Assembly: GCA_028289425.1 (NCBI GenBank)
Contig: JANQPL010000012.1
Location: 124,001-188,000 of the forward strand
Length of the DNA: 64,000 bases
Origin: Alphaproteobacteria bacterium
GTDB lineage: Bacteria > Pseudomonadota > Alphaproteobacteria > JANQMY01
Reading direction: 5' to 3'
A program made the position numbers and the translations under genes. Below, in pieces: positions 1 through 64,000 of the stretch. Position 1 is the first letter of the stretch, and each line of letters opens with the position of its first letter. The notes beneath the pieces are model-generated. The model saw only the letters and a list, made by a program, of their open reading frames with translations, ran no database searches and had not been told where the DNA came from.

Positions 1-365
1 GCCTCATTCACATAGGTATCGGGAATAAGGCCAATGGGGCTGCGCCAGGTGGCCGAGACGCGCGCCTCCAAATTCGGTGTCTCGGAGAAATTGAGGCTGC
101 TATTGCGGCAGGCCTTCACGAAACTCTCTTTGACCGTGCCGGTTTCCGCTTCATTGGCCTTGGCCACTGCGTCGATAATCTCCTGCACGTGAGCGCCCGA
201 TTCCAGCGGGTAGACGGCGGGGACCGCCACATGGGGTGGAGGTGTCCCATGACACCCAACGACCATGGAACCAAGGGCTTCCGCCACCGGCCCGGCCACC
301 GCAACGGCACGTTCCGCTTGATTTTCACTGAGACACGGTAGGAACAGTGTGGGGTAGAGTGACAT
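1..365 (-). CDS. Universal stress protein-like (UspA family), C-terminus beyond the window
   Basis: The first 121 codons of a minus-strand gene run off the left edge. The ATG at 363-365 has an AAGGAGG ribosome site at the usual spacing, so the start is firm. The N-terminus (MSLYPTLFLPCLSEN, then a helix with GPVAEALG and a VVGCHG strand) fits the first beta-alpha-beta unit of a UspA domain. The ATP-binding glycine loop, if present, lies outside. It is cytoplasmic, with no signal peptide. It lies about 60 bp downstream of a cytochrome c gene on the same strand, and the two may share the FNR-like box at 1058-1071. UspA proteins of that regulon are known in Proteobacteria; the link here is inference. 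The family call rests on fold pattern only. Confidence 0.6.
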   Translation of the reverse strand, partial: MSLYPTLFLPCLSENQAERAVAVAGPVAEALGSMVVGCHGTPPPHVAVPAVYPLESGAHVQEIIDAVAKANEAETGTVKESFVKACRNSSLNFSETPNLEARVSATWRSPIGLIPDTYVNE

Positions 366-425
366 CGCCACGCCTCCTTGCAGTGGATTGAAGCTGTGCC
401 AGGACAGTTATACCGCGACCACGAC

Positions 426-947
426 CTATGGCGCGGTGAAATCGTTCATGTCGAACTCAAGAGGTTCTTCGAGCATCCATTCATTGATGAGATCGGGGAT
501 TTCATCCGCCGAGAATTTCTTCTGCTCGTTGATATCGTTTGCAAACGCGGCCAGGTCGGCGATTTCTTGCCCGTTCAGATCGATTTGATAGCCAAGTTCC
601 ATATTTTGCAAGACGATCATCACATCGGCGCCGCGCCACATACGCGCCGTGAAGTCCATCAGGTCGAAATGCTCTTTCGTTTCAAGCGCATCCAACGGCG
701 GCGCTGCTTTGCCGCCCACGCCGTTTATCGAATGACACACCACGCAAGCCTTATCGACAAACAGCTTTCGTCCGCGTAAAGAGTTAATTTGGGGAACCAA
801 AACCCGTGGTAACTCCAAAGAAGCGGTTTCGTCGGTCTCTTCTTGGGCAATGCTGGCGGGTGCATTGAAGCCCAGGAACATAGCGGCGACGCCAAAAGCA
901 ATGGCAAGCCGGGACCAGGTTCGGGTGGTCGAGAAATGTGCGCTCAT
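426..947 (-). CDS. Periplasmic mono-heme c-type cytochrome
   Basis: A 173-residue exported protein. Residues 1-34 form a signal peptide (basic start, hydrophobic core, then APASIA and a probable cleavage before QEE). A single CVVCH heme site (Cys68, Cys71, His72) is followed by GGKAAPPLDAL, as in class I cytochromes c. A downstream Met in DFTARMWRGAD is a candidate sixth ligand. The C-terminus is acidic. I chose the ATG at 947; a TTG three codons upstream is possible. It should carry electrons in the periplasm, but the sequence does not show the partner. It is alone on this strand apart from the Usp-like gene downstream. A 14-bp FNR/FixK-like palindrome lies about 110 bp upstream of the start. 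Confidence 0.85.
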   Translation of the reverse strand: MSAHFSTTRTWSRLAIAFGVAAMFLGFNAPASIAQEETDETASLELPRVLVPQINSLRGRKLFVDKACVVCHSINGVGGKAAPPLDALETKEHFDLMDFTARMWRGADVMIVLQNMELGYQIDLNGQEIADLAAFANDINEQKKFSADEIPDLINEWMLEEPLEFDMNDFTAP

Positions 948-1057
948 AATGTTCAATCCGATTTGGTTTTGAGGGTTGGGACGGTGCGTCCGTAAAATGC
1001 GTGAAGCCCAATACCAAAAGCTTAAAGGCAGGTTAGAACAGGTGCCGTGCGTTGCCC

Positions 1058-1071
1058 TTGACCTAGGTCAA
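1058..1071. promoter_or_regulatory. FNR/FixK-type binding site
   Basis: TTGACCTAGGTCAA is a perfect 14-bp palindrome and matches the TTGA-N6-TCAA box recognised by FNR/FixK/Anr-type regulators. It lies between the end of the HTH-citrate synthase gene and the cytochrome c gene, about 110 bp upstream of the cytochrome start. Oxygen-responsive control of the cytochrome, and possibly of the Usp-like gene after it, is inferred. Confidence 0.6.
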
Positions 1072-1096
1072 CATCCCGCGGTCTAGGGCAAGATTC

Positions 1097-2305
1097 TCAG
1101 TTTTCTGCCGTTTCGGGCATGGGCCCCGTATATTGCGCGCGGGGGCGGATCAGCTGACCGGACTGGTTTTGCTCCAACGCATGGGCGATCCAGCCGGTGG
1201 CGCGGCCCACGGCGAAAAGTGCAATCGGTGCCTCCGCCGGCAAGCCCAAATGCCGCTCCATCAGCACCAGCGCCATATCCACATTCTCCCGGTGGCCGGT
1301 TTCCGCAAAAATGATGTCGAGGGTTTTTTGTTCGATTTCGGTGAGGTTGAGCCGGTCGATCATGGCGCGAGCGCGGGGGTCGCCGTTTGGATAAAGCATG
1401 TGGCCAACACCGGGCAATCTTTCCCCTCGGCGCAGGCGGCTGTGGATGACGGTCATGGGGTCTTGGGTTTGGTCGATTTGATCGAAGAGGAATCGCACAT
1501 GGTCGGATGCGCTGCCATGACGTGGGCCGGACAGGGCCGCAAGGCCCCCCAGCAGACAGGCGCTGAGCGACGCGCCGGTCGACGCCACCACGCGCACGGC
1601 AAAGGCTGAGGCGTTCAACTCGTGATCCGCCAGCAAAACCAACGTACGCCTCAAGTGATCGGCATACTGAAGATCGACGTCCCACGCGGTGGCAAGTTGT
1701 TCGTGAATGGGCGTTTTTTTGACGCTTTGTTCGCAAATTGCTGATGTCAGGGCACGCACCAGGAAAGCGCCTTTGCGGCACAGCAATTCCGGATGGGACC
1801 GGCGGATCGGCAGGTCCGATGTGTTAAGCCGTGCAAGGGCTGCCGTGCTGCGCGCCACAACGGACCACCGACCGACAGGCCCGCCTTCCACAGGATTGGC
1901 GTAGACCAGCCCCACCGGCAGCGGTTCATCGAAGGGGGAGCTATCTTCCGCGCCCCAAAGCAGGCAGGCGGTTTCTTCAAGGCTCGCCGTGTCGCCAAGG
2001 GAGATCGCGTCTTGCCCCCGGTAATAAAGCTTGCCGCGGTCGATTAGGGTCAGCTCGGATTCAAGCACCGGCAGACCAAAATCAAGCGTGCCCGCCGCGA
2101 TGCGGTCCGGTTTGCGGCCTTGGGCCTTACGCTTGACCAGGCGGTCCACATCCTCCGCCACATAGAGCTTCCGGCGGGTGTCTTGGCCGCTCCCCTCCGG
2201 GTTGATCGAGCGGATCAAGCCTCGGCTCACATAGGCATAAAGGGTCTGGCGGCTTACTTTGAGGCGTTTTGTGGCCGTGTCAGCCGTAATGTATCGCTCT
2301 TTCAT
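1097..2305 (-). CDS. Citrate synthase-family protein with N-terminal DNA-binding HTH
   Basis: This 402-residue protein joins a MerR/excisionase-like helix-turn-helix (residues 1-60, with ATKRLKVSRQTLYAYVSRG as the recognition unit) to a citrate-synthase domain. The enzyme part keeps the substrate and catalytic residues: His228 (ADHELNAS), His263 (GPRHG), His302 (GVGHMLYPNGDPRA) and Asp343 (ENVDMAL), numbered against E. coli His226/264/305 and Asp362. It should condense an acyl-CoA with oxaloacetate (citrate or 2-methylcitrate); specificity is not readable. HTH-citrate synthases are annotated elsewhere in Alphaproteobacteria, and whether the HTH binds DNA is generally untested. It is divergent from a second citrate synthase gene across a 103-bp gap that contains an inverted repeat, which suggests autoregulation. 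Confidence 0.85.
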   Translation of the reverse strand: MKERYITADTATKRLKVSRQTLYAYVSRGLIRSINPEGSGQDTRRKLYVAEDVDRLVKRKAQGRKPDRIAAGTLDFGLPVLESELTLIDRGKLYYRGQDAISLGDTASLEETACLLWGAEDSSPFDEPLPVGLVYANPVEGGPVGRWSVVARSTAALARLNTSDLPIRRSHPELLCRKGAFLVRALTSAICEQSVKKTPIHEQLATAWDVDLQYADHLRRTLVLLADHELNASAFAVRVVASTGASLSACLLGGLAALSGPRHGSASDHVRFLFDQIDQTQDPMTVIHSRLRRGERLPGVGHMLYPNGDPRARAMIDRLNLTEIEQKTLDIIFAETGHRENVDMALVLMERHLGLPAEAPIALFAVGRATGWIAHALEQNQSGQLIRPRAQYTGPMPETAEN

Positions 2306-2322
2306 GCGCTTTGCCTTATTTT

Positions 2323-2345
2323 ATATTGATCTATTCAATCAATAT
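2323..2345. promoter_or_regulatory. Inverted repeat between divergent citrate synthase genes, candidate operator
   Basis: Perfect 8-bp arms ATATTGAT (2323-2330) and ATCAATAT (2338-2345) are separated by 7 bp. A nested 8-bp palindrome CAATATTG lies at 2340-2347. The gap is strikingly AT-rich compared with the flanking genes. It is the natural place for both divergent promoters and for a regulator site; the HTH fused to the leftward citrate synthase is the obvious candidate ligand. Confidence 0.5.
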
Positions 2346-2408
2346 TGACGATATATATTATATTCGCCATCTATCCGGTCAAGACAAACAGTGGAAGGAG
2401 AAAGCGCC

Positions 2409-3494
2409 ATGTCGACCGGACTGGATGATGTTATTGCCGCGACAACCGTTATGAGCCATGTGGACGGTGCCGCCGGCCGCCTGATCGTGCGCGGCTATGA
2501 TCTGGATGAACTGGCGCAGCGATTTTGCTTCGAAGACGTGCTCAGTCTGCTGTGGGACGGGGTGGCAGAGGATGTACCGGATGATATGGCGGCCGCTTTG
2601 GGGCAGGCTCGGGTGGATGCCTTTGCCGTCTTGGAAGAGTGTTTGCCGCTGCCCGTATCCCTGAGCGCTGTCGAACAATTGCGCTACCTGTTGAGTGCGT
2701 TGCCCGATACGGTGCCCGCAGCCAAGCAGCCGCTTCTGGCTGTCGCGGCCACAGCGGTTTTCACGGCGGCGATCCTTCGGCTGCGTGACGGCAAATCACC
2801 CATTGCGCCGGACCGCTCTTTGGAGCAGGCGCATGATTTCCTACGCATGCTGAGGAATGAGAGCGTTCCCGCCCATCACGCAAAAGCACTAGATACCTAT
2901 TTGGTGACCGTTGCGGATCATGGCCTCAATGCGTCCACATTTGCAGCGCGTACCATCGCTTCGACGCAGGCTGGGCTTTTTTCGAGCATCGTCGGTGGAT
3001 TGTGCGCCCTCAAAGGTCCCTTGCATGGCGGCGCACCGGGCCCGGTTCTCGACATGTTGGACGCCATCGGTACCGCGGACAATGCAAGCGATTGGCTCAC
3101 CCAGGCCGTGGAAAGCGGCGAGAGGCTTATGGGGTTTGGCCACCGGGTCTACCGGGTGCGCGATCCGCGGGCGGACGTTCTAAAACGTGTCGCCAAAAGT
3201 CTGCGGGAAGACTCAAACCGAATTAAGTTTGCGGAGCAGGTGGAATCAGCCGCGCTGACGGTTCTGGCAGACCAGAAGAAAGACCGGGTGCTTGAAACCA
3301 ATGTGGAGTTTTACACCGCCCTCGTCTTGGAGGCCTTACGACTGCCGCGGGAAAGCTTCACCATGATCTTTGCCATGGGCAGGGTCGCCGGCTGGACAGC
3401 CCACCTGCTCGAGCAGCTCAAACATGGCCGACTCATTCGTCCCCTGTCGGAATATACGGGTCCGATGCCGCAATCGGGCGTCGCAGCAGAGTAG
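2409..3494 (+). CDS. Citrate synthase / methylcitrate synthase-like protein
   Basis: A 361-residue citrate synthase-fold protein without the HTH of its divergent neighbour. I chose the ATG at 2409 because an AAGGAG site lies 8 bp before it; an in-frame GTG at 2391 overlaps that site. Conserved residues are His171 (ADHGLNAS), His206 (GPLHGG) and His245 (GFGHRVYRVRDPRA). The position of the catalytic Asp (NVDFY in E. coli) is Glu300 (NVEFY), a change also seen in some actinobacterial-type paralogues. The reaction is probably acyl-CoA plus oxaloacetate. The C-terminal IRPLSEYTGP tail is typical. The pair may be two subunits or two enzymes of different specificity; the sequence does not decide. 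Confidence 0.85.
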   Translation: MSTGLDDVIAATTVMSHVDGAAGRLIVRGYDLDELAQRFCFEDVLSLLWDGVAEDVPDDMAAALGQARVDAFAVLEECLPLPVSLSAVEQLRYLLSALPDTVPAAKQPLLAVAATAVFTAAILRLRDGKSPIAPDRSLEQAHDFLRMLRNESVPAHHAKALDTYLVTVADHGLNASTFAARTIASTQAGLFSSIVGGLCALKGPLHGGAPGPVLDMLDAIGTADNASDWLTQAVESGERLMGFGHRVYRVRDPRADVLKRVAKSLREDSNRIKFAEQVESAALTVLADQKKDRVLETNVEFYTALVLEALRLPRESFTMIFAMGRVAGWTAHLLEQLKHGRLIRPLSEYTGPMPQSGVAAE

Positions 3495-3502
3495 AGACGC
3501 AC

Positions 3503-4012
3503 TCACGGTGGAAAACGGGAGAGAATCTCATCCGCCGCTCGCTTGACGGCGTCCAGATCACTTTGGCCGCTCTCCAAGGTCACCGGGGCCCAGCCGCGCC
3601 ACACGGAACGCTCGGACATGGCATCGGCCACGTCGATCACGAGTAGCGTTTCGGACGATGTGGTGACAAAAGGCGTGTATTTGCCGGTCCCGAACCCCCC
3701 GATTCCCTGCTGCACACGCACATTTTGCGATGCACCTAATGCATAATTGACAAGAAACCGAGGCGTTTCGCCTGTCACATAGCCTTTGGCGGCCAGAATG
3801 TCGCTAATGTGGAGTTTGACGGTGGTGAGGAACGATTCGCGGATTCGATAGTCTTCAGGGGCATATTCTTCCAGCGGCTGTTCAACCCATTGGTAAGACC
3901 GATCCGACACAAAATCCGCGTTTCGATCGAAGGACACTTCTGCGTCGGTGCCCGGTGAACTGCACGCACCGATCAGCAGCGCGCCGCATATGATGACGAT
4001 CATCCGAAACAT
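3503..4012 (-). CDS. DUF4136-like outer-membrane lipoprotein
   Basis: A 169-residue lipoprotein, convergent with the citrate synthase gene. Residues 1-16 are a lipoprotein signal (MFRMIVIICGALLIGAC) with Cys17 as the lipidation site. The body has the DUF4136 pattern: FDRNADFVSDRSYQWVEQP, a helix ending in LAAKGYV, then DFLVNY-like and LVIDVADA strands, and the closing AADEILSRFPP. I chose the ATG at 4012, preceded by GAGGAG 12 bp upstream; a second in-frame ATG at 4024 would overlap that site. A longer reading frame upstream has no signal character. The family's function is unknown. Confidence 0.75.
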   Translation of the reverse strand: MFRMIVIICGALLIGACSSPGTDAEVSFDRNADFVSDRSYQWVEQPLEEYAPEDYRIRESFLTTVKLHISDILAAKGYVTGETPRFLVNYALGASQNVRVQQGIGGFGTGKYTPFVTTSSETLLVIDVADAMSERSVWRGWAPVTLESGQSDLDAVKRAADEILSRFPP

Positions 4013-4118
4013 GGCTTTCCCCATCTCCTCAAACGCCGCCTGCCCGGCGTTGTAATTTCCCTCATATCTTGTATTCAACCACGGCTCATCCGGATTGGTC
4101 ACCCCAAAAGAGTGTTTT

Positions 4119-5783
4119 ATGTCCAACTCTGGTTCACAGGACGAGATGTCCCCTGCATGGCTGACGCGCCCATCGCTTGGCCTGTCGACGCCGCTGACCT
4201 GGTGCATGGCCGGTGTTGTCCTGTTGGCGGCGTTGCCGGGGCTGCTGCTCGACTACTTTCCCTTTGCCGATGCGGTCAATCACGCCGCGCGTTTTCGCAT
4301 TCTGAGCGACGCCGATTCCGTGCCCGCGCTCGGACAGTTTTATCAGTCACTGTTCAAGCTTAACACCAATATGGGCCTGGAATTTCTGTATGTCACTCTG
4401 TTCTCGTCCATGGATCCCGTAGCCTATTTGAAGCTTGCCAATGTGGCGATAGCCGCAAGCCTTGTGATGGGCACCGCGTGTTTGGGATACGCTCTGAACG
4501 GATCCTGGCGCCTGATTGACTTATTCAGTGGACTGTTTGTTTTCAACTATGCGCTGGTCTTCGGGTTCTTGAACTTTGCACTGGGGGTGGGGCTGGCTCT
4601 CCTGAGTTTTGCCGCATGGATTATGTTGCGACGGCGACCGTGGTATGGGGCCGCGATCTTCGGTGCCGCTGCCGCATTTACACTGTACCTCACGCATTTA
4701 TTCGCCCTCGGATTATTTGGTTTATCGGTGATTTGTTTCGAAGGGCAGCGGGCTTGTGGAGCCTGGCGGGCGGACCGCCAACCACCGACGGAACCGATCT
4801 TTGCCGTCTTGATTGCATTCGTGCCCGTGACCCTGTTCGCACTCATGCAAATGGTGCCGCGCCTGTCGGCGGCGGATCAGTCTTATGTGGCAAATGCCGG
4901 CTTGCGATATGGGGGCGTGGAAGACCGCCTGACCGCCATTGTCGGCCCGGCGCTTACATATTTCGATTTCTGGGATTTTGCGGTCTGGGCAGGGCTGGCG
5001 GCCCTCATCATATGGCTTGTGCGATCGGGTCAAGCGCGCCTCAACCCGGCCACTCGCTGGCTCATCCTTGCGCTCGCCGTGTTGGTGCTGCTCATGCCCG
5101 CGCGATTGATGGATGCCTGGGGGGCGCATTTCCGGCCGGGAATCTTCTTGGTTTTCGTCCTGCTGGCGAGCTTGCAATTTGCGCCACGAAATCTGTCGGC
5201 TGCGCGGCTTCTGCAAGTTGCCCTAGTGTTGCTTATCGTCTTTCGCCTCACAGGCGTCTTTTTTCACAACGCGGCCGTTGCGAGTGACTTCCAAAAACTG
5301 GAGGCATTGACGACAAAGCTGCCGCCCGGCGCCACATTGGTGGGAGTGTTCGCCGGCGAACGGCGCGGTGCCAAGATCGTTTCCGGCGACCGGCAGCTTG
5401 TGCGCTTCCAATACAATCACGCAACCACGGTGGCCACATTGCGGGCCGACGCCTTTACGCCCAGCATTTTTTCCAGGCCCGACGTGCACAATCTGACTGT
5501 GCAGCCCGCCTATCGCCATTTGGACACACCCTATCTGCATCCCTTGCGCCACCAGGCATTCTGCGCCGCCGCAGAGGGGCCACCCGCCCCGGATCGGCGG
5601 CGGCCGGGCCGTGACTATGTCTATGGCTGGTCGGCAAAATTCGACTACGTCTTGGCGATTGGTGGGCGGGGACAATCGCTCTGTCCGGGTGTCGACCTGC
5701 GGCTGATCGTGCAGGATGGCGTCTTCACGCTCTATTCGGTCGGTGGGACCGCGGACACATTCTCTCCCGTTTCGCAACGTTAG
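4119..5783 (+). CDS. Polytopic inner-membrane protein of unknown function
   Basis: A 554-residue protein with about nine to ten hydrophobic segments between residues 25 and 390, then a soluble region of about 170 residues. The first segment is followed by DYFPFADAVNHAARF, an acidic/His loop in the place where GT-C glycosyltransferases and related membrane enzymes carry a catalytic loop. The C-terminal part (GATLVGVFAGERRGAK, then HNLTVQPAYRHLDTPYLHP) should be periplasmic. I do not recognise the family; a lipid-linked sugar transferase is only a guess. The start is ATG 4119 with AAAAGAG before it. It is divergent from the lipoprotein gene across 106 bp. Confidence 0.6.
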   Translation: MSNSGSQDEMSPAWLTRPSLGLSTPLTWCMAGVVLLAALPGLLLDYFPFADAVNHAARFRILSDADSVPALGQFYQSLFKLNTNMGLEFLYVTLFSSMDPVAYLKLANVAIAASLVMGTACLGYALNGSWRLIDLFSGLFVFNYALVFGFLNFALGVGLALLSFAAWIMLRRRPWYGAAIFGAAAAFTLYLTHLFALGLFGLSVICFEGQRACGAWRADRQPPTEPIFAVLIAFVPVTLFALMQMVPRLSAADQSYVANAGLRYGGVEDRLTAIVGPALTYFDFWDFAVWAGLAALIIWLVRSGQARLNPATRWLILALAVLVLLMPARLMDAWGAHFRPGIFLVFVLLASLQFAPRNLSAARLLQVALVLLIVFRLTGVFFHNAAVASDFQKLEALTTKLPPGATLVGVFAGERRGAKIVSGDRQLVRFQYNHATTVATLRADAFTPSIFSRPDVHNLTVQPAYRHLDTPYLHPLRHQAFCAAAEGPPAPDRRRPGRDYVYGWSAKFDYVLAIGGRGQSLCPGVDLRLIVQDGVFTLYSVGGTADTFSPVSQR

Positions 5784-5868
5784 TCCGGGCGCGTCCCTCA
5801 GATTGTGGAAAACCCGCAAAAAATTGGCACTTTTGTGTCACTTAACCGCCACACACACCTTGCGTTCG

Positions 5869-5908
5869 CCGCCAAAAAATCATGAAATGGGCTGCTTGTA
5901 TTTGGCGG
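5869..5908. promoter_or_regulatory. Inverted repeat upstream of the proteasome-like gene
   Basis: CCGCCAAA (5869-5876) and TTTGGCGG (5901-5908) are perfect 8-bp arms, 24 bp apart, ending 23 bp before the start at 5932. Position suggests an operator or leader hairpin. I cannot assign a regulator. Confidence 0.3.
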
Positions 5909-5931
5909 TTTGAGGGGGAACGAGTAACGCC

Positions 5932-7176
5932 ATGACGTCCGAGATTATCCTCATGAACAGAAATGTGCTGACCATCGGCGCCGACAGCGCGATGACCAGC
6001 TGGGCGGGTGGCCGTTACCGTATTGCAAACGAGGCGCAGAAAATCTTCACCTTGGGCGGCGGCGCGCCCTTGGGCATCATGATCTACAACAGCGCCGACA
6101 TTCTGGGACATCCCTGGCAATCGGTGATCGGCGAGTTCATCGATACCCATGCCAAAACGGATTTCGCATCGGTGGAGGATCTGGCGTCCACCTTCTTCAA
6201 CTATCTGGACAATCATATGTCGCTCTTCGAACCGGAGGAAGAAGAGCGCTGGTTCGCGCTGACCCTGAATGTCATCTATGCCCAGATCGTCCATTTGGCG
6301 CGCGAACGGCTGAAGTTTGCCGGCATGACCGAAGACCGCAGTTTAGGTCGTGAAGAAGCCTTGGTGATGGCGATTAATTTTGTCCACCGCGCGTTTCATG
6401 ATGAGGAGGGGAATCCACTCCCTAATCTAGACTGCTTTTCAGATACGTCGCCGGATGAGGTCTACCAAAAGTTTAGCGACACGGTGGACGCGGTCATTCG
6501 CGATCATTTTTCGGATGTGACAAGTGACGCGACCGTGTTGGGCAAGCTGCGCGAGATTGCCGGCTTCGCGGTCGTTAAGGAATTGTTCCTTGAGCGGATG
6601 ATCATGAGCGGGCTGGTTTTCGCGGGCTTCGGCAGCGACCAGATGTACCCGACATTTGACGAATACTTTGTGTCGACAGTTTTTAACAATCGGGTGAAAC
6701 GGCGCCGGCATTTCTTGAACGAAGTGTCGAATAAAAACCAAGCGTCCGTAAGCTTCTTCGCTGATTCCGATGCCAGTGTCGGGTTTTTGCGCGGCATCGA
6801 TTCCGACACGGCAGGCTTCATTTTTGGCGCCAGCGAGTTCTTCCTGACTAAGATGAGCGGGCCGTTTGTGGACCAGTTGGAGTTCCTCGATTCCAACCAA
6901 AAGGAAATGTTGACCCAAAGCTTCATTCAAGAGTTCTCACCGATTTACCACCAATCGCTTTTGGGGGCGCTCGATCAGAAGGTGGAGATGGACCGCATCA
7001 CACCGTTCTTGGATGTGGTGAATTCCATGGGGCCAGAAGAAATGGGCACCATGACCGCCGATTTGGTCAATCTGAATATCTTGCGGAAGAAGGTCATCAA
7101 CGAGGAAGGCACCGTTGGTGGACCTGTCCGGGTGTACACCATGTCCAAGCGCGGTGGCACCAAGCAATTAATGTAG
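5932..7176 (+). CDS. Proteasome-like (Thr-Ntn hydrolase) candidate, uncharacterised
   Basis: A 414-residue soluble protein with no signal peptide. It begins Met-Thr, so Met removal would expose Thr as residue 1. Counted from that Thr, Asp17 falls in IGADSAM, exactly where HslV and proteasome beta subunits have Asp17 (AGDGQ), and Lys36 in AQKIFTL lies near their Lys33. The following LGIMIYNSADILG matches the next proteasome-fold strand-helix. Only about the first 180 residues look like the fold; the remaining 230 are a helical, acidic extension. I infer a self-processed or Met-trimmed Thr protease/amidohydrolase distinct from HslV and Anbu. The gene 11 bp downstream is probably co-transcribed. 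The protease role is unproven. Confidence 0.5.
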   Translation: MTSEIILMNRNVLTIGADSAMTSWAGGRYRIANEAQKIFTLGGGAPLGIMIYNSADILGHPWQSVIGEFIDTHAKTDFASVEDLASTFFNYLDNHMSLFEPEEEERWFALTLNVIYAQIVHLARERLKFAGMTEDRSLGREEALVMAINFVHRAFHDEEGNPLPNLDCFSDTSPDEVYQKFSDTVDAVIRDHFSDVTSDATVLGKLREIAGFAVVKELFLERMIMSGLVFAGFGSDQMYPTFDEYFVSTVFNNRVKRRRHFLNEVSNKNQASVSFFADSDASVGFLRGIDSDTAGFIFGASEFFLTKMSGPFVDQLEFLDSNQKEMLTQSFIQEFSPIYHQSLLGALDQKVEMDRITPFLDVVNSMGPEEMGTMTADLVNLNILRKKVINEEGTVGGPVRVYTMSKRGGTKQLM

Positions 7177-7187
7177 AGTGAGTGGAT

Positions 7188-7622
7188 ATGAGACGCAGAC
7201 GATTTCGCCACAGCAGCAAGAACCGGATTTCATCGACCTTGTCGGAAGGTTGGCGTGATGAGTTCGCCCGCCTGAAAGAGATCGAAGCCGTCCTTGACCA
7301 GCGGATGAGCGATTGGTCAACGGCTGAGCAAAAGTATCAAGCAAACCATTTGCTGCCTTCTTATGCGATGGACCGGCGCTACGACATCTTTATGGAACCG
7401 CGTGTTCCGGAAATTGCGGAGAAGTTTGCGACCGGCGCTCAGCACCAAGAGCAAACGCTGGTGCTGGAAGATCCGGACGAGATCCTGCAGCAGGTCGAAA
7501 GCACTGGGACATCGGACGAATTGCGGGCGCGTGCTGGGCGCCGGCGTCCGGCACGGAAGCTGCTCGATCCCGATGCGCCGCGCAAAAAGGGTTTCTTACG
7601 GCGCCTCTTCGGCGCGCGGTAA
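7188..7622 (+). CDS. Small basic protein of unknown function, partner of the proteasome-like gene
   Basis: A 144-residue protein. Both ends are highly basic (MRRRRFRHSSKNR at the start, RKKGFLRRLFGAR at the end), with an acidic helical middle (LEDPDEILQQVE). It has no signal peptide or membrane segment. It starts 11 bp after the previous stop, so the two genes look like an operon; ATG 7188 has only a weak purine run before it. Its 3' end overlaps the convergent dehydrogenase gene by 27 bp. No family recognised. The basic C-terminal tail could be a docking or DNA/membrane contact, but this is speculation. Confidence 0.6.
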   Translation: MRRRRFRHSSKNRISSTLSEGWRDEFARLKEIEAVLDQRMSDWSTAEQKYQANHLLPSYAMDRRYDIFMEPRVPEIAEKFATGAQHQEQTLVLEDPDEILQQVESTGTSDELRARAGRRRPARKLLDPDAPRKKGFLRRLFGAR

Positions 7623-8636
7623 GGCGCCTAAGTCTTGTTCCACGCCATCGGTGTTCTGCGCTAGCATGTGCGCATCGACGATGCGATTGAGCGGTTGCCC
7701 GTTCACATAACGCCTCAGATTGTCCAAAAACACACGGTCATTTCGGTGCACAACGCCATCACTGGATGCGGCATTGTGCGGCGTCAGGCGAACCCGCGGA
7801 TGGGACCAAAAAGGGCTTTCCGGGGGCAGGGGTTCTTCGTCGAAAACGTCCAGCACGGCCGTTCCCGGAATGCCCCTATCAAGGCTATCCAGAAGCGCTG
7901 CTTCATCCACATGGCCGCCCCGTCCGATATTGACCAAAACGCTGTCCGGTTTCATGGCGCTCAAGAAATCTGTACTAATGATGTGATGGGTGTCTGGGTT
8001 GAGGGCCGCGGCCACAACCACAACATCCGTGTCCGGCAGATGATCGTACATCTCGGCGGGCCGGATGACCGTGGCAAAGTCGCAGTCGACGGCGCTGCGG
8101 CGCACGCCGATGATGTTTGCGCCAAATGCCCGGGCCCTCACGCCCACTGCTTGACCAATATTACCGAAGCCCACGATCATCCATTGGGTGCCGCTGATTT
8201 CCCTAAAGCGAAAACGGCTCCATTCCCTTTTGGTTTGGGCCTCACGCCGGGCCGCGAATGGCTGATAAACATCGAGTACGGATGAAACAACGAATTCTGC
8301 AATGGCAATGCCGCCCGCATCGCTGTTGGTCAGCACGCTGCCATTATTGACAATCGCGGCAAACACCGGATGCTCGACACCGGCGGATGACGTCTGCACC
8401 CATTTCAAGCTTCGCGATTTCAGGACGGCAATCATGTATTCCCGGACGGGCCCCTCCATATAGACTTCGGAATTGGGCCAGGCGATTTCCGGCGCGATAT
8501 CATCCACAGAAATCTCGGCGCCGTTTTCATGCAGCCGGCCACGCTGGTCCATCAGGATGGGTTGCACATTTGGGGCGATTTCGTGCAATTCGTTTTTGAT
8601 CCGCCGGTAAGTCGGCTCGTAGAGAAGGATTTTCAT
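7596..8636 (-). CDS. D-2-hydroxyacid dehydrogenase (NAD-dependent)
   Basis: A 346-residue cytoplasmic oxidoreductase of the D-isomer-specific 2-hydroxyacid dehydrogenase family. It has the Rossmann motif VGFGNIGQAVGVRARAFG, the catalytic-Arg region NIGRGGHVDEAAL, the Glu region DVFDEEPLP and the closing RLTPHNAA, where the catalytic His is followed by Asn. It reduces a 2-keto acid or oxidises a D-2-hydroxy acid; the substrate is not determined. I chose ATG 8636 (MKILLYEP), since the 10 upstream in-frame residues do not resemble the family. It overlaps the small basic protein gene tail-to-tail and is divergent from the ferredoxin gene. Confidence 0.88.
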   Translation of the reverse strand: MKILLYEPTYRRIKNELHEIAPNVQPILMDQRGRLHENGAEISVDDIAPEIAWPNSEVYMEGPVREYMIAVLKSRSLKWVQTSSAGVEHPVFAAIVNNGSVLTNSDAGGIAIAEFVVSSVLDVYQPFAARREAQTKREWSRFRFREISGTQWMIVGFGNIGQAVGVRARAFGANIIGVRRSAVDCDFATVIRPAEMYDHLPDTDVVVVAAALNPDTHHIISTDFLSAMKPDSVLVNIGRGGHVDEAALLDSLDRGIPGTAVLDVFDEEPLPPESPFWSHPRVRLTPHNAASSDGVVHRNDRVFLDNLRRYVNGQPLNRIVDAHMLAQNTDGVEQDLGALPRAEEAP

Positions 8637-8740
8637 ACAAAACGGCTCCGGGTGCGGGCTTGCCAATTTACAACAAGGTCAAAATCTGGAATGACCAGGG
8701 CAAAAGCGCTTACCGCGTCACATAGTCAAAGGGGCTCCCA

Positions 8741-9061
8741 ATGGCAACATTGCACGTAACCGATTTAGACGGCAACGAACACGCGCTGGAGGCAAAGATT
8801 GGTTGGACGGTGATGGAGATTATCCGTAATTCGGATGTGCACATTAACGCGATCTGCGGCGGGTCGTGCAGCTGTTCCACGTGTCACGTGCACGTGGACC
8901 CGGCGTGGTTTGCCAAGATCGGCGGGCCCGGAGACGACGAAAGTGACACGCTGGAGCTGGCGGACGACATCGCCGAAAATTCACGGCTTGGCTGCCAAAT
9001 AAACTTCGACGACAGCATGGACGGGCTGAAAGTCAAGATGACCCGTGATTCCGCCGAGTAG
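8741..9061 (+). CDS. Adrenodoxin-type [2Fe-2S] ferredoxin
   Basis: A 106-residue ferredoxin. The cluster ligands fit the vertebrate/bacterial adrenodoxin pattern C-x5-C-x2-C-x36-C: Cys39, Cys45, Cys48 and Cys85, with an extra Cys43 inside the loop (CGGSCSCSTCH). The acidic interaction helix (GDDESDTLELADD) that contacts reductases and P450s is present. It probably donates electrons to a monooxygenase or to Fe-S/heme biogenesis. No reductase or P450 gene is adjacent, so the partner is unknown. An AAAGGGG-type site precedes the ATG. A 34-bp perfect inverted repeat follows 17 bp after the stop. Confidence 0.93.
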   Translation: MATLHVTDLDGNEHALEAKIGWTVMEIIRNSDVHINAICGGSCSCSTCHVHVDPAWFAKIGGPGDDESDTLELADDIAENSRLGCQINFDDSMDGLKVKMTRDSAE

Positions 9062-9078
9062 ACTTTATTGTGCAAACG

Positions 9079-9162
9079 ACCTGGCCAGCCCACTCCCCCT
9101 TCCCAACCACCCGGCGAGGGTACCCTTGGGGTGGTTGGGAAGGGGGAGTGGGCTGGCCAGGT
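9079..9162. repeat. 34-bp perfect inverted repeat, copy 1 of a family
   Basis: The arms at 9079-9112 and 9129-9162 are exact reverse complements around a 16-nt loop. The core (CCCAACCACC with a C-rich flank) recurs at 48528-48597. It fills the gap between the convergent ferredoxin and DUF2842 genes, so it may also stop transcription from both sides, although neither arm is followed by a T run. Confidence 0.85.
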
Positions 9163-9167
9163 ACTCT

Positions 9168-9392
9168 CTAAAAGATTTCCGGATCGGGCTTGTTCATCCA
9201 CAGCATGAGATAGCGGACCGGTACGATCCACGCCATACCGGCAATCAAGTAGTAGAGAAATTCTACGAACCAGTGGGCCTCGGGCAGCACGGCAATGGCC
9301 ACCAGCATGGCGCACATGGCGTAAAAGGCGAGCCAAAGCAGCAAGACCATGACGCCAATGAGTTTTCGGATGCGCTGCGGAATATGGGGCAT
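9168..9392 (-). CDS. DUF2842 family small membrane protein
   Basis: A 74-residue protein with two hydrophobic segments (about residues 10-34 and 44-64), a basic N-terminus (MPHIPQRIRKLIG) and LPEAHWFVEFLYYLIAGMAW between them. This is the DUF2842 pattern found almost only in Alphaproteobacteria. Function unknown; inner membrane. Its ATG abuts the terminal inverted repeat of the MITE-like element at 9393, so the promoter must lie inside or beyond that element. Confidence 0.75.
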   Translation of the reverse strand: MPHIPQRIRKLIGVMVLLLWLAFYAMCAMLVAIAVLPEAHWFVEFLYYLIAGMAWIVPVRYLMLWMNKPDPEIF

Positions 9393-9662
9393 TAGAGCAC
9401 TTCATTGCCATATTGAAACAGTTCTGTTGTCCATCGGTGAGTGTCTCCGCTAGGCGCGGTCCGAAACGCGATGTGGGGCATCGGGTGAGGACCGCAACAA
9501 CGCGGACGCTCACCGATGGACAACCCGCAGGGACGGGCGCTTTTTTGCCAGGACAGCGTCGGCCACCTCGACCGTAGTCCCACTATGCTCATCGGCGCCC
9601 TCCTTGTCCCGACAAAAAAATCGCTCCGTCAGAACGATTCAATATGGCAATGAAACGCTCTA
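9393..9662. mobile_element. MITE-like element with 33-34 bp terminal inverted repeats and a nested palindrome
   Basis: The ends 9393-9426 and 9630-9662 are near-perfect inverted repeats sharing TTCATTGCCATATTGAA. Inside, 9426-9441 pairs exactly with 9509-9524 (GTTGTCCATCGGTGAG), and 9456-9462 with 9488-9494 (GCGGTCC/GGACCGC), giving a long cruciform. The right half (9525-9629) carries T- and A-runs facing each other (CGCTTTTTTG / CAAAAAAATCG). No open frame of convincing coding character lies inside. The right end supplies the stop codon (9660-9662) of the neighbouring GIY-YIG gene. It is non-autonomous; no transposase is nearby. Confidence 0.6.
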
Positions 9663-9944
9663 GGCGTGACCTCTTTTTGCGAGGCTTCTTAAAGCTCTGA
9701 AATCGCCGGCGATCAATGCGGCCTTTTTGCGCCGGGACCATCCCTTGATCCGGCGTTCCATGGCGATCGCGCCCGTGATGTTTTGAAATTCTTGTGCAAA
9801 TGCGAGACTCACGGGGCGGCGTGATTTGATGTAGCCGGGAATCACTCCCGCATTGTGCTCACTGATACGCGCTTCCAGGGACCGGCGGGTCACGCCGGTG
9901 TAATAGGAGCCGTCGCTGCACTGAACGATGTAGACAAATGACAT
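9660..9944 (-). CDS. GIY-YIG nuclease domain protein (copy 1)
   Basis: A 94-residue single-domain GIY-YIG protein. The motif is FVYIVQCSDGSYYTGVT (YIV for GIY, YTG for YIG), followed by the Arg helix LEARISEHNAG and the catalytic Glu in AMERRIKGW. These are all the active-site positions of the UvrC/YhbQ-type fold. Small stand-alone members are poorly understood. Its stop lies in the right end of the MITE-like element, and a GTC-footed hairpin begins 17 bp upstream of its ATG. It differs clearly from copies 2 and 3 at 37.9 and 45.3 kb. Confidence 0.88.
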   Translation of the reverse strand: MSFVYIVQCSDGSYYTGVTRRSLEARISEHNAGVIPGYIKSRRPVSLAFAQEFQNITGAIAMERRIKGWSRRKKAALIAGDFRALRSLAKRGHA

Positions 9945-9961
9945 GGCCGTTGTGCTCCACA

Positions 9962-10007
9962 GTCATCCTTCGAGACGGGCAACTTCGTTGCCCTCCTCAG
10001 GGTGAGG
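9962..10007. repeat. REP-like palindrome with GTC foot
   Basis: A GTCATCCTTCGAGAC-type sequence with a core hairpin GGGCAAC (9977-9983), loop TTC and GTTGCCC (9987-9993), closed by an outer CCTTCGAG/CCTCAGGG imperfect pair. It lies between the start of GIY-YIG copy 1 and ctaA. Confidence 0.6.
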
Positions 10008-10099
10008 CGTGCTGTCGTTTGGTGAAAACCATTCCAAATGCATGCACCTGCTACAAACCACCGCCTTTTCCGCCCCCAAAATCGGTCTATAACGCCACC

Positions 10100-11203
10100 A
10101 TGGCAGTGAACACGTTGGATATCGATCATGTTGCCGCACGGGCGGGAAGCCGCGACCGGGCGATTGGCCTGTGGTTGTTGGCGATCTGCGTGTGCCTGTT
10201 CGCCATGATCCTCATCGGCGGGGCAACGCGGTTGACGGACTCCGGCCTGTCGATTACCGAGTGGCGCCCCGTCACCGGCACCATCCCGCCGCTCAGTGAT
10301 GCCGCCTGGCAAAGTGAGTTCGAAAAATACAAACAAATCCCCGAATACCGCTATGTGAACAAAGGCATGAGCCTTGATGAATTCAAGACAATCTATTGGT
10401 GGGAATGGGGGCACCGATTCTTCGGGCGGCTCATCGGCGTCGTGTTTCTCATCCCGTTTCTCTATTTCTATTTCACCAAATCGATCCGGCCGGAATTACT
10501 CCCCAAACTGATTACTATGTTTGTTTTGGGCGGACTCCAAGGAGCCCTTGGCTGGTACATGGTAGCGAGCGGGCTGACCGAGCGCGTCGATGTGAGCCAA
10601 TACCGTCTGGCCGCCCATTTGGGGCTCGCGTTTATTATTCTGGGCTTCATTTTTTGGGTGGTTTTGGATCTTTTGCGGCAAACCGGCAGCCCGGCGCCGC
10701 GATTTCTGCATCCGGACATCGCCCTTGCCAGAGACGGCACCATTGCGCTTACGGCGTTGATTTATCTGCAGATTGTCTTGGGCGCTTTTGTGGCGGGCTT
10801 GGATGCCGGTTTGATTTACAGCACATGGCCGTTGATGGAAGGCGCTGTCGTTCCGCCGGATCTATTCTACCAGTCTCCCTGGATCTCCAACTTTTTCGAG
10901 CATCGCAAGCTTGTCCAATTCAATCATCGCAATGTGGCGTATTTGGTGGCCATCGTTGCGTTTGTCCTGTGGTGGCGCACGCGTTCATCCGCGATTCCGG
11001 GATCGGCCAGGCGCGCGCAACATCTCTTGCTCGGCGCCATCGCGTTTCAAATACTTTTGGGCATCTGGACACTGCTTGCGGCCGTTCCAATTTGGTTGGG
11101 GCTTGCTCATCAGGCCGGTGCGGTGTTCCTGTTTGCCGCGGCCATTTATGCCTGCCACACCCTGTCGAAACCGGCAGCGCCCCGAAGCGCCGTGTCAGCA
11201 TAA
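10100..11203 (+). CDS. ctaA: Heme A synthase (CtaA/COX15)
   Basis: A 367-residue inner-membrane protein with eight hydrophobic segments in two similar halves. It oxidises the C8 methyl of heme O to heme A for aa3-type cytochrome oxidase. Heme-ligand histidines appear in the expected places: WEWGHRFFGR, AAHLGLAF, FNHRNVAY and LAHQAGA. The loop STEWRPVTGTIPPLSDAAW between helices 1 and 2 is the mitochondrial/alphaproteobacterial type. I chose ATG 10100 (MAVNTLDIDH); the frame extends upstream through repeat sequence. No oxidase genes are adjacent. Confidence 0.93.
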   Translation: MAVNTLDIDHVAARAGSRDRAIGLWLLAICVCLFAMILIGGATRLTDSGLSITEWRPVTGTIPPLSDAAWQSEFEKYKQIPEYRYVNKGMSLDEFKTIYWWEWGHRFFGRLIGVVFLIPFLYFYFTKSIRPELLPKLITMFVLGGLQGALGWYMVASGLTERVDVSQYRLAAHLGLAFIILGFIFWVVLDLLRQTGSPAPRFLHPDIALARDGTIALTALIYLQIVLGAFVAGLDAGLIYSTWPLMEGAVVPPDLFYQSPWISNFFEHRKLVQFNHRNVAYLVAIVAFVLWWRTRSSAIPGSARRAQHLLLGAIAFQILLGIWTLLAAVPIWLGLAHQAGAVFLFAAAIYACHTLSKPAAPRSAVSA

Positions 11204-11288
11204 GGCAACAGAAAAAGGCCAACCGTTGTGTCCTCAACCAATCGGCGTATGATCGGTGGTCTGATCAACGCATGTTTGGGAGTCGCGG

Positions 11289-11663
11289 ATGTATTATTCC
11301 ATCCTGATCTACATGGCCGACGGTGTGTTCGAAAGCTTGCCCCAGGAACAGCAAGACGCGTTTATGGAAATCCACCGCGACATTCAGGAAACGCAAGCTG
11401 CCAAAGGCGATTATGCGGTGGCGCGCCTCATGCCGGTCACCAATGCGGTCACCGTGCGTGACGGGGGCGGTCCCGATAAGGCGCCGCTCATTGTGGATGG
11501 ACCATTTGCCGAAACCAAGGAGCGGTTTGTCGGTTTTTATGTGGTCGATTGCGAGACGCTGGACGAGGCCATCGAAATTGCCAAGCCGCTCGCGGCCGGC
11601 TACGGCGCCATTGAAGTGCGTCCGGTGGGCTGGGGTGGGGGCGTTCTGAGTACGGATCCATGA
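11289..11663 (+). CDS. YCII/DGPF domain protein
   Basis: A 124-residue protein of the YCII-related family, with the DGPF signature in LIVDGPFAETKERFVGFYVVD and the typical MYYSILIYMADG start. It overlaps the following sigma-factor gene by 4 bp (ATGA), so translation is coupled. DGPF proteins are established companions of group ECF42 sigma factors. Their molecular role is unclear; a small-molecule binding or sensor role is inferred from the dimeric ferredoxin-like fold. Confidence 0.88.
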   Translation: MYYSILIYMADGVFESLPQEQQDAFMEIHRDIQETQAAKGDYAVARLMPVTNAVTVRDGGGPDKAPLIVDGPFAETKERFVGFYVVDCETLDEAIEIAKPLAAGYGAIEVRPVGWGGGVLSTDP

Positions 11664-12898
11664 CGGAACATGCCTGGATCGAAGCGCATTTTGCGGAGAT
11701 CCGGCCGAAGGCAATTGCCGCGCTCAACCGTCAATTTCGGGATCTCGATCTCGCCGAAGAATTGTTTGCCTCAAGCTGCCTGAAAGCGCTGCAATCCTGG
11801 CCCGGCAAAGGCTTGCCGGACGATCCGTTTGCGTGGCTTTTGACAGTTGCGCGCAATGCGGGCCGGGACACGCTGCGGCGCCAAAAGCCGGCGGATGTTT
11901 TGGCCGCGGCGCCCGCCGCCACGGAGACGCCGGAGACCGGCTACATCGAACGGTTGGATGAGCGTGGGTTGCGGGATGACGTTTTGCGCCTCTTGTTTGT
12001 CTGCTGCCACCCGGCCTTATCGCCGCAAGACCAGTCGGCGCTTGCCCTGCGTATCGTGGCGGGCCTGTCCGTCGACGAAATCGCCCGTGCGTTTTTGGTA
12101 AAGCCCAAAGCCATGGAACAGCGGATTACCCGCGCCAAAAAGACAATCGGGCGGGCGAACATTCCTTTCGAACCTCCCACCCTGACCGAACGCCATGACC
12201 GCCTGAAGAGCGTGACGTTGATGATCTATCTGCTCTTCAACGAGGGGTGGTCGGCCAGTTCCGGCGAGGTTCATATCAAGGCTCCACTGTGCGATGAAGC
12301 CATTCGCCTTGTGCGATTGTTGCTAACCCTGTTTCCGTCGATCAGTGAGCTGATGGGATTGCTCGCGCTCTTTTTGTTGCAGCATGCGCGTGCCAAGGCC
12401 CGCCTTAAGCCCAATGGAGATGTCATTCTCCTCGACGACCAGGACCGGTCCCTGTGGGATGGGGCAATGATCGCCGAAGGCAAGGCGCTGCTCGAAAAAG
12501 CGTTGCGGCACGGAACGCCTGGGCCTTATCAGATCCAGGCGGCCATCGCGGCCGTGCATGCCGATGCCAAAACCTCTCAAGATACAGATTGGCAGGAGCT
12601 GGCGCAGCTTTACGGGGCGCTTTACCGGTACGAGCCCACGCCGGTAGTGAAACTCAATCAGGCGGCGGCTGTCGCCCAAGTGCGTGGGCCGCAGGCGGCG
12701 CTTGATATGCTGGACCCGCTGGCAGAACAGCTGGCCGACTATCGCTGGTATCACGCCACAAGGGCCGGTTTACTGGAAGATCTCCATCTCTTCGGCGATG
12801 CGCGGGCGGCCTATTGCAAGGCGTTGTCGCTTGGGCCCACCCACGCCGAAAAACGCTTCTTGGCGGACAAAATCGCCGCTTGCGAAAAAAATCTTTGA
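11660..12898 (+). CDS. ECF sigma factor with long C-terminal extension (ECF42 type)
   Basis: A 412-residue sigma-70-like factor. Region 2 (DLAEELFASSCLKALQSWP, then FAWLLTVARNAGRD) and region 4 (LALRIVAGLSVDEIARAFL) occupy the first 170 residues. The remaining 240 form the DUF6596/TPR-like helical domain typical of ECF42, with the conserved YLLFNEGWSASSG. These factors lack an anti-sigma factor and are thought to be controlled through their C-terminal domain. The YCII gene just upstream overlaps by 4 bp and is the expected partner. The VOC, MAPEG and DUF2461 genes downstream are on the same strand and could be targets. Confidence 0.92.
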   Translation: MTEHAWIEAHFAEIRPKAIAALNRQFRDLDLAEELFASSCLKALQSWPGKGLPDDPFAWLLTVARNAGRDTLRRQKPADVLAAAPAATETPETGYIERLDERGLRDDVLRLLFVCCHPALSPQDQSALALRIVAGLSVDEIARAFLVKPKAMEQRITRAKKTIGRANIPFEPPTLTERHDRLKSVTLMIYLLFNEGWSASSGEVHIKAPLCDEAIRLVRLLLTLFPSISELMGLLALFLLQHARAKARLKPNGDVILLDDQDRSLWDGAMIAEGKALLEKALRHGTPGPYQIQAAIAAVHADAKTSQDTDWQELAQLYGALYRYEPTPVVKLNQAAAVAQVRGPQAALDMLDPLAEQLADYRWYHATRAGLLEDLHLFGDARAAYCKALSLGPTHAEKRFLADKIAACEKNL

Positions 12899-12977
12899 AG
12901 TGATGTCGGATTGAGCGCCGCTCATCCGTCCTTGGGGGGTCTGCACGCTGCAGACCTTGCCATGTTTGGAGGACGAG

Positions 12978-13364
12978 ATGAGCGGAAACACAATGACGAC
13001 GCCGGGTTTCGCGGGCTGGATCGAATATTCGGGGCCGGACGCGGCGGCAGCCAAAAAATTCTACAGCGAGGTGATCGGCTGGAACATCGCCGATATGCCC
13101 ATGCAAGACGGGTCCAACTATCCCGGCATTATGGTGGGTGAGGGGCCGATCGGAGGCTTTGCACCTGCACCCAACGACAAAGGCACATGGACCATCTTTA
13201 TCACGGTGGAAGATGTGGACGGCAAAACGAAGAGGGCAAAGGCGGCCGGTGCCAAAGTGCTGTCGGGGCCTGTAGACATGCCCGGTGTCGGGCGCATGAG
13301 CACCATTGAAGATCCCCAGGGCGGCCGCATTGCGCTGATTACGTACGAGAGTATGCAAAGCTAG
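12978..13364 (+). CDS. VOC (glyoxalase/bleomycin-resistance fold) family protein
   Basis: A 128-residue protein with two beta-alpha-beta-beta-beta modules: the first from FAGWIEYSGPDAAAAKKFY to GGFAPAP, the second from TWTIFITVEDVDGKTKRAKA to DPQGGRIALI. A metal-binding Glu/His set is not complete, so catalysis is uncertain. ATG 12978 has GGAGGAC just upstream. It follows the ECF42 gene by about 80 bp on the same strand. Such proteins detoxify or bind small molecules; no substrate can be named. Confidence 0.82.
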   Translation: MSGNTMTTPGFAGWIEYSGPDAAAAKKFYSEVIGWNIADMPMQDGSNYPGIMVGEGPIGGFAPAPNDKGTWTIFITVEDVDGKTKRAKAAGAKVLSGPVDMPGVGRMSTIEDPQGGRIALITYESMQS

Positions 13365-13444
13365 CGGGCCGCATCGGCGGGGCGTGGCTCCGAACCCTGC
13401 GCCCCGCCAACCTGTTGAGATGACATCTGACGGCGGAGGGAGAA

Positions 13445-13834
13445 ATGGACCTTTCCATTACAATCGTTTTTGTAGCGCTGCTGGCGCTGATGCAAGTACC
13501 GCTGACGGCGGTGGTGGGCATTCGTCGGGCGCAGACCAATATCGCCTTTCTCCACGGCGACGATGACACGCTTCTGAAGCGCATGCGCGCCCACGGCAAT
13601 TTCACGGAGACCGTTCCCATCACGCTTCTGGCCATGGCCGCCGCCGAGTTGAGTGGGGCGCCCGTTTGGCTGCTATGGACCGGTGGTGCCGCCTTGGTGG
13701 CCGGACGGATCAGCAGTTTCGTTGGGCTTACAAGCGGCGATGGCAACGGACCCTTGCGCGGTGTGGGCGCGGCGCTCACCACGATCGCACTTGTCGCTTT
13801 TGCGGGATTTAGTCTTTACGCTGTCTTTGGCTGA
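13445..13834 (+). CDS. MAPEG family membrane protein
   Basis: A 129-residue protein with four hydrophobic segments. The family signature RMRAHGNFTETVPITLL lies at about residues 42-58, with the conserved Arg, Asn and Glu. MAPEG proteins are trimeric membrane enzymes, often glutathione-dependent transferases or peroxidases; prokaryotic members are mostly untested. A GGAGG site precedes ATG 13445. It lies between VOC and DUF2461 genes in a same-strand run, and a GST gene follows at 15.4 kb. Confidence 0.85.
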   Translation: MDLSITIVFVALLALMQVPLTAVVGIRRAQTNIAFLHGDDDTLLKRMRAHGNFTETVPITLLAMAAAELSGAPVWLLWTGGAALVAGRISSFVGLTSGDGNGPLRGVGAALTTIALVAFAGFSLYAVFG

Positions 13835-13873
13835 TGGGAAAACGAGGCTCAAACGGATAAACAGGAAGCGATC

Positions 13874-14524
13874 ATGTTCGAAGGGTTCTCAAAAGAGGCC
13901 ATCAAATTCTTGAAAGACTTGAAGGCCAACAATAATCGCGAGTGGTTTACCGAGCACAAGAAGGTCTACGAAACAGAAGTGAAAGGGCCGGCTCAACACT
14001 TTTGCGACGAGATGTCGACGGCGCTGCAGAAGCTCACCGGCGCGCCTCATGGATCGAAAGTGTTCCGCATTCACCGCGATGTGCGGTTTTCGAAAGACAA
14101 GACGCCCTACAACGCCCATCTCCACATCTCTTTCTTTCCGGTTGAGGGCGCGGACCATCCGCCCCATTGGTTTTTTGGGCTCGACCCCACATCGCTCACG
14201 GTCGGTGTGGGCAATTTTATGTTTGAAAAAGGCCGGCTTGAAAGTTTCCGCAGGCGTGTGGACGGCAAAGAGGGTGCCACTCTGGCAAAGACGCTTGCAA
14301 AGCTGGAGAAGGGCGGCGTGAGGCTTGGCAGGATTGACCTTAAGCGCGTGCCGGCGCCCTATGACAAAGATCATCCGCAGGGGGATCTTCTGCGCCGCAA
14401 GGGGCTGTCGGCCTGGGTGGATTTTAAAGACACAAAGCCTGCCACCTCCAAGGATGTTATCAAAACCTGTGCGGCAAGCTTCAAGAAAATCAAACCGGTC
14501 TATGATTGGCTGAGCGCACTTTAG
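13874..14524 (+). CDS. DUF2461 / TIGR02453 family protein
   Basis: A 216-residue soluble protein with the family hallmarks: FSKEAIKFLKDLKANNNREWF at the start (residues 4-24), VFRIHRDVRFSKDKTPYN in the middle and a WVDFKDTKPAT-type block near the end. The family is widespread and uncharacterised. Its stop overlaps the convergent SRPBCC gene by 4 bp. Confidence 0.88.
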   Translation: MFEGFSKEAIKFLKDLKANNNREWFTEHKKVYETEVKGPAQHFCDEMSTALQKLTGAPHGSKVFRIHRDVRFSKDKTPYNAHLHISFFPVEGADHPPHWFFGLDPTSLTVGVGNFMFEKGRLESFRRRVDGKEGATLAKTLAKLEKGGVRLGRIDLKRVPAPYDKDHPQGDLLRRKGLSAWVDFKDTKPATSKDVIKTCAASFKKIKPVYDWLSAL

Positions 14525-15000
14525 CGCGATTGCCAAGCAAGGTGGCTGAGGTTCTCGAACCCTTTGCCCCAGCCGCCCGCGAACCCCTTGCGCATGGCCT
14601 CACTTTCGATGTTGGAATGCACGACGCGCAAAAACGTGCCGGTATCCTTTGCATCAAAGGTGAGATCGACCTGCGAGTCAGCGGATGTTTCATGAGTGCC
14701 GTCGGGGAGTGTCTTGAATTGGCGCCATGTGAAGCTCAGCCCGGTAGGCGGTTCAATCGCCAGATAGACGCCTTCAAACCCGAACGCGCCGTTGCTGTCC
14801 TGCGATTTCACAAACCGCCAAGCGCCGCCCACCCGCAGGTCGATTTCGGCTGCGTGAAGGGACCCCGGCACAGGGCCGAACCATTGCTTTACGATGTCTG
14901 GATCCGTCCAAGCGGCAAATACGTCGGCAGGCGATGCGGGAAATATCCCTTCCACAATGATTGGATCTTCGCCGGGTTGTGATTTCACATTGTCAAGCAT
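14521..15000 (-). CDS. SRPBCC (AHSA1-like) ligand-binding protein
   Basis: A 159-residue START/AHSA1-type protein: VEGIFPASPADVFAAWTDPDIVKQWFGP at the start, DLRVGGAWRF, and a C-terminal long helix (AMRKGFAGGWGKGFENLSHL) that closes the hydrophobic pocket. It overlaps the upstream ArsR gene by 8 bp, an arrangement often seen where ArsR and AHSA1-like proteins act together. The ligand is unknown. Confidence 0.88.
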   Translation of the reverse strand: MLDNVKSQPGEDPIIVEGIFPASPADVFAAWTDPDIVKQWFGPVPGSLHAAEIDLRVGGAWRFVKSQDSNGAFGFEGVYLAIEPPTGLSFTWRQFKTLPDGTHETSADSQVDLTFDAKDTGTFLRVVHSNIESEAMRKGFAGGWGKGFENLSHLAWQSR

Positions 15001-15316
15001 GCCGGTTTTTTCCTTCGAAATGCTGCGCCAAATTGCCGAGCTGCTGCGTCCAAAATGTTTGATAGTCCATCAGCCAATCGGTCGCTTCTTTCATGCGCAC
15101 CGCGTTGAGGCGGCAGTGGCGTGTGCGGCCGCGTTTTTCTACATCAACCAGGCCTGCATTTGTCAGGACACGGACATGTTTGGAGACGGCGGTTTGCGTC
15201 ATGTCAAACGGCGCTGCCAAATCCGACAGGCTGGCTTCGCCCTGCATCAGTCTGGCCAGGATGGCGCGGCGGGTTGCGTCGCTGAGGGCGGCGAATGTGG
15301 TGTCAAGCGTTTCCAT
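14993..15316 (-). CDS. ArsR family transcriptional regulator
   Basis: A 107-residue winged-helix repressor: ALSDATRRAILARLMQGEASL, then the recognition helix MTQTAVSKHVRVLTNAGL and the wing VEKRGRTRHCRL. The CxC metal motif of classical ArsR is missing, so it probably senses an organic ligand or works with the SRPBCC protein. It is translationally coupled to that gene. Two matching inverted repeats in the 93-bp gap to the divergent GST gene are the likely operators. Confidence 0.9.
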   Translation of the reverse strand: METLDTTFAALSDATRRAILARLMQGEASLSDLAAPFDMTQTAVSKHVRVLTNAGLVDVEKRGRTRHCRLNAVRMKEATDWLMDYQTFWTQQLGNLAQHFEGKNRHA

Positions 15317-15332
15317 GCCTCATCTCTTATAG

Positions 15333-15386
15333 TGAACCATATGGTTGACTTTCTAGCACACCTCTATTAATGAACCAAGAGGTTCA
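15333..15386. promoter_or_regulatory. Paired operator-like palindromes between arsR-type and GST genes
   Basis: Two copies of TGAACC-N4-GGTTNA: 15333-15348 (centre ATAT, with AACCATATGGTT fully palindromic) and 15371-15386 (centre AAGA, perfect 6-bp arms). Their centres are 38 bp apart, so they are on nearly the same helix phase only if the DNA bends. The location suggests ArsR binding that controls both directions. Confidence 0.6.
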
Positions 15387-15409
15387 GTGTTAACGTGAGG
15401 GAAGGTTGC

Positions 15410-16066
15410 ATGATAGAGCTGTTCGAATTTCCGCCCACGCGCTCCCAGCGGGCAAAATGGGTCTTGGAAGAGGTGGGGGCGGCTTATGAGAGCCGTTCGA
15501 TCAACTTGCCCAATGGCGAACAGGACACCGACGCCTACCGGGCGCTCCAGCCCCTGGGAGCGGTCCCTGCCATCAGAACCGACCGGTATGCCATGTTTGA
15601 ATCGGTGGCGATCGTGCTTCAATTGATCGACGAGCATCCGGAGACAGATCTTGCACCGCGTCCGGGCACGCCCGAACGCGCAGCCTATTATCAATGGTGC
15701 GTCTTCGCGGGAACGGAAATCGACCCGACCGTGATGATGTTCTTCGACAATTCCATGCGGCCCGAGGCAGCGCACGACAAAAACATGGCAGAGAAGGGGC
15801 GCCGCGATTTTGCCGTCCGTGCACAGATTTTATCGAATGTGCTGCACGATCGCCCCTACATGCTTGGCGACACCTTTACCGGCGCCGACATTCTCATCGG
15901 GCATAGCTGTTTCATGGCAACGCTGACCGGGCTGATCGGCGATTTCCCGCGTCTTCAAGAGTATTTTGCACAGGTGCAACAACGTCCGGCTTATCGCCGG
16001 GCCTATGACGGCATCGATCTTTTCGCATGGAAAGGCGATCAAGACGCTAAGACACATTCAACATGA
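15410..16066 (+). CDS. Glutathione S-transferase family protein
   Basis: A 218-residue two-domain GST. The thioredoxin-like N-domain has PTRSQRAKWVLEEVGAAYE, the cis-Pro region GAVPAI and the ESVAIVLQLID helix; the C-terminal helical domain begins near residue 88 and has the family FTGADILIGH N-cap. It should add glutathione to an electrophile or serve as a thiol reductase. ATG 15410 has GAGGGAAGG upstream. It is divergent from the ArsR gene and overlaps the alcohol dehydrogenase gene by 20 bp tail-to-tail. Confidence 0.9.
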   Translation: MIELFEFPPTRSQRAKWVLEEVGAAYESRSINLPNGEQDTDAYRALQPLGAVPAIRTDRYAMFESVAIVLQLIDEHPETDLAPRPGTPERAAYYQWCVFAGTEIDPTVMMFFDNSMRPEAAHDKNMAEKGRRDFAVRAQILSNVLHDRPYMLGDTFTGADILIGHSCFMATLTGLIGDFPRLQEYFAQVQQRPAYRRAYDGIDLFAWKGDQDAKTHST

Positions 16067-17099
16067 TCTTGACCACATTGTCGTCGCGGGCATCGAACAG
16101 ACGATAGGCTTCCGTCCCGTCGGAAAGATCCATGGTGTGCGAGAACAAACCTTCGGCCTTTAGGCGTCCTTGCTGAAGGAGTGGGACCAAGCTCTGCCAC
16201 ATCAGCGTGACAGGCGCGACACCGGCGCGGATGGTGGCGTTCTTGTAAAGGATCGACATGAGCGGCAGGGTTACGTCCGCTTGCGGCAGCCCAATGAAGG
16301 ATGCTGTTCCGGCGGGCCCAACTAGACTCAAGGCAGCCTCAACGGCCGGCTTGGCGCCGGACGCTTCGAATACCGATTGCGGGCCTTTGCCATCGGTTTT
16401 TTCGATGATGGTCTGGAATGCCTCGTTGCCGGGCGCAAACGTGGTGGCTCCCAAGGCTTCCGCTTTCTGACGTCGGTTTTCCACCGGATCAATCGCGAAT
16501 ACCTGGGAGGCCCCCATGAGAAAGGCGAGCTCCACGCCGATAATGCCAATGGGCCCCAAGCCCACAATGGCAACGGAATGCCCGGGCCTGATATCCGCGC
16601 TGGTGGTTCCGAAATAGGCGGTGGCCATGGCGTCCGTGAGCAGAATCGCGTGGTCGTCGGATACGCCGTCGGGAATGCGCATGAGCGTGCGGTCCGCATT
16701 GGGAACCTGGACGAATTCCGCCTGACCGCCATTCAGTTCCTTGCTCAGGCCGAAACCGGTCACATTCGCGCATTCAGCGATGCGTCCGATTTGGCAGGAT
16801 TTACACCTGCCGCAACCGGTTCCCCCGGCGGCGAGCACTTTGTCGCCCACTTTGAAGCCGTGCACTTCCTTGCCCAGCTCCATCACTTCGCCGATGAACT
16901 CGTGCCCAACGCAGAACTTGTCCACATCCGCGCCGTAGTGGGTCTTAGAGATTTGATCGCCGTGATAGATGTGCAGATCCGACCCGCAAATGCTGCACTT
17001 GTCGACCTTTAGAATGACGCCGTTATGGCCGGTGAGTTTTGGGTCGTCGTAAGACTCATAGCGAATATCGCGGGGACCGTTAAAGACAAGGGCTTTCAT
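16047..17099 (-). CDS. Zinc-dependent medium-chain alcohol dehydrogenase
   Basis: A 350-residue MDR enzyme. The catalytic zinc ligands are in CSICGSDLHIYHGD and the GHEFIGEV His-Glu; the structural-zinc lobe has four cysteines (CGRCKSCQIGRIAEC). The NAD(P) motif is IVGLGPIGIIGVELA. It is most like formaldehyde/threonine-type dehydrogenases with the full structural zinc loop. It oxidises an alcohol, with the substrate unknown. It lies 43 bp downstream of the MoaD-like gene on the same strand, so they may be co-transcribed. Confidence 0.9.
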   Translation of the reverse strand: MKALVFNGPRDIRYESYDDPKLTGHNGVILKVDKCSICGSDLHIYHGDQISKTHYGADVDKFCVGHEFIGEVMELGKEVHGFKVGDKVLAAGGTGCGRCKSCQIGRIAECANVTGFGLSKELNGGQAEFVQVPNADRTLMRIPDGVSDDHAILLTDAMATAYFGTTSADIRPGHSVAIVGLGPIGIIGVELAFLMGASQVFAIDPVENRRQKAEALGATTFAPGNEAFQTIIEKTDGKGPQSVFEASGAKPAVEAALSLVGPAGTASFIGLPQADVTLPLMSILYKNATIRAGVAPVTLMWQSLVPLLQQGRLKAEGLFSHTMDLSDGTEAYRLFDARDDNVVKIMLNVS

Positions 17100-17142
17100 G
17101 TGCAGGGCGCTTCCTCATGGATACGGCCACGTCGAAAAACGG

Positions 17143-17391
17143 TCAGCCGCCCTTTAGCTTGGGCATAAAGCACACTTCGGAATTGGGCTCAAGCGGCTCC
17201 AGAAACTGGTCCTGGATCATCTCGCCATCGATGACGACGAACATGTGCTCCTCGAGAAACGGCGCAAGGCCCTCATACCGGGTATCGATGGCGCGCATCA
17301 GCGCACGCATATTGTCCGCCTCAAGATCGAATTCTCTCAGCCGATCCGTGAACTTTTCCGCCACATCACTGGACAGCACGACGCGCGCCAT
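17143..17391 (-). CDS. MoaD/ThiS-like ubiquitin-fold protein ending in Gly-Gly
   Basis: An 82-residue protein with a beta-grasp pattern and a C-terminal LKGG, the tail that is adenylated and thiocarboxylated in MoaD and ThiS sulfur carriers. The middle (LEADNMRALMRAIDTRYEGL, then MFVVIDGEMIQDQFLEPLEP) fits MoaD better than ThiS. It lies just downstream of the molybdenum hydroxylase genes, separated by a repeat. It could supply sulfur for molybdopterin or for another pathway. No MoaE or activating enzyme is in the window. Confidence 0.7.
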   Translation of the reverse strand: MARVVLSSDVAEKFTDRLREFDLEADNMRALMRAIDTRYEGLAPFLEEHMFVVIDGEMIQDQFLEPLEPNSEVCFMPKLKGG

Positions 17392-17436
17392 ACGATTGCC
17401 TCGCTAGTTGCCCAATTCGGGCCGTCCAATCTTAAT

Positions 17437-17614
17437 CGTCATCGCGAGCCCGCGTGAGCGGGTGTGGCCTGCCTTCGCCGAAGCGAAGCCCCGGCTTCGC
17501 GCAGGCGGGCGATCCAGGAGCCGAGCTTGATGAGCAAGCGGCTCTGGATTGCTTCGTCGCGGAGTTTATCCTCGGGCGCGCATAAAGCGCGACCCGGGGG
17601 CTCCTCGCAATGAC
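17437..17614. repeat. Composite REP-like repeat block
   Basis: A 178-bp block in the gap between the MoaD-like gene and the molybdenum hydroxylase. It begins CGTCATCGCGAG and ends CTCCTCGCAATGACA, which are related inverted ends. Inside are inverted ATCCAGGAGCCG / CGGCTCTGGAT and smaller hairpins such as CTTCGCCGAAGCGAAG. It is like the wide-spread repeats of the 'GTCATTGCGAGGAG ... GAAGCAATCC' type in Alphaproteobacteria. Confidence 0.7.
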
Positions 17615-17624
17615 AATTCGTCGT

Positions 17625-19883
17625 TTACCCGTCAATGGCGTCGAGCACGCGCGGTGGCGACAGGGGCAGCTGATCCATCCGCTTGCCCACCACTTGGGAG
17701 ACCGCGCTTGCCACCGCCGCCAAGGGCGGCACGATCGGCACCTCGCCCACGCCGCGCACCCCATAGGGGTGGAACGGATTGGGTACTTCGATAATCTGTG
17801 TATCGATCATCGGCAGGTCCGACGTGACCGGCATGCGGTAATCCAAAAAGCCTGGGTTCTCCAACCGGCCCTTATCATCGAAGATATATTCCTCGTTGAG
17901 GGCCCAGCCGACGCCTTGTGCCACGCCGCCCTGCATCTGCCCTTCCACATAGCCTGGATGGATGGCGCGGCCTGCATCTTGAATGGCGGTGTAACGCACC
18001 ACATCGACCCGACCGGTCCCCTTGTCAACTTCCACATCGCAAATGTGGGTGGCAAAGCCGGGGCCCGCACCGCGCGCGTTGATGGCCGCGGCACCCGTTA
18101 TGGTCCCGCCAAGCTTGGCCGATTGGGCCGCAATCTTTTCAAGACTGAGGGGGTCGAAATCACCCACATTGCTGCTGGCCGGGTGGGCCGCGCCGTCGCG
18201 CCATTCGACACCTTCCACGTCCACTTCCCAAATTTGGGCAGCCCGTTCGCAGAGTTGCGTGACCACTTGTTTGGAAGCATCGACAACCGCCATGCCCACC
18301 GCGAAGGTCACACGGCTGCCGCCCGTCAGGCCGCTATAGCCGATGGAGGCGGTGTCGCCGATGGTGATGCGAATGCGGTCGGGATTGATGCCCAAAACTT
18401 CCGCCGCCATCAGCACCATGGAGGCGCGCGAGCCGCCAATGTCCGGGTTGGGCGACACGACGGTCACCGTGCCGTCCATGTTTACGTTCACATTCGCGGT
18501 GGATTCACCACCGATGTTGAACCAAAAGCCGCAGGCAATAGCCCGCCCCTGGTTGGGGCCAAGCGGTGCCGAATAGTGCGGGTGATCCTTCGCAGCCTTG
18601 AGGGTTTCTTCAAAGCCGATCTGTTTGAACTTGGCGCCGTAAAGCGCGCGGGTGCCTTCCTTCGCCGCATTCTTGAGGCGCAGGTCGATCGGGTCCACCC
18701 CGATCTTTTCGGCAAGTTCGTCCAACACGCTTTCCACGGCAAACGCCGTCATGGGCGCACCCGGCGCCCGGTAGGCGGCGCATTTCGCGCGGTTGCTCAC
18801 CACATCGTAGCCGACCACTTTGGCGTTTTCGATGTCGTAACAGGCAAACGCCGTCATGCAGCCCGCCATGGCCGGCGATCCGGGAAACGCACCCGCTTCA
18901 TATTTCAGTCCCAGTTCGGCCGCCGTAATCTCGCCGCTGTTCCGCATACCGATCTTTGTGCGCACGACAGATCCGGAGGTGGGGCCGGAGCCGCGGAACA
19001 CTTCTTCGCGGGACATGACCGCCCGCACGGGACGGCCGGTTTTGCGCGACAAAAGAAGCGCGACCGGTTCCAGATAGATGGTGGTTTTGCCGCCGAAACC
19101 GCCGCCGATTTCCGCGGGCGTTACCTTCAAGTTCGCATGATCGATCCCCAGCAGCGTCGTCGTCATATCGCGCACGGCGAACTGGCCTTGGCTTGAGCAC
19201 CAGATGCGGGACTGCCCGTCTTCGGTCCATTCGGCAACGGCGGCGTGGGGCTCGATATAGCCTTGGTGGGTGGCCGCCGTGCGGAAGGTGCGCTCGACAA
19301 TCACATCCGCTTCTCCGAAGCCTTTGTCGATGTCACCGGCGCCAAACTCCAGCCGCTGGGCCACGTTAGAGGGTTTGTCCGGTTTCGGGTCCACATTCTT
19401 TGTGAACAGATCGTCATGGAGGAGGGGCGCATCGGGCTTCATCGCCTCTTCCACATCGATCACATGGGGCAATACCTCGTATTCCACCTCAATGAGGGAT
19501 AGAGCTTCGGTGGCAATCGACGCGCTGGTCGCCGCCACAGCCGCGACTGCATGTCCGTCATAGAGCGCTTTTTCCCGAGCCATCACATTTCGGGAAAGGT
19601 CCGCGAAATTGACTTGGGCCTCGCCCGCATCGGCCATGCCGCTGACTTCCGGGAAGTCCTTGGCGGTGACGACCGACAAGACGCCGGGCAGCGCCTCTGC
19701 CTTACTTGTGTCGATGCTTTTGATCCGCGCATGAGCGTGCGGGCTTCTCAAGATTTTGGCTTCCAGCATGCCGGGCAGGCGCAGGTCCGCACCGAAATTG
19801 GCGCGCCCGGTGACTTTGTCGACGCCGTCCGGGCGTACGATACGTTTGCCGATCCATTTGGTTTCGATTTGTTCAGCACCCAT
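17625..19883 (-). CDS. Molybdenum hydroxylase large subunit (xanthine dehydrogenase/CoxL family)
   Basis: A 752-residue molybdopterin-binding subunit. It starts with GKRIVRPDGVDKVTGRANFGADL, has QGQFAVRDMTT and GGGFGGKT cofactor loops, and the active-site loop is AAYRAPGAP rather than the CODH-specific VAYRCSFR, so this is not an authentic CO dehydrogenase. The catalytic Glu sits in GVGEVPIVPP near the C-terminus. It hydroxylates an aromatic, aldehyde or heterocycle. The three subunits follow in the order FAD, 2Fe-2S and Mo, 2-3 bp apart, as one operon. Confidence 0.92.
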   Translation of the reverse strand: MGAEQIETKWIGKRIVRPDGVDKVTGRANFGADLRLPGMLEAKILRSPHAHARIKSIDTSKAEALPGVLSVVTAKDFPEVSGMADAGEAQVNFADLSRNVMAREKALYDGHAVAAVAATSASIATEALSLIEVEYEVLPHVIDVEEAMKPDAPLLHDDLFTKNVDPKPDKPSNVAQRLEFGAGDIDKGFGEADVIVERTFRTAATHQGYIEPHAAVAEWTEDGQSRIWCSSQGQFAVRDMTTTLLGIDHANLKVTPAEIGGGFGGKTTIYLEPVALLLSRKTGRPVRAVMSREEVFRGSGPTSGSVVRTKIGMRNSGEITAAELGLKYEAGAFPGSPAMAGCMTAFACYDIENAKVVGYDVVSNRAKCAAYRAPGAPMTAFAVESVLDELAEKIGVDPIDLRLKNAAKEGTRALYGAKFKQIGFEETLKAAKDHPHYSAPLGPNQGRAIACGFWFNIGGESTANVNVNMDGTVTVVSPNPDIGGSRASMVLMAAEVLGINPDRIRITIGDTASIGYSGLTGGSRVTFAVGMAVVDASKQVVTQLCERAAQIWEVDVEGVEWRDGAAHPASSNVGDFDPLSLEKIAAQSAKLGGTITGAAAINARGAGPGFATHICDVEVDKGTGRVDVVRYTAIQDAGRAIHPGYVEGQMQGGVAQGVGWALNEEYIFDDKGRLENPGFLDYRMPVTSDLPMIDTQIIEVPNPFHPYGVRGVGEVPIVPPLAAVASAVSQVVGKRMDQLPLSPPRVLDAIDG

Positions 19884-19886
19884 GGC

Positions 19887-20363
19887 TCACGCTCCTCTCA
19901 TTTCGGCGGCGGCGTCCTGGACGGCGCGCACAATCTTGTCATATCCCGTGCAACGGCACAGATTGCCGGCAAGCCAAAAACGGATCTCGGTTTCGGTAGG
20001 ATCTGGGTTCTTGTCCAGCAGTGCCTTTGCGGCGACCAGGAAACCTGGCGTGCAGAACCCACATTGCAGGGACGCTTGTTCCAAAAACTGTTTCTGCAAA
20101 GGATGCAATTGATCGGCAGTTGCCATGCCTTCAATGGTCTCGATCTGCCGGCCTTCCGCTTCGGCGCCGAGCATGAGGCAAGAGCAAACCACATTGCCGT
20201 CGACAATGACGCTGCAGGCGCCGCAGTCGCCGGTGGAGCACCCTTCTTTCGTGCCGGTCAGACCCAGCTCATCGCGCAGCACATCCAAAAGGGTTTGCTG
20301 CGCTTCACAGAGGTATTCGACACTTTCTCCGTTTACGGAGGTTGTAATGTGTTGTTTCGTCAT
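19887..20363 (-). CDS. Molybdenum hydroxylase [2Fe-2S] subunit (CoxS/XdhC-like)
   Basis: A 158-residue protein with two cluster domains. The plant-type ferredoxin domain has CSTGDCGACSVIVDG plus a later Cys (VVCSCL); the helical domain has QCGFCTPGF and LAGNLCRCTGY. It passes electrons from the Mo site to the FAD subunit. It starts 2 bp after the FAD gene ends and stops 3 bp before the large-subunit gene. Confidence 0.95.
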   Translation of the reverse strand: MTKQHITTSVNGESVEYLCEAQQTLLDVLRDELGLTGTKEGCSTGDCGACSVIVDGNVVCSCLMLGAEAEGRQIETIEGMATADQLHPLQKQFLEQASLQCGFCTPGFLVAAKALLDKNPDPTETEIRFWLAGNLCRCTGYDKIVRAVQDAAAEMRGA

Positions 20364-20365
20364 AC

Positions 20366-21232
20366 TTAAGCCTTTGCGCGTTCCAATGCTTTCTGCGCGG
20401 CGCGCGTTGCCAGCACGCCTGCAACTTTTTTCCGATAGTCGACCGTCCCCCGTTTGTCGTCGATGGGGTTGCAGGCAGCGCTTGCCGCTGCGGCCAGTGT
20501 GTTAAGGGCGGTCTCGTCAATAGTGGAGCCGATTAGAGCGGCGGCGCCGTCCGCCACCAAGACTTGGGTGGGGGCGACGGCACCCAGGGCCACGCGGGCC
20601 GCCTGGCAGACGCCGGCGTCATCCAGTGTCAGGCACACGCCGGCGCCGACGACCGCGATGTCCATTTCGGTGCGCGGGATCAGCCTGAGATAGGCGTCGC
20701 CGGTTCGGGGCGGCGGTTTGGGGACGGTGAAGCTCACCACGAATTCGTCTTGAGACAGGCAGGTCTGGCCGGGCCCCGTGACCACGTCTTCCACGGGAAT
20801 GTCCCGCGTGCCGTTCGGCCCCGCGATCGTGCAGGTGGCGCCGGCGGCGATCAAAGCCGGCACGCAGTCGGCGGCGGGCGAGGCATTACACAGATTACCG
20901 CCCGGAGAGGCGCGCCCCTGAATTTGTTGCGACCCGATCAGGTCCATCGCTTCCACAATGCCGGGAAACGTTGTCTTCAGACCGTTATGAGCGCTCATTT
21001 CGACGCCCGTCGCGGCCGCACCGATCACGAAAGCCTTATCGGACTCTGCTATCTCGCGGGTCTCGGCGATCCGTTTGATATCGATGATGGTTTGCGGCGT
21101 GATTTGCCCCGTGCGCATTTGCACCAGCAGATCCGTGCCGCCGGCCAAGACACGGCCATTGCCGCTGGCAGCCGCAAGCGCAGCGACAGCGTCATTCACG
21201 CTCGTGGGCGCGACATAGTCGATTGATGGCAT
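20366..21232 (-). CDS. Molybdenum hydroxylase FAD-binding subunit (CoxM-like)
   Basis: A 288-residue protein of the CoxM/XdhA FAD family, with the FAD loops LAGGTDLLVQMRTG (residues 30-43) and QIQGRASPGGNLCNASPAADCVPAL, and a C-terminal CO-dehydrogenase flavoprotein domain. Electrons leave here to a quinone, NAD or other acceptor. It is the first gene of the three-subunit operon and follows the LLM oxidoreductase gene by 32 bp. Confidence 0.93.
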   Translation of the reverse strand: MPSIDYVAPTSVNDAVAALAAASGNGRVLAGGTDLLVQMRTGQITPQTIIDIKRIAETREIAESDKAFVIGAAATGVEMSAHNGLKTTFPGIVEAMDLIGSQQIQGRASPGGNLCNASPAADCVPALIAAGATCTIAGPNGTRDIPVEDVVTGPGQTCLSQDEFVVSFTVPKPPPRTGDAYLRLIPRTEMDIAVVGAGVCLTLDDAGVCQAARVALGAVAPTQVLVADGAAALIGSTIDETALNTLAAAASAACNPIDDKRGTVDYRKKVAGVLATRAAQKALERAKA

Positions 21233-21264
21233 GTAGTTCTCTTTCCAATTCCAGTTCGCAAATT

Positions 21265-22098
21265 CTAAACGCGTGGGATCAGGTCGACAATCTCCCTAAG
21301 CTTGTCGAGATGTTGCTGGGGCGTCAGGCCGCCACCCAATGTCCTGAGGCAAAGCTGGTTGAGGCCAATTTCCTGCCAACCGCGCACTCTGTCCTGCCAT
21401 TCTGCTTCACGAGGGCCCACCACTGCAACACCTGCCTCGGTATGGATGTCGGCAGGGTCCCGCCCGGCGGCTTTGGCTGCGCCGTCAATCCGCGTCTTAA
21501 CCCCAGGGAATTCCTCGGGCGAACAAAGCACATACCAGCCATCCGCATACGCCCCAATGCGTTGTACGACGGCGGCGCCGGGGATCGACGTGGCGCCGAT
21601 CCAAATGGGAATAGGCTGCTGACGGGGTAGGGGGTTAAGGCCAAGGCCCTGGACTTTGTCCCACCGGCCGTCGAAATCGACGCTTTCTTGTGTCCACAAT
21701 AGTTTAAGCAGTTGAAGCTGTTCGTTGCACCGGGCGCCGCGGGTGGCGAAATCCTGGCCTAGGGCTTCGTATTCTTCTTTGCTGCCGCCCACGCCCACAC
21801 CGAGGACAAAGCGTCCGCCCGACAGAACGTCTATACCCGCCGCTTGTTTCGCCACTTGCACGGTTTGCCGGGCGGGCAGGGCGATGACCGACGGGACCAG
21901 CCGGATCTTTTCGGTGACCGCCGCAATATAGGCCAGCATGGTCATGGATTCATGCAAATGACCGCTTTTGGGGCGCAGCACCATGTCCGGTACGCGCAAA
22001 TGGGTAAAGCCCAGTTCCTCGGCGGATTGCGCGAAGGCAACAATGGACTTCAGATCGTCCTGCATTTCGCGGACGGGCAGGGACACGCCGATTTTCAT
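21265..22098 (-). CDS. LLM-class (luciferase-like) flavin/F420-dependent oxidoreductase
   Basis: A 277-residue TIM-barrel protein. Features include MKIGVSLPVREM, FAQSAEELGFTHLRVPDM, PARQTVQVAKQAAGIDVLSGGR and GVGVGGSKEEYEALG, typical of the TIGR03619 group. It would use FMNH2 or F420; the choice cannot be read here. It lies between the ABM monooxygenase gene and the molybdenum hydroxylase genes on one strand, suggesting a shared oxidative pathway. Confidence 0.88.
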   Translation of the reverse strand: MKIGVSLPVREMQDDLKSIVAFAQSAEELGFTHLRVPDMVLRPKSGHLHESMTMLAYIAAVTEKIRLVPSVIALPARQTVQVAKQAAGIDVLSGGRFVLGVGVGGSKEEYEALGQDFATRGARCNEQLQLLKLLWTQESVDFDGRWDKVQGLGLNPLPRQQPIPIWIGATSIPGAAVVQRIGAYADGWYVLCSPEEFPGVKTRIDGAAKAAGRDPADIHTEAGVAVVGPREAEWQDRVRGWQEIGLNQLCLRTLGGGLTPQQHLDKLREIVDLIPRV

Positions 22099-22121
22099 GG
22101 ATAACTTCCCATAGAATTTGC

Positions 22122-22478
22122 TTACTTAAAATGTCCGCCTAAAGATGAAAACACGTTCGGTCCAATCGCGGAAAACGCTTCCAGCAATGCCGGCGATGGA
22201 TTGCCGCAAACATTGAAGTTTTTGATTTTGCGGAGCGGCGCCAGTTCCTTGGCGAATTCGGCATAGTTCTTAGCGTGGAACATCACCGCATCAGAATTGG
22301 CGTAATGTTCCACCACGCGAACTTCCGTGCCGGCATCGTTCAGGTGCCAGCTATAAATCAGCGTGTCGGGCTCGGTCTTGCCGATGTGCTCCACCAGGCG
22401 GCCGATGACGTCTTTCAACTCATCGAGTTTGCCCGGGACCACGTTCGATTCAACAAAGAGGGTGATAGCGTCAGACAT
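22122..22478 (-). CDS. Antibiotic biosynthesis monooxygenase (ABM)-like protein
   Basis: A 118-residue dimeric alpha/beta-barrel protein: LFVESNVVPGKLDELKDVIG, then EPDTLIYSWHLNDAGTEVRV and HYANSDAVMFHAKNYAEFAKEL, all typical of the ABM superfamily. ATG 22478 follows a CAGGGAAA purine run; the frame continues upstream without family character. First gene of the presumed operon leading to the molybdenum hydroxylase. Substrate unknown. Confidence 0.82.
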   Translation of the reverse strand: MSDAITLFVESNVVPGKLDELKDVIGRLVEHIGKTEPDTLIYSWHLNDAGTEVRVVEHYANSDAVMFHAKNYAEFAKELAPLRKIKNFNVCGNPSPALLEAFSAIGPNVFSSLGGHFK

Positions 22479-22591
22479 AATGCATTTCCCTGGTTTAAGT
22501 GGGGGTTTGTTCTTTTTATCCCAACGGTGCGGCACGAAGCATCACATGGGTGATATTGGATCCGTCGCCTCCTTTTGGCGCAAGCGCCTGT

Positions 22592-23497
22592 CTAGTTCAT
22601 CACGTCGCTGGCGGGTAGGTGGGTTTCGCGACGCGTCTTGAAGCGGTCTTCGAAGGCCACGGCAAGACAGGCTGCAATGATGATCACGGCCCCCAGCCAA
22701 AGCTGCCAGCCGGGAATTTCTCCGAACAAGGACCAGCCGATCAGCGCCGCCCAAATCAAACTGGTGTATTCCACAGGCGCCAGTTGAGCCGCAGGGGCGC
22801 GGGCATAGGCAATGGTCATCAAGGTCCAAATGCCCACGCCAAACACGCCGGTCATGGCGTAGAAGGGCAGACGCTCCGTCTCGGGCGTTGGCGCCATGAA
22901 GACGAGCACCGGCAGCATCAGGATGGCCGGCAGAATGTTGGTGAACATGGCAAGGGTGGCCGTGTCTTCGCTGCGGGAGCGCCAGCGCAACAGCACCAGC
23001 GAGATCGCATAGGTGAACGCCGCCGCGAAGGCACAGGCGATGCCGAACAAACGGTTGCCGCCCTCGGGTCCGCCTTCCGGACCACCGGAAACCGCAAGCG
23101 CTGCGCCGATAAATCCTGCGACCGCCGCGCCCGCTGTATAGAGCGTCATGCGCTCTCCCAGAATGACCCAGGCGACGGGTGCGATCATCAGCGCGGAGGT
23201 GAAGGCCAGTGTCGTCGCCTCCGCAAGGGCAATGTGGGTCAGCGACAGAAAAAAGGCATAGGCTGAAAACAATTGGATCGCGCCGCGTATGGTGTGGAAC
23301 GGCAGGGCGCCAATGCCCGGCCAAGTGGGTTTGAGAAACAAGAAGCCGGTCGAAGCGATAAGCGCCCCAAAGAAATAACGCCAAGCCGTCAGTACCAAGA
23401 CGGCATCTTCCGTGGACAGCCATTTCATGGAGGCATTCATGAGCGCCGCGCAGACTATGCCGCCGGCGGCGATGAGAATGGGGGCGGGCGTCGGCAT
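22592..23497 (-). CDS. EamA/DMT family transporter (copy 1)
   Basis: A 301-residue inner-membrane protein with ten hydrophobic segments in two EamA repeats (residues 6-140 and 155-290). The start ATG overlaps the stop of the upstream TetR gene (TAATG), so it is translated from the same message. It probably exports a metabolite or drug under control of that regulator. Related in fold, but not closely in sequence, to the second EamA gene at 34.6 kb. Confidence 0.9.
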   Translation of the reverse strand: MPTPAPILIAAGGIVCAALMNASMKWLSTEDAVLVLTAWRYFFGALIASTGFLFLKPTWPGIGALPFHTIRGAIQLFSAYAFFLSLTHIALAEATTLAFTSALMIAPVAWVILGERMTLYTAGAAVAGFIGAALAVSGGPEGGPEGGNRLFGIACAFAAAFTYAISLVLLRWRSRSEDTATLAMFTNILPAILMLPVLVFMAPTPETERLPFYAMTGVFGVGIWTLMTIAYARAPAAQLAPVEYTSLIWAALIGWSLFGEIPGWQLWLGAVIIIAACLAVAFEDRFKTRRETHLPASDVMN

Positions 23498-24177
23498 TAC
23501 GATTCCGCTTCCGTTTCGGGTGCGCCTTTGAGCTGCAAATAATCGGACGCCATGCGCAAGGTTTCGCGCGTGAACGCTTCGTCGGTGCATTGGGTGAGTT
23601 GGCTGCGCCGTATCACCTGATCGAGACGTCCCCGGAGGATGGAGCTTACCTGATCGACCACGAACGGCACGGCAAGATCCGGATACGGATGGCCGATTTC
23701 ATCCTGTCGGGCCATGAGCAACTCGCCCAGACCCTTGTACAGATTGCCCAACAGCTCGGCGAAGTGCGCTTTTAGTTCCGGATCGGACTGGGAAGCTTCC
23801 AGACCGGAGCGTTTGAAGCCCGGCCGGACCCGGCCCATCAGCAGAGAGGCTTCGATATAGCCCCTCAGAATGTCAGCGATGGTGGCACCCTCCCAGCGCG
23901 CCGGGTCCACGCCCTCGCGCGTCACCCGCTCGAATTCGGTGCTCATGCGGTCGAATAGGGCGTACATGAGCGCCTTCTTGTCCCGGAAATGGTGGTAGAC
24001 CGCGCCCACCGAGCAGTTTGCTTGCTCCGCCACGTCCGCCACCGACGTGGCCTCGGCGCCTTTTTCGGTGAACAACACCTCGGCCGCATCCAGCAGGGAT
24101 TCCTGCGTTCTTTGACTACGGGTCTGCTGGCCGTCCCGCTTCCAGTGCATGTCCGAAATCCAAGGGTTTTTGCCCAA
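23497..24177 (-). CDS. TetR/AcrR family regulator
   Basis: A 226-residue repressor with the HTH at residues 20-66 (ESLLDAAEVLFTEKGAEATS, then SVGAVYHHFRDKKALMYALF) and a helical ligand domain. I favour the TTG at 24177 because GGAGGG lies 8 bp upstream; the in-frame ATG at 24150 has no such site. It is coupled to the downstream transporter gene by TAATG. Overlapping palindromes at 24213-24234, in the gap to the divergent aldo/keto reductase gene, are the likely operator. Confidence 0.9.
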   Translation of the reverse strand: MGKNPWISDMHWKRDGQQTRSQRTQESLLDAAEVLFTEKGAEATSVADVAEQANCSVGAVYHHFRDKKALMYALFDRMSTEFERVTREGVDPARWEGATIADILRGYIEASLLMGRVRPGFKRSGLEASQSDPELKAHFAELLGNLYKGLGELLMARQDEIGHPYPDLAVPFVVDQVSSILRGRLDQVIRRSQLTQCTDEAFTRETLRMASDYLQLKGAPETEAES

Positions 24178-24212
24178 AATAAGCGCCCTCCGAATAACGA
24201 CTTGCGCAAAAA

Positions 24213-24234
24213 CATAATCCGAATTATGATTCGG
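24213..24234. promoter_or_regulatory. Overlapping palindromes, candidate TetR operator
   Basis: CATAAT-CCGA-ATTATG (24213-24228) and CCGAAT-TATG-ATTCGG (24219-24234) each have perfect 6-bp arms and overlap by 10 bp. They lie 36 bp upstream of the TetR start in the 143-bp divergent gap. Confidence 0.5.
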
Positions 24235-24320
24235 TTTTAGAAAATTTGGTCTTGCGGGTCAAGCCGTTTCTTAATCGGCACGGAAAATGGCCTGGCAGGG
24301 AGAAATAAGAGGCGTGAGGA

Positions 24321-25301
24321 ATGAAGAGAGCCAAACTTGGCGGGTTAGACGTGAGCGCCATCGGACTGGGCTGCATGAGCATGTCCAGTGTGTATGGCAA
24401 GGCGGATGATACGGAATCGGAGGCCACGCTGCGCCGGGCGGTGGAGCTGGGCGTCACGTTTTTCGACACGGCCAACGGTTATGGCCGGGGCCACAATGAA
24501 AAGCTGATTGGACGCGTGCTCGCCGATCTGCGCGACCAAATTCAGATCTCCACCAAGTTCGGTTTCATCCATGAAGGGGGTACACCTTACGTGGATGGGC
24601 ATCCGGATCGCGTCGCGGACCGATGCGATGAATCCCTCGATCGTTTGGGGACAGACTATATCGACCTCTATTTCCTTCACCGGCCTGACCCTAACGTGCC
24701 CATCGAAGACACGGTGGGTGCCATGGCGCGTCTGGTGGAGCAGGGGAAGGTTCGCCATATCGGCATTTGTGAAGTCTCGGCCAAGTCATTGCGGAAAGCC
24801 CACGCGGTTCATCCGATTGCGGCGGTGCAATCGGAATACTCGCTGTGGACCCGCGATGTGGAAGCCCATGTGCTGCCCGCGTGTCAGGAACTTGGCGTGG
24901 GCCTCGTTCCGTTCAGCCCCATCGGACGGGCTATCCTCACCGGCACCGTCAAAAGTGGTGAGCAGATCAGTGACAAAGACATGCGGTCGACCATGCCACG
25001 GTTTCAGGGCGAGAATTTCGACACCAATCTGCAGATGGTTTCCCAATTGGAAGACATCGCCGCATCACTCTCCGTCAAACCCGGTCAAATTGCCTTGGCA
25101 TGGCTGTTGTCGAAAGGGAACAACATCGTGCCGATTCCCGGCACCAAGCGGCAGGCTTATCTGGAAGAAAACGCGGCCGCGGCGGATATCGAATTGCCGG
25201 GGGACGTGATCCAACGCCTGGATGCGATCTTCACGCCTGAGAAAGTGGCAGGTGGGCGCTATGGCTTTGCATGGATGGAATCAACGGACAAGGACGACTG
25301 A
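24321..25301 (+). CDS. Aldo/keto reductase
   Basis: A 326-residue (beta/alpha)8 NADPH oxidoreductase. The catalytic set is Asp in FFDTANGYG, the Tyr that follows, Lys in ISTKFGF and His in YFLHRPDPN. The NADPH loop has [15 protein letters not shown]. It is closest in pattern to the AKR11/13-like group with [19 protein letters not shown]. It is divergent from the TetR gene and overlaps the following thioesterase gene by 1 bp (TGATG). Confidence 0.92.
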
Positions 25302-26077
25302 TGACGCGCGCGTTCTATGAACCGACGTCCACGGACGACCCCAACAGGTTCCGGCTGGACGCCACCAAAGATGTTTTGGTGGGGCCTCCGGAACGGCAAT
25401 TTGTCATGGGCGGTGTGGGGCTCGCATCGGCCATTCGCGCCATGGAATGGGCGGCGGACCGACCGCTCATCTGGGCCGCTGCCCAGTTTCTGTCCAGTGG
25501 GGCGCCGGGCGATTCACTGGACATCGATGTGGAACTACCGGTGGTGGGCGGCAAGGTCACGCAAGCCCGGTCCACCACGCGCGCCGGCGACAACACTATC
25601 CTGACAGTGACAGCATCTCTCGGGGGTCGCGGTGACCGCCCCGAGGCCCAGTTTGCTAAGATGCCTGAGGTGCCGGCGCCCGAATCCTGTGAGCCCAAAC
25701 GGGCCGACCATGCTTCCACGGACGACATGCAAAAGCGGTTCGATAAACGCACGGCCTATCAATCCGATGCACAGGGGATTGAGCGGTTGTGGTTCCGGCG
25801 CATCCATGGGGAGCCTGTGACGGCGGGCCTTCTTGCCATCATCGCAGACTTCCTTGCCGGTGGGCACAGCCTTGCCGCGGGGTCCGCAAGCTTGGACAAT
25901 ACGCTCCGTGTACACAATATCGTTCAATCGGAATGGATCTTGTTGGACACCCATTTCTCTGGTTTCGCGGGCGGTGTGTTTCACGGACACACCCATTTGT
26001 TTGCCCAGGACGGCACCTTGCTCGCCACCGCGGGACAAACCGGTATGATGCCCAAGCCTGAAAACCGATACATGTGA
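25301..26077 (+). CDS. Acyl-CoA thioesterase-like double hotdog protein
   Basis: A 258-residue protein with two hotdog halves, like TesB-type thioesterases. Half one has the LIWAAAQFLSSGAPGDSLDIDVEL strand-helix (residues 56-79), half two has ADFLAGGHSLAAGSASLDNTLRVHN and ILLDTHFSGFAGGVFHGHTHLF. The Asp of the TesB triad is likely in SLDNTLRV. It would hydrolyse an acyl-CoA. ATG 25301 overlaps the previous stop, and an SDR gene follows 12 bp later, so the three genes form one unit. Confidence 0.8.
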   Translation: MTRAFYEPTSTDDPNRFRLDATKDVLVGPPERQFVMGGVGLASAIRAMEWAADRPLIWAAAQFLSSGAPGDSLDIDVELPVVGGKVTQARSTTRAGDNTILTVTASLGGRGDRPEAQFAKMPEVPAPESCEPKRADHASTDDMQKRFDKRTAYQSDAQGIERLWFRRIHGEPVTAGLLAIIADFLAGGHSLAAGSASLDNTLRVHNIVQSEWILLDTHFSGFAGGVFHGHTHLFAQDGTLLATAGQTGMMPKPENRYM

Positions 26078-26089
26078 GGACCTTGATCA

Positions 26090-26998
26090 ATGCCACGCGG
26101 TTTCACTGAAAAAGATGTGCCCGATCAGTCGGGGAAAATTGCGTTTGTGACGGGTGCCAACACGGGGCTTGGATTTCATGCTTCACGCGTATTGGCGGGG
26201 AATGGCGCCCGCGTCTTGATGGGCTGCCGGTCGGAGGAAAAAGCTCAGGCTGCAATCGATAAGATAAAAGCAAAATCGAAAGACGCCGAAATCGAGTTTG
26301 TTCACCTCGATCTTGCGGATCTCGATTCCATCGAAGCGGCCGCCGGTGAAGTGGCACAAGAGCCGCAATTGGACATGCTCGTCAACAATGCGGGCATCAT
26401 GTTTCCGCCGCGCGAATTGACGAAAGACGGTTTTGAAAGCCAGTTTGGGGTCAACCATCTGGGGCCGTTTGCACTAACCGGGCTTCTGCTTGACAAAGTC
26501 CTCGACACGCCCGGAGCGCGGGTGGTGTCCACCAGCAGTATCGGCCACCGGCCTGGTGATATCTACTTCGACGACATCAATGCGGAGAAGAGCTACAATC
26601 CCCAATACCGGTACTTCCAAAGCAAACTCGCCAACTTGTTGTTCACTTACGAATTGGAACGGCGTTTGCGCAAGCTGGACACCGATGTCATTTCCGTCGC
26701 CTGTCATCCTGGGGCGGCCGACACGGAGCTGTCGCGGCATCTGCCGTTCTTCATGCGCGCCTTTATCCCGGTGATGGCGGTGTTCTTTAACTCCGCCGCC
26801 CAAGGCGCCTGGCCTACTTTGCTGGCGGCAACCGGAGAGGACGTTGAGGGCGGGGATTATTTCGGTCCGTCCGGGCTCGGAGAATTTGCCGGCACCGCCG
26901 TCAAAGTGGAATCGAATTCAAAAAGCCACGACGAAGATTTGGCGAACCGGCTTTGGGATTTATCGATTGACATGACCGGCGTCGATCCCGGTATCTAG
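26090..26998 (+). CDS. Short-chain dehydrogenase (retinol dehydrogenase-like)
   Basis: A 302-residue classical-type SDR: TGANTGLGFHASRVLAGNG cofactor loop, NNAGIM, a STSSIGH serine and YFQSK for the catalytic Tyr/Lys. The long C-terminus and GCRSEEKAQAAIDKIK match the oxidoreductase/retinol-dehydrogenase subgroup, often NADP-linked. It lies 12 bp after the thioesterase gene. Confidence 0.9.
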   Translation: MPRGFTEKDVPDQSGKIAFVTGANTGLGFHASRVLAGNGARVLMGCRSEEKAQAAIDKIKAKSKDAEIEFVHLDLADLDSIEAAAGEVAQEPQLDMLVNNAGIMFPPRELTKDGFESQFGVNHLGPFALTGLLLDKVLDTPGARVVSTSSIGHRPGDIYFDDINAEKSYNPQYRYFQSKLANLLFTYELERRLRKLDTDVISVACHPGAADTELSRHLPFFMRAFIPVMAVFFNSAAQGAWPTLLAATGEDVEGGDYFGPSGLGEFAGTAVKVESNSKSHDEDLANRLWDLSIDMTGVDPGI

Positions 26999-27052
26999 GT
27001 CGACGCGGGCGCGCGGCGCGCTCGATGAACATAGTGATCTAACGGAAGGGCA

Positions 27053-27943
27053 ATGACGATGTGTGTACTCGACGGGAAGGTGGTCTTGGTAACCGGTGGT
27101 GGCCGCGGGATCGGGCGAGATACGGCTCTGCTGGCCGCGAAAGAAGGCGCCAAAGTCGTCGTCAACGATTTGGGTGGCGGTGAAGCCGGCGGCGATGCAG
27201 GTGATGCCGGGCCCGCAGCGGAAGTGGCCAATGAAATCGCCGATGCGGGCGGGGACGCCGTCGCCAATTCAGATTCTGTAACCGATATAGCCGCGGTCAA
27301 TGGCATGGTCGAACAGGCGCTGGACACCTATGGCGGACTTCATGCGGTCATCAATCCGGCCGGTATTCTGCGCGACAAGATGTTCCACAAATTGGAAGAC
27401 GTGGACTGGGATGTGGTGGTCGATGTGCATCTGCGCGGATCGTACAATGTGTGTAAGGCAACCATCGAACATTTCCGCAATCAGGAAGAAGGGCAATATG
27501 TGCTCTTCACATCCACCTCCGGCCTTCTGGGCAATGTGGGGCAAACCAACTATGCCGCCGCAAAAATGGGCATTGTGGGCTTGAGCCGCGTGCTGGCCCA
27601 AGAAGGGGCGCGGCGGAATGTGCATTCGAATGTTGTTGCGCCAACGGCATGGACACGGCTGATCGCGACTATTCCCATCAAGGATGAAGAGCAAGCCAAA
27701 CGCCTGGAGAAAATCAAAACAGAACTCGCCCCGGCTTTTGTCGCGCAGTTGGCGGTGGCTCTGGCCGCGCCCACTTGTTCCGCGACCGGACAAATCTTCG
27801 GCGTGAGAGGGAAAGACATTCAACTTTACAGCCAGCCAAGACCGATCCAATCCATGTACAAGGAAGAGGGGTGGTCACCGACGACGGTGCTGGAAGAAGT
27901 GTTGCCGGCGATGGAAGCGCGCTTCCAGCCTCTCGACAAATAG
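27053..27943 (+). CDS. SDR, 3-hydroxyacyl-CoA dehydrogenase-like (HSD17B4-type domain)
   Basis: A 296-residue SDR with TGGGRGIGRDTALLAAKEGA, the insertion DLGGGEAGGDAGDAGPAAEVA and the catalytic YAAAK. The insertion is typical of the dehydrogenase domain of peroxisomal multifunctional enzyme type 2, which oxidises (R)-3-hydroxyacyl-CoA. There is no fused hydratase. GGAAGG precedes ATG 27053. The next SDR gene starts 18 bp downstream. A role in beta-oxidation-like catabolism is inferred. Confidence 0.88.
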   Translation: MTMCVLDGKVVLVTGGGRGIGRDTALLAAKEGAKVVVNDLGGGEAGGDAGDAGPAAEVANEIADAGGDAVANSDSVTDIAAVNGMVEQALDTYGGLHAVINPAGILRDKMFHKLEDVDWDVVVDVHLRGSYNVCKATIEHFRNQEEGQYVLFTSTSGLLGNVGQTNYAAAKMGIVGLSRVLAQEGARRNVHSNVVAPTAWTRLIATIPIKDEEQAKRLEKIKTELAPAFVAQLAVALAAPTCSATGQIFGVRGKDIQLYSQPRPIQSMYKEEGWSPTTVLEEVLPAMEARFQPLDK

Positions 27944-27961
27944 CATTTGGGAGATTTGCGG

Positions 27962-28714
27962 ATGAGTCTTGACGGGAAAGTTGCGGTTGTTACGGGCGCT
28001 GCCTCCGGCATCGGGCGGGCCAGCGCGATCCGCCTGGCGCAAGACGGGGCCGATGTGGCGGTGATGGATCTGAACGCGGACGGCTTGAATGAAACGGCCA
28101 AGCTGGTGGAAGAAACCGGGCGCAAAAGCATACCGATTGCCTTCGACTTGCTGGACCGCCAGGCGCTGGCTTCCGCGTTCGATAAAGTGAAGCAGGAACT
28201 CGGCTTCATCGAAATCCTGCACAACAATGCGGGCGGCAGTTTGCGGGAAGAGAACAAGCCGTTTCCCGCCGCGGATGCGGGGCAATGGGACTATTTCATC
28301 GCGCTCAACCTGACGGCGGCGGCCGACTGCACGCGCGCCGTCGTCGGCGACATGAAGGAACGCCGCACGGGCCGCATCATCAACACATCGTCGGAGCGCG
28401 CCTTTATCGGCGGGCCCGGCATGACCGATTACTCCGCCGCCAAGGCGGGGATTTTGGGGTTCACCAAATCTCTCGCACTGGAGCTCGCCCGTTATCAGAT
28501 CACGGTCAATGCGGTGTGCCCCGGCATTACGCGCACGCCGATCCTCGATCGCATGCCCGACGAATATTTAAAGAAATCGGTTGAGAGCGTACCGCTGAAG
28601 CGTATGGCGGAGCCGGAAGAAATCGCCCATGCGGTGTCGTTTTTCGCAAGCCCCGGCGCGGGCTATGTGACGGGTGAGCATTTGTTGGTCGCGGGCGGCC
28701 GCACCATTCATTAG
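27962..28714 (+). CDS. Short-chain dehydrogenase (FabG-like)
   Basis: A 250-residue classical SDR: TGAASGIGRASAIRLAQDGA, HNNAGG, the NTSSERAF serine and YSAAKAGILG. It closes with YVTGEHLLVAGGRTIH. Candidate 3-oxoacyl or secondary alcohol dehydrogenase. GGGAGA lies before ATG 27962; the lipoprotein gene follows 9 bp after the stop, so the run 24.3-29.1 kb may be one operon. Confidence 0.9.
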   Translation: MSLDGKVAVVTGAASGIGRASAIRLAQDGADVAVMDLNADGLNETAKLVEETGRKSIPIAFDLLDRQALASAFDKVKQELGFIEILHNNAGGSLREENKPFPAADAGQWDYFIALNLTAAADCTRAVVGDMKERRTGRIINTSSERAFIGGPGMTDYSAAKAGILGFTKSLALELARYQITVNAVCPGITRTPILDRMPDEYLKKSVESVPLKRMAEPEEIAHAVSFFASPGAGYVTGEHLLVAGGRTIH

Positions 28715-28723
28715 GAGCAGGAA

Positions 28724-29122
28724 ATGAAACGTATACGAACAGCCCTGGCGGCAGCCTTTGTGGCAATGGTCCTGGCAGGTTGCGTCAATCCGGCGGACGA
28801 CATGTCAGAGATCCGGGAAAATCCGCAAGGGGAACTGGCGCTCAAAACCTTGATCCTCACATTGCCCGATGGAGAAGCGATTCCGGTGACCTTCGTGCGC
28901 GAAGACAATTTTGTCTTTGTCGGTGCGGATGGCCGCTGGTGGCGTCAACTGCGCGGTGACGGTGTGGCGGTCAAAGTGTTCATCCAGGGCGAGGAGCTGT
29001 CGGGCGTCGGCCGGGCCGTCGAAGACGACAAAGACCGCGCCCGCTATATTCTCGAGAAAGTGCGTCCGGGCTTTGCCTGGCTCACCCCCAGCGTACCCAT
29101 CGAGATTAAGCTCGGCGAATAG
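28724..29122 (+). CDS. Small lipoprotein of unknown function
   Basis: A 132-residue lipoprotein with signal MKRIRTALAAAFVAMVLAGC (Cys20 in the LAGC lipobox). The mature part is a beta-rich domain with LALKTLILTLPDGEAIPVTF and VGADGRWWRQLRGDGVAVKVF. AGGAGCAGG precedes the ATG. It is the last gene of the SDR run. No family recognised. Confidence 0.75.
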   Translation: MKRIRTALAAAFVAMVLAGCVNPADDMSEIRENPQGELALKTLILTLPDGEAIPVTFVREDNFVFVGADGRWWRQLRGDGVAVKVFIQGEELSGVGRAVEDDKDRARYILEKVRPGFAWLTPSVPIEIKLGE

Positions 29123-29216
29123 AGCCCTAGCCCCTCTTTGAAAGGACAGTTTACGGACGGACCGCGGCCCGTTTACCATCGGCCTTTGACAGTCAACCGG
29201 CAAAGGCAAAGGGCAT

Positions 29217-30407
29217 ATGGCCGAACGCGAGTTCATTCCCGAATCGATCGATGAGGTCACGCCCGCTTGGCTTACGGGCGTGCTGCAAGATAAGCCCGAC
29301 TTTGCCGGCACTGAAATTGTGGAGGTAAGCCAGCAGCAACTGGGGGAAGGTGAGGGGTTTTTGGGCGATATCTTCCGCCTAAACCTTACCTATAGGGATC
29401 CCGGCTCGGCGCCAGCAAGCCTGGTCGTCAAAATTCCCAAAAAGGAAAACCGGCCTGTGGGCGAACTGCTGGGCGCCTATGAGCGGGAAAGCATGTTTTT
29501 TGAGACGCTGGGTGCCGATGTGCCCATCCGCATTCCCCAATGCTATTTCGGGGCCTTCGACCGGGACCGGGGGTCGGAAAAACAGCAAGAGATTTTGGCA
29601 TTTGCCGACAAGCTGCCCACATTCCTCACGAAGTCGGTGGGCACGGTGGGAATGTGGATCGCGTCACGCAAGCGGCGCCGTTACATCTTGGTGATCGAGG
29701 ACATTGCGCAAGCGCGCAGCGGCGATCAGGTGTCGGGCGCATCGGCGGAGGCGTGCCGGACCATCCTTCAAACGGTGGCACGCACCCATGCCGCCTATTG
29801 GCAAAGCCAAAACTTGGGCGGGCATTTTTGGCTTCTGCCCCAGAACATCGATGCGCGCATGCGCTATCAGACCTTTCTCAAATCGCGGCCTGCGTTTCGC
29901 GCATTGTTTCCGGAGATCCTCGGCGCGGGGCTGGAACGCTATGTGGATTGGCTCGACCCGAACGGGGCCAATTTGATGACCCTGTTGACCGAAACGGCGC
30001 CCGAAACCCTGATTCATTGCGATTTGCGGCTCGACAATATTCTGTTCGACGAAGCCCGCGCCAATGATGTGGTGCTGTTGGATTGGCAATTGGTGCGCCG
30101 GGGTGTGGCGGCCTATGACGTGGCGTATTTCCTGTCCGGTGCGTTGCGCGCCGCGGAAAAGGGCAGTGTGGTTGATGATCTGTTAGCGGATTATCATCGG
30201 GCGCTATGCGACGCGGGCATCACCGACTATCCCTTGGCGGATTTTCGCCGGGACTATCACCGGGCGTTGCTGCTGGTGCTGCAGACCCTCACCTCCATCG
30301 ACCAGATGGAGATGGGGGACGATCGCGGGATTGAGCTGATGATCAGCTGGATGCGCCGGCTGCTCGCCCGGCTGAGGGATGTGAATCTCGAGACGGTGTT
30401 GGACTGA
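29217..30407 (+). CDS. Kinase-like phosphotransferase (ecdysteroid kinase/APH fold)
   Basis: A 396-residue protein of the protein-kinase-like APH/EcKinase group. It has the beta-strand Lys region SLVVKIPKK, the VIEDIAQARSGDQVSG hinge, the catalytic loop HCDLRLDNILFDE (Asp and Asn) and the metal Asp in LLDWQLVRRG. It would phosphorylate a small hydroxyl compound. Such genes often sit with acyl-CoA catabolism genes in Proteobacteria, as here. Confidence 0.88.
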   Translation: MAEREFIPESIDEVTPAWLTGVLQDKPDFAGTEIVEVSQQQLGEGEGFLGDIFRLNLTYRDPGSAPASLVVKIPKKENRPVGELLGAYERESMFFETLGADVPIRIPQCYFGAFDRDRGSEKQQEILAFADKLPTFLTKSVGTVGMWIASRKRRRYILVIEDIAQARSGDQVSGASAEACRTILQTVARTHAAYWQSQNLGGHFWLLPQNIDARMRYQTFLKSRPAFRALFPEILGAGLERYVDWLDPNGANLMTLLTETAPETLIHCDLRLDNILFDEARANDVVLLDWQLVRRGVAAYDVAYFLSGALRAAEKGSVVDDLLADYHRALCDAGITDYPLADFRRDYHRALLLVLQTLTSIDQMEMGDDRGIELMISWMRRLLARLRDVNLETVLD

Positions 30408-30425
30408 CTGCGCAGAAACCAGACG

Positions 30426-31127
30426 CTAAGAAGCCGACCGATTGGATAGCTGGGTAACGTTCGAACTGCTTTCTTGTGCATCGATCCCCAGCAGCAGTTT
30501 GAAGGCGGCCACAAGTTTCTTGTGATCGCTCTTCGACGGTGAAGTGAGCGTTCGCGAGGCAATGCCGCCCATGATCAGTGAGGTCAGCAAATCGCCCGTC
30601 ATTTTGACGTCCGTCGTTTTCGGTAATCCGCCGGTGGCCACCGCATGGGTCACGATGTCGTGGAATACCAGATCCAGTTCGCGCTGCTTTTGCCGCACGC
30701 CGGCAAACCTTTCCGGATCGCGCGCGGCTTCCACTTCAAACACGCTGCCGAAGCGCTGCAGCACCGCGTCTTCCCGGTAGAGTTCCTCGCAAGCGGTCAG
30801 CACCTGGGCGAGCTTCGTGTGCCATGTCCCCGGCACCGCCGCTGCCTGGGCAATGGCCTCTTTGATTTCTTCGAAAATGTTGATCGCGGTTTCGATGAAG
30901 AGATCGTCTTTCGAGCCAAAATGATTGTAGATGGCCGGCGCGGAAATACCGGCGGCCCCCGCGATCTCCGCCAGTGAGACGCCGCGATAGCCCTCGCGGG
31001 CGAACAGGGTTGCGGCCACTTCCATGAGTCTTTCGCGGGTTTCCTCGCCGGAAATGCCTTCCGGGCGGCCCAGGCTTTTGCCGGTCAGTCGGGCCTTCGG
31101 GCGCTGTTTTGAGCCATTCTTGGCCAT
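30426..31127 (-). CDS. TetR/AcrR family regulator
   Basis: A 233-residue repressor with a basic N-terminus (MAKNGSKQRPKARLTGKSLG) and HTH at about residues 30-78 (LMEVAATLFAREGYRGVSL, then APAIYNHFGSKDDLF). I chose ATG 31127, which has a weak AGGTAAC site. It is divergent from the Rieske oxygenase gene and probably controls it through the AT-rich dyad around 31178-31195, which overlaps the oxygenase promoter. Confidence 0.88.
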   Translation of the reverse strand: MAKNGSKQRPKARLTGKSLGRPEGISGEETRERLMEVAATLFAREGYRGVSLAEIAGAAGISAPAIYNHFGSKDDLFIETAINIFEEIKEAIAQAAAVPGTWHTKLAQVLTACEELYREDAVLQRFGSVFEVEAARDPERFAGVRQKQRELDLVFHDIVTHAVATGGLPKTTDVKMTGDLLTSLIMGGIASRTLTSPSKSDHKKLVAAFKLLLGIDAQESSSNVTQLSNRSAS

Positions 31128-31163
31128 TGATGGGTTACCTATTCGGCGTCGGGCTTTGGCCGC

Positions 31164-31194
31164 TTGACAAATATAAATGAACAATCGTTAATAT
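31164..31194 (+). promoter_or_regulatory. Probable sigma-70-type promoter of the Rieske gene with overlapping dyad
   Basis: TTGACA at 31164-31169 and TTAATA at 31188-31193 are 18 bp apart, upstream of the oxygenase start at 31261. The imperfect dyad ATGAACAATCGTTAAT overlaps the -10 side, as expected for TetR repression. Confidence 0.5.
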
Positions 31195-31260
31195 AGTGAC
31201 GTTCGAGCACCTAGGCAAGCACCGGTTCCGAAAACGGGACGCGCAAAGAGGAAACGCATT

Positions 31261-32481
31261 ATGGGCAAGCACGAATTGCTGGAAATGACCCGTTCTCTGA
31301 TCGACCACTCAAAAGCCGGCACCATGGCCCAGGCGGAGACGGTCATGGCCATTCCCGCCACCGACTACACGGACGAAAAGCTGTTCGATACCGAGAAGAA
31401 AGAGATCTTCCGGCGCCTGCCGCTAATGGTGGCGCCGTCCTGCGAGCTGCCTGAACCTGGTGACTACAAGGCCATGGACATTGTGGGCGTTCCCCTGTTG
31501 ATCACGCGGCAAAAGGATGGCGCGGTCCGCGCCTTTCTCAACATGTGCACGCACCGGGGCAATCCGCTGGTGCAGGGCACCGGCAATGCGCCGCGCTTTA
31601 CCTGCAACTATCATGGCTGGACGTTTAAGAACGACGGTGCGCTGATGGGCGTGGCGTCGCCAAAAGATTTTGGCGACATCGACCGCGCTGCCTTTTGCTT
31701 GAAAGAATTTCCGTCGCTTGAAAAGGCCGGGCTTATTTGGGTCACCCTCGATCCCAAATCGCCCCTCAGTATAGAGACGTTTTTGTGCGGCTATGACGAT
31801 CTTTTGTCGCACTTCCATTTTGAGAACTGGCATTTGTTCGAAAGCCGCGTGCTGTCGGGGCCCAATTGGAAGACGGCCTATGACGGCTATCTCGACTTCT
31901 ACCATCTGCCGGTCTTACACGGGAATTCGTTCGGCACGGATTTCTACAACCGTGCGAACTATTTTGCCTGGGGGCCCCATCAGCGCGTGGCCACCCCCAG
32001 TTCGAAAATCCGCGGGCCCGAAGATGAGGAGCCCGTCGACCTCGCCACAATGGATGAATCGGAGTGGCCGGAAGACGCCATCATGACGGGCGTGTGGACC
32101 ATCTTCCCGCACATCTCCATCGCCAGTTTCTATGGCGGCGGCGTGCGCGGCGCGATGATCTCACAGCTTTTCCCGGGCGAGAGCGTGGGTGACAGTTTCA
32201 CCACCCAATTTTATGTGATGGAGAAGAAGCCCAACGATCCGGAAGTGATCCAAGGCGCCCACGAACAGTTCGAATTCCTCAAACATGTGGTGCGCGACGA
32301 AGACTACGCCACCGGCAAGCGGCAACACGAAGCGTTGCAATCCGGTCTCATGGACCAGGTCTGGTTCGGCCGCAATGAAGGCGGCGGCCAGGTGTTCCAT
32401 GGCTGGGTCAAGAAACTGCTGAACACGCCCGACGACGGCCTCGAAGCCCTGTTCGGCGCGGAGCGGACGGCCACGAGTTAG
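31261..32481 (+). CDS. Rieske non-heme iron ring-hydroxylating oxygenase, large subunit
   Basis: A 406-residue oxygenase. The Rieske [2Fe-2S] site is CTHRGN at about residues 97-102 and CNYHGW about 20 residues later. The mononuclear iron site has His-x4-His in FYHLPVLHGNSFG, with a later Asp expected. It would hydroxylate or demethylate an aromatic or related compound using electrons from a ferredoxin system. No small subunit or reductase is adjacent, so it resembles the single-component-type oxygenases. A TetR gene lies divergently upstream. Confidence 0.92.
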   Translation: MGKHELLEMTRSLIDHSKAGTMAQAETVMAIPATDYTDEKLFDTEKKEIFRRLPLMVAPSCELPEPGDYKAMDIVGVPLLITRQKDGAVRAFLNMCTHRGNPLVQGTGNAPRFTCNYHGWTFKNDGALMGVASPKDFGDIDRAAFCLKEFPSLEKAGLIWVTLDPKSPLSIETFLCGYDDLLSHFHFENWHLFESRVLSGPNWKTAYDGYLDFYHLPVLHGNSFGTDFYNRANYFAWGPHQRVATPSSKIRGPEDEEPVDLATMDESEWPEDAIMTGVWTIFPHISIASFYGGGVRGAMISQLFPGESVGDSFTTQFYVMEKKPNDPEVIQGAHEQFEFLKHVVRDEDYATGKRQHEALQSGLMDQVWFGRNEGGGQVFHGWVKKLLNTPDDGLEALFGAERTATS

Positions 32482-32560
32482 TCTGCATACGGGAGGTCTT
32501 TAATCTTCTCTCGAACGGCGTTATGCCTGTGTGAAACGGGCATTGCGAGACGGAGAGAAG

Positions 32561-33301
32561 ATGAAGGGCTACGGGCCGGCCACATTTGGGAAATTGAACG
32601 CGGACGATTACGACGCGCTTCATGATCCCGGCACCACTGATGAAGCCGTGGCGCTGTTGGCAGATCTTGCCAAGGGTGGTTCGGTCTTAGAACTGGCGAT
32701 CGGCACGGGCCGGGTGGCGCTGCCGCTGGCAGCGCGCGGGCTTGCTGTTCAAGGGCTCGATGCCTCACCCGATATGGTGGCCAAGCTGCGTGAAAAACCG
32801 GGCGGTGCGGACATTCCCGTTGTCATCGGCGACATGGCCAATATGACTGTGGACGGCAAATTCGACCTGATCTTTCTGATCTTCAACACGCTCTTCAATC
32901 TCACCTCACAAGAAGCGCAGGTGCGGTGTTTCAAGAATGCGGCGGCGCATTTGACCGATGACGGGATCTTTGTAGTTGAGATGTTTGTCCCGGACGTGAC
33001 CCAATTCCATAACCATCAAAATGTGCGCACGGCGCGCCTGTCGGAAACGGGTGTTACTTTGGAAGCCTCGTTGCACGATCCGGTGACCCAACGGATCGAC
33101 TTCCAATATATACGCATGACCGACAAGGGTACGAAGATTGTGCCCTTGCCCATGCGCTATGCCTGGCCCCAGGAAATCGACCTGATGGCTCAGCTAGCAG
33201 GGCTGGACCTCAAAAACCGTTGGGGCGGCTGGCAGCGGGAGCGGTTCAATGCGGACAGCAAAATGCATGTCTCCGTTTACGGACACAGATCCACACCCTG
33301 A
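32561..33301 (+). CDS. Class I SAM-dependent methyltransferase
   Basis: A 246-residue methyltransferase. The SAM loop is VLELAIGTGRVALPLAARG (residues 42-60), followed by GLDASPDMVAKL and a post-II DLIFLIFNTLFNLT. ATG 32561 has GGAGAG just upstream; the in-frame GTG at 32531 lacks one. It follows the Rieske gene by about 80 bp on the same strand. The acceptor substrate is not identifiable. Confidence 0.88.
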   Translation: MKGYGPATFGKLNADDYDALHDPGTTDEAVALLADLAKGGSVLELAIGTGRVALPLAARGLAVQGLDASPDMVAKLREKPGGADIPVVIGDMANMTVDGKFDLIFLIFNTLFNLTSQEAQVRCFKNAAAHLTDDGIFVVEMFVPDVTQFHNHQNVRTARLSETGVTLEASLHDPVTQRIDFQYIRMTDKGTKIVPLPMRYAWPQEIDLMAQLAGLDLKNRWGGWQRERFNADSKMHVSVYGHRSTP

Positions 33302-33312
33302 CCGTCATCGCG

Positions 33313-33341
33313 GGATCAATAGGGTCTGACCCTTTTGATCC
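33313..33341. repeat. Inverted repeat after the methyltransferase gene
   Basis: The 13-nt arms GGATCAATAGGGT and ACCCTTTTGATCC match at 12 of 13 positions around a 3-nt loop (CTG). It begins 11 bp after the stop. It may act as a terminator-like hairpin; the AGGGTCTGACCCT core also resembles REP-type repeats. Confidence 0.5.
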
Positions 33342-33378
33342 TTTCATTTGTCCGTTTACGGGCGCGTCCGCAAAAAAG

Positions 33379-33418
33379 TGTAGCACTCGCTTAATTTCTA
33401 CTTGTAGCAGTCGCTACA
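33379..33418. promoter_or_regulatory. Operator-like TGTAGC dyads before the DUF5367-like gene
   Basis: TGTAGC-AGTC-GCTACA (33403-33418) is a perfect dyad. A second half site TGTAGC-ACTC-GC lies 24 bp upstream (33379-33390). They sit 44 bp before the start at 33462, and the TetR gene at 33.9-34.4 kb is the nearest candidate regulator. Confidence 0.5.
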
Positions 33419-33461
33419 TTTTTGTATATGTTGCGTCGTCACCTTTGAGGGAGCACGACTC

Positions 33462-33890
33462 ATGACGACCACCACACCCAGCCCCGCAGCCCCAAACACC
33501 AGCGTTTATCAGCCCGGCAAGCTCATTCCCTTGCTTGCTTACGGCGCAATCGGGTGGTTTCTAGCAGCTCTTTTGTGCCGCACGCTGGGCCCCATGGGGG
33601 TCTATGAAGGTTCGGCCCAAATCATTCTCTATGCGGCCATCATTCCCGGCACCATCCCGGTGGTGTGGCTGATGAAACCGCTGCTGGGGGTGCGGCGGTC
33701 CGAAATGTTCGCCGCCGCCGCCATCGTGGACATGGCAGCTCTTGTGCTGGACGGCATTGCCGTTGCTTGGTTCCCGAGCCTCTATGGCACCGATCCCCAA
33801 ATGGTGGCGAATTCCGCGGCCGCTGTTTTGTATGGGGCAGGAGTGCTGTTGGCGATCGGCTTTGTGATGAACGGTCCGGATAAGGATTAA
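33462..33890 (+). CDS. Small four-helix membrane protein (DUF5367-like)
   Basis: A 142-residue inner-membrane protein with four hydrophobic segments (about residues 22-42, 52-72, 83-103 and 118-136). The pattern resembles DUF5367; I am not certain. It is convergent with a TetR gene 24 bp away. The TGTAGC dyads upstream suggest tight control, as for an efflux or stress membrane protein. Function unknown. Confidence 0.6.
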   Translation: MTTTTPSPAAPNTSVYQPGKLIPLLAYGAIGWFLAALLCRTLGPMGVYEGSAQIILYAAIIPGTIPVVWLMKPLLGVRRSEMFAAAAIVDMAALVLDGIAVAWFPSLYGTDPQMVANSAAAVLYGAGVLLAIGFVMNGPDKD

Positions 33891-33914
33891 ATCGTCACGG
33901 CGCCTCGCCCGGCT

Positions 33915-34433
33915 TTATTTTTGGTAGATGTCTTGCATTCCGATGCATTTCAGCAACACCATACCCTCTATGGTGATCAGAAGCTGGGCGGCTTCCGCAT
34001 CGCGCGCTTTTTCGCTTTTGCATTTGAGCTGCGATTTCGCCCAGTCAAGCAGACCGCGGCCGATTTGTTCGCCCACTTGGGCGTAGAACGGATCCCCTTT
34101 GGCCGACAGACTGGCGATTTCAAGCCACAGGCTCATATAGGGAAACATCTTGTCATCCAGCAACAGGGTCGACAGCTTTTCCTGAAGCTTGTTGACGGGA
34201 ACCGGTTTCTTTGCCGTGTGTTCCTCCAGCAAGACCACAAGCTGCGTCAGTATGTGTTCCAGGCTTGCGGAAATCACCTCCGCCTTGTCCTTGAAGTAAT
34301 AGAGCAGCATGCGGTCGCTGGTCTGGGCGGCTTTCGCGAGCGGGCGCAAGCTCGACGCCACCAGCCCTTCGTTCAGAATGTAAGCGGCAAGCCGATCCAA
34401 AATTTCCTGTCGTTTTTCGTCGGTTTTGTTCAA
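33915..34433 (-). CDS. TetR-like regulator
   Basis: A 172-residue protein, short for the family. The HTH is at residues 8-52 (RQEILDRLAAYILNEGLVAS, then SDRMLLYYFKDKAEVI) with a helical C-domain. It is convergent with the small membrane protein gene. The perfect TGTAGC dyad upstream of that gene is a plausible target; regulation across convergent genes is inference. Confidence 0.82.
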   Translation of the reverse strand: MNKTDEKRQEILDRLAAYILNEGLVASSLRPLAKAAQTSDRMLLYYFKDKAEVISASLEHILTQLVVLLEEHTAKKPVPVNKLQEKLSTLLLDDKMFPYMSLWLEIASLSAKGDPFYAQVGEQIGRGLLDWAKSQLKCKSEKARDAEAAQLLITIEGMVLLKCIGMQDIYQK

Positions 34434-34540
34434 GGCTGCTCAGAACTTAGATATCAGGCGCTAATCATGAAGAGATATGCCACTTGGTGATCAAATGCGC
34501 AAATTTAGTTTGTCTACGGAGGGTGTGGATATAAAGGAGT

Positions 34541-34626
34541 ATTAAGGGGACACAATACTTAATTCGCACGCCCAGCGCCTATAGAGATTTTCGCTATTGG
34601 AGAATTAAGTTTTGTGTCCCCTTAAT
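34541..34626. repeat. 25-bp inverted repeat ending in TTAAGGGGACACAA
   Basis: The arms 34541-34565 and 34602-34626 differ at one of 25 positions around a 36-nt centre. Each arm carries TTAAGGGGACACAA facing outwards and ACTTAATTC-like sequence inside. Motifs of the 'AAGGGGACA...AATACTTAATT' kind are known flanking Y1 (HUH) REP-associated transposase genes in many bacteria; here no transposase is present, so it looks like a non-autonomous relic. Confidence 0.65.
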
Positions 34627-34632
34627 ACACCA

Positions 34633-35475
34633 CTATTTCTCATTCGTCTGCAATTGCACAAAGTTGCCGAGCAGCATCAGGACCGCGCCCAGCAAGATCG
34701 CGATGCTGAACGGCTCGCTGTAGAACGCCACGCCCACAACGGCGATAAGGGGCAGGCGCAGGAAATCCACCACGATGACCCGGCCCACTTCCGCATAGCT
34801 CATGGCGCGGGTCATACAGTAATGGGCGGACAGGGCCATGGTGGCGACGACGAACACCCAAAACCAGTGGATCAAGGATGTCGGCCACGGCCCGCCCGAG
34901 ATTGCCAGTACGAACCCGATGGGGGTCTGCAGGAGAAACATGTAGAACGGCACAGAGAGGATCTGTCCGCGATTGGTCAGAGATTTGGTGGTGACGATCG
35001 CCACTGCAAATCCTGCAGCACCTGCCAAGACAATAAAAGACGCCGGATCGACAGCCTGGATGCCCGGTTGAACGATCACCAAAACGCCGGCGAATCCAAG
35101 CAACACCGAAAGCGCTTTGCGGGGCGTGATTGCCTCCTTCAGAAACAAGGCTGCGATCAGAACCGCCCAAATAGGTGTGGTGAATTCCAGCGCAAAGACC
35201 TCTGCCAAGGGAAGAAGTCCTATCCCCAAGAACCAAGCATATTGTCCGGCGAAGTGAAAGATGTTTCGCACAAAGTGCAGGCCCACTTGGTCTGTCTGCA
35301 TCGCGGACCGGTTACCGGACGCGAGGATCAACGTTGTGACAAGACCAAGTCCAATAAGGTTTCGCAGGAACAGGGTTTGCAGAGTGCCCACGTCTCCGCT
35401 CAACTCCCTTGCACCGATGGCCATGGTGCTCAACGAAAACACCGACGCCAGCATCCACAGTGTGGCCTGGGGCAT
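34633..35475 (-). CDS. EamA/DMT family transporter (copy 2)
   Basis: A 280-residue membrane protein with ten hydrophobic segments and two EamA repeats. I chose ATG 35475 (MPQATLWMLASVFSLSTMA), which puts the first helix at the start as in relatives; a TTG at 35556 would add 27 polar residues without a ribosome site. It is expressed alone, ending 6 bp from the AAGGGGACACAA inverted repeat. Substrate unknown. Confidence 0.85.
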   Translation of the reverse strand: MPQATLWMLASVFSLSTMAIGARELSGDVGTLQTLFLRNLIGLGLVTTLILASGNRSAMQTDQVGLHFVRNIFHFAGQYAWFLGIGLLPLAEVFALEFTTPIWAVLIAALFLKEAITPRKALSVLLGFAGVLVIVQPGIQAVDPASFIVLAGAAGFAVAIVTTKSLTNRGQILSVPFYMFLLQTPIGFVLAISGGPWPTSLIHWFWVFVVATMALSAHYCMTRAMSYAEVGRVIVVDFLRLPLIAVVGVAFYSEPFSIAILLGAVLMLLGNFVQLQTNEK

Positions 35476-35627
35476 GAGTTTGAACCTGTTCAAAGAAGTT
35501 CTTTCTCGGACCGACAGTGGGTCGGGATTTTTAATCTCGACCCTACGTTCATTCAAGGATGACTAATCGAATGGAGTTACATACCCTGTCCAGCGATGGG
35601 GCAGGCCTATGGGATTACAATTAAGCC

Positions 35628-35769
35628 GTCATGCCCGCCGAAGGCGGGTATCCAACGGCTCTTCAGCAAGCAAAAGCGGGTAATGCGGTATGTCGCCTTT
35701 GCCGCCATTAGATTCCCGGCGGAGTTTATCCTTGTGCTGGCCTTCGGCCAGACACGAGGGCCGGGAATG
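35628..35769. repeat. Two REP-like palindromes in a gene-free gap
   Basis: The gap 35476-35834 holds no gene. At 35628-35656 a GTC foot precedes stem ATGCCCGCC, loop GAA, stem GGCGGGTAT and tail CCAAC. At 35712-35768 an inverted ATTCCCGG / CCGGGAAT pair encloses a smaller hairpin CTGGCC-TTC-GGCCAG (35738-35752); the outer right arm is followed by GAC, the GTC foot on the other strand. The two palindromes point toward each other, like a REP doublet. Confidence 0.7.
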
Positions 35770-35834
35770 ACTATTTGTTTTTGTCTACCCTGTTCGCCAA
35801 ACAGCGGCGGAGAACTTAGAGCCCAAGTGTGCGA

Positions 35835-37112
35835 CTAGGTCTGCGCCAGGGCCTGCTCCAAATCCGCGATGATGTCGGCGGGGTCCTCGATGCCCACCGA
35901 CAGCCGCACCACGTCGGGGCCGGCGCCCGCGAGCGTCTGCTGTTCCTCCGTGAGCTGACGGTGGGTGGTCGATGACGGGTGAATGATCAGACTGCGCGTG
36001 TCGCCGATATTGGCCACATGGCTGAAGAGCTGCACGCTGTCGACGATCTTCACGCCCGCGTCATAGCCGCCTTTAACGCCGAAGGTGAAGACGGAGCCGG
36101 CGCCTTTCGGGCAATACTTCAACACACGCTCGTGGTTGGGATCGCTTTTGAGGCCTGCATAATTCACCCAGCTTACTTTGTCATGTTCCGACAAATATTC
36201 GGCCACCGCCTGGGCGTTGTCGCAATGTCGCTGCATGCGTAAGGGCAGGGTCTCGATGCCGTTCAAGATGTAGAATGCGTTGGCGGGCGACAGGGCCGGG
36301 CCGAAGTCGCGCAGCGCCAGTACCCGGCAGGCAATGGCAAAGCCGATGGGGCCGAAGGTCTCATGAAGCTTCATGCCGTGATAGCTTTCGCACGGCGCCG
36401 ACAGGGTGGGGAACTTATCGTCCGCAGACCAATTAAAATTGCCGCCGTCCACAATCATGCCGCCGATGGAATTGCCGTGGCCGCCCATAAATTTGGTGAG
36501 CGAATGCACCACCACATTGGCGCCCCATTCCAGCGGGCGGCACAGATAAGGCGTTGCCATGGTGTTATCCACGATGAGCGGCACATGGGCGTCTTCCGCG
36601 ATCTTGGCGATGGCTTCCAAGTCCGTCACGATGCCACCCGGGTTCGCCAAGCTTTCCACAAAGATCGCTTTGGTTTTGGGCGTAATCGCCGCTTTGAATT
36701 CGTCCGGGTTGGTGGCGTCCGCCCAGTTCACATGCCAGTCGAATTTCTTGAAGGCGTGATTGAACTGGTTGATGGAACCGCCATAAAGCTGTCGGCCGGC
36801 CACGAACTCATCGCCGGGCCCCATCAGCGTATGAAAAATCATAAACTGAGCGCCATGGCCAGACGCCGCGGCAAGGCCCGCCGTACCGCCTTCCAGCGCT
36901 GCCACACGTTCTTCCAAAACCGACTGGGTCGGGTTGTTGATCCGAGTGTAGATATTTCCGAAGGCTTCCAGATTGAACAGGCTGGCGGCATGGTCCGCGT
37001 CGTTGAACACATAGGACGTGGTCTGATAAATGGGCGTAGCGCGCGCGCCCGTGGCGGGGTCCGGGGCGGCGCCCGCATGAACTGCCAATGTGCTGAAGCC
37101 GTAATCACTCAT
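35835..37112 (-). CDS. metY: O-acetylhomoserine aminocarboxypropyltransferase (sulfhydrylase)
   Basis: A 425-residue PLP enzyme of the Cys/Met metabolism family. It has YGFSTLAVHAGAAPDPATGA, the GHGAQ helix, VDNTMATPYLCRPLEWGAN and the PLP Lys in HSLTKFMGGHGN. It makes homocysteine or methionine from O-acetylhomoserine and sulfide or methanethiol. ATG 37112 follows AAGGGATC and overlaps the upstream CoA-binding gene's stop by 4 bp (ATGA), so the two are co-translated. No riboswitch was recognised upstream. Confidence 0.92.
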   Translation of the reverse strand: MSDYGFSTLAVHAGAAPDPATGARATPIYQTTSYVFNDADHAASLFNLEAFGNIYTRINNPTQSVLEERVAALEGGTAGLAAASGHGAQFMIFHTLMGPGDEFVAGRQLYGGSINQFNHAFKKFDWHVNWADATNPDEFKAAITPKTKAIFVESLANPGGIVTDLEAIAKIAEDAHVPLIVDNTMATPYLCRPLEWGANVVVHSLTKFMGGHGNSIGGMIVDGGNFNWSADDKFPTLSAPCESYHGMKLHETFGPIGFAIACRVLALRDFGPALSPANAFYILNGIETLPLRMQRHCDNAQAVAEYLSEHDKVSWVNYAGLKSDPNHERVLKYCPKGAGSVFTFGVKGGYDAGVKIVDSVQLFSHVANIGDTRSLIIHPSSTTHRQLTEEQQTLAGAGPDVVRLSVGIEDPADIIADLEQALAQT

Positions 37113-37657
37113 AAAGATCCCTTTCCCTGTCCAATTGGGGTGCGTGTCAATGTGGGGGCAGACTGCCGCTGATTGCCGACAAGCCCTTTGCGCCTGTTGT
37201 CGATGACGCGGCTGTTGGCGCCGATCCAACCCATCTCGCCATTGAGGCGGCCATATTCCATTTTGGGGCAGCGGTTCATGATCACGGTCAGGCCCGCATC
37301 TTCCGCGCGCTTTGCCGCCGCTTTGTTGACCACGCCAAGCTGCATCCAAACCACTTTGGCGCCGATGGCGATTGCCTGATCGGTGATTTCGCCGGCAGCA
37401 TCACCGCCGCGAAACACTTCCACCATGTCGATGGGTTCGTCGATCTCTTCCAGCGAGGCGTAAACTTTTTGTCCCAGCAGGTCTTGACCCGCAAGTCCCG
37501 GATTAACCGGGAACACCCGATAGCCCTTTTGCAGCAAGTATTTCAGAACGAAATAGCTGGGGCGCACTTCGTTGGCGCTGGCGCCCACCAGGGCAATGGT
37601 CTTTACGTCGCGCAAAACTTTGGTGATGAGCTCGTCGGAATAGGTCTGTTCAGTCAT
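37109..37657 (-). CDS. CoA-binding domain protein (YccU-like)
   Basis: A 182-residue protein with a Rossmann CoA-binding domain: TIALVGASANEVRPSYFVLKYLLQKGYRVFPVNP, then VEVFRGGDAAGEITDQAIAIGAKVVWMQLGV and MNRCPKMEYGRL. No ATP-grasp partner domain is fused. It is coupled to metY in a gene order seen in several alphaproteobacteria. ATG 37657 lacks a clear ribosome site (CCTCCCCTC before it), so it may be leaderless or start elsewhere. Its frame continues upstream into the REP block. Confidence 0.85.
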   Translation of the reverse strand: MTEQTYSDELITKVLRDVKTIALVGASANEVRPSYFVLKYLLQKGYRVFPVNPGLAGQDLLGQKVYASLEEIDEPIDMVEVFRGGDAAGEITDQAIAIGAKVVWMQLGVVNKAAAKRAEDAGLTVIMNRCPKMEYGRLNGEMGWIGANSRVIDNRRKGLVGNQRQSAPTLTRTPIGQGKGSL

Positions 37658-37736
37658 GAGGGGAGGTTGTAGGGGATATGCGTCGTGATTTCCACTTTTG
37701 TGGGTGGTTTTGGTCGTCCCCGCCAAAAACTCCAAC

Positions 37737-38286
37737 GTCGTCCCTGCGGAAGCAGGGACCCATACCCACGTACCTAGAGACGAGAACACAGTGGCTATGG
37801 GCCCCAGCTTTCGCTGGGGCGACAAAAGAGGGGAATGCACCTATCCTCTTGGTCGAACGCGCACAACTCGACAGATTTGCTGCTTCGGCTGATACGTCGG
37901 TACCTATGAGCTACTACGTCTACATACTGGCCAGCAGAAAGCATGGCACCTTGTATGTTGGTGTGACCAACAATCTCTTGCGCCGCGTTTTCGAACATCG
38001 CGAACATTTGGCGGAAGGCTTCGCGAAGAAGCACGACGTGACCAAGCTCGTCTATTTCGAAGCGTTTGAGAGTGTTGAAGCAGCGATCGTTCGCGAAAAG
38101 CGCCTCAAGGTTTGGAAGCGCGATTGGAAGATTGAGCTGATCGAGGAGAGCAATCCGGAATGGGTCGATCTTTATCCCACGCTTCAATAGAATTCTGTTG
38201 TCGCCCCAGCGAAAGCTGGGGCCCATAACCCCTTGAGTCACATCGTGGGCACTGTGGGTATGGGTCCCTGCTTCCGCAGGGACGAC
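37737..38286. mobile_element. GIY-YIG gene bracketed by 88-bp inverted REP doublets
   Basis: The arms 37737-37824 and 38199-38286 are equal in length (88 bp) and inverted. Each carries two perfect 8-bp-stem hairpins: GTCCCTGC/GCAGGGAC (loop GGAA, or TTCC in the other orientation) and GCCCCAGC/GCTGGGGC (loop TTTC or GAAA). Both hairpins have a GTC foot and CCATA tail. The 27-36 nt between hairpins are not conserved between the two arms, so the hairpins themselves are under constraint. The 374-bp interior holds only the GIY-YIG gene. The whole unit sits between the CoA-binding and enoyl-CoA hydratase genes. Confidence 0.7.
37906..38190 (+). CDS. GIY-YIG nuclease domain protein (copy 2)
   Basis: A 94-residue single-domain protein: YVYILASRKHGTLYVGVT (GIY and YIG strands), catalytic Arg in LLRRVFEH, Glu in VREKRLKVWKR and Asn in SNPEW. 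The active-site set looks complete. It shares long identical stretches with copy 3 (GTLYVGVTN, RRVFEH, REKRLK) but not with copy 1. ATG 37906 is preceded by no strong ribosome site. Its reading frame continues upstream through the left hairpin arm, but that part has the low-complexity look of translated repeat. Bracketed by inverted REP doublets. Confidence 0.85.
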   Translation: MSYYVYILASRKHGTLYVGVTNNLLRRVFEHREHLAEGFAKKHDVTKLVYFEAFESVEAAIVREKRLKVWKRDWKIELIEESNPEWVDLYPTLQ

Positions 38287-38288
38287 AT

Positions 38289-39113
38289 TTATCTATCCCT
38301 CCAAACCGGGTCGCGCTTTTCGATAAACGCGCCGATACCTTCTTCCGCATCTTGGGTAAGCATGTTGTGCACCATCACTTCCGCAGCGTAGGCATAGGCG
38401 TCCGCAAGCGGCATTTCCACTTGGTCGTAAAATGCTTGCTTGCCGATCGCGAGGGTTTTGGAGGACTTGGACGCAATCTTCGCCGCCAGATCATCCACTT
38501 CCTTGTCCAACCGATCTTCCGGCACGGCGCGATTGATCAATCCGAAACGCTCCGCAGTTTCTGCGTCCATCATTTCGCCGGTGAGCAGCATCTCCATGGC
38601 GTGCTTGCGGGACACATTGCGGGACAGTGCTACCATCGGCGTTGAGCAAAACAGACCGATGTTGACACCGGGCGTTGCAAAGTGTGCGGTGTCTACTGCG
38701 ATGGCCAAATCGCAGCTTGCCACCAATTGGCATCCCGCAGCCGTGGCCACACCGTGTACCCGCGCGATCACCGGCTTTGGGTGATTGACGATGCTCTGCA
38801 TGAGCTTGCCGCATTGGGCCATGATTTCCGCATAAAAGGCACGGCCGCCATCGTCCCGCGCCCGTTCCGCCGTCAACTCCTTCAAATCATGGCCGGACGA
38901 AAAGACCGGGCCTGCCGCCGCCAGCACGATCACCCGTACCTCCGGATTTTCCGCCGCTTCATCCAAGGAAAACTGCAACACCGACATGAGACCCGTGGAC
39001 AGGCTATTCCGCTGCTTCGGCCGGTTGAGGGTGAGGGTCGCCACGCCGTTTTTGATGTCGGTGAGCAAAAGAGGCTCTTGGGTGGTGGTATCGGGGCTTT
39101 CTGCGGCTTTCAT
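38289..39113 (-). CDS. Enoyl-CoA hydratase/isomerase family protein
   Basis: A 274-residue crotonase-fold protein. The oxyanion-hole loops are AAAGPVFSSGHDLKEL and VHGVATAAGCQLVASCDLAIA; it has PGVNIGLFCSTPMVALSR and ends in FIEKRDPVWRDR, like the ECHDC3 subgroup. Of the two crotonase acid positions only part is clear, so hydratase activity is likely but unproven. I chose ATG 39113 because GGAG lies 6 bp upstream; ATG 39140 is the alternative. Its stop almost touches the right REP arm. Confidence 0.9.
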   Translation of the reverse strand: MKAAESPDTTTQEPLLLTDIKNGVATLTLNRPKQRNSLSTGLMSVLQFSLDEAAENPEVRVIVLAAAGPVFSSGHDLKELTAERARDDGGRAFYAEIMAQCGKLMQSIVNHPKPVIARVHGVATAAGCQLVASCDLAIAVDTAHFATPGVNIGLFCSTPMVALSRNVSRKHAMEMLLTGEMMDAETAERFGLINRAVPEDRLDKEVDDLAAKIASKSSKTLAIGKQAFYDQVEMPLADAYAYAAEVMVHNMLTQDAEEGIGAFIEKRDPVWRDR

Positions 39114-39260
39114 GGACGTCTCCTTTATGGTTGTGGCCATGTTAGACCGGGGCTTAGGTCGCGCGCATCGTTTTATCCGTTCGGAGTGTGGTAAAATAAT
39201 ACCTCATTTTTAAGATGCTGTTTTTAAACAAGTTTTTTGGTGAGAATTTGCTTGTACAGG

Positions 39261-39289
39261 TTGACAGTTCTCATCGTGACCTCTACAAC
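39261..39289 (+). promoter_or_regulatory. Promoter of the rplM-rpsI operon
   Basis: TTGACA at 39261-39266 and TACAAC at 39284-39289 are 17 bp apart. They lie 55 bp before the rplM ATG at 39344 in a gap of 230 bp. The fit to a sigma-70 promoter is good at the -35 element and fair at the -10. Confidence 0.55.
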
Positions 39290-39343
39290 CCGGCGCCAAT
39301 GTAAACGACGGGGCGGTAGCTCCTCTTTCGCGGTACCGAAACG

Positions 39344-39811
39344 ATGAAAACCTATTCTGCAAAGCCTGCGGATATCGAGAAGAAATGGATTCTGATCGAT
39401 GCCAACGGCCTGGTGGTGGGGCGCCTGGCCTCGCTGATTGCCATGCGCCTGCGCGGCAAACATAAGCCCAGCTTCACCCCTCATATGGATTGCGGCGACA
39501 ACGTTGTCGTCATCAATGCGGACAAGGTGGTGCTTACCGGCAACAAGCGCACCGGCAAAAAGTATTACTGGCACACGGGCTATCCGGGCGGCATCAAGGA
39601 ACGTACCGCCGACAAGATTTTGGACGGCAAGTTTCCGGAACGGGTGCTGATGAAAGCCGTGCAGCGCATGATGCCGGGCGGTCCGCTCAGCCGGCGTCAG
39701 CTTACCCATTTGAGAATTTATTCGGGGGCGGAACATCCGCATGCGGCACAAGAGCCCATGGCGCTCGATGTGAAAAGCATGAACCCCAAGAACTTCAAGG
39801 GAATTGAATAA
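39344..39811 (+). CDS. rplM: 50S ribosomal protein L13
   Basis: A 155-residue L13. It has [52 protein letters not shown] and the closing [17 protein letters not shown]. It is an early assembly protein of the 50S subunit. It shares one base with rpsI (TAATG), the conserved bacterial pairing. Confidence 0.98.
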
Positions 39812-40311
39812 TGGCGGAAGAAACTCAAACCCTGGAAGATTTGGGTAAGCTTACCGGACAGGAAGCGGCAGCCGGTACGCCGGCCGAAGCACCGGCGGAA
39901 CCCGCGGAACCGCAAATCGACGATCTGGGCCGCTCCTATGCCACCGGCAAACGGAAAGACGCGGTTGCCCGCGTGTGGATCAAGCCGGGCACGGGCAAAA
40001 TCACCGTCAACGGACGGGATGTTGAGGTCTATTTCGCGCGTCCGGTGTTGCGGATGATCATGACCCAGCCGCTGGCAACGGCGCAGCGTCAGGGCCAATA
40101 CGATATTACCTGCACGGTCAAAGGTGGCGGTCTGTCGGGACAAGCCGGCGCGGTGCGCCATGGCCTGTCGAAGGCGCTCACCTATTACGAGCCCGATCTG
40201 CGGCCGGTGCTGAAAAGCGCAGGCTTCCTTACCCGCGACAGCCGCGTGGTCGAGCGTAAGAAATACGGCAAGCGCAAGGCCCGACGAAGCTTCCAATTCT
40301 CGAAGCGCTAA
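39811..40311 (+). CDS. rpsI: 30S ribosomal protein S9
   Basis: A 166-residue S9 with an acidic, Ala/Pro/Glu-rich N-terminal extension of about 45 residues, common in Alphaproteobacteria. The core has [39 protein letters not shown] and the basic tail ending FQFSKR, which reaches the P-site tRNA. TAATG overlap with rplM. Confidence 0.98.
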
Positions 40312-40363
40312 TCGCCAGATTGTTGGGGCGCGTCCATGGGGCCGCGCGCCAAGCCAGCGATGT

Positions 40364-41062
40364 TTAGGACGCGACGACCCGGATGGGCGTTTGCGCGTGA
40401 GACGGTTTCCGGATCACCCCGCAATCGGTCGAGATGACCTGGGGCTCCAACCCCTTCTCGGCGCAAAACTCCATATAGGCCTGATAGGCACCGTCCCATT
40501 TGTTGTTATCGAGTACGTCATCAACAAACAGGTAGCCCTCAGGCACCAGCCGATCCCAGATTTTCTCCAAGCCGATCTTGGTGGGTTGGTACAGATCCAC
40601 GTCCAGATAGGCCACCTTGACCGGCGGGAGTTCCGCGAAATCGACCTTTTTAATATCCGCACGGATGGGAGTGACGAATTCGAATTCTTTGAAGTCTTTG
40701 ACGAACTTATCGTAGGTGTTCCAGAACACCTGCATTTCCCACATCGTCTTGCTGCGGTTTTTGACTTCGAAGTCCAGATCGTCGGGATCGAAGGAGCTGA
40801 ACGTATCGATGGCATAATAGGGCACGTCCAGGTTCATGAGCTGGATATGCTCGGCAACGAAGCGGGTGGTCATGCCCCGGGCGACACCCACTTCCACGAA
40901 GCAGCCCGGCACGTGCTTTAAGTCTTCCAAAGCGTTCACGAAGGAGGCCAGGTGAAGCGGCGAACAGAAATAGGGATATTCGGTTGCCCACAGACCCATT
41001 TTGTAGGCAGCCTTCTTGACTTGCTGCCGCATGAAGAAGTTAAACGCGTTCACTGGTCTCAC
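40364..41062 (-). CDS. TylF/MycF-like SAM-dependent methyltransferase
   Basis: A 232-residue methyltransferase: VPGCFVEVGVARGMTTRFVAEH for SAM binding, YAIDTFSSFDPDD after it, and the metal-binding DVDLYQPTKIGLE with LVPEGYLFVDDVLDN. Pattern of the TylF/MycF (macrocin O-methyltransferase) family, which methylates sugar hydroxyls in a Mg-dependent way. Here, alone between rpsI and argC, a surface polysaccharide or lipid substrate is more likely than an antibiotic. Confidence 0.85.
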   Translation of the reverse strand: MRPVNAFNFFMRQQVKKAAYKMGLWATEYPYFCSPLHLASFVNALEDLKHVPGCFVEVGVARGMTTRFVAEHIQLMNLDVPYYAIDTFSSFDPDDLDFEVKNRSKTMWEMQVFWNTYDKFVKDFKEFEFVTPIRADIKKVDFAELPPVKVAYLDVDLYQPTKIGLEKIWDRLVPEGYLFVDDVLDNNKWDGAYQAYMEFCAEKGLEPQVISTDCGVIRKPSHAQTPIRVVAS

Positions 41063-41231
41063 CCTTTTATAAATCGTTAAGGTTACCTTAGCGCATCGGG
41101 CACGTAATTGGGAAGTATTCGTTGAAGAACAGTAGGCTTCGTGAGTCGGATTTATTGAGTATGGTTAATATTTCGGCAGAAAAGCTGAAGCAATGGGCAG
41201 GGCCGCCCAAGTTAAACTTCGAGTGATAAAC

Positions 41232-42284
41232 ATGACGATGACCAAAGAAAGAATCAGAATCGGTATTCTCGGCGCCAGCGGCTATACGGGCGCGGAGCTT
41301 ATTCGTTTGCTTGCTTGCCATCCGCAGGCGGACATTCAGGTCATTGCCGGCGAGCGAACAGCCGGTCAGCCCTTGGCCGACGTCTTGCCACATCTCGCTA
41401 TGGTCGATGTACCGCCCTTGGTGAAGATCGAGCAGGTGGATTATGCATCGCTCGATGCGGTGTTCTGCGCGTTGCCCCATGCCACCACCCAGGCGGTGGT
41501 GTCGGCCATGCCCTCCTCGGTGAAGGTCTTCGACATCTCCGCGGACTTCCGCCTGGACAATATGGACACCTATGCGGAATGGTATGGCGGCGCCCATAAG
41601 GCGCCGGCGCTGCAGAACGACGCGGTCTACGGCCTGACGGAATTCTACCGGGAACAGATCAAGACAAAGCGCATCATCGCCTGCCCGGGCTGTTATCCCA
41701 CCACGTCGCTGTTGCCGCTGGTGCCGCTGTTGGAAGCGGGGGCAATCGATAAAGACCGGATCATTATCGATGCCAAGTCAGGCGTGTCCGGCGCCGGCCG
41801 GGCGGAAAAGCAGGCCAATCTGTTCAGCGAAGTGTCGGAAGCAGTCCACGCATATGGGGTCGGCCGCCACCGGCACATGCCCGAAATCGAGCAGGAGCTT
41901 GCCAAGGCCGCGGGCCAAGACATCACCATCACCTTCACGCCGCATCTGATCCCCATGAACCGGGGTATCCTGGCGACGATCTATGTGAAGCTTGCCGATG
42001 GCCAATCCGTCGACAGCGCATATGAGGTTTTGGCGCGGCGTTATGAGCAAGAAGAGTTTGTATCGGTCTTGCCGGTCGGCCAAACGCCAGCGACGCGCCA
42101 TGTGCGCGGGTCCAACTACGCCATGATCGGCCTTGCTCCCGACCGCGTGCCCGGGCACATGATCATCGTGGCCGTAACCGACAATCTGGTGAAAGGCGCC
42201 TCCGGCCAGGCGGTGCAGAACTTCAATGTGGCGTTCGGTTTTCCGGAAGTGACGGGGCTCACCCAAAAACCTCTGTTTCCATAA
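41232..42284 (+). CDS. argC: N-acetyl-gamma-glutamyl-phosphate reductase
   Basis: A 350-residue ArgC, third step of arginine synthesis. NADP loop GILGASGYTGAELIRLLACHP, active-site Cys in CPGCYPTTSLLPL, and HRHMPEIEQEL with the catalytic His. I chose ATG 41232 (MTMTKERIRIG); ATG 41238 is equally possible and the earlier in-frame codons are unlikely. Position downstream of rplM-rpsI is typical of Alphaproteobacteria. Confidence 0.96.
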   Translation: MTMTKERIRIGILGASGYTGAELIRLLACHPQADIQVIAGERTAGQPLADVLPHLAMVDVPPLVKIEQVDYASLDAVFCALPHATTQAVVSAMPSSVKVFDISADFRLDNMDTYAEWYGGAHKAPALQNDAVYGLTEFYREQIKTKRIIACPGCYPTTSLLPLVPLLEAGAIDKDRIIIDAKSGVSGAGRAEKQANLFSEVSEAVHAYGVGRHRHMPEIEQELAKAAGQDITITFTPHLIPMNRGILATIYVKLADGQSVDSAYEVLARRYEQEEFVSVLPVGQTPATRHVRGSNYAMIGLAPDRVPGHMIIVAVTDNLVKGASGQAVQNFNVAFGFPEVTGLTQKPLFP

Positions 42285-42430
42285 TCCGTTAGCGCCGACA
42301 TGGAAGTGTTACAGTCCTGTGTCAGCTTCTCCCCACAGGTTGGTTGATTAGGGAACAGAGTCCACCCTTTGCGCCCCTCCAGGAGCGCCCGCGGGTGGTG
42401 GCGTGTTCTCTCACGGTGGGGAGAAATAGG

Positions 42431-43462
42431 ATGGGGTGTGCCCTCATTTGCCGTGCTGCGCTCGGCGGCGTCTTGTTGCTGGGATCGGCAGTAAGTGTAC
42501 AGGCTGCGGATGAGATATTTGTGGTGGGATCCTCGACGGTCTTCCCCTTCACCGCGCGGATCATTCAAGACTTTTCCACTCGCAGCGACACGCGGGTGAT
42601 CGGCAAGGCCACGGGCACCACCGGCGGCATGACTCAATTTTGCGCGGGCAGCGGCCTTAGTTCGCCCAGCATTACCGGCGCGTCGCGCCCCATCAAGGAT
42701 GAGGAGCGTGAGGCCTGCCGGGAAAACGGCGTGGCCGACATTCTGGAGATTTTGATCGGCCGGGACGGCATCGCGCTGATCAGCTCGTCCAAACTGGACA
42801 CGGCAAACTTCACCCGGGAAACGCTCTATCGCGGGCTTGCCGCGGAAGTGCCGGTGAACGGCAATTTGCGGCCCAATCCCTACAGCACCTGGCGGGACAT
42901 CGACTTGGATCTTCCCCAATATCCAATCGTCTTCTTTGGTCCGCCCAATACGTCCGGCACGCGGGAGATTTTCGAAACGCTGGGTATGCTGCAGGGCGCC
43001 TTGCAAGTGGAAGATTTTCGCAAACTTCCGCCTGCGGAACGTAAAGAGGCCGGCACCGCCATTCGCCGCGACGGCGTTTACCGCGAGATGGGCGAAGACG
43101 ATGTCGAGATCATCAATAAGGTGCGCGAAGAAGAAGGGTCCTTCGGTATTGTCGGCTTCTCCTACGCCTACGACCATGACGGCGAAGTGCGCCTGCATCA
43201 GGTGGACGGCGTGGAGGTGTCCTTCGAGACCATCGAATCCGGGCAATACCCCCTGTCGCGGGATCTCTTTCTTTATGTGAAAGAAGAGCATTTGTCCCTG
43301 GTGCCGGAATTGGCCGCCTTCCTTGAGCTTTACGTGTCGGACGCATCGCTCGCGCCGGAGGGCGTGCTGGAGGATCTGGGTCTGGTGCCCCTGTCCGATG
43401 CGGACCGCCAGGCCACCCAGGACCAATTGGCGCAAACCGTTGCCAAATGGAAGGGCAATTAG
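42431..43462 (+). CDS. Phosphate ABC transporter substrate-binding protein (PstS-like)
   Basis: A 343-residue periplasmic binding protein. The signal peptide MGCALICRAALGGVLLLGS ends before AADEIF. Phosphate-site segments are VGSSTVFPFTA, TGTTGGMTQFC, GASRPIKDEE and NTSGTREIF. It lacks an adjacent pstCAB set. ATG 42431 follows a GGGGAGAAATAGG purine run. The protein could also be a sensor or bind another anion. Confidence 0.88.
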   Translation: MGCALICRAALGGVLLLGSAVSVQAADEIFVVGSSTVFPFTARIIQDFSTRSDTRVIGKATGTTGGMTQFCAGSGLSSPSITGASRPIKDEEREACRENGVADILEILIGRDGIALISSSKLDTANFTRETLYRGLAAEVPVNGNLRPNPYSTWRDIDLDLPQYPIVFFGPPNTSGTREIFETLGMLQGALQVEDFRKLPPAERKEAGTAIRRDGVYREMGEDDVEIINKVREEEGSFGIVGFSYAYDHDGEVRLHQVDGVEVSFETIESGQYPLSRDLFLYVKEEHLSLVPELAAFLELYVSDASLAPEGVLEDLGLVPLSDADRQATQDQLAQTVAKWKGN

Positions 43463-43537
43463 AAGAAGCGCCCCCTTTCGACACGCGCTAAATCCGCTAC
43501 GATTGCTTCCAACAGACAAGCTATTGGGAGCGGTTTC

Positions 43538-43921
43538 ATGATCGATCATGTGTCTATTGGTGTGCGCGATCTAGCGGCGGCGCGAGCGTTTTACGGGGCC
43601 GTGTTGGCCGAAATCGGCTATCGCTTGATCGACGACCGGTCCGACACTGCGGGGTTCGGCAAAAAATACTCCGATTTCTGGCTCAACGCGCGCCCCGGCT
43701 TGGCCGCAAACAGTGAAGATACCGGTGTGCATGTCTGCCTTCGTACACGGACGAAAGAACAGGTGGAGGCATTTTACGCCACAGCGCTGGACCAGGGGGC
43801 CGTCGACGCGGGCGCTCCTGGCTTGCGCCCCCAATACGCCGAGGCCTATTACGCCGCCTTCATCAAAGATGCCGACGGCAATGTGGTGGAAGTGGTGACG
43901 TTTCTAGAAGGCGAGAAGTAA
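43538..43921 (+). CDS. VOC family glyoxalase-like protein
   Basis: A 127-residue protein with two VOC modules: MIDHVSIGVRDLAAARAFYGAVLAEIGY and YYAAFIKDADGNVVEVVTF. His4 and the Glu in VVEVV are metal-ligand candidates. It lies alone with a 75-bp leader after the PstS-like gene. Substrate unknown. Confidence 0.85.
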   Translation: MIDHVSIGVRDLAAARAFYGAVLAEIGYRLIDDRSDTAGFGKKYSDFWLNARPGLAANSEDTGVHVCLRTRTKEQVEAFYATALDQGAVDAGAPGLRPQYAEAYYAAFIKDADGNVVEVVTFLEGEK

Positions 43922-43932
43922 TTCAAAGAGTC

Positions 43933-44020
43933 TTCCTCACGAAAGTGAGGATTCAGTAGCCACGGTCGTCTGTAAATGCAAAAGGCATTGTTCACTGGGT
44001 TCCGCTTTCGCGGGAACGAC
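43933..44020. repeat. REP-like hairpin pair
   Basis: The gap 43922-44091 holds two hairpins: TCCTCAC-GAAA-GTGAGGA (43933-43950) and, on the minus strand, GTTCCCGC-GAAA-GCGGAAC (43998-44017) with GTC foot at 44018-44020 and CCAGT tail. The second matches the GTC-stem-CCA layout of the other REP-like units. No nuclease gene is attached. Confidence 0.65.
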
Positions 44021-44091
44021 AAATGAGTTTTAGTCCGCCACAGAGTTTTGCCTGCCAAAGCACAACGGGGTGATGCGGCGTTTGCGACTCC

Positions 44092-44724
44092 TCAATACAT
44101 ATTGTTCCGGTAATCGTCCTCGATGGCCGCATCCACCAGCTCCTTCGTGGCCTCGTCGAGTTCGACAAGATCCGTCGTCAGTTCCCGCAGGCTGGGCACG
44201 GCGCCCTTTTCCGGCTCATAGTCCGCTTCCCAAAGCTTGGACCGGCGAAAGGCCTTGGAACAATGGCCAAGCGCTTCTTTGACCTCGATGCAAATGACGG
44301 AGCGGGGCAGCTTGCCCTTAACCGGAAACTGTTCAAGCAGCGCCGGGTCCACGCTCAGCGTCGCGCGCCCGTTCACGCGCACCGTGTCCAAGATGCCGGG
44401 GATGATAAACAGCAGCGACACATCCGGACACGCCATAATATTGCTGATGCTGTCGAGCCGGTTATTGCCCGGCCGGTCCGGCAGCAGCAGGGTGTTGTCA
44501 TCGGCGATCTTGACGAAACCCGGCGCATCTCCACGCGGCGAAATATCGGTGCGGCCATTGCCGTCATAGGTGCTCAGGCAGGCAAACGGCGACAATTCTA
44601 TGTATCGCTTGATCGACTTGGTCAGATGCGGCACGCCCTTGCTCGCCACCATGGGGTGAGGCTGGTCGTAATGCTGCCGAAGCTGGTCTTCGGTCTTGAT
44701 GATATGATCGGCATTGAGTTCCAT
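44092..44724 (-). CDS. PPOX-class flavoprotein (pyridoxamine-phosphate-oxidase fold)
   Basis: A 210-residue protein of the MSMEG_1061-like FMN-dependent group: IELSPFACLSTYDGNGRTDISPRGDAPGFV, LLPDRPGNNRLDS and the C-terminal FRRSKLWE. It binds FMN or F420 in a split-barrel dimer. Substrate unknown. The next gene on this strand, a membrane protein, starts upstream with a 15-bp gap, so both are likely co-transcribed. Confidence 0.88.
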   Translation of the reverse strand: MELNADHIIKTEDQLRQHYDQPHPMVASKGVPHLTKSIKRYIELSPFACLSTYDGNGRTDISPRGDAPGFVKIADDNTLLLPDRPGNNRLDSISNIMACPDVSLLFIIPGILDTVRVNGRATLSVDPALLEQFPVKGKLPRSVICIEVKEALGHCSKAFRRSKLWEADYEPEKGAVPSLRELTTDLVELDEATKELVDAAIEDDYRNNMY

Positions 44725-44739
44725 CGTGCATCTCCCTTT

Positions 44740-45171
44740 TTAAGCCTCATTCCGGGCGTTACGTTCACACAGCCACCAAGCATAGGCAATAACCGGTGTA
44801 GCAACTAGAAACGAAACCACGTTTCCATCGAGGCCGAACAATGTGGGCGGCATTTGATGGGCGGGCAGGTCCGGTGCGGCGGACGCATCGAAAATCGGCG
44901 CGATGGTTAGGGAGGCGAAGAAGCTCGCCACATAGGCGAGCAAGATCATGATCGCGATACGTATACGGATGATCGATCCGGCATTTTCGCCCACCCAGAT
45001 CAGCGCCAAGGCGATGCCATGGGTCGCCATCACGTTCAGCACGGCCCAAATCACATGAAGCCGCGCATGGGGCGGCCACGCCTCGTTGCCGGCGTGAATG
45101 TAGCTGAGATCGGCAATCGGCGTGCCGATGATGCTGGCTGCCAGCAGTGCCGTCAGAACATATCTGCCCAT
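44740..45171 (-). CDS. Small membrane protein of unknown function
   Basis: A 143-residue protein with four hydrophobic segments: GRYVLTALLAASIIG, the HVIWAVLNVMATHGIALAL region, IRIAIMILLAYVASFFASL and VVSFLVATPVIAYAWWL. The motif GNEAWPPHARLH recalls DUF6640-type proteins; I am unsure. ATG 45171 has GGAGG 11 bp upstream. It lies 15 bp upstream of the PPOX gene and downstream of the GIY-YIG copy 3 unit. Confidence 0.6.
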   Translation of the reverse strand: MGRYVLTALLAASIIGTPIADLSYIHAGNEAWPPHARLHVIWAVLNVMATHGIALALIWVGENAGSIIRIRIAIMILLAYVASFFASLTIAPIFDASAAPDLPAHQMPPTLFGLDGNVVSFLVATPVIAYAWWLCERNARNEA

Positions 45172-45226
45172 GGTGATCCCGTCCTCCGTCCTGTCTGTCA
45201 TCTGATCCGGCCGTCGTGGGGTGCAG

Positions 45227-45618
45227 TCCATCCTGGGTCCCCCGGTCTAGCCGGGGGACGACGATTGGGGATGGGCCGTTTTATCCAAGGTCCTCATACA
45301 GGTCCTTCCACGACGGATTGGCTTTTTCGATGAGATGCATCTTCCAATATCGCGGCCATTTTTTCAGCCGCTTTTCCCGATGTATCGCGGCTTCAATGCT
45401 CTCATGCGCTTCAAACCAAACCAGGTCTTTCACGCTGTGCCGTTTTGTGAAGCCTTGGACGACACCTTGTTTGTGCTCGAAGACACGGCGAATAAGGTCA
45501 TTTGTCACGCCTACATACAAAGTGCCGTTCTTGCCGCTTGCGAGAATGTAGACATAGGCGGCCAATGCACATTCCTCTCTTCGTCGTCACCCGGCTCGAC
45601 CGGGTGACCCAGGATGGA
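45227..45618. mobile_element. GIY-YIG gene bracketed by inverted 38-bp hairpins
   Basis: 45227-45264 and 45581-45618 are inverted copies. Each has a 9-bp stem (GTCCCCCGG / CCGGGGGAC on the left, GTCACCCGG / CCGGGTGAC on the right), a 5-nt loop, a GTC foot and a CCAGGATGGA tail. The stems differ by one base pair that changes on both sides (C-G to A-T), so pairing is kept. Only the GIY-YIG gene lies between them. Confidence 0.7.
45281..45565 (-). CDS. GIY-YIG nuclease domain protein (copy 3)
   Basis: A 94-residue single-domain protein, closely related to copy 2: AYVYILASGKNGTLYVGVTN, LIRRVFEHKQG, HREKRLKKWPRYW and ANPSWKDLY, so the Tyr, Arg, Glu and Asn positions are kept. It is in the opposite orientation to copy 2 and framed by a different hairpin type. 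Its end lies 17 bp inside the left repeat. Nicking or cutting at the hairpins is inferred from the layout, not shown. Confidence 0.87.
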   Translation of the reverse strand: MAAYVYILASGKNGTLYVGVTNDLIRRVFEHKQGVVQGFTKRHSVKDLVWFEAHESIEAAIHREKRLKKWPRYWKMHLIEKANPSWKDLYEDLG

Positions 45619-45657
45619 TTGGACGAAACGAACAAAGACAATAAGTGGCGGATACGC

Positions 45658-47451
45658 TCACCCGTCCATCTGGCGGACATAGGAACCCGGGGCGTCTTCG
45701 ATCACCTCAAGCTTGCCGTCGCCGGGTGTGCGTGCCGCCACCTTGGCGCCGGACTTGGCGGACAGCCATTTGTCCCAATCGGGCCACCAGGACCCTGCAT
45801 GTTCCGCTGCGCCATGCCACCATTCATCGATGGTGTTGGTCTTTTTGCTGTTGGTCCAATATTGATATTTGTTGAGGGCAGGGGGATTGATGACGCCCGC
45901 GATGTGGCCGGACCCCGCCACCATGAACTTTACCGGCCCGCCGAACAGATAAGTTCCTTTGTACACGGACAGGGCCGGGGCGATGTGATCTTCCCGGCTC
46001 GACTGCAAATAGATCGGGACTTTCACCTGCTTCAAATCCAACTGTTCGCCCCCGAGTACCATGCGGCCTTCCGCCAGATTGTTCCGCAGATAACATTCGC
46101 GCAAATAAAACATATGCATGGCCGACGGCATGCGGGTGGCATCCGCATTCCAAAACAACAGATCGAAGGCGGGCGGCGAGCGGCCCAGCAAATAATTGTT
46201 GACGATGTTCGACCAAATCAAATCGTTTGAGCGCAGCATGTTGAAGGTGCCTGCCATGCTGCTCCCCTCCAGCACACCGCCGGCCTGCGCCATCTGGTTT
46301 TCGATGCTCTGGAGCTGCTCTTCATCGATGAAGACTTGCAGGTCGCCCGCTTCCGTGAAATCCACCTGGGCGGCAAAAAACGTGGCGGACTTAATGCGGC
46401 TGTCTTTCTTTGCCGCCATATAGGCGAGGGTTGAGGCAAGCAGCGTGCCGCCGATGCAATAGCCCACCGCATTCACGTTGCGTTCGCCTGTTGCGGCCGC
46501 GACGGCGTCCAGCGCGTCGAAAATTCCCTGCCGCATGTAGTCTTCGAACGTCTTTTGCGAAAGCGTGGAATCGGGATTGACCCACGAGACCACGAACACG
46601 GAATAGCCCTTGTCCAAAAGCCATTTCACGAACGACTTTTTCTCGTTCAGGTCCAAGATGTAGTACTTGTTGATCCAAGGCGGCATGATCAGAAGCGGCG
46701 TCTTATAGACTTGCTCCGTGATCGGAACGTATTGAATGAGTTGCATCAGATCGTTTTGGTAAACGATTTTGCCCGGCGTTATGGCGATGTTCCGGCCCAC
46801 CTCGAAGGCACTCATGTCGGTCTGTGTGATGGCCAGTTGCCCCTCGCCGCGCTCCAGATCCTCCAAAAAATGGTCGAGGCCGCGCACCAGGTTTTCGCCG
46901 TTCTCCGCGAGCGTTGCTTGAATCACTTCCGGGTTGGTGAACAGGAAATTAGACGGCGAGAAAGCATCCGAGACTTGCTTGGCAAAGAAGCGGGCCTTTT
47001 GACGGGTGTCGTCATCAAGGCCCTTCATTTGATTGACCGTTTCCTCAAGCCAGCTTGCATTAATCAGATAGGATTGTTTGATGAAGTCGAAGAACTGGTT
47101 TTCGTCCCAATCCACGTGTTTGAAGCGACGGTCCCCCCGATCCGGCGAGATCAGATCGGGCAGTTCTTCCCCCAAGACGCGGCGCGCGGTGTGCTGCCAC
47201 AAGGTCATGTGCCGTTGAAGCAATTGAAGCTGGGCCTGGGGCAGAAAGGTGGGATCCGCCAGCGCCTTGCGCATCACTGTGGTTAATGTGCCAGTAAGGT
47301 TAAAAGGGTCCAAGGAGCGGTTTCGGGAAGCAACGGCGCTGTTCATCACCGACGTGACCAGCCGGGCGCTCTGCGCCGCCATTTTCAAGGCATTTTTCGA
47401 CAGGTCCATCGCATTTGGAACAGGCAGCTTTTCCGACCCTTCGGCGGCCAT
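45658..47451 (-). CDS. phaC: Class I poly(3-hydroxyalkanoate) synthase
   Basis: A 597-residue PHA synthase, matching the usual class I length. The N-terminal half is the variable domain; the catalytic alpha/beta-hydrolase domain has the lipase-like box GYCIGGT with Cys332, Asp in SREDHIAPALSVYKG and His in VAGSGHIAGVINPP. It polymerises 3-hydroxyacyl-CoA into storage granules. I chose ATG 47451 with TAGGAGA upstream; relatives start there. The phaR or granule-protein genes are not adjacent; it is divergent from the small lipoprotein gene. Confidence 0.95.
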   Translation of the reverse strand: MAAEGSEKLPVPNAMDLSKNALKMAAQSARLVTSVMNSAVASRNRSLDPFNLTGTLTTVMRKALADPTFLPQAQLQLLQRHMTLWQHTARRVLGEELPDLISPDRGDRRFKHVDWDENQFFDFIKQSYLINASWLEETVNQMKGLDDDTRQKARFFAKQVSDAFSPSNFLFTNPEVIQATLAENGENLVRGLDHFLEDLERGEGQLAITQTDMSAFEVGRNIAITPGKIVYQNDLMQLIQYVPITEQVYKTPLLIMPPWINKYYILDLNEKKSFVKWLLDKGYSVFVVSWVNPDSTLSQKTFEDYMRQGIFDALDAVAAATGERNVNAVGYCIGGTLLASTLAYMAAKKDSRIKSATFFAAQVDFTEAGDLQVFIDEEQLQSIENQMAQAGGVLEGSSMAGTFNMLRSNDLIWSNIVNNYLLGRSPPAFDLLFWNADATRMPSAMHMFYLRECYLRNNLAEGRMVLGGEQLDLKQVKVPIYLQSSREDHIAPALSVYKGTYLFGGPVKFMVAGSGHIAGVINPPALNKYQYWTNSKKTNTIDEWWHGAAEHAGSWWPDWDKWLSAKSGAKVAARTPGDGKLEVIEDAPGSYVRQMDG

Positions 47452-47624
47452 GAGGGGATCTCCTAGATTGAGCGCCGCCGGATGGGTCCTCCGTGCACGG
47501 CGCGGTTTGGGATTTGACGGGCCTATAGTATAACGGGCCTCAAGGGTATCGTCAGCGGCCACACAACCGGATTCATGTGACCAAGGTGTGACGCCGGCGA
47601 AACAATGATTTGGAAGGGTAACTC

Positions 47625-48086
47625 GTGCGAAATCAAAGTAAGCGTCTCACTGCGTATAGTGTTGTTGTGGCCGCGGCCCTGGGTTTGTCGGCCTGTTCGG
47701 CTACCCCAAACTGGGCAAATCCGGTGGCTTGGTATGACGGGATTGTGGGCAACGATCAGGGTTTGCCTGAAAAGCTGCCTGAAGGCCCCGATAAGGACTT
47801 TCCCCAATTGGCCGATGTAGGGCAGGCCCCAAAGCCCAGCCTGACGGTCAAAGAACGCAAGCAAATTACCGAAGGGCTGATTGCCGACCGGAACCGCCAG
47901 GCCTATACGGGCGAAATCCTGCAAGGGGGTACGGACCCCTCCGCGCCGCCGCCACCAGCCGCCGCGCCGTCCTCTTCCTTTGTGGGTCAGCCGGCCAGCC
48001 CCGTCAATCCCGAAGGGGCAGAGGATGCTTCGGGTGATATTGAACCCGACAAAGAGCGCAAGTCGTTCTGGAGAAGAATCTTCTAA
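47625..48086 (+). CDS. Small outer-membrane lipoprotein (BamF-like)
   Basis: A 153-residue lipoprotein. Signal MRNQSKRLTAYSVVVAAALGLSAC with Cys24; then NWANPVAWYDGIVG, which resembles the NPVDWY-type motif of the alphaproteobacterial BAM-complex lipoprotein BamF, and DFPQLADVGQAPKPSLTV-like Pro-rich spacing. The rest is Pro/Ala-rich and probably unstructured, with a basic tail ending KSFWRRIF. GTG 47625 has GGAAGGG just upstream. The BamF link is from memory of motif and length; treat as tentative. Confidence 0.6.
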   Translation: MRNQSKRLTAYSVVVAAALGLSACSATPNWANPVAWYDGIVGNDQGLPEKLPEGPDKDFPQLADVGQAPKPSLTVKERKQITEGLIADRNRQAYTGEILQGGTDPSAPPPPAAAPSSSFVGQPASPVNPEGAEDASGDIEPDKERKSFWRRIF

Positions 48087-48180
48087 GGCATTCTCATTAT
48101 TGAGAGAATTCGTTTTCTTGAAGTAAGGCTCTAAGGGCGTCGAGCCGGCCGCGCCCATATGCTATGCTTGGCGCTAAGGG

Positions 48181-48629
48181 GAGGCGTTGATGGAGACGCC
48201 TCATGGCCTCAAAGACCACTCACCGATGTCGCCCCGGACTTGTCCTGGGGCCGGTAGCTATTCCCACAAGTTCAAACAGTTCTAGGTCGATAGGCCTCAA
48301 ATCGCTGTCCCTTGCTCACCGTGATCGAAGGTTGGAAACGGCGGGCTCGGAGACGAAGTTTGCCCGGCATGCCCCCACCCAACCCTCCCCCGAAATCGGG
48401 GGAGGGCTTTATTCTTCGATGACGCTACGCATGCTTCCTCCCACCGCTTGCGGGGGGAGGATAGGAGGGGGGCGCCAAAAGTCGGATGAACCCCATGCAC
48501 CCATTGTTTATGAGACTTGTCCGCCCCGCTCCCCCTCCCAACCACCCGCCAGGGTACTGTATCCGGGTGGTTGGGAGGGGGAGTGGGCTGGCAAGGTGTT
48601 CAAACAAAGGATGAACCCCATGCACCCAT
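48181..48629. repeat. Repeat-rich gap with hairpins and 21-bp direct repeats
   Basis: The 778-bp gap 48087-48864 has no convincing gene. It holds a GAGGCGT/ACGCCTC hairpin (48181-48202), a GTC-footed GCCCC/GGGGC hairpin (48228-48251), a perfect CCCTCCCCCG-AAAT-CGGGGGAGGG hairpin (48383-48406), and a large inverted repeat (48528-48597) related to the 34-bp repeat at 9079-9162. A 21-bp direct repeat starting GGATGAACCCC occurs at 48484-48504 and 48609-48629, bracketing that inverted repeat. Confidence 0.7.
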
Positions 48630-48864
48630 CTTTTTTTAACGCTCAGGGGGCTCGTGACGGCCCGTCCGGTGCCCAAAACATGATTAATTCGGCCAAATTT
48701 CATTCATCATTTAGCCGGATTTTTTCACTAGGCTTCCCATACTATTCCTGGGCAGAGGCCAATTTCGGGGCTATAAGGCCTCCCTCGCATCACGTTTTGG
48801 GTCTGCAAGGGGATCTGGCGATCTCGCCTGGATGTGTGTGGCCATTGTTTGAGACTGAATTCCC

Positions 48865-50115
48865 ATGACCAACGAAGAATTCCACCGGATTAAGCGCCTG
48901 CCACCTTACGTGTTTGAAGAAGTCAACCGTTTGAAGGCAAAGGCGCGCGCGGCCGGGGAGGACATTATCGATTTCGGCATGGGCAATCCGGATATGCCCA
49001 CGCCGAAGCATATTGTCGATAAGCTGGTGGAAACCGTGCACAAGCCGCGCACCAACCGGTATTCGGCGTCCCGGGGCATTCCCGGTCTGCGGCGGGCGAT
49101 GGCCGCCTATTATGATCGGCGCTTTGGTGTGCGCATCGATCCGGAAACGGAAGTGGTTGCTACCCTGGGATCGAAGGAAGGGTTTGCCAATCTGGCCCAG
49201 GCCATCACCACGCCGGGCGATTTGGTGATCGTGCCCAACCCGTCCTATCCCATTCATGCGTACGGCTTCATCATTGCCGGCGCCAACATCCGCCATTTGC
49301 CGGTCAATGCCGGGCCCGGCCCGGTGGGTGATGAGTTCTTCGTGGCCCTCGACAAAGCGATCCGCCACAGTGCGCCGCCGCCATTGGCTTTCGTGCTGAA
49401 CTATCCGTCCAATCCCACGGCTCAGATTGTGGATTTGGATTTTTATAAAGAGGCGGTTCGGTTCGCGCGCAAGCACGACATGTTCATTCTGTCGGATCTG
49501 GCCTATGCGGAGATCTATTTTGACGAAAATAATCCGCCGCCGTCGATTTTGCAGGTAGAGGGCGCGAAGGATCTGGCCGTCGAATTCCAGTCCTTGAGCA
49601 AGACATATGCGATGCCCGGATGGCGCATGGGCTTTGCCGCCGGAAATCAGCGACTGATACATGCCCTGACGCGCATCAAATCCTATTTGGACTATGGTGC
49701 CTTCACCCCCATTCAAGTGGCCGCCGCGGCTGCCTTGAACGGCCCCGAATCGTGTATCGATGAAATCCGCACTATTTACAGAAGCCGCCGGGATGCGCTT
49801 GTGGAAAGCATGGGCCGGGCCGGTTGGGATATTCCAAGTCCACCGGCGACCATGTTTGCGTGGGCGCCGATCCCCGAACGGTTCAGGAATATCGGTTCTA
49901 TGGAATTCTCGAAACTGCTGCTCACCGAAGCGAAAGTCGCGGTCTCACCCGGCGTGGGCTTTGGCGAGTATGGCGAAGGCTATGTGCGCATCGGCCTCGT
50001 GGAAAACGAGCAGCGGACACGTCAGGCAGCGCGCAATGTGCGCAAGTTCCTAAATGCGGGCGAAATCGACGATGATTGCGCGCACATTCCCGAAAAGAAG
50101 GCGGTGCATTCTTGA
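48865..50115 (+). CDS. Class I/II PLP aminotransferase (alanine/diaminopimelate type)
   Basis: A 416-residue aminotransferase. PLP Lys in SLSKTYAMPGWRMGF, the Asn-Pro of LNYPSNPTAQIVD, SDLAYAEIYF and the C-terminal Arg in GYVRIGLVENEQR. It is like AlaC or LL-diaminopimelate aminotransferases. Its stop overlaps the TTG start of hom by 4 bp, linking it to threonine and methionine supply. The exact substrate is not certain. Confidence 0.92.
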   Translation: MTNEEFHRIKRLPPYVFEEVNRLKAKARAAGEDIIDFGMGNPDMPTPKHIVDKLVETVHKPRTNRYSASRGIPGLRRAMAAYYDRRFGVRIDPETEVVATLGSKEGFANLAQAITTPGDLVIVPNPSYPIHAYGFIIAGANIRHLPVNAGPGPVGDEFFVALDKAIRHSAPPPLAFVLNYPSNPTAQIVDLDFYKEAVRFARKHDMFILSDLAYAEIYFDENNPPPSILQVEGAKDLAVEFQSLSKTYAMPGWRMGFAAGNQRLIHALTRIKSYLDYGAFTPIQVAAAAALNGPESCIDEIRTIYRSRRDALVESMGRAGWDIPSPPATMFAWAPIPERFRNIGSMEFSKLLLTEAKVAVSPGVGFGEYGEGYVRIGLVENEQRTRQAARNVRKFLNAGEIDDDCAHIPEKKAVHS

Positions 50116-51404
50116 AACCACCGCTGCGCATTGGATTGGCCGGCTTAGGCACTGTCGGCATCGGCACTTACAAGATCCTCACCGAACATGCCGATTTGTT
50201 GAGTGAGCGTTGCGGGCGTCCTCTGAATGTGACTGCTGTTTCTGCGCGCGACAAAGCGAAAGATCGCGGTGTCGATTTGCGCGACGTGCGGTGGGCGGAG
50301 AGCGTTCATGCCCTGGCCCGCGACCCGGAAGTGGATGTGATCGCCGAGATGATCGGCGGCGCCGACGGAGATGCGTTTGATTTGGTGCGCGATGCGCTGG
50401 ACAACGACAAACATGTGGTCACCGCGAACAAGGCGCTGATTGCCACGCACGGCATCGATCTGGCGCGGCGCGCGGAAGCCAAAGGGTTGACGCTTGCCTT
50501 TGAAGCGGCCGTGGCCGGCGGCATTCCCATCATTAAATCGCTGCGCGAGGGCCTAGGTGCTAACAAGGTGTCACGGATTGTTGGCATTCTGAACGGTACC
50601 AGCAACTACATCCTCACCACCATGGAAGCGACCCGACGCAGCTTCGAAGACGTCCTGGCCGAGGCGCAGCAGCTTGGTTATGCCGAAGCGGATCCCACCT
50701 TCGATATCGATGGCACCGATGCGGCCCATAAGCTCAGCATCTTGGCGTCAATTGCGTTTGGATCGGAGGTCGCCTTCGACAAGGTGCGCTGCGAGGGCAT
50801 TCAAAAAATTTCTCCGGTCGACTTTCAGTATGCGGCCGAATTCGGATATCGGATTAAGCTCTTGGCGATTGCGGAAGAAGGGATCGGCGGTATTTTGCAG
50901 TCCGTGCATCCCACCTTCGTGCCCGCTGAAACGCCTATGGCCGATGTGGACGGTGTGTATAACGCTGTCGTCGTGGAAGGCGATGCGGTCGGCCGCACGG
51001 TGTATGAAGGGCGCGGCGCGGGCGAGGGGCCCACGGCGTCAGCCGTTGTGGCGGACGTAATCGACGTGGCCCGGGGTCTTTATCAGCCCGTCTTCCAAAC
51101 GCCGGTCGGAAAACTTCGTCCGTTCCAACAAGCAAACTTCGATGAACGGCGCGGCAAGTTCTACATCCGATTGGCCGTAATGGACCGGCCGGGTGTGATT
51201 GCGCAAATTTCGCGTCTGCTTGCGGACGAAAATGTTTCGCTAGAGAGCATCATTCAAAAGGGCACGGATGCAAATGGCGCCGTGTCCGTTGTTTTGATGA
51301 CTCACGAGACGTCGGAAAAATCGATTGCGCGCGCGTTAAGCGGCATCGAAGCGCTCGATGACGTTATGCAGCCAAGCTGCATGATCCGGGTGATGGAATT
51401 TTGA
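50112..51404 (+). CDS. hom: Homoserine dehydrogenase
   Basis: A 430-residue enzyme reducing aspartate semialdehyde to homoserine. NAD(P) domain RIGLAGLGTVGIGTYKIL, catalytic GILNGTSNYILT and DPTFDIDGTDAAHKLSILA, and a C-terminal ACT domain (VMDRPGVIAQISRLLADENVS) for threonine feedback. I chose TTG 50112, inside the upstream stop (TTGA) with GAAGG 10 bp before. It commits carbon to threonine, isoleucine and methionine, consistent with metY in the window. Confidence 0.96.
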   Translation: MKPPLRIGLAGLGTVGIGTYKILTEHADLLSERCGRPLNVTAVSARDKAKDRGVDLRDVRWAESVHALARDPEVDVIAEMIGGADGDAFDLVRDALDNDKHVVTANKALIATHGIDLARRAEAKGLTLAFEAAVAGGIPIIKSLREGLGANKVSRIVGILNGTSNYILTTMEATRRSFEDVLAEAQQLGYAEADPTFDIDGTDAAHKLSILASIAFGSEVAFDKVRCEGIQKISPVDFQYAAEFGYRIKLLAIAEEGIGGILQSVHPTFVPAETPMADVDGVYNAVVVEGDAVGRTVYEGRGAGEGPTASAVVADVIDVARGLYQPVFQTPVGKLRPFQQANFDERRGKFYIRLAVMDRPGVIAQISRLLADENVSLESIIQKGTDANGAVSVVLMTHETSEKSIARALSGIEALDDVMQPSCMIRVMEF

Positions 51405-51471
51405 ACAGTGAAAATGTCCGCCGGGCTTGGCGCCGGCGGCTGGTGAGTTGATAGAAGGAAAAGGGGACAAC

Positions 51472-52437
51472 ATGTCCGACAACAAGTCGAGACTGGACCG
51501 TGTCTTGTCGCTGGAAATGGCACGTGTCACCGAGGCGGCGGCCATTGCCGCGTCTCGGCAAGCAGGCCGGGGCGATGAAAAGGCGGCAGATCAAGCCGCC
51601 GTGGATGCCATGCGCAAGGCGCTCAACACCGTCGAATTTGACGGTACGGTGGTTATCGGTGAGGGGGAGCGTGATGAAGCGCCCATGCTCTATATCGGCG
51701 AACATGTGGGCACCGGTGGCGGACCGAAGGTGGACATCGCGCTGGACCCCTTGGAAGGCACCACGCTGACCGCCAAAGACATGCAAGATGCGTTGGCGGT
51801 GGTGGCAACAGCGGAAGGGGGCAGCCTGTTGCATGCGCCGGACGTCTATATGGAGAAGATCGCCATTGGCGGCGGATATCCCGACGGCGTTGTGGAACTG
51901 GACAACGACCCGGCGGACAATGTGCGCGCGCTTGCGGAAGCCAAGGGCGTGCCGGTCAATCAGATCACGGCGTGTATTCTCGACCGTCCTCGCCATGCGG
52001 AGCTGATTGCGAAAGTTCGAGCGGTCGGCGCGGGCATTCGCTTGATCGCCGATGGGGATATCGCCGGCATTATCCACACAACGGATTCGTCAACCGGTAT
52101 CGACATTTACATGGGCACTGGCGGGGCGCCCGAAGGTGTGCTTGCAGCTGCGGCATTGCGCTGTATCGGTGGGCAGATGCAAGGCCGCTTAGTGTTCGGC
52201 AATGACGATGAACGGGCACGTGCGCGCCGGGCGGGCATTGAGGATCTCAACAAGAAGTACAGCATGATCGAGCTGGCTCAGGGCGATGTGATTTTTGCCG
52301 CAACTGGCGTGACCGACGGCAGCATGCTCGACGGCATCAAATGGGGCCGGGGATCTGTCGAAAGCCATTCGGTGGTCATGCGGTCGCGTACCGGCACCGT
52401 GCGCTGGATACGCGCCAAACACCGGCGTTCGGACTGA
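51472..52437 (+). CDS. glpX: Fructose-1,6-bisphosphatase class II
   Basis: A 321-residue GlpX. Metal and substrate signatures are VVIGEGERDEAPMLYIGE, ALDPLEGTTLTA, GGGYPDGVV and GGAPEGVLAAAALRC. It is a gluconeogenic Mn/Mg phosphatase. ATG 51472 has AAGGGGA upstream. The order hom-glpX-recJ is shared with many alphaproteobacteria. It may also act on sedoheptulose bisphosphate. Confidence 0.96.
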   Translation: MSDNKSRLDRVLSLEMARVTEAAAIAASRQAGRGDEKAADQAAVDAMRKALNTVEFDGTVVIGEGERDEAPMLYIGEHVGTGGGPKVDIALDPLEGTTLTAKDMQDALAVVATAEGGSLLHAPDVYMEKIAIGGGYPDGVVELDNDPADNVRALAEAKGVPVNQITACILDRPRHAELIAKVRAVGAGIRLIADGDIAGIIHTTDSSTGIDIYMGTGGAPEGVLAAAALRCIGGQMQGRLVFGNDDERARARRAGIEDLNKKYSMIELAQGDVIFAATGVTDGSMLDGIKWGRGSVESHSVVMRSRTGTVRWIRAKHRRSD

Positions 52438-52446
52438 TCCCAAGCG

Positions 52447-54261
52447 ATGGCCGTTCCTGCACCCAAAACAAATGCGAGCACAAGCGGGAGCGAAACATTT
52501 CTTGGCGTCAGCCAGTCGCTGGGGGGATCCAAATGGATGCCCCGCCTGACGGACGAGCGGCGCGCCCTTGAAATTGCGCAGCGGTGCGGCGTTCCGGATT
52601 TGTTGGCGCGGATATTGGCCGGCCGGGGCGTGGAGGCGGATGGGGTCGATCCGTTCTTGAACCCCAGCCTGAAATATGGCCTGAGCGATCCGTCCACGCT
52701 TCAAGACATGGGCCGCAGTGTCGAGCGGGTTGTTCGTGCACTGACGAATGGCGAAAAGATCGCCGTCTTCGGCGATTACGATGTGGACGGCGCAACGTCG
52801 GCGGCCCTTCTTGCGCGGTACTTTCGCGCTTTGGGCAGAGATCTCGTGGTCTATGTGCCCGACCGCCTGAAGGAAGGGTATGGCCCCAATGCCCCGGCGC
52901 TGCTTGCGCTGAAGCAAGACGGCGTCGGACTTGTGCTGACGGTCGATTGCGGCACGCTTGCCTTTGAGCCATTGCGCGCCGCACGTGAAGCCGAGCTGGA
53001 CGTAATCGTGTTGGATCACCACCAGGCGGAACCGGCATTGCCGGAAAGCGTGGGGCTCGTTAATCCCAACCGGCTTGACGATCAAAGCGGCTTGGGCGTG
53101 TTAGCGGCGGTGGGCGTTGTGTTTATGTTCCTGGTGGCGCTTAACCGGGACCTGAGGAAAGCCGGCTGGTTTGCCCAACAATCCGTCGACGAACCAAATC
53201 TGTTACAGTGGCTCGATCTGGTGGCGCTTGGCACGATTTGCGATGTGGTACCTTTGTTGGGCATCAACCGGGTGCTGGTATCCCAAGGGCTGAAAGTCAT
53301 GGCGCGCCGTCAGAATACCGGCCTGCGCGCGCTGGCGGAGGTGGCATCGCTCAAGACCGATCCGGGTCCCTATCATGTGGGTTTTCTGTTGGGGCCGCGC
53401 GTCAATGCGGGCGGGCGCGTGGGGGAAGCCGGGTCAGGCGCGCGCCTGTTGGCGACCGACGATTGGGCCGAAGCGCAAGCCCTGGCAGAAAAGCTCGACC
53501 GTTACAATCAGGAGCGAAAGACCATCGAGGCGATGGTCCTCGAGCAAGCCTTGGAACAGGCATCGGCGATGGGGCCCGACAGCCCGTGCCTAGTCGTATC
53601 GGCGGAAGGCTGGCATCCGGGCGTGGTCGGCATTGTGGCGAGCCGCCTCAAGGATCGCCACGGTGTACCGTCCATCGTCATCGGCTTCGATAATGGTGTG
53701 GGGAAGGGGTCGGGACGGTCCATTCCCGGCGTCGATTTGGGCAACGCGGTCATCGCCGCCCACCAGGCAGGGGTGCTGATCAATGGGGGCGGTCACGCCA
53801 TGGCGGCGGGTCTCACCGTGGCGCCCGATCGGATTGATGATTTGCGGATGTTCCTCGGCGAACATCTGGCGGACGCCGTTCGGCAAAACGGCGGTCAGCA
53901 TGTGCGCAAGATCGACGGGGCGGTTTCCGTCGCCGGCGCCAATGGCGAATTGATGGCCCTGTTGGATCAGGCGGGTCCCTATGGCGCAGGCAACTCGGAA
54001 CCGACTCTGGTCATTCCATCGGCCCATGTGGCGTTTGCCGATGAAGTGGGCACGGGTCATGTGCGCTGCACGCTGACGGATCCGGCGGGCGCCCGGCTCA
54101 AGGCCATTGCGTTCCGAGCAAGAGAAACACCGGTCGGCGCCGCGCTTCTGGCGTCGGACCGCGCGCCGCTGCATGTGGCCGGCAAGCTGCGTTGGGACGA
54201 TTGGGCGGGCGGCGGACAGGTGCAGTTTCAGATCGACGATGCGGCCCCCGCGCGAGCGTAA
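52447..54261 (+). CDS. recJ: Single-stranded-DNA-specific exonuclease RecJ
   Basis: A 604-residue RecJ. DHH phosphoesterase motifs are DYDVDG (Asp110, 112, 114), DCG near residue 167 and DHH (190-192), then DHHA1 with GHAMAAGL. The N-terminal FLGVSQSLGGSKW is typical. It degrades 5' single-stranded DNA in repair and recombination. It follows glpX by 9 bp. Start ATG 52447. Confidence 0.96.
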   Translation: MAVPAPKTNASTSGSETFLGVSQSLGGSKWMPRLTDERRALEIAQRCGVPDLLARILAGRGVEADGVDPFLNPSLKYGLSDPSTLQDMGRSVERVVRALTNGEKIAVFGDYDVDGATSAALLARYFRALGRDLVVYVPDRLKEGYGPNAPALLALKQDGVGLVLTVDCGTLAFEPLRAAREAELDVIVLDHHQAEPALPESVGLVNPNRLDDQSGLGVLAAVGVVFMFLVALNRDLRKAGWFAQQSVDEPNLLQWLDLVALGTICDVVPLLGINRVLVSQGLKVMARRQNTGLRALAEVASLKTDPGPYHVGFLLGPRVNAGGRVGEAGSGARLLATDDWAEAQALAEKLDRYNQERKTIEAMVLEQALEQASAMGPDSPCLVVSAEGWHPGVVGIVASRLKDRHGVPSIVIGFDNGVGKGSGRSIPGVDLGNAVIAAHQAGVLINGGGHAMAAGLTVAPDRIDDLRMFLGEHLADAVRQNGGQHVRKIDGAVSVAGANGELMALLDQAGPYGAGNSEPTLVIPSAHVAFADEVGTGHVRCTLTDPAGARLKAIAFRARETPVGAALLASDRAPLHVAGKLRWDDWAGGGQVQFQIDDAAPARA

Positions 54262-54358
54262 GGATATCTAGAGGATTTCGGGAAATTCTTTGCGCGCGCC
54301 GTCAGAATACGATATGAGACGGAATTCTCAGCCGTGCGCCATGGGGCTTCAGGGGGGC

Positions 54359-54387
54359 TTGCCATTCGCCCCGCGGAACCCTATAAG
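54359..54387 (+). promoter_or_regulatory. Promoter of the tRNA-Glu gene
   Basis: TTGCCA (54359-54364) and TATAAG (54382-54387) are 17 bp apart. Transcription would start about 8 nt before the mature tRNA at 54402. A GC-rich run between -10 and start (GCGCGGCTCACCCGC) is typical of stable-RNA discriminators. Confidence 0.7.
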
Positions 54388-54401
54388 CGCGGCTCACCCG
54401 C

Positions 54402-54476
54402 GCTCCCTTCGTCTATCGGTTAGGACGCCAGATTTTCAATCTGGAAAGAGGGGTTCGATTCCCCTAGGGAGCGCCA
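54402..54476 (+). tRNA. tRNA-Glu (anticodon TTC)
   Basis: A 75-nt tRNA with acceptor stem GCTCCCT/AGGGAGC, anticodon stem CCAGA/TCTGG, loop TTTTCAA with anticodon TTC at 54435-54437, T-loop GGTTCGATTCC and an encoded CCA (54474-54476). It lies after recJ. No integrase or duplicated 3' end is visible next to it. Confidence 0.97.
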
Positions 54477-54513
54477 ATTTCCCCTAAGACATTGATTTTA
54501 AAGAGTTTTTTGG

Positions 54514-55242
54514 CTACCGGCTTGGCGAAGGATCGCAGCTTTCGTCGGCCGAGGCACCCGTCAGCCCGTTCGCGTAGTCGCGCAATTTGTCTGCCGCACC
54601 GTCGTAAAGGGTGCGGTCGATCTCGCCACCCGCCGCCAATTTGAACACCCGCTGTGCCAGGCCCACATAGCCCAAGCTGAAATTGTTCGCCGACGCTAGA
54701 TCGGCGGGCACGGTCACCAACTTGACCCCGTCGCTGTTGGTGCCGAGACCTTGGCACACATTGAGGAGATCCGTGTCGAGCATCAACACGGATGCACCCA
54801 CGTCGGGCATCTTGATCGACACGCCGGCTTCGTCTCCGTCGGAGGACGTGAGCGCGCCGGCCGACACGCTGTCTTGAAACACGAAGAACAGGCGCGAGGT
54901 TTCAAGCCCTGCTTGCAAGCCGTCTGTGCGCATGTCCACGTCGACGCGCCGCGGCGGCGACCATCCGCACGCGTTCCGTTCAAGAGCGATGCCTTGGGGA
55001 TTGTTGGTGAAGCCGAACAAGACCAATCCAAACCGCCGAACGCGGGGCACGAAGACAACAGCTTTGGCGCCCGCCAGCAAATCCGAGTCTCCGCAAAACG
55101 AGCTCCACCCCTCCAGCAATTCGATGGAGCGCGCCAGCGCCTTTCGTTCTTTGTTAGATCCTTCTTCGGCAGCATCCGCGATCGCAAGCACTGCCGTCAA
55201 CGCCAGCAGACACATTGCTGCGGCGACAGACATTCGTTTCAC
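54514..55242 (-). CDS. SYLF-domain (YSC84-like) lipid-binding exported protein
   Basis: A 242-residue protein with a signal peptide (MKRMSVAAAMCLLALTAVLA). The mature domain, with LLAGAKAVVFVPRVRRFGLVLFG and LFFVFQDSVSAGAL, fits the SYLF/YSC84 lipid-binding domain, often phosphoinositide-binding in eukaryotes and of unknown role in bacteria. Two Cys (CGDSDLL and the VCQGL region) may bond in the periplasm. It is convergent with the tRNA gene. Confidence 0.65.
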   Translation of the reverse strand: MKRMSVAAAMCLLALTAVLAIADAAEEGSNKERKALARSIELLEGWSSFCGDSDLLAGAKAVVFVPRVRRFGLVLFGFTNNPQGIALERNACGWSPPRRVDVDMRTDGLQAGLETSRLFFVFQDSVSAGALTSSDGDEAGVSIKMPDVGASVLMLDTDLLNVCQGLGTNSDGVKLVTVPADLASANNFSLGYVGLAQRVFKLAAGGEIDRTLYDGAADKLRDYANGLTGASADESCDPSPSR

Positions 55243-55365
55243 CTGTCCGTCTCCCCCAATATGGAAAAGGCCTTAAGGCAGTTTAGCGGCACATTCATGA
55301 GCAGCGCAAACACCCCGTGATGCGATGCCTTTGGGTTTGGTACGTGCCTCAACAATGCCGACAAC

Positions 55366-56154
55366 TCAATCCGCATGCCGCCGCCTTCCGACGATTGGTA
55401 CAATGAGGATTGAAATAAACACGCCGGACGTCACCGCGCGAAATACAAAAGTGAGTGTGGCAAGTCCCCAGTCATTCGGCTTTACGGACAAGGCCGAGAA
55501 CCGGCAGTCATATATCTCGGCTGCGTCAAACAAGGCGCCGCGAACAAGCTCATCGACCCAGAACAAGGTCAAGCTCACCAGATTCTCCGCGTCAAACTCT
55601 TCGAACGCCGAGGCATCGCCCAGATTTTGCCGCACCCATTCATGGCATACGGATTTCTGGGCGTCCGTTTCCGTGTCCAGTTCAAATTCCCTTGCGATAA
55701 CTGCCCGCGCGGACTCTTCATAGGCCTGCTGCAGCCCATATTCATTGGCGACGCCCGCGGGCAGCCGGGCGCCGGCCAAGAGCAGTGTCACCATTACCGG
55801 AGAAGCGAGCAGGGTGAGCCATGCAAGCAAGACGATGCGGCGGTTTCGCCGCCCCGTGCGAAGCGCAGACAGAAGCTCGATAATCAAAGACAGGTAGAGC
55901 ATCGTGACGAATAAGAAAGACGAAATCGTGTAGAGCCAGCCTGAGGTGGCCGAAAATTGGATGCACAGAATACAGACGATCAGGAATAGGCCGGCGATCG
56001 ATCGAATAAAGAACGCACCGTCATGGGCGACGGTTCGGCGCCGAACGATGGAAGAGGAAAGTCCATAGAATGTGACCAACAGCCGTAGCGCTAAAAGAAA
56101 CGCCAGCACCATAACGGCGGCGGCTGACGCAACAATAACAATTGTACTGCCCAT
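55366..56154 (-). CDS. Membrane protein of unknown function
   Basis: A 262-residue protein with about five hydrophobic segments, at residues 5-33, 48-67, 72-98, 107-128 and 230-254. A soluble acidic region of about 100 residues (140-228) containing two Cys (VCHEWV and DCRF) lies between the fourth and fifth. No family recognised. It lies on the same strand downstream of the trypsin-propeller gene with a 251-bp gap, so joint expression is possible. That gap shows no gene. Confidence 0.65.
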   Translation of the reverse strand: MGSTIVIVASAAAVMVLAFLLALRLLVTFYGLSSSIVRRRTVAHDGAFFIRSIAGLFLIVCILCIQFSATSGWLYTISSFLFVTMLYLSLIIELLSALRTGRRNRRIVLLAWLTLLASPVMVTLLLAGARLPAGVANEYGLQQAYEESARAVIAREFELDTETDAQKSVCHEWVRQNLGDASAFEEFDAENLVSLTLFWVDELVRGALFDAAEIYDCRFSALSVKPNDWGLATLTFVFRAVTSGVFISILIVPIVGRRRHAD

Positions 56155-56405
56155 GATCGATTAGCCTTCCCCTGGGATTTTCTACGCTGACCGCATCTCG
56201 AACACCAATCGCGACCTTTCTCGATCTTTCTTTTCGCTGACGGTATGATCCAACCACGCAAGTCAAACAGAAGACCGCGCCAGCGGCAATCGCAAAACCG
56301 AAGGCTTGACGAGGCATTCTTGGAGAAATGTATTCCAGTTTCTGGATTGCTCATGCTGGAACAGCGCCATCTTCGTCCATGGTGCCTGCCGGTGTGAATG
56401 AAAAG

Positions 56406-59400
56406 TTATTGAAGGCAAACAACCGAGTAGTTTGTGCATTCGGTATTCGACAGAATGCTCTTTCCCTCGCCCGACAGACGACCCGATGACATCAGCTCAG
56501 TTTCTGCTTGCCGTAACAAATCCGTCATCGGTTCCGGGACCGCCAGGCGATAGAGTAGTCCGTCTGAGGCGGTGTAGAGGACGTGGCTGCCGTCTGGGGA
56601 CCAAAAAGCGGCCGCCGCAGCTTGGTCGATGAGGGCCACGGCCGGCGCCAATGGATGTGCTGTCGACTTGACATAAATGCCGCCGGCGTTGCTTCGGCTC
56701 GCCAAGAATAGCTTGCCGTCGGAAGAAAAAGATGCGTTTCCCACAGAATTCAGGAAGGGAATCGTAATTGGTGCCTTGTTTGGGTCGTGTGCATCGATCA
56801 CTGTCACGCGCCCGCGCGCATTGAAGAGGATGCGATCACTTGCCGGCGCGAATATAGCCCGGTTTGCGTTGCCGGGCCCTATCGGCGTTGCGATAGGATC
56901 AAAACGTCCGTTTACTGAGGTGAAAAGGAAGGCCTTTCCCGACCAAGTGCGACCTATGACCATGGATCCGTCAGGCGAAAATGTGGCGTCTGCAAATCCA
57001 TGATCGCTGGCGCCAGCGGAAACCGAAAGAGTCTGAACAGTCCCGTCTTCACTGATCAAATTCAATACACGGTCTAGGACGATCAGCAGCGAGCCTCCCG
57101 TGGGCGCATAGACCGCCGACCGAACGCGCCCGCCCTGTACCGGGGAGACAAGGGGCGTACCCCTTTCCGACGTCATGTCAAAACGATCCAGTTGGCCGTC
57201 ATGAGTAAGCACAAACGCCTGCTCACCTGTCGGCGAATAATCTATCAAGTGAATACCTGATTGGTCGGGCGTGGGTATGGGTTTGGCCTCGGCAGTGCCG
57301 TCAAGTGCCACCTCCACGACGCTATGGTCACGATCGACGACCAACATATGGGTGCCGTTAGGAGAAACCACCGCTGTCGAAGCTACTCTCGGAATAGAAA
57401 AAGAAGAAGATGAGCCGGTTCCAATTGGCAAGTCGGTTACGTGGATCAACGTTTCCGTCCGGTTAGATTCCAAGAGAGATGCATAATCCAACAGGACAAG
57501 ACGATTTCCGGATTTCGAAAAATGTCCTGTACTGAAGATGCCCGCGTCAGGTAGAGCCCCTGGGACCGGTTTTCCACTTGCATCGAAAAGTGTTGGGGGT
57601 GCAGCGAATCCGGCAAGTAGTAGATATTTATCTGTATATGAGGCATTGCTATACCCTTGCCCCCGTACCGGTTGAAGGGGCGCCACTGCGTGTCGATGGG
57701 TCGACAGTTCGAATTCTGAGTGAGCTTCCAGGCCTTTCGACAACAAAACGCGATCTGCATCTAGAAAAAGGCGGATTATTTCATTCTGCGGTGCGTCAAA
57801 TTGGACGATTTGAGGGGGAGCATCTGAATCGACGGTGTCAAACACCAAGCCTCGCGGCGATACTGGGTCGAGCAGCCCGACGGTTCGACCATCTTTGGAG
57901 ACGTCGTAGATATAGTAATAGTCGTTCTGCCTTTCCGATATCGGTAATCTAACAAGTGGCGTGCTCAGAGAGTTTCTATCCAAAATAAGCAGTTCGTTGT
58001 CCGTAGTAGTAAGGACGATGCGTTCGCCGTCCGCAGAAATTTCGCTTGTATCAATTTCTTCCGCTATTTGACCAGTATGAAGGCGGTTGCCGGTAAAGGC
58101 GTCATAGAGGTCTATTTTGGTGGAGTTGTCGTTTGACCCTTCGCTAATCAACAAAACTGTGTCGCTTTGTGCTGCATAATTGACACCTACAACTTCACCG
58201 TCCGGCGGCTGCAACTGGTACATTGGAGCGCCGCCGGCCAGAGCATCAAAGGCAAACACGGCACGCTCTTCAGTTTCAACAATCACGTTGGCGCCATCCG
58301 AAGAAAACGCCGCTGACCTGTAATTGTCGGTGACGCCCTCCAATACCGCAAACGGCTGCTCTCCCGGGCGCACGTTCTGAGAGACGTGGTAGACACGCAA
58401 CAAATCGTCATCGTTCGAGCCAGCCAGCAGATGACTTCCCATTGGAGAGAAGCGGCGCCTGAAACCTCCTTCAGGAATTCTAATCTGGTTCAACAAATCA
58501 TGACCGCCTGTTGACCTATAGATGAGAGCGGAGTCAAAGGTTGTCGCAAGGATACGCTCGCCGTCTGAAGAGAAAGCCGCCGAATGAAAGAACTGATCTT
58601 CATACTGAATAATCGAGCGAATTCGCTCGCCTGCCACCTCCGTCCAGACATGAATTCCATCATCTTCGACAACAAGGAGCTGCTTGCCGTCAGGTGAGTA
58701 GGTCGGGCTCCTGCCCGTTATAAACAAGCGTTCAGTTTTGCGGGCCAATGCGCTGGCAAGAGCTGTCTGGAGCTCTGCGGATTCGGCGGGTAGCTTCTCT
58801 GATTTGTCCCAATCCGGCGGAAAACCCTTATAGGCAAACAAGGCGGCAAGCGCATGGTGTTGTGCGTTGGTCGCGGTTCTTGATGCCCTGAGATTCCGCT
58901 CCAGCTGCGCAAGTTGCGCTTGGGAAAATGGTCTGGGGTCGATCGCGCGGGCAATGAAACCGGAACCGACCGCGCTATGGTCTGCAATGGCACTGATAAG
59001 TTGGCTTCGATTGGGAGACGCGTCGTTGACGAAATCATTCGCGCCCTTGAAGTGCATGCCGATCACATAATCTCCCGGCAGAGCAAAGATGGGCGCACCT
59101 GAGCTTCCCGGCAGCGTGTCGCACACATGGGCAAAAGTGTGCTGCAATACCGGATCGCGCCGCAGCGCGGTGCGGCAGTCATAAGAGGTCAGCAACAGCG
59201 GATGTTGCGCCGGGTGATGGAGAATATAAAGCCGTTGCGGTCCGTCGGCAATGTCCGGAGCTTCAGCCACAATTGATAACGGAACGGGCTGTAGCTCTTC
59301 CGGCAATGTCTGGCCTTTAACTTCCTCCGAAAGATCAACATGAAAAACGGCATAGTCCAGCCCATCGGTCCCCGCCAAAATGGCGGGTGACCGTTCGACA

Positions 59401-59930
59401 GGCTCGCGCGCTACGGAAAAGGCGTAAGTCTGCGAGCCGCTTTCCAAATAATTCAGAACCAAGAGGATCTTGTGGACTGAGTGTCTACCCTTGTCTGGAT
59501 CCGGTTGGATGCAATGTTGGGCCGACATGACATGCGTTGGCGTGATGAAGAATGCTGTGCAGCGCCCAACATCTCCGTCGGCATCATTCCACTGAACTTG
59601 AAGCGACCCGATAGACCTTGCGTGCCGGCGCCAGGCGAAATCGGAGCTGTAAGTGGTTAGAGGTTCGAAAGACTGTTTGAGCTCTTCGAAACCGGTTGTA
59701 AACCGAGACGCCCCGGAAGTCTCATCCATTTGGATGGGGCCTTCACCGAACGAGGTTGCCGGGTAGTTGGTCTGGCGGTCCGGCGACAGGTAATCGGCCA
59801 GTTGCGAAAGATAGGGAACCTCTCGGACCGACTCCAGCACGCGAAGGTCCTTTATCCACATTTCGTAGATAAAGGCGACCACAACGCCGACACCCAAAAA
59901 ATACAGCAGATTTCTCAGCCACCCAATCAC
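56406..59930 (-). CDS. Membrane-anchored trypsin-like protease with giant beta-propeller
   Basis: A 1174-residue protein starting at GTG 59930 (AAGGGGGG upstream). A single membrane helix at residues 8-24 leaves the rest in the periplasm. A trypsin-fold protease spans about 95-330 with the full triad: His139 (SAQHC), Asp192 (LDYAVFHVD), Ser277 (PGSSGAPI). Cys124/140 and Cys252/270 may form disulfides. From about 390 to 1150 there are many WD40/TolB-like repeats (FSSDG, SADG, FSPDGS, WSPDGSHVLYTASDG), enough for two propellers. I infer a surface protease with substrate-recruiting propellers. Codon use and a lower GC than its neighbours hint at acquisition. Confidence 0.75.
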   Translation of the reverse strand: MIGWLRNLLYFLGVGVVVAFIYEMWIKDLRVLESVREVPYLSQLADYLSPDRQTNYPATSFGEGPIQMDETSGASRFTTGFEELKQSFEPLTTYSSDFAWRRHARSIGSLQVQWNDADGDVGRCTAFFITPTHVMSAQHCIQPDPDKGRHSVHKILLVLNYLESGSQTYAFSVAREPVERSPAILAGTDGLDYAVFHVDLSEEVKGQTLPEELQPVPLSIVAEAPDIADGPQRLYILHHPAQHPLLLTSYDCRTALRRDPVLQHTFAHVCDTLPGSSGAPIFALPGDYVIGMHFKGANDFVNDASPNRSQLISAIADHSAVGSGFIARAIDPRPFSQAQLAQLERNLRASRTATNAQHHALAALFAYKGFPPDWDKSEKLPAESAELQTALASALARKTERLFITGRSPTYSPDGKQLLVVEDDGIHVWTEVAGERIRSIIQYEDQFFHSAAFSSDGERILATTFDSALIYRSTGGHDLLNQIRIPEGGFRRRFSPMGSHLLAGSNDDDLLRVYHVSQNVRPGEQPFAVLEGVTDNYRSAAFSSDGANVIVETEERAVFAFDALAGGAPMYQLQPPDGEVVGVNYAAQSDTVLLISEGSNDNSTKIDLYDAFTGNRLHTGQIAEEIDTSEISADGERIVLTTTDNELLILDRNSLSTPLVRLPISERQNDYYYIYDVSKDGRTVGLLDPVSPRGLVFDTVDSDAPPQIVQFDAPQNEIIRLFLDADRVLLSKGLEAHSEFELSTHRHAVAPLQPVRGQGYSNASYTDKYLLLAGFAAPPTLFDASGKPVPGALPDAGIFSTGHFSKSGNRLVLLDYASLLESNRTETLIHVTDLPIGTGSSSSFSIPRVASTAVVSPNGTHMLVVDRDHSVVEVALDGTAEAKPIPTPDQSGIHLIDYSPTGEQAFVLTHDGQLDRFDMTSERGTPLVSPVQGGRVRSAVYAPTGGSLLIVLDRVLNLISEDGTVQTLSVSAGASDHGFADATFSPDGSMVIGRTWSGKAFLFTSVNGRFDPIATPIGPGNANRAIFAPASDRILFNARGRVTVIDAHDPNKAPITIPFLNSVGNASFSSDGKLFLASRSNAGGIYVKSTAHPLAPAVALIDQAAAAAFWSPDGSHVLYTASDGLLYRLAVPEPMTDLLRQAETELMSSGRLSGEGKSILSNTECTNYSVVCLQ

Positions 59931-60008
59931 ACGAGCCCCCCTTGTGATCTAAGCGCCCGGCGAGTTTAGCAGGTTCGTGGGCCCTCGACCATCGCGAGAA
60001 GTGGGCGT

Positions 60009-60111
60009 CTAAAGCCTGTCGCGCTTAACCCGATTCATGCGACAGGCTTTAGGTCTTTGTTTGGTCGCGTGTCTTTTGCGCATAACCGGTTCCCACTTAT
60101 GCGCGACACGC
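60009..60111. repeat. Two adjacent long palindromes
   Basis: CTAAAGCCTGTCGC (60009-60022) pairs perfectly with 60039-60052. Next, GCGTGTC (60067-60073) pairs with GACACGC (60105-60111), with an inner perfect GCGCATAA/TTATGCGC pair (60078-60085 with 60097-60104). The second has the look of the AACCGGTT-centred repeats seen in many alphaproteobacteria. The gap 59931-60143 has no gene. Confidence 0.75.
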
Positions 60112-60143
60112 TCTAGTGAGTGCCGAAGTGGGATCAAATGAGC

Positions 60144-60752
60144 TTAGAGCTTGACGCCTTCGCCGCCCTTAAGCTCTTGGACCCGTGCGGCCTCAAGGTC
60201 CAGATACCGGGTCCGGTTCGCTTTGTCGTTTTCTTCCCGAATGTCGGTATCGACAATCACGACGGTGATGCGTGTGCGTTCTTGGCTGCGCAACACTTCC
60301 GTATCGATGATCATCTCGGCGCAGCTGCAAATGTCCTGCACCCATTTGCGGTTCTCGCGGGTGCTGGAATCTTCGATAATCTTGCCCTTTTCCGTGGCGG
60401 GATCCAGGCCGTATTTTTCGAAGATTACTTCAAACAACCTGCGCAAGTTCCGGCGCTCATTGATGTATTGGGTGGAGTTGATCTGATAGGCTTGGCCCTG
60501 TGCGTCAAACACCACCAACAGATTGGCCGAACCGGAATCATCCTCTTCCTTGAGCGTTAGCTCATGTCCTTTAACGAACCCATACTTGGTGTCGCGCTTG
60601 ATCGTGTGATCACCGCCAACCAATTCCATCACGTCTTCCAGGGCCATGCCCATTTTGATGCCCCGGAAATCGAAGGATCGAACGTCGGCGGCTTGGACAG
60701 CCGAAGTGATCATCCAGAAGGTCAGGATCAAAAGTGCGTAGCAGACTCTCAT
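60144..60752 (-). CDS. Exported protein of unknown function
   Basis: A 202-residue protein with signal peptide MRVCYALLILTFWMITSAVQAAD. The mature start FDFRGIKMGMALEDVMELVGG has the shape of a BamE-like (GMS-EVxxLLG) fold. The rest is charged and helical, with CSC in VQDICSCAEMI. ATG 60752 follows GGGGCGAGAGC. No neighbours on this strand share a short gap. Function unknown. Confidence 0.65.
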   Translation of the reverse strand: MRVCYALLILTFWMITSAVQAADVRSFDFRGIKMGMALEDVMELVGGDHTIKRDTKYGFVKGHELTLKEEDDSGSANLLVVFDAQGQAYQINSTQYINERRNLRRLFEVIFEKYGLDPATEKGKIIEDSSTRENRKWVQDICSCAEMIIDTEVLRSQERTRITVVIVDTDIREENDKANRTRYLDLEAARVQELKGGEGVKL

Positions 60753-60867
60753 GCTCTCGCCCCACAATTAGAACTCGGACGGCCTGATGGCGCATCTCTT
60801 ATCGGCCGATTGGACGGCCATTATTGTCAATTTATTGAAGTTCTACCAAATGAATGAGGCCGTGCCC

Positions 60868-60892
60868 AGGGCGAATACTCATTATTCGCCCT
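60868..60892. terminator. Hairpin downstream of the TPR gene
   Basis: AGGGCGAATA (60868-60877) and TATTCGCCCT (60883-60892) form a perfect 10-bp stem with a 5-nt loop, 53 bp beyond the TPR gene's stop. No T-run follows on the minus strand, so termination would be weak or rely on other factors. Confidence 0.4.
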
Positions 60893-60944
60893 GATTACTT
60901 ATAGTTTCCCGGTTTTATAGTTAAGAATGCCGCCTGACTCTGGT

Positions 60945-62735
60945 TCAGATCTCGCCTAATTCAATTACATTGCCCCGGCCGGCCCAGGCCCTGCGGAAGA
61001 GCCTTTCGGTGACTTTGGCACCCGCCACATCGCCGGTCGCTTTTTGCGCTTGAGAGAGGGCAAACAGTGCCCACGCATTATTGGGATAGTTGATCAGGCT
61101 GTCAGAGAGCACTTTCTTTGCCTCATCGGCGCGGCCGGCGGCAATCAGAGCCGATCCAAGAGATTGGCGTACCGGATAATACCAATAGGGCGGTTCGGTA
61201 TAATTCAGGGCGTCCTGCGCATTCACCGCCTTCTCATAATGCTCGACGGCTTCATCCTTGTCGCCTTTAGCTTGGGCCATGCGGGCCGCCAGCACATGGA
61301 CGGCAATTTCGGCAATGGTAGGGCCGGGCACCAGCCGCTCGGTCAATCCCTCCAAAACACCGGAATCGTGAATGGCTTCGATGGCTTCACCTTCTTTTTG
61401 GGCGCTCTCCAGATCGCCTGTTTTGATGAATGACTCACCCCGTGCATAGTGCCAAATGGCGACGATGAGTGGCGTTTCATCCGATGGTTTCTCAAGGGCT
61501 AAGATTTCTTCGGGATCGCCGAACCGCGCCATGGCATAGAGCGGCGCCAGCTTGATCGGCTGTGCGGTGGGTTCCATCACCGCAAACTCATGAGGAATCA
61601 AATCTGCCAGCTTACGCGCTGCCCGGAGACTGCGCTTGCCGTCCCCCGCCATAAGCGCCGATGCCATCAGGAAATGCACATTGTGCGGATAATAGACGAA
61701 GGGGTAGATGCCGTCCGCATCCACCTGCTCGAAATACCTCTCATCTGCTTCCACCGCATCTGCGTTGGCGCGGACGGAGTCTTTGAAGCGGCCCACGCGA
61801 TAGTAGATGTGAGACGGCATGTGGACCAAATGTCCTGAGCCTGGCATGAGCGACGCAAGCCGATCCGCATAGGGCTCCGCCCGCTCCGGCGTGGTCGATG
61901 CCTCTACAGCGTGAATATAAAGATGGATCGCCCCCGTATGGTCCGGATTGTTTGCGAGCGCTTGTTCAAGCACGGCAACCGACCCGCCCTGACGCCCTTT
62001 CGGCGTTTTCTGGTCACGCTCCCAATAATCCCAAGGGGAAAGATTCATCAGGGAGTCGGCATAAATGGTGGCGACGTCCACATCGTCAGGATATTTCGCC
62101 GCAACTTCCGCCATGGCATCCGCAAATGCCGTGTTCAATGCGGCACGGTCTGCATTGGGGTCGGGTGAATACCTTTTTGAAAGCGCTTTGATGAGGTGTT
62201 TTTCTTTATCGGTTGCACCCTCCGACAATTCGCGCGCCCGTGTTACCGCAAGGTATGCGGGCTCGATCGCGTCGGGCAGCATGGGAAGATTGAGGTTCGA
62301 CCCCCAGGCAAACGCCTCTCCCCAGAAACACATGGCACAGGTGGGGTCCAACTCCTGAGCTTTTTTGTAGGCACGAATTGCCTCCAGGTGGTTGAAGCCG
62401 TAGGTCAAGCGAAGCCCTTGATCAAAATAGCTTTGGGCGAGCGGTACATCTGTGGAAACTGGGTAGGAGTAGTCACCCAGATTGTCCCACAGGGGTGGCC
62501 CGTCGGCCGGTGCCGGTTCGTTCCTTTGCCAGAACCTCCAGTTAATGGCGGTCATTGTTTCAGGTAGTTTGAAATGCGATCCATGCTGCTGGCCTTTTTG
62601 TCCACACAGGGCGGCCGCCATATAGGCCGGGTTCAGAAGATCTTCGGCGTTGCCTTGCGCATTTTCAGATGCATTGCTCGGTGCCACGAGCGCGGTTGAC
62701 AGCAAGGTTCCAAGAACGAGGGCATGTTTTTTCAT
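60945..62735 (-). CDS. Exported TPR protein with CxxC and clustered histidines
   Basis: A 596-residue periplasmic protein with signal MKKHALVLGTLLSTALVAPS. It has several TPR helices (e.g. LEAIRAYKKAQELDPTCAMC, residues 117-136, and AEIAVHVLAARMAQAKGDKDEA). Cys133 and Cys136 form CAMC. A His cluster lies at 272, 276 (IHLYIHAVEAS), 303, 306 and 310 (GHLVHMPSHIY), 352 and 355 (PHNVH). Known only as a TPR family; metal or heme binding is my inference. Confidence 0.75.
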   Translation of the reverse strand: MKKHALVLGTLLSTALVAPSNASENAQGNAEDLLNPAYMAAALCGQKGQQHGSHFKLPETMTAINWRFWQRNEPAPADGPPLWDNLGDYSYPVSTDVPLAQSYFDQGLRLTYGFNHLEAIRAYKKAQELDPTCAMCFWGEAFAWGSNLNLPMLPDAIEPAYLAVTRARELSEGATDKEKHLIKALSKRYSPDPNADRAALNTAFADAMAEVAAKYPDDVDVATIYADSLMNLSPWDYWERDQKTPKGRQGGSVAVLEQALANNPDHTGAIHLYIHAVEASTTPERAEPYADRLASLMPGSGHLVHMPSHIYYRVGRFKDSVRANADAVEADERYFEQVDADGIYPFVYYPHNVHFLMASALMAGDGKRSLRAARKLADLIPHEFAVMEPTAQPIKLAPLYAMARFGDPEEILALEKPSDETPLIVAIWHYARGESFIKTGDLESAQKEGEAIEAIHDSGVLEGLTERLVPGPTIAEIAVHVLAARMAQAKGDKDEAVEHYEKAVNAQDALNYTEPPYWYYPVRQSLGSALIAAGRADEAKKVLSDSLINYPNNAWALFALSQAQKATGDVAGAKVTERLFRRAWAGRGNVIELGEI

Positions 62736-62868
62736 CTATATCTCCCCTTCTGGAATCGATCCGGTTCGATTCCAGACTCATCTCCCTGTTATTTTAGGGC
62801 AATCTTCGAAAAAGTGTTAGCCGATCTGTTCGGCGGCCAATGAGCGTATTGCTTGTTCTAGAGTCGTG

Positions 62869-63024
62869 GTTCAGAAGTTCGCAATACAATCTCAGCGAGT
62901 CCGGAAGCGAACTTCTGAACCTAAAACAACACTAGATTCAATGATTTCCTGGTGTCCTTAAGAATCCGAAGTTCGTAAGGAGCAAGCTGTTTTAATGTAA
63001 CGAACTTCGGATTCGGGACACCAG
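62869..63024. repeat. Two tandem palindromes sharing GAAGTTCG
   Basis: GTTCAGAAGTTCGC (62869-62882) pairs perfectly with 62907-62920. GAATCCGAAGTTCGT (62962-62976) pairs perfectly with 63000-63014, extended by an outer CTGGTGTCC (62949-62957) / GGACACCAG (63016-63024). Both carry the core GAAGTTCG. The gap 62736-63135 has no gene. Confidence 0.75.
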
Positions 63025-63135
63025 CATACAATGCACGCCGCGAAGAACGTTGTCGTTTTGTCGAACCCCAAACCGATCAAATCGGAAGACGATGTTATGG
63101 AGATCTTGCGTATGGCTTTGGTCGGCGGTTGTGGC

Positions 63136-63837
63136 TTACCAATTTTCTCCAAAGGGTCGGATTTCGACCTCAAACGCCCAACTCGATTTGTCTTGATGAG
63201 CCAGATGCCAGGCTTCGTCGGCGATCGCTGACGGTTTGATGTAAAAATCGTCCGGTTGGCCCGCAAACGCCTCCCGTGTCCAGGGCACATCGATGACCGC
63301 ATCGATCATAATAAAGGCCACGTGTACACCCTTTGGCCCAAGGTCCCGCGCCATGGATTCCGCCAGGATGCGCTGGGCAGCTTTGGTCGGCGCGAAAGCC
63401 GCAAAAAAATCTTTGCCGCGGCGTGCGGCTGTGTTGCCGGTGATTATGATAGCGCCCTTGCCGTTTTCCACCATGGTCGGGGCCATTGCTTGGGTCAGGT
63501 AAAGAAGTCCCAGCACGTTGACTTCGAAATTGCGTTGAAGGTCGCGCGGTGAAACTTCGAGCACAGTGCCGCGCGTTCCGCGCACGGCGTTGTGGATGAC
63601 CACTTCCGGTGCGCCCAAATCCTTTGTAACCCGAGCGACGGTCTCCTTCACTGCATTTTCACTAGAAACATCGCACACGTAAGGGTGTCCGCCGGGCAGT
63701 TCTTCATTAAGCGACTGTAAGCGGTCTTCGTCACGCGCCAGCATGGCAACGTCATAGCCACCGGCTTCAAATCGGCGGCATATGGCGCTCCCCGTTCCGG
63801 GGCCAACGCCGGTCACCAAACACACAGGTCTTGTCAT
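63136..63837 (-). CDS. Short-chain dehydrogenase lacking the catalytic Tyr
   Basis: A 233-residue SDR. The cofactor motif is VTGVGPGTGSAICRRF and the Asn region is VIHNAVRGTRG. Where YxxxK is expected it has FAPTK, so Phe replaces the Tyr. The Ser position is GNTAARRG. It ends RPFGENW, a tail typical of one divergent SDR subgroup. It may be a non-canonical enzyme or a pseudo-enzyme. The 163 bp to the right edge show no gene. Confidence 0.82.
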   Translation of the reverse strand: MTRPVCLVTGVGPGTGSAICRRFEAGGYDVAMLARDEDRLQSLNEELPGGHPYVCDVSSENAVKETVARVTKDLGAPEVVIHNAVRGTRGTVLEVSPRDLQRNFEVNVLGLLYLTQAMAPTMVENGKGAIIITGNTAARRGKDFFAAFAPTKAAQRILAESMARDLGPKGVHVAFIMIDAVIDVPWTREAFAGQPDDFYIKPSAIADEAWHLAHQDKSSWAFEVEIRPFGENW

Positions 63838-64000
63838 AAGGCCCCTCCAGTTCGCACGTCGAAGACATTGGATGAAAGGCAGTCACAGGGAATATGTGCC
63901 TCTCGGTTTCCCGTTAGAGTGAGTATTAAAAGTGAACTTGTCAATGAGGCGTCATGGAGTCTTGCTCTAAAGGCAAGTTGAATAGACAGGTAAGCGGTTT

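Follow-up and report, generated by a model that had tools for sequence, protein, structure and literature searches.

Introduction

Fuchs, Alva and Lupas described 22 proteasome-like groups in 2021 (PMC8665760). Several of these are named PMI, for Proteasome homolog with Multiple Insertions, and two helical insertions define that group. Phages are listed for PMI-4 alone among the PMI groups, a subfamily with HDY66466.1 as reference sequence, and informative gene context was not reported for the PMI families in that survey (PMC8665760). An insertion between helices H3 and H4 could block the formation of double rings, and the same fold and superfamily also include connectase, which acts as a monomeric ligase (PMC8665760). 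In the open-access literature we found no subsequent work on PMI function.

Here, we analyzed a stretch of 64,000 nucleotides from an alphaproteobacterial genome (the window), which encodes a PMI-type protein, hereafter the enzyme, followed directly by a small basic protein, hereafter the partner. What looks new here is that the enzyme gene is accompanied by a small downstream gene of its own, both in the window bacterium and in many relatives including phages. The 2021 survey offered no functional clue for the PMI families; an adjacent small partner makes their function directly testable.

The enzyme gene and its predicted fold

The enzyme gene occupies positions 5932-7176 of the forward strand, on which the features of the gene pair given below also lie, and encodes 414 residues plus a stop codon. 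It starts with ATG, and the protein begins MTSEIILMN. The host genome (5.4 Mb, 99.75% complete) contains the gene in single copy, and in the window it is flanked by a membrane protein gene on one side and a hydroxyacid dehydrogenase gene on the other. Compared with a congeneric genome, dN/dS is approximately 0.07 for the enzyme and 0.23 for the partner, showing that both genes of the pair are coding. Only 6 codons separate the upstream in-frame stop from Met1, with similar spacing family-wide, so that the enzyme has no room for a propeptide; a sequence-only reading of this DNA had already argued that none would be needed. The 70-90 bp or so 5' of the gene (within 5842-5931) are highly similar in the congeneric genome, which suggests a conserved promoter or leader. 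Elsewhere in the window, positions 1097-3494 hold two divergent citrate-synthase-like genes, one of which has, by eye, an N-terminal helix-turn-helix-like segment.

The AlphaFold model of the enzyme, built from a 53-row alignment, reached a pLDDT of 91.6 and a pTM of 0.89, and its strand-helix order is typical of proteasome beta subunits. In a Foldseek search of the PDB, 50 of the 50 best matches listed were 20S proteasome chains (best E 1.7e-4, probability 1.00). The TM-scores were modest (0.27 by query length, 0.50 by target), as expected because about half of the enzyme is insertion. The model thus supports a proteasome-like (Ntn) fold. This agrees with the HslV/proteasome-like Ntn fold proposed in the sequence-only reading, which had named structure prediction as a check and a fold other than Ntn hydrolase as evidence against it.

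The additional residues are arranged differently from what had been proposed. Instead of a 230-residue helical extension, the AlphaFold model places the extra ~200 residues in two internal helical insertions, because the final core strands, 399-405 and 409-412, sit at the C-terminus and close the fold there. Insertion 1 is a helical block after H2 (residues ~95-222, positions 6214-6597) and comprises helices 101-129, 137-153, 174-192, and 200-215, all located between H2 and the core strand that follows. Insertion 2 (residues ~315-366, positions 6874-7029) is a long helix, 321-365, lying between H3 and H4 and bordered by helices 291-314 and 368-389. The boundaries of both insertions are estimates from the model.

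Conservation of the predicted catalytic residues

The predicted nucleophile after removal of Met1 is Thr2 (codon 5935-5937), which aligns with Thr1 of HslV and proteasome beta subunits. Asp18 (codon 5983-5985) and Lys37 (codon 6040-6042) align with HslV Asp17 and Lys33, respectively. The codons confirm the positions given in the sequence-only reading, namely Asp at 17 and Lys at 36 when Thr2 is counted as 1. The register was taken from a profile comparison with HslV of the same class, in which D18 fell on D17 and K37 on K33 at E 0.003 with a low probability (10%).

An alignment of homologues, in which loss of any of these residues would have spoken against a proteasome-like protease, retained T2, D18, and K37 in 118/118 unique homologues (53 cellular and 65 unique phage or plasmid rows). 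In the 53 cellular rows, T2, D18, K37, and G232 were the only invariant columns. Some search seeds held M-T-[SC]-E or AADSA, and T2 (and D18 in the viral set) was therefore partly selected for. K37 was absent from every search seed, and seed-free profile searches retained all three triad residues. Judged from these alignments, conservation of the triad is more than chance, and we regard the assignment of fold and triad together as close to certain, although this is a judgement and not a computed value.

Residue 53, the likely equivalent of the oxyanion-hole Gly47 in an inferred register, is Gly in 84 of the 118 homologues and Asn in the window protein and 26 others. At residue 400 (codon 7129-7131), 111/118 homologues have Asp and the window's genus has Arg, which may alter the surroundings of the active site.

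Distribution and family placement

Whole-genome and contig searches recovered homologues that are mostly 18-33% identical to the enzyme. Their hosts include Alphaproteobacteria, other Pseudomonadota, Myxococcota, Actinomycetota, Chloroflexota, Bacillota, archaea, phages, satellite phages, and plasmids. Occurrence is sporadic, with the family present in 11 of 398 genomes of the phylum. All 53 cellular rows match the PHROGs phage family phrog_5990, the window protein doing so at E 7e-56 over residues 1-409; PHROGs gives neither function nor fold for it.

When the enzyme sequence alone was searched against Pfam, NCBIfam, PADLOC, and PDB sequences, no match rose above chance. A profile search of PDB sequences gave weak proteasome matches only (E 2.4, N-terminal stretch). 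The enzyme has no match to PF00227, the Pfam proteasome model. Judged by this model and an adjacent hslU for HslV, and by the model with alpha-E/transglutaminase neighbours for Anbu, it qualifies as neither; its genome encodes hslVU separately and has an Anbu-like gene at another locus, among the neighbours usual for Anbu. Both insertions fall at the sites characteristic of PMI-3 and PMI-4. From the described features we judge, without a computed score, that the enzyme very probably belongs to the PMI group, as PMI-4 or an adjacent subfamily. The proposal of a new family is thus not sustained: PMI-type homologues were published in 2021 (PMC8665760), and phrog_5990 covers the whole family.

Phage copies often occupy cargo-like positions: at the satellite phage end opposite the integrase, beside lysis genes, or as the last prophage gene. 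Five loci in satellite phages and prophages, two of them Streptococcus satellite phages, show such positions, and the copies are annotated just as hypothetical protein (phrog_5990). On two Rhizobiales plasmids and in a Caulobacter MAG, relatives of the enzyme lie less than ~5 kb from genes for a multi-ubiquitin domain protein and a ThiF-type E1, and the multi-ubiquitin/ThiF cluster of R. gallicum also holds a ClpP-like gene. This proximity, seen in three cases, possibly reflects chance or a shared island. The relative on the Hyphomicrobiales UR115 plasmid is broken by a frameshift or stops and is probably a pseudogene.

The downstream partner gene

The partner gene (positions 7188-7622) encodes a net basic protein of 144 residues plus a stop codon. 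Its best start is the ATG at 7188, 11 bp past the enzyme stop, and the relative with the 88%-identical enzyme has the same start. A two-gene layout with a small basic partner had been proposed for this locus, and it recurs well beyond it: both ORFs are present, and a net basic protein of 112-194 aa lies directly 3' of the enzyme in 26 loci. These 26 loci fall within one alphaproteobacterial clade of the enzymes, which a quick tree supports at 97% SH-aLRT. When the two congeneric genomes are compared, the partner is 58% identical and the enzyme 88%; as these comparisons and dN/dS indicate, the partner evolves faster than the enzyme but is still subject to purifying selection.

At many loci the two genes overlap or leave a gap of 1-5 bp. 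The eight loci where this gap is 1 bp have a purine-rich ribosome-binding-like site (GGAGGC-TGA-n-ATG in most), and because it lies within the last codons of the enzyme, translation of the two genes is probably coupled there. A profile built from 22 partners matched with E below 1e-16 in 3 of 372 genomes of the class, each time beside the enzyme, and the other four matches had E ~0.005. In our judgement, which was not computed, the enzyme and partner are likely to be functionally linked.

The conserved parts of the partner are an N-terminal helix, a central motif, and a basic C-terminal tail. The central motif reads W-x-[KR]-x-[YF] in most relatives (also given as W-[AS]-[KR]-x-[YF]) and is weak in the window copy (RYDIFMEPR). 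An AlphaFold run on a fused enzyme-partner sequence (23 rows) left the enzyme core unfolded (pTM 0.52) and was uninformative on docking; in the same run the partner showed short helices of low confidence, with a pLDDT under 50 elsewhere. In a sister lineage, the next gene after the pair usually encodes an exported FKBP-type peptidyl-prolyl isomerase (13 loci and others), within ~200 bp in most loci. We considered this gene as a part of the system and rejected it, as the pair lacks this neighbour in the window's genus.

The partner tail, RKKGFLRRLFGAR (positions 7581-7619), closely resembles the membrane-targeting sequence at the C-terminus of E. coli MinD, EEKKGFLKRLFGG. The MinD anchor is known to attach to membranes by forming an amphipathic helix (PMC8155659). 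In helical hydrophobic moment, the partner tails do not exceed shuffled versions (z = -2.7), and a membrane tether is therefore a proposal from the similarity to MinD. The MinD-like tail is confined to one clade, and partners elsewhere are short and different. By analogy with MinD, the tail might tether the partner to the membrane, an idea that our own uncomputed judgement places on the doubtful side.

To assess the wider family, we counted ORFs with a ribosome-binding site that start -25 to +80 bp from the enzyme stop, with other long genes of the same loci as controls. Among phage-borne loci outside the clade, an ORF of 35-80 aa lies downstream in 25/34 (74%), compared with 15/149 controls (10%; p = 2e-13). 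For other cellular loci outside the clade, the figures are 10/33 and 10/190, respectively (p = 9e-5). By these counts, a small downstream gene is a general trait of the family. Several of the small phage proteins recur in related form in different phages. We also looked for a motif common to partners within and beyond the clade. The motif [YF][FMNL]x(0-3)P was found in 14 of 41 partners outside the clade against 3.9 expected (0/1000 shuffles), but it was picked after looking and serves as a lead only; W-x-x-K-[YF] is weak in these partners and is likewise only a lead.

Proposed mechanism and alternative explanations

Our main reading is that the enzyme is a threonine Ntn hydrolase of the PMI group, most probably PMI-4, and that the partner is a small adaptor dedicated to it; we give this reading a probability of about 0.5. 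The homology, the triad, the fold, the insertions, the constant neighbourhood of the partner, and its tail sequence are computed; catalysis, specificity, enzyme-partner binding, and membrane tethering are what we infer. Methionine aminopeptidase would remove Met1 and expose Thr2. The Thr2 hydroxyl would then attack a peptide (amide) bond, and Lys37 and Asp18 would take their classic proteasome roles. HslV-style stacked rings are unlikely with two helical insertions, and access to the active site is probably restricted; for these reasons the enzyme would be specific and not a bulk degrader. The N-terminal helix and conserved central motif of the partner may bind the enzyme or present a substrate, and its basic MinD-like tail may tether the pair to the inner membrane. 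That the enzyme acts as a protease, and not as a ligase or another amidohydrolase, is in our uncomputed judgement the somewhat better bet.

The same gene pair could instead form a proteolytic switch, in which the partner serves the enzyme as substrate or inhibitor and is cleaved or ligated, or holds the enzyme inactive. Such a toxin-antitoxin-like arrangement could be used by mobile elements for defence or superinfection control. It would fit the small downstream genes on phage, plasmid, archaeal, and bacterial copies, whose great divergence in sequence is expected for fast-evolving cognate pairs, and also the frequent cargo positions of phage copies. However, no PADLOC defence model matches, a common cleavage site was not found, and the window copy sits on a chromosome and belongs to a clade whose synteny looks vertical in the sister lineage. 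We consider a switch unlikely. A general self-compartmentalising protease like HslV or BPH, with an unrelated neighbour downstream, would share the fold and triad, but the H3-H4 insertion could block double rings (PMC8665760) and the genome already has HslVU and Anbu. Moreover, the partner is never convincingly found apart from the clade and is under purifying selection. We hold this explanation to be decidedly improbable. A connectase-like ligase or transpeptidase, in which the threonine acyl-enzyme is resolved by another amine and not by water and the partner serves as acceptor or donor, draws on the superfamily shared with that monomeric ligase (PMC8665760) and on the bulky helical insertions, which should hinder ring assembly. 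Against it, the insertions occupy sites 3 and 4 and not the S3/S4 site that bears the specificity element of connectase, and a recognition motif is not known; we regard it as very improbable.

Beyond the adaptor reading of the window pair, PMI-4 as a whole might be a widespread two-component system, in which each enzyme is made with a fast-evolving small protein of its own, whether as adaptor, inhibitor, or substrate, and in which the pair is cargo on phages, satellites, and plasmids, for example for defence or superinfection control. We hold this to be speculative and rather unlikely; if true, it would give the first functional clue to proteasome relatives that are so far uncharacterised. The pair may show how proteasome relatives can function with no ATPase unfoldase, and for what reason they are carried by phages and satellites.

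Comparison with known systems

The enzyme shares with HslV the Thr1/Asp17/Lys33 register in the profile alignment and the common superfamily core seen in the Foldseek matches to proteasome chains. It differs in length (414 aa, compared with ~172 aa for HslV), and its neighbours are not HslU, nor does any HslU-like ATPase adjoin it. With Anbu it shares the Met-Thr start, the proteasome-like character, and the lack of a propeptide, whereas the extra element of Anbu is a C-terminal helix. The partner resembles MinD in its tail, KKGFLKRLFGG in E. coli MinD and KKGFLRRLFGAR in the window partner, with KKGFL-x-RLFG in common, but it lacks the MinD ATPase domain. The closest likeness is to PMI-4, with which the enzyme has in common the Thr-Asp-Lys triad, the absence of a propeptide, a long insertion after H1/H2, an insertion between H3 and H4, and, through its homologues, a spread over bacterial phyla, archaea, and phages. 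PMI-4 was published without informative gene context, whereas here a small downstream partner gene is common.
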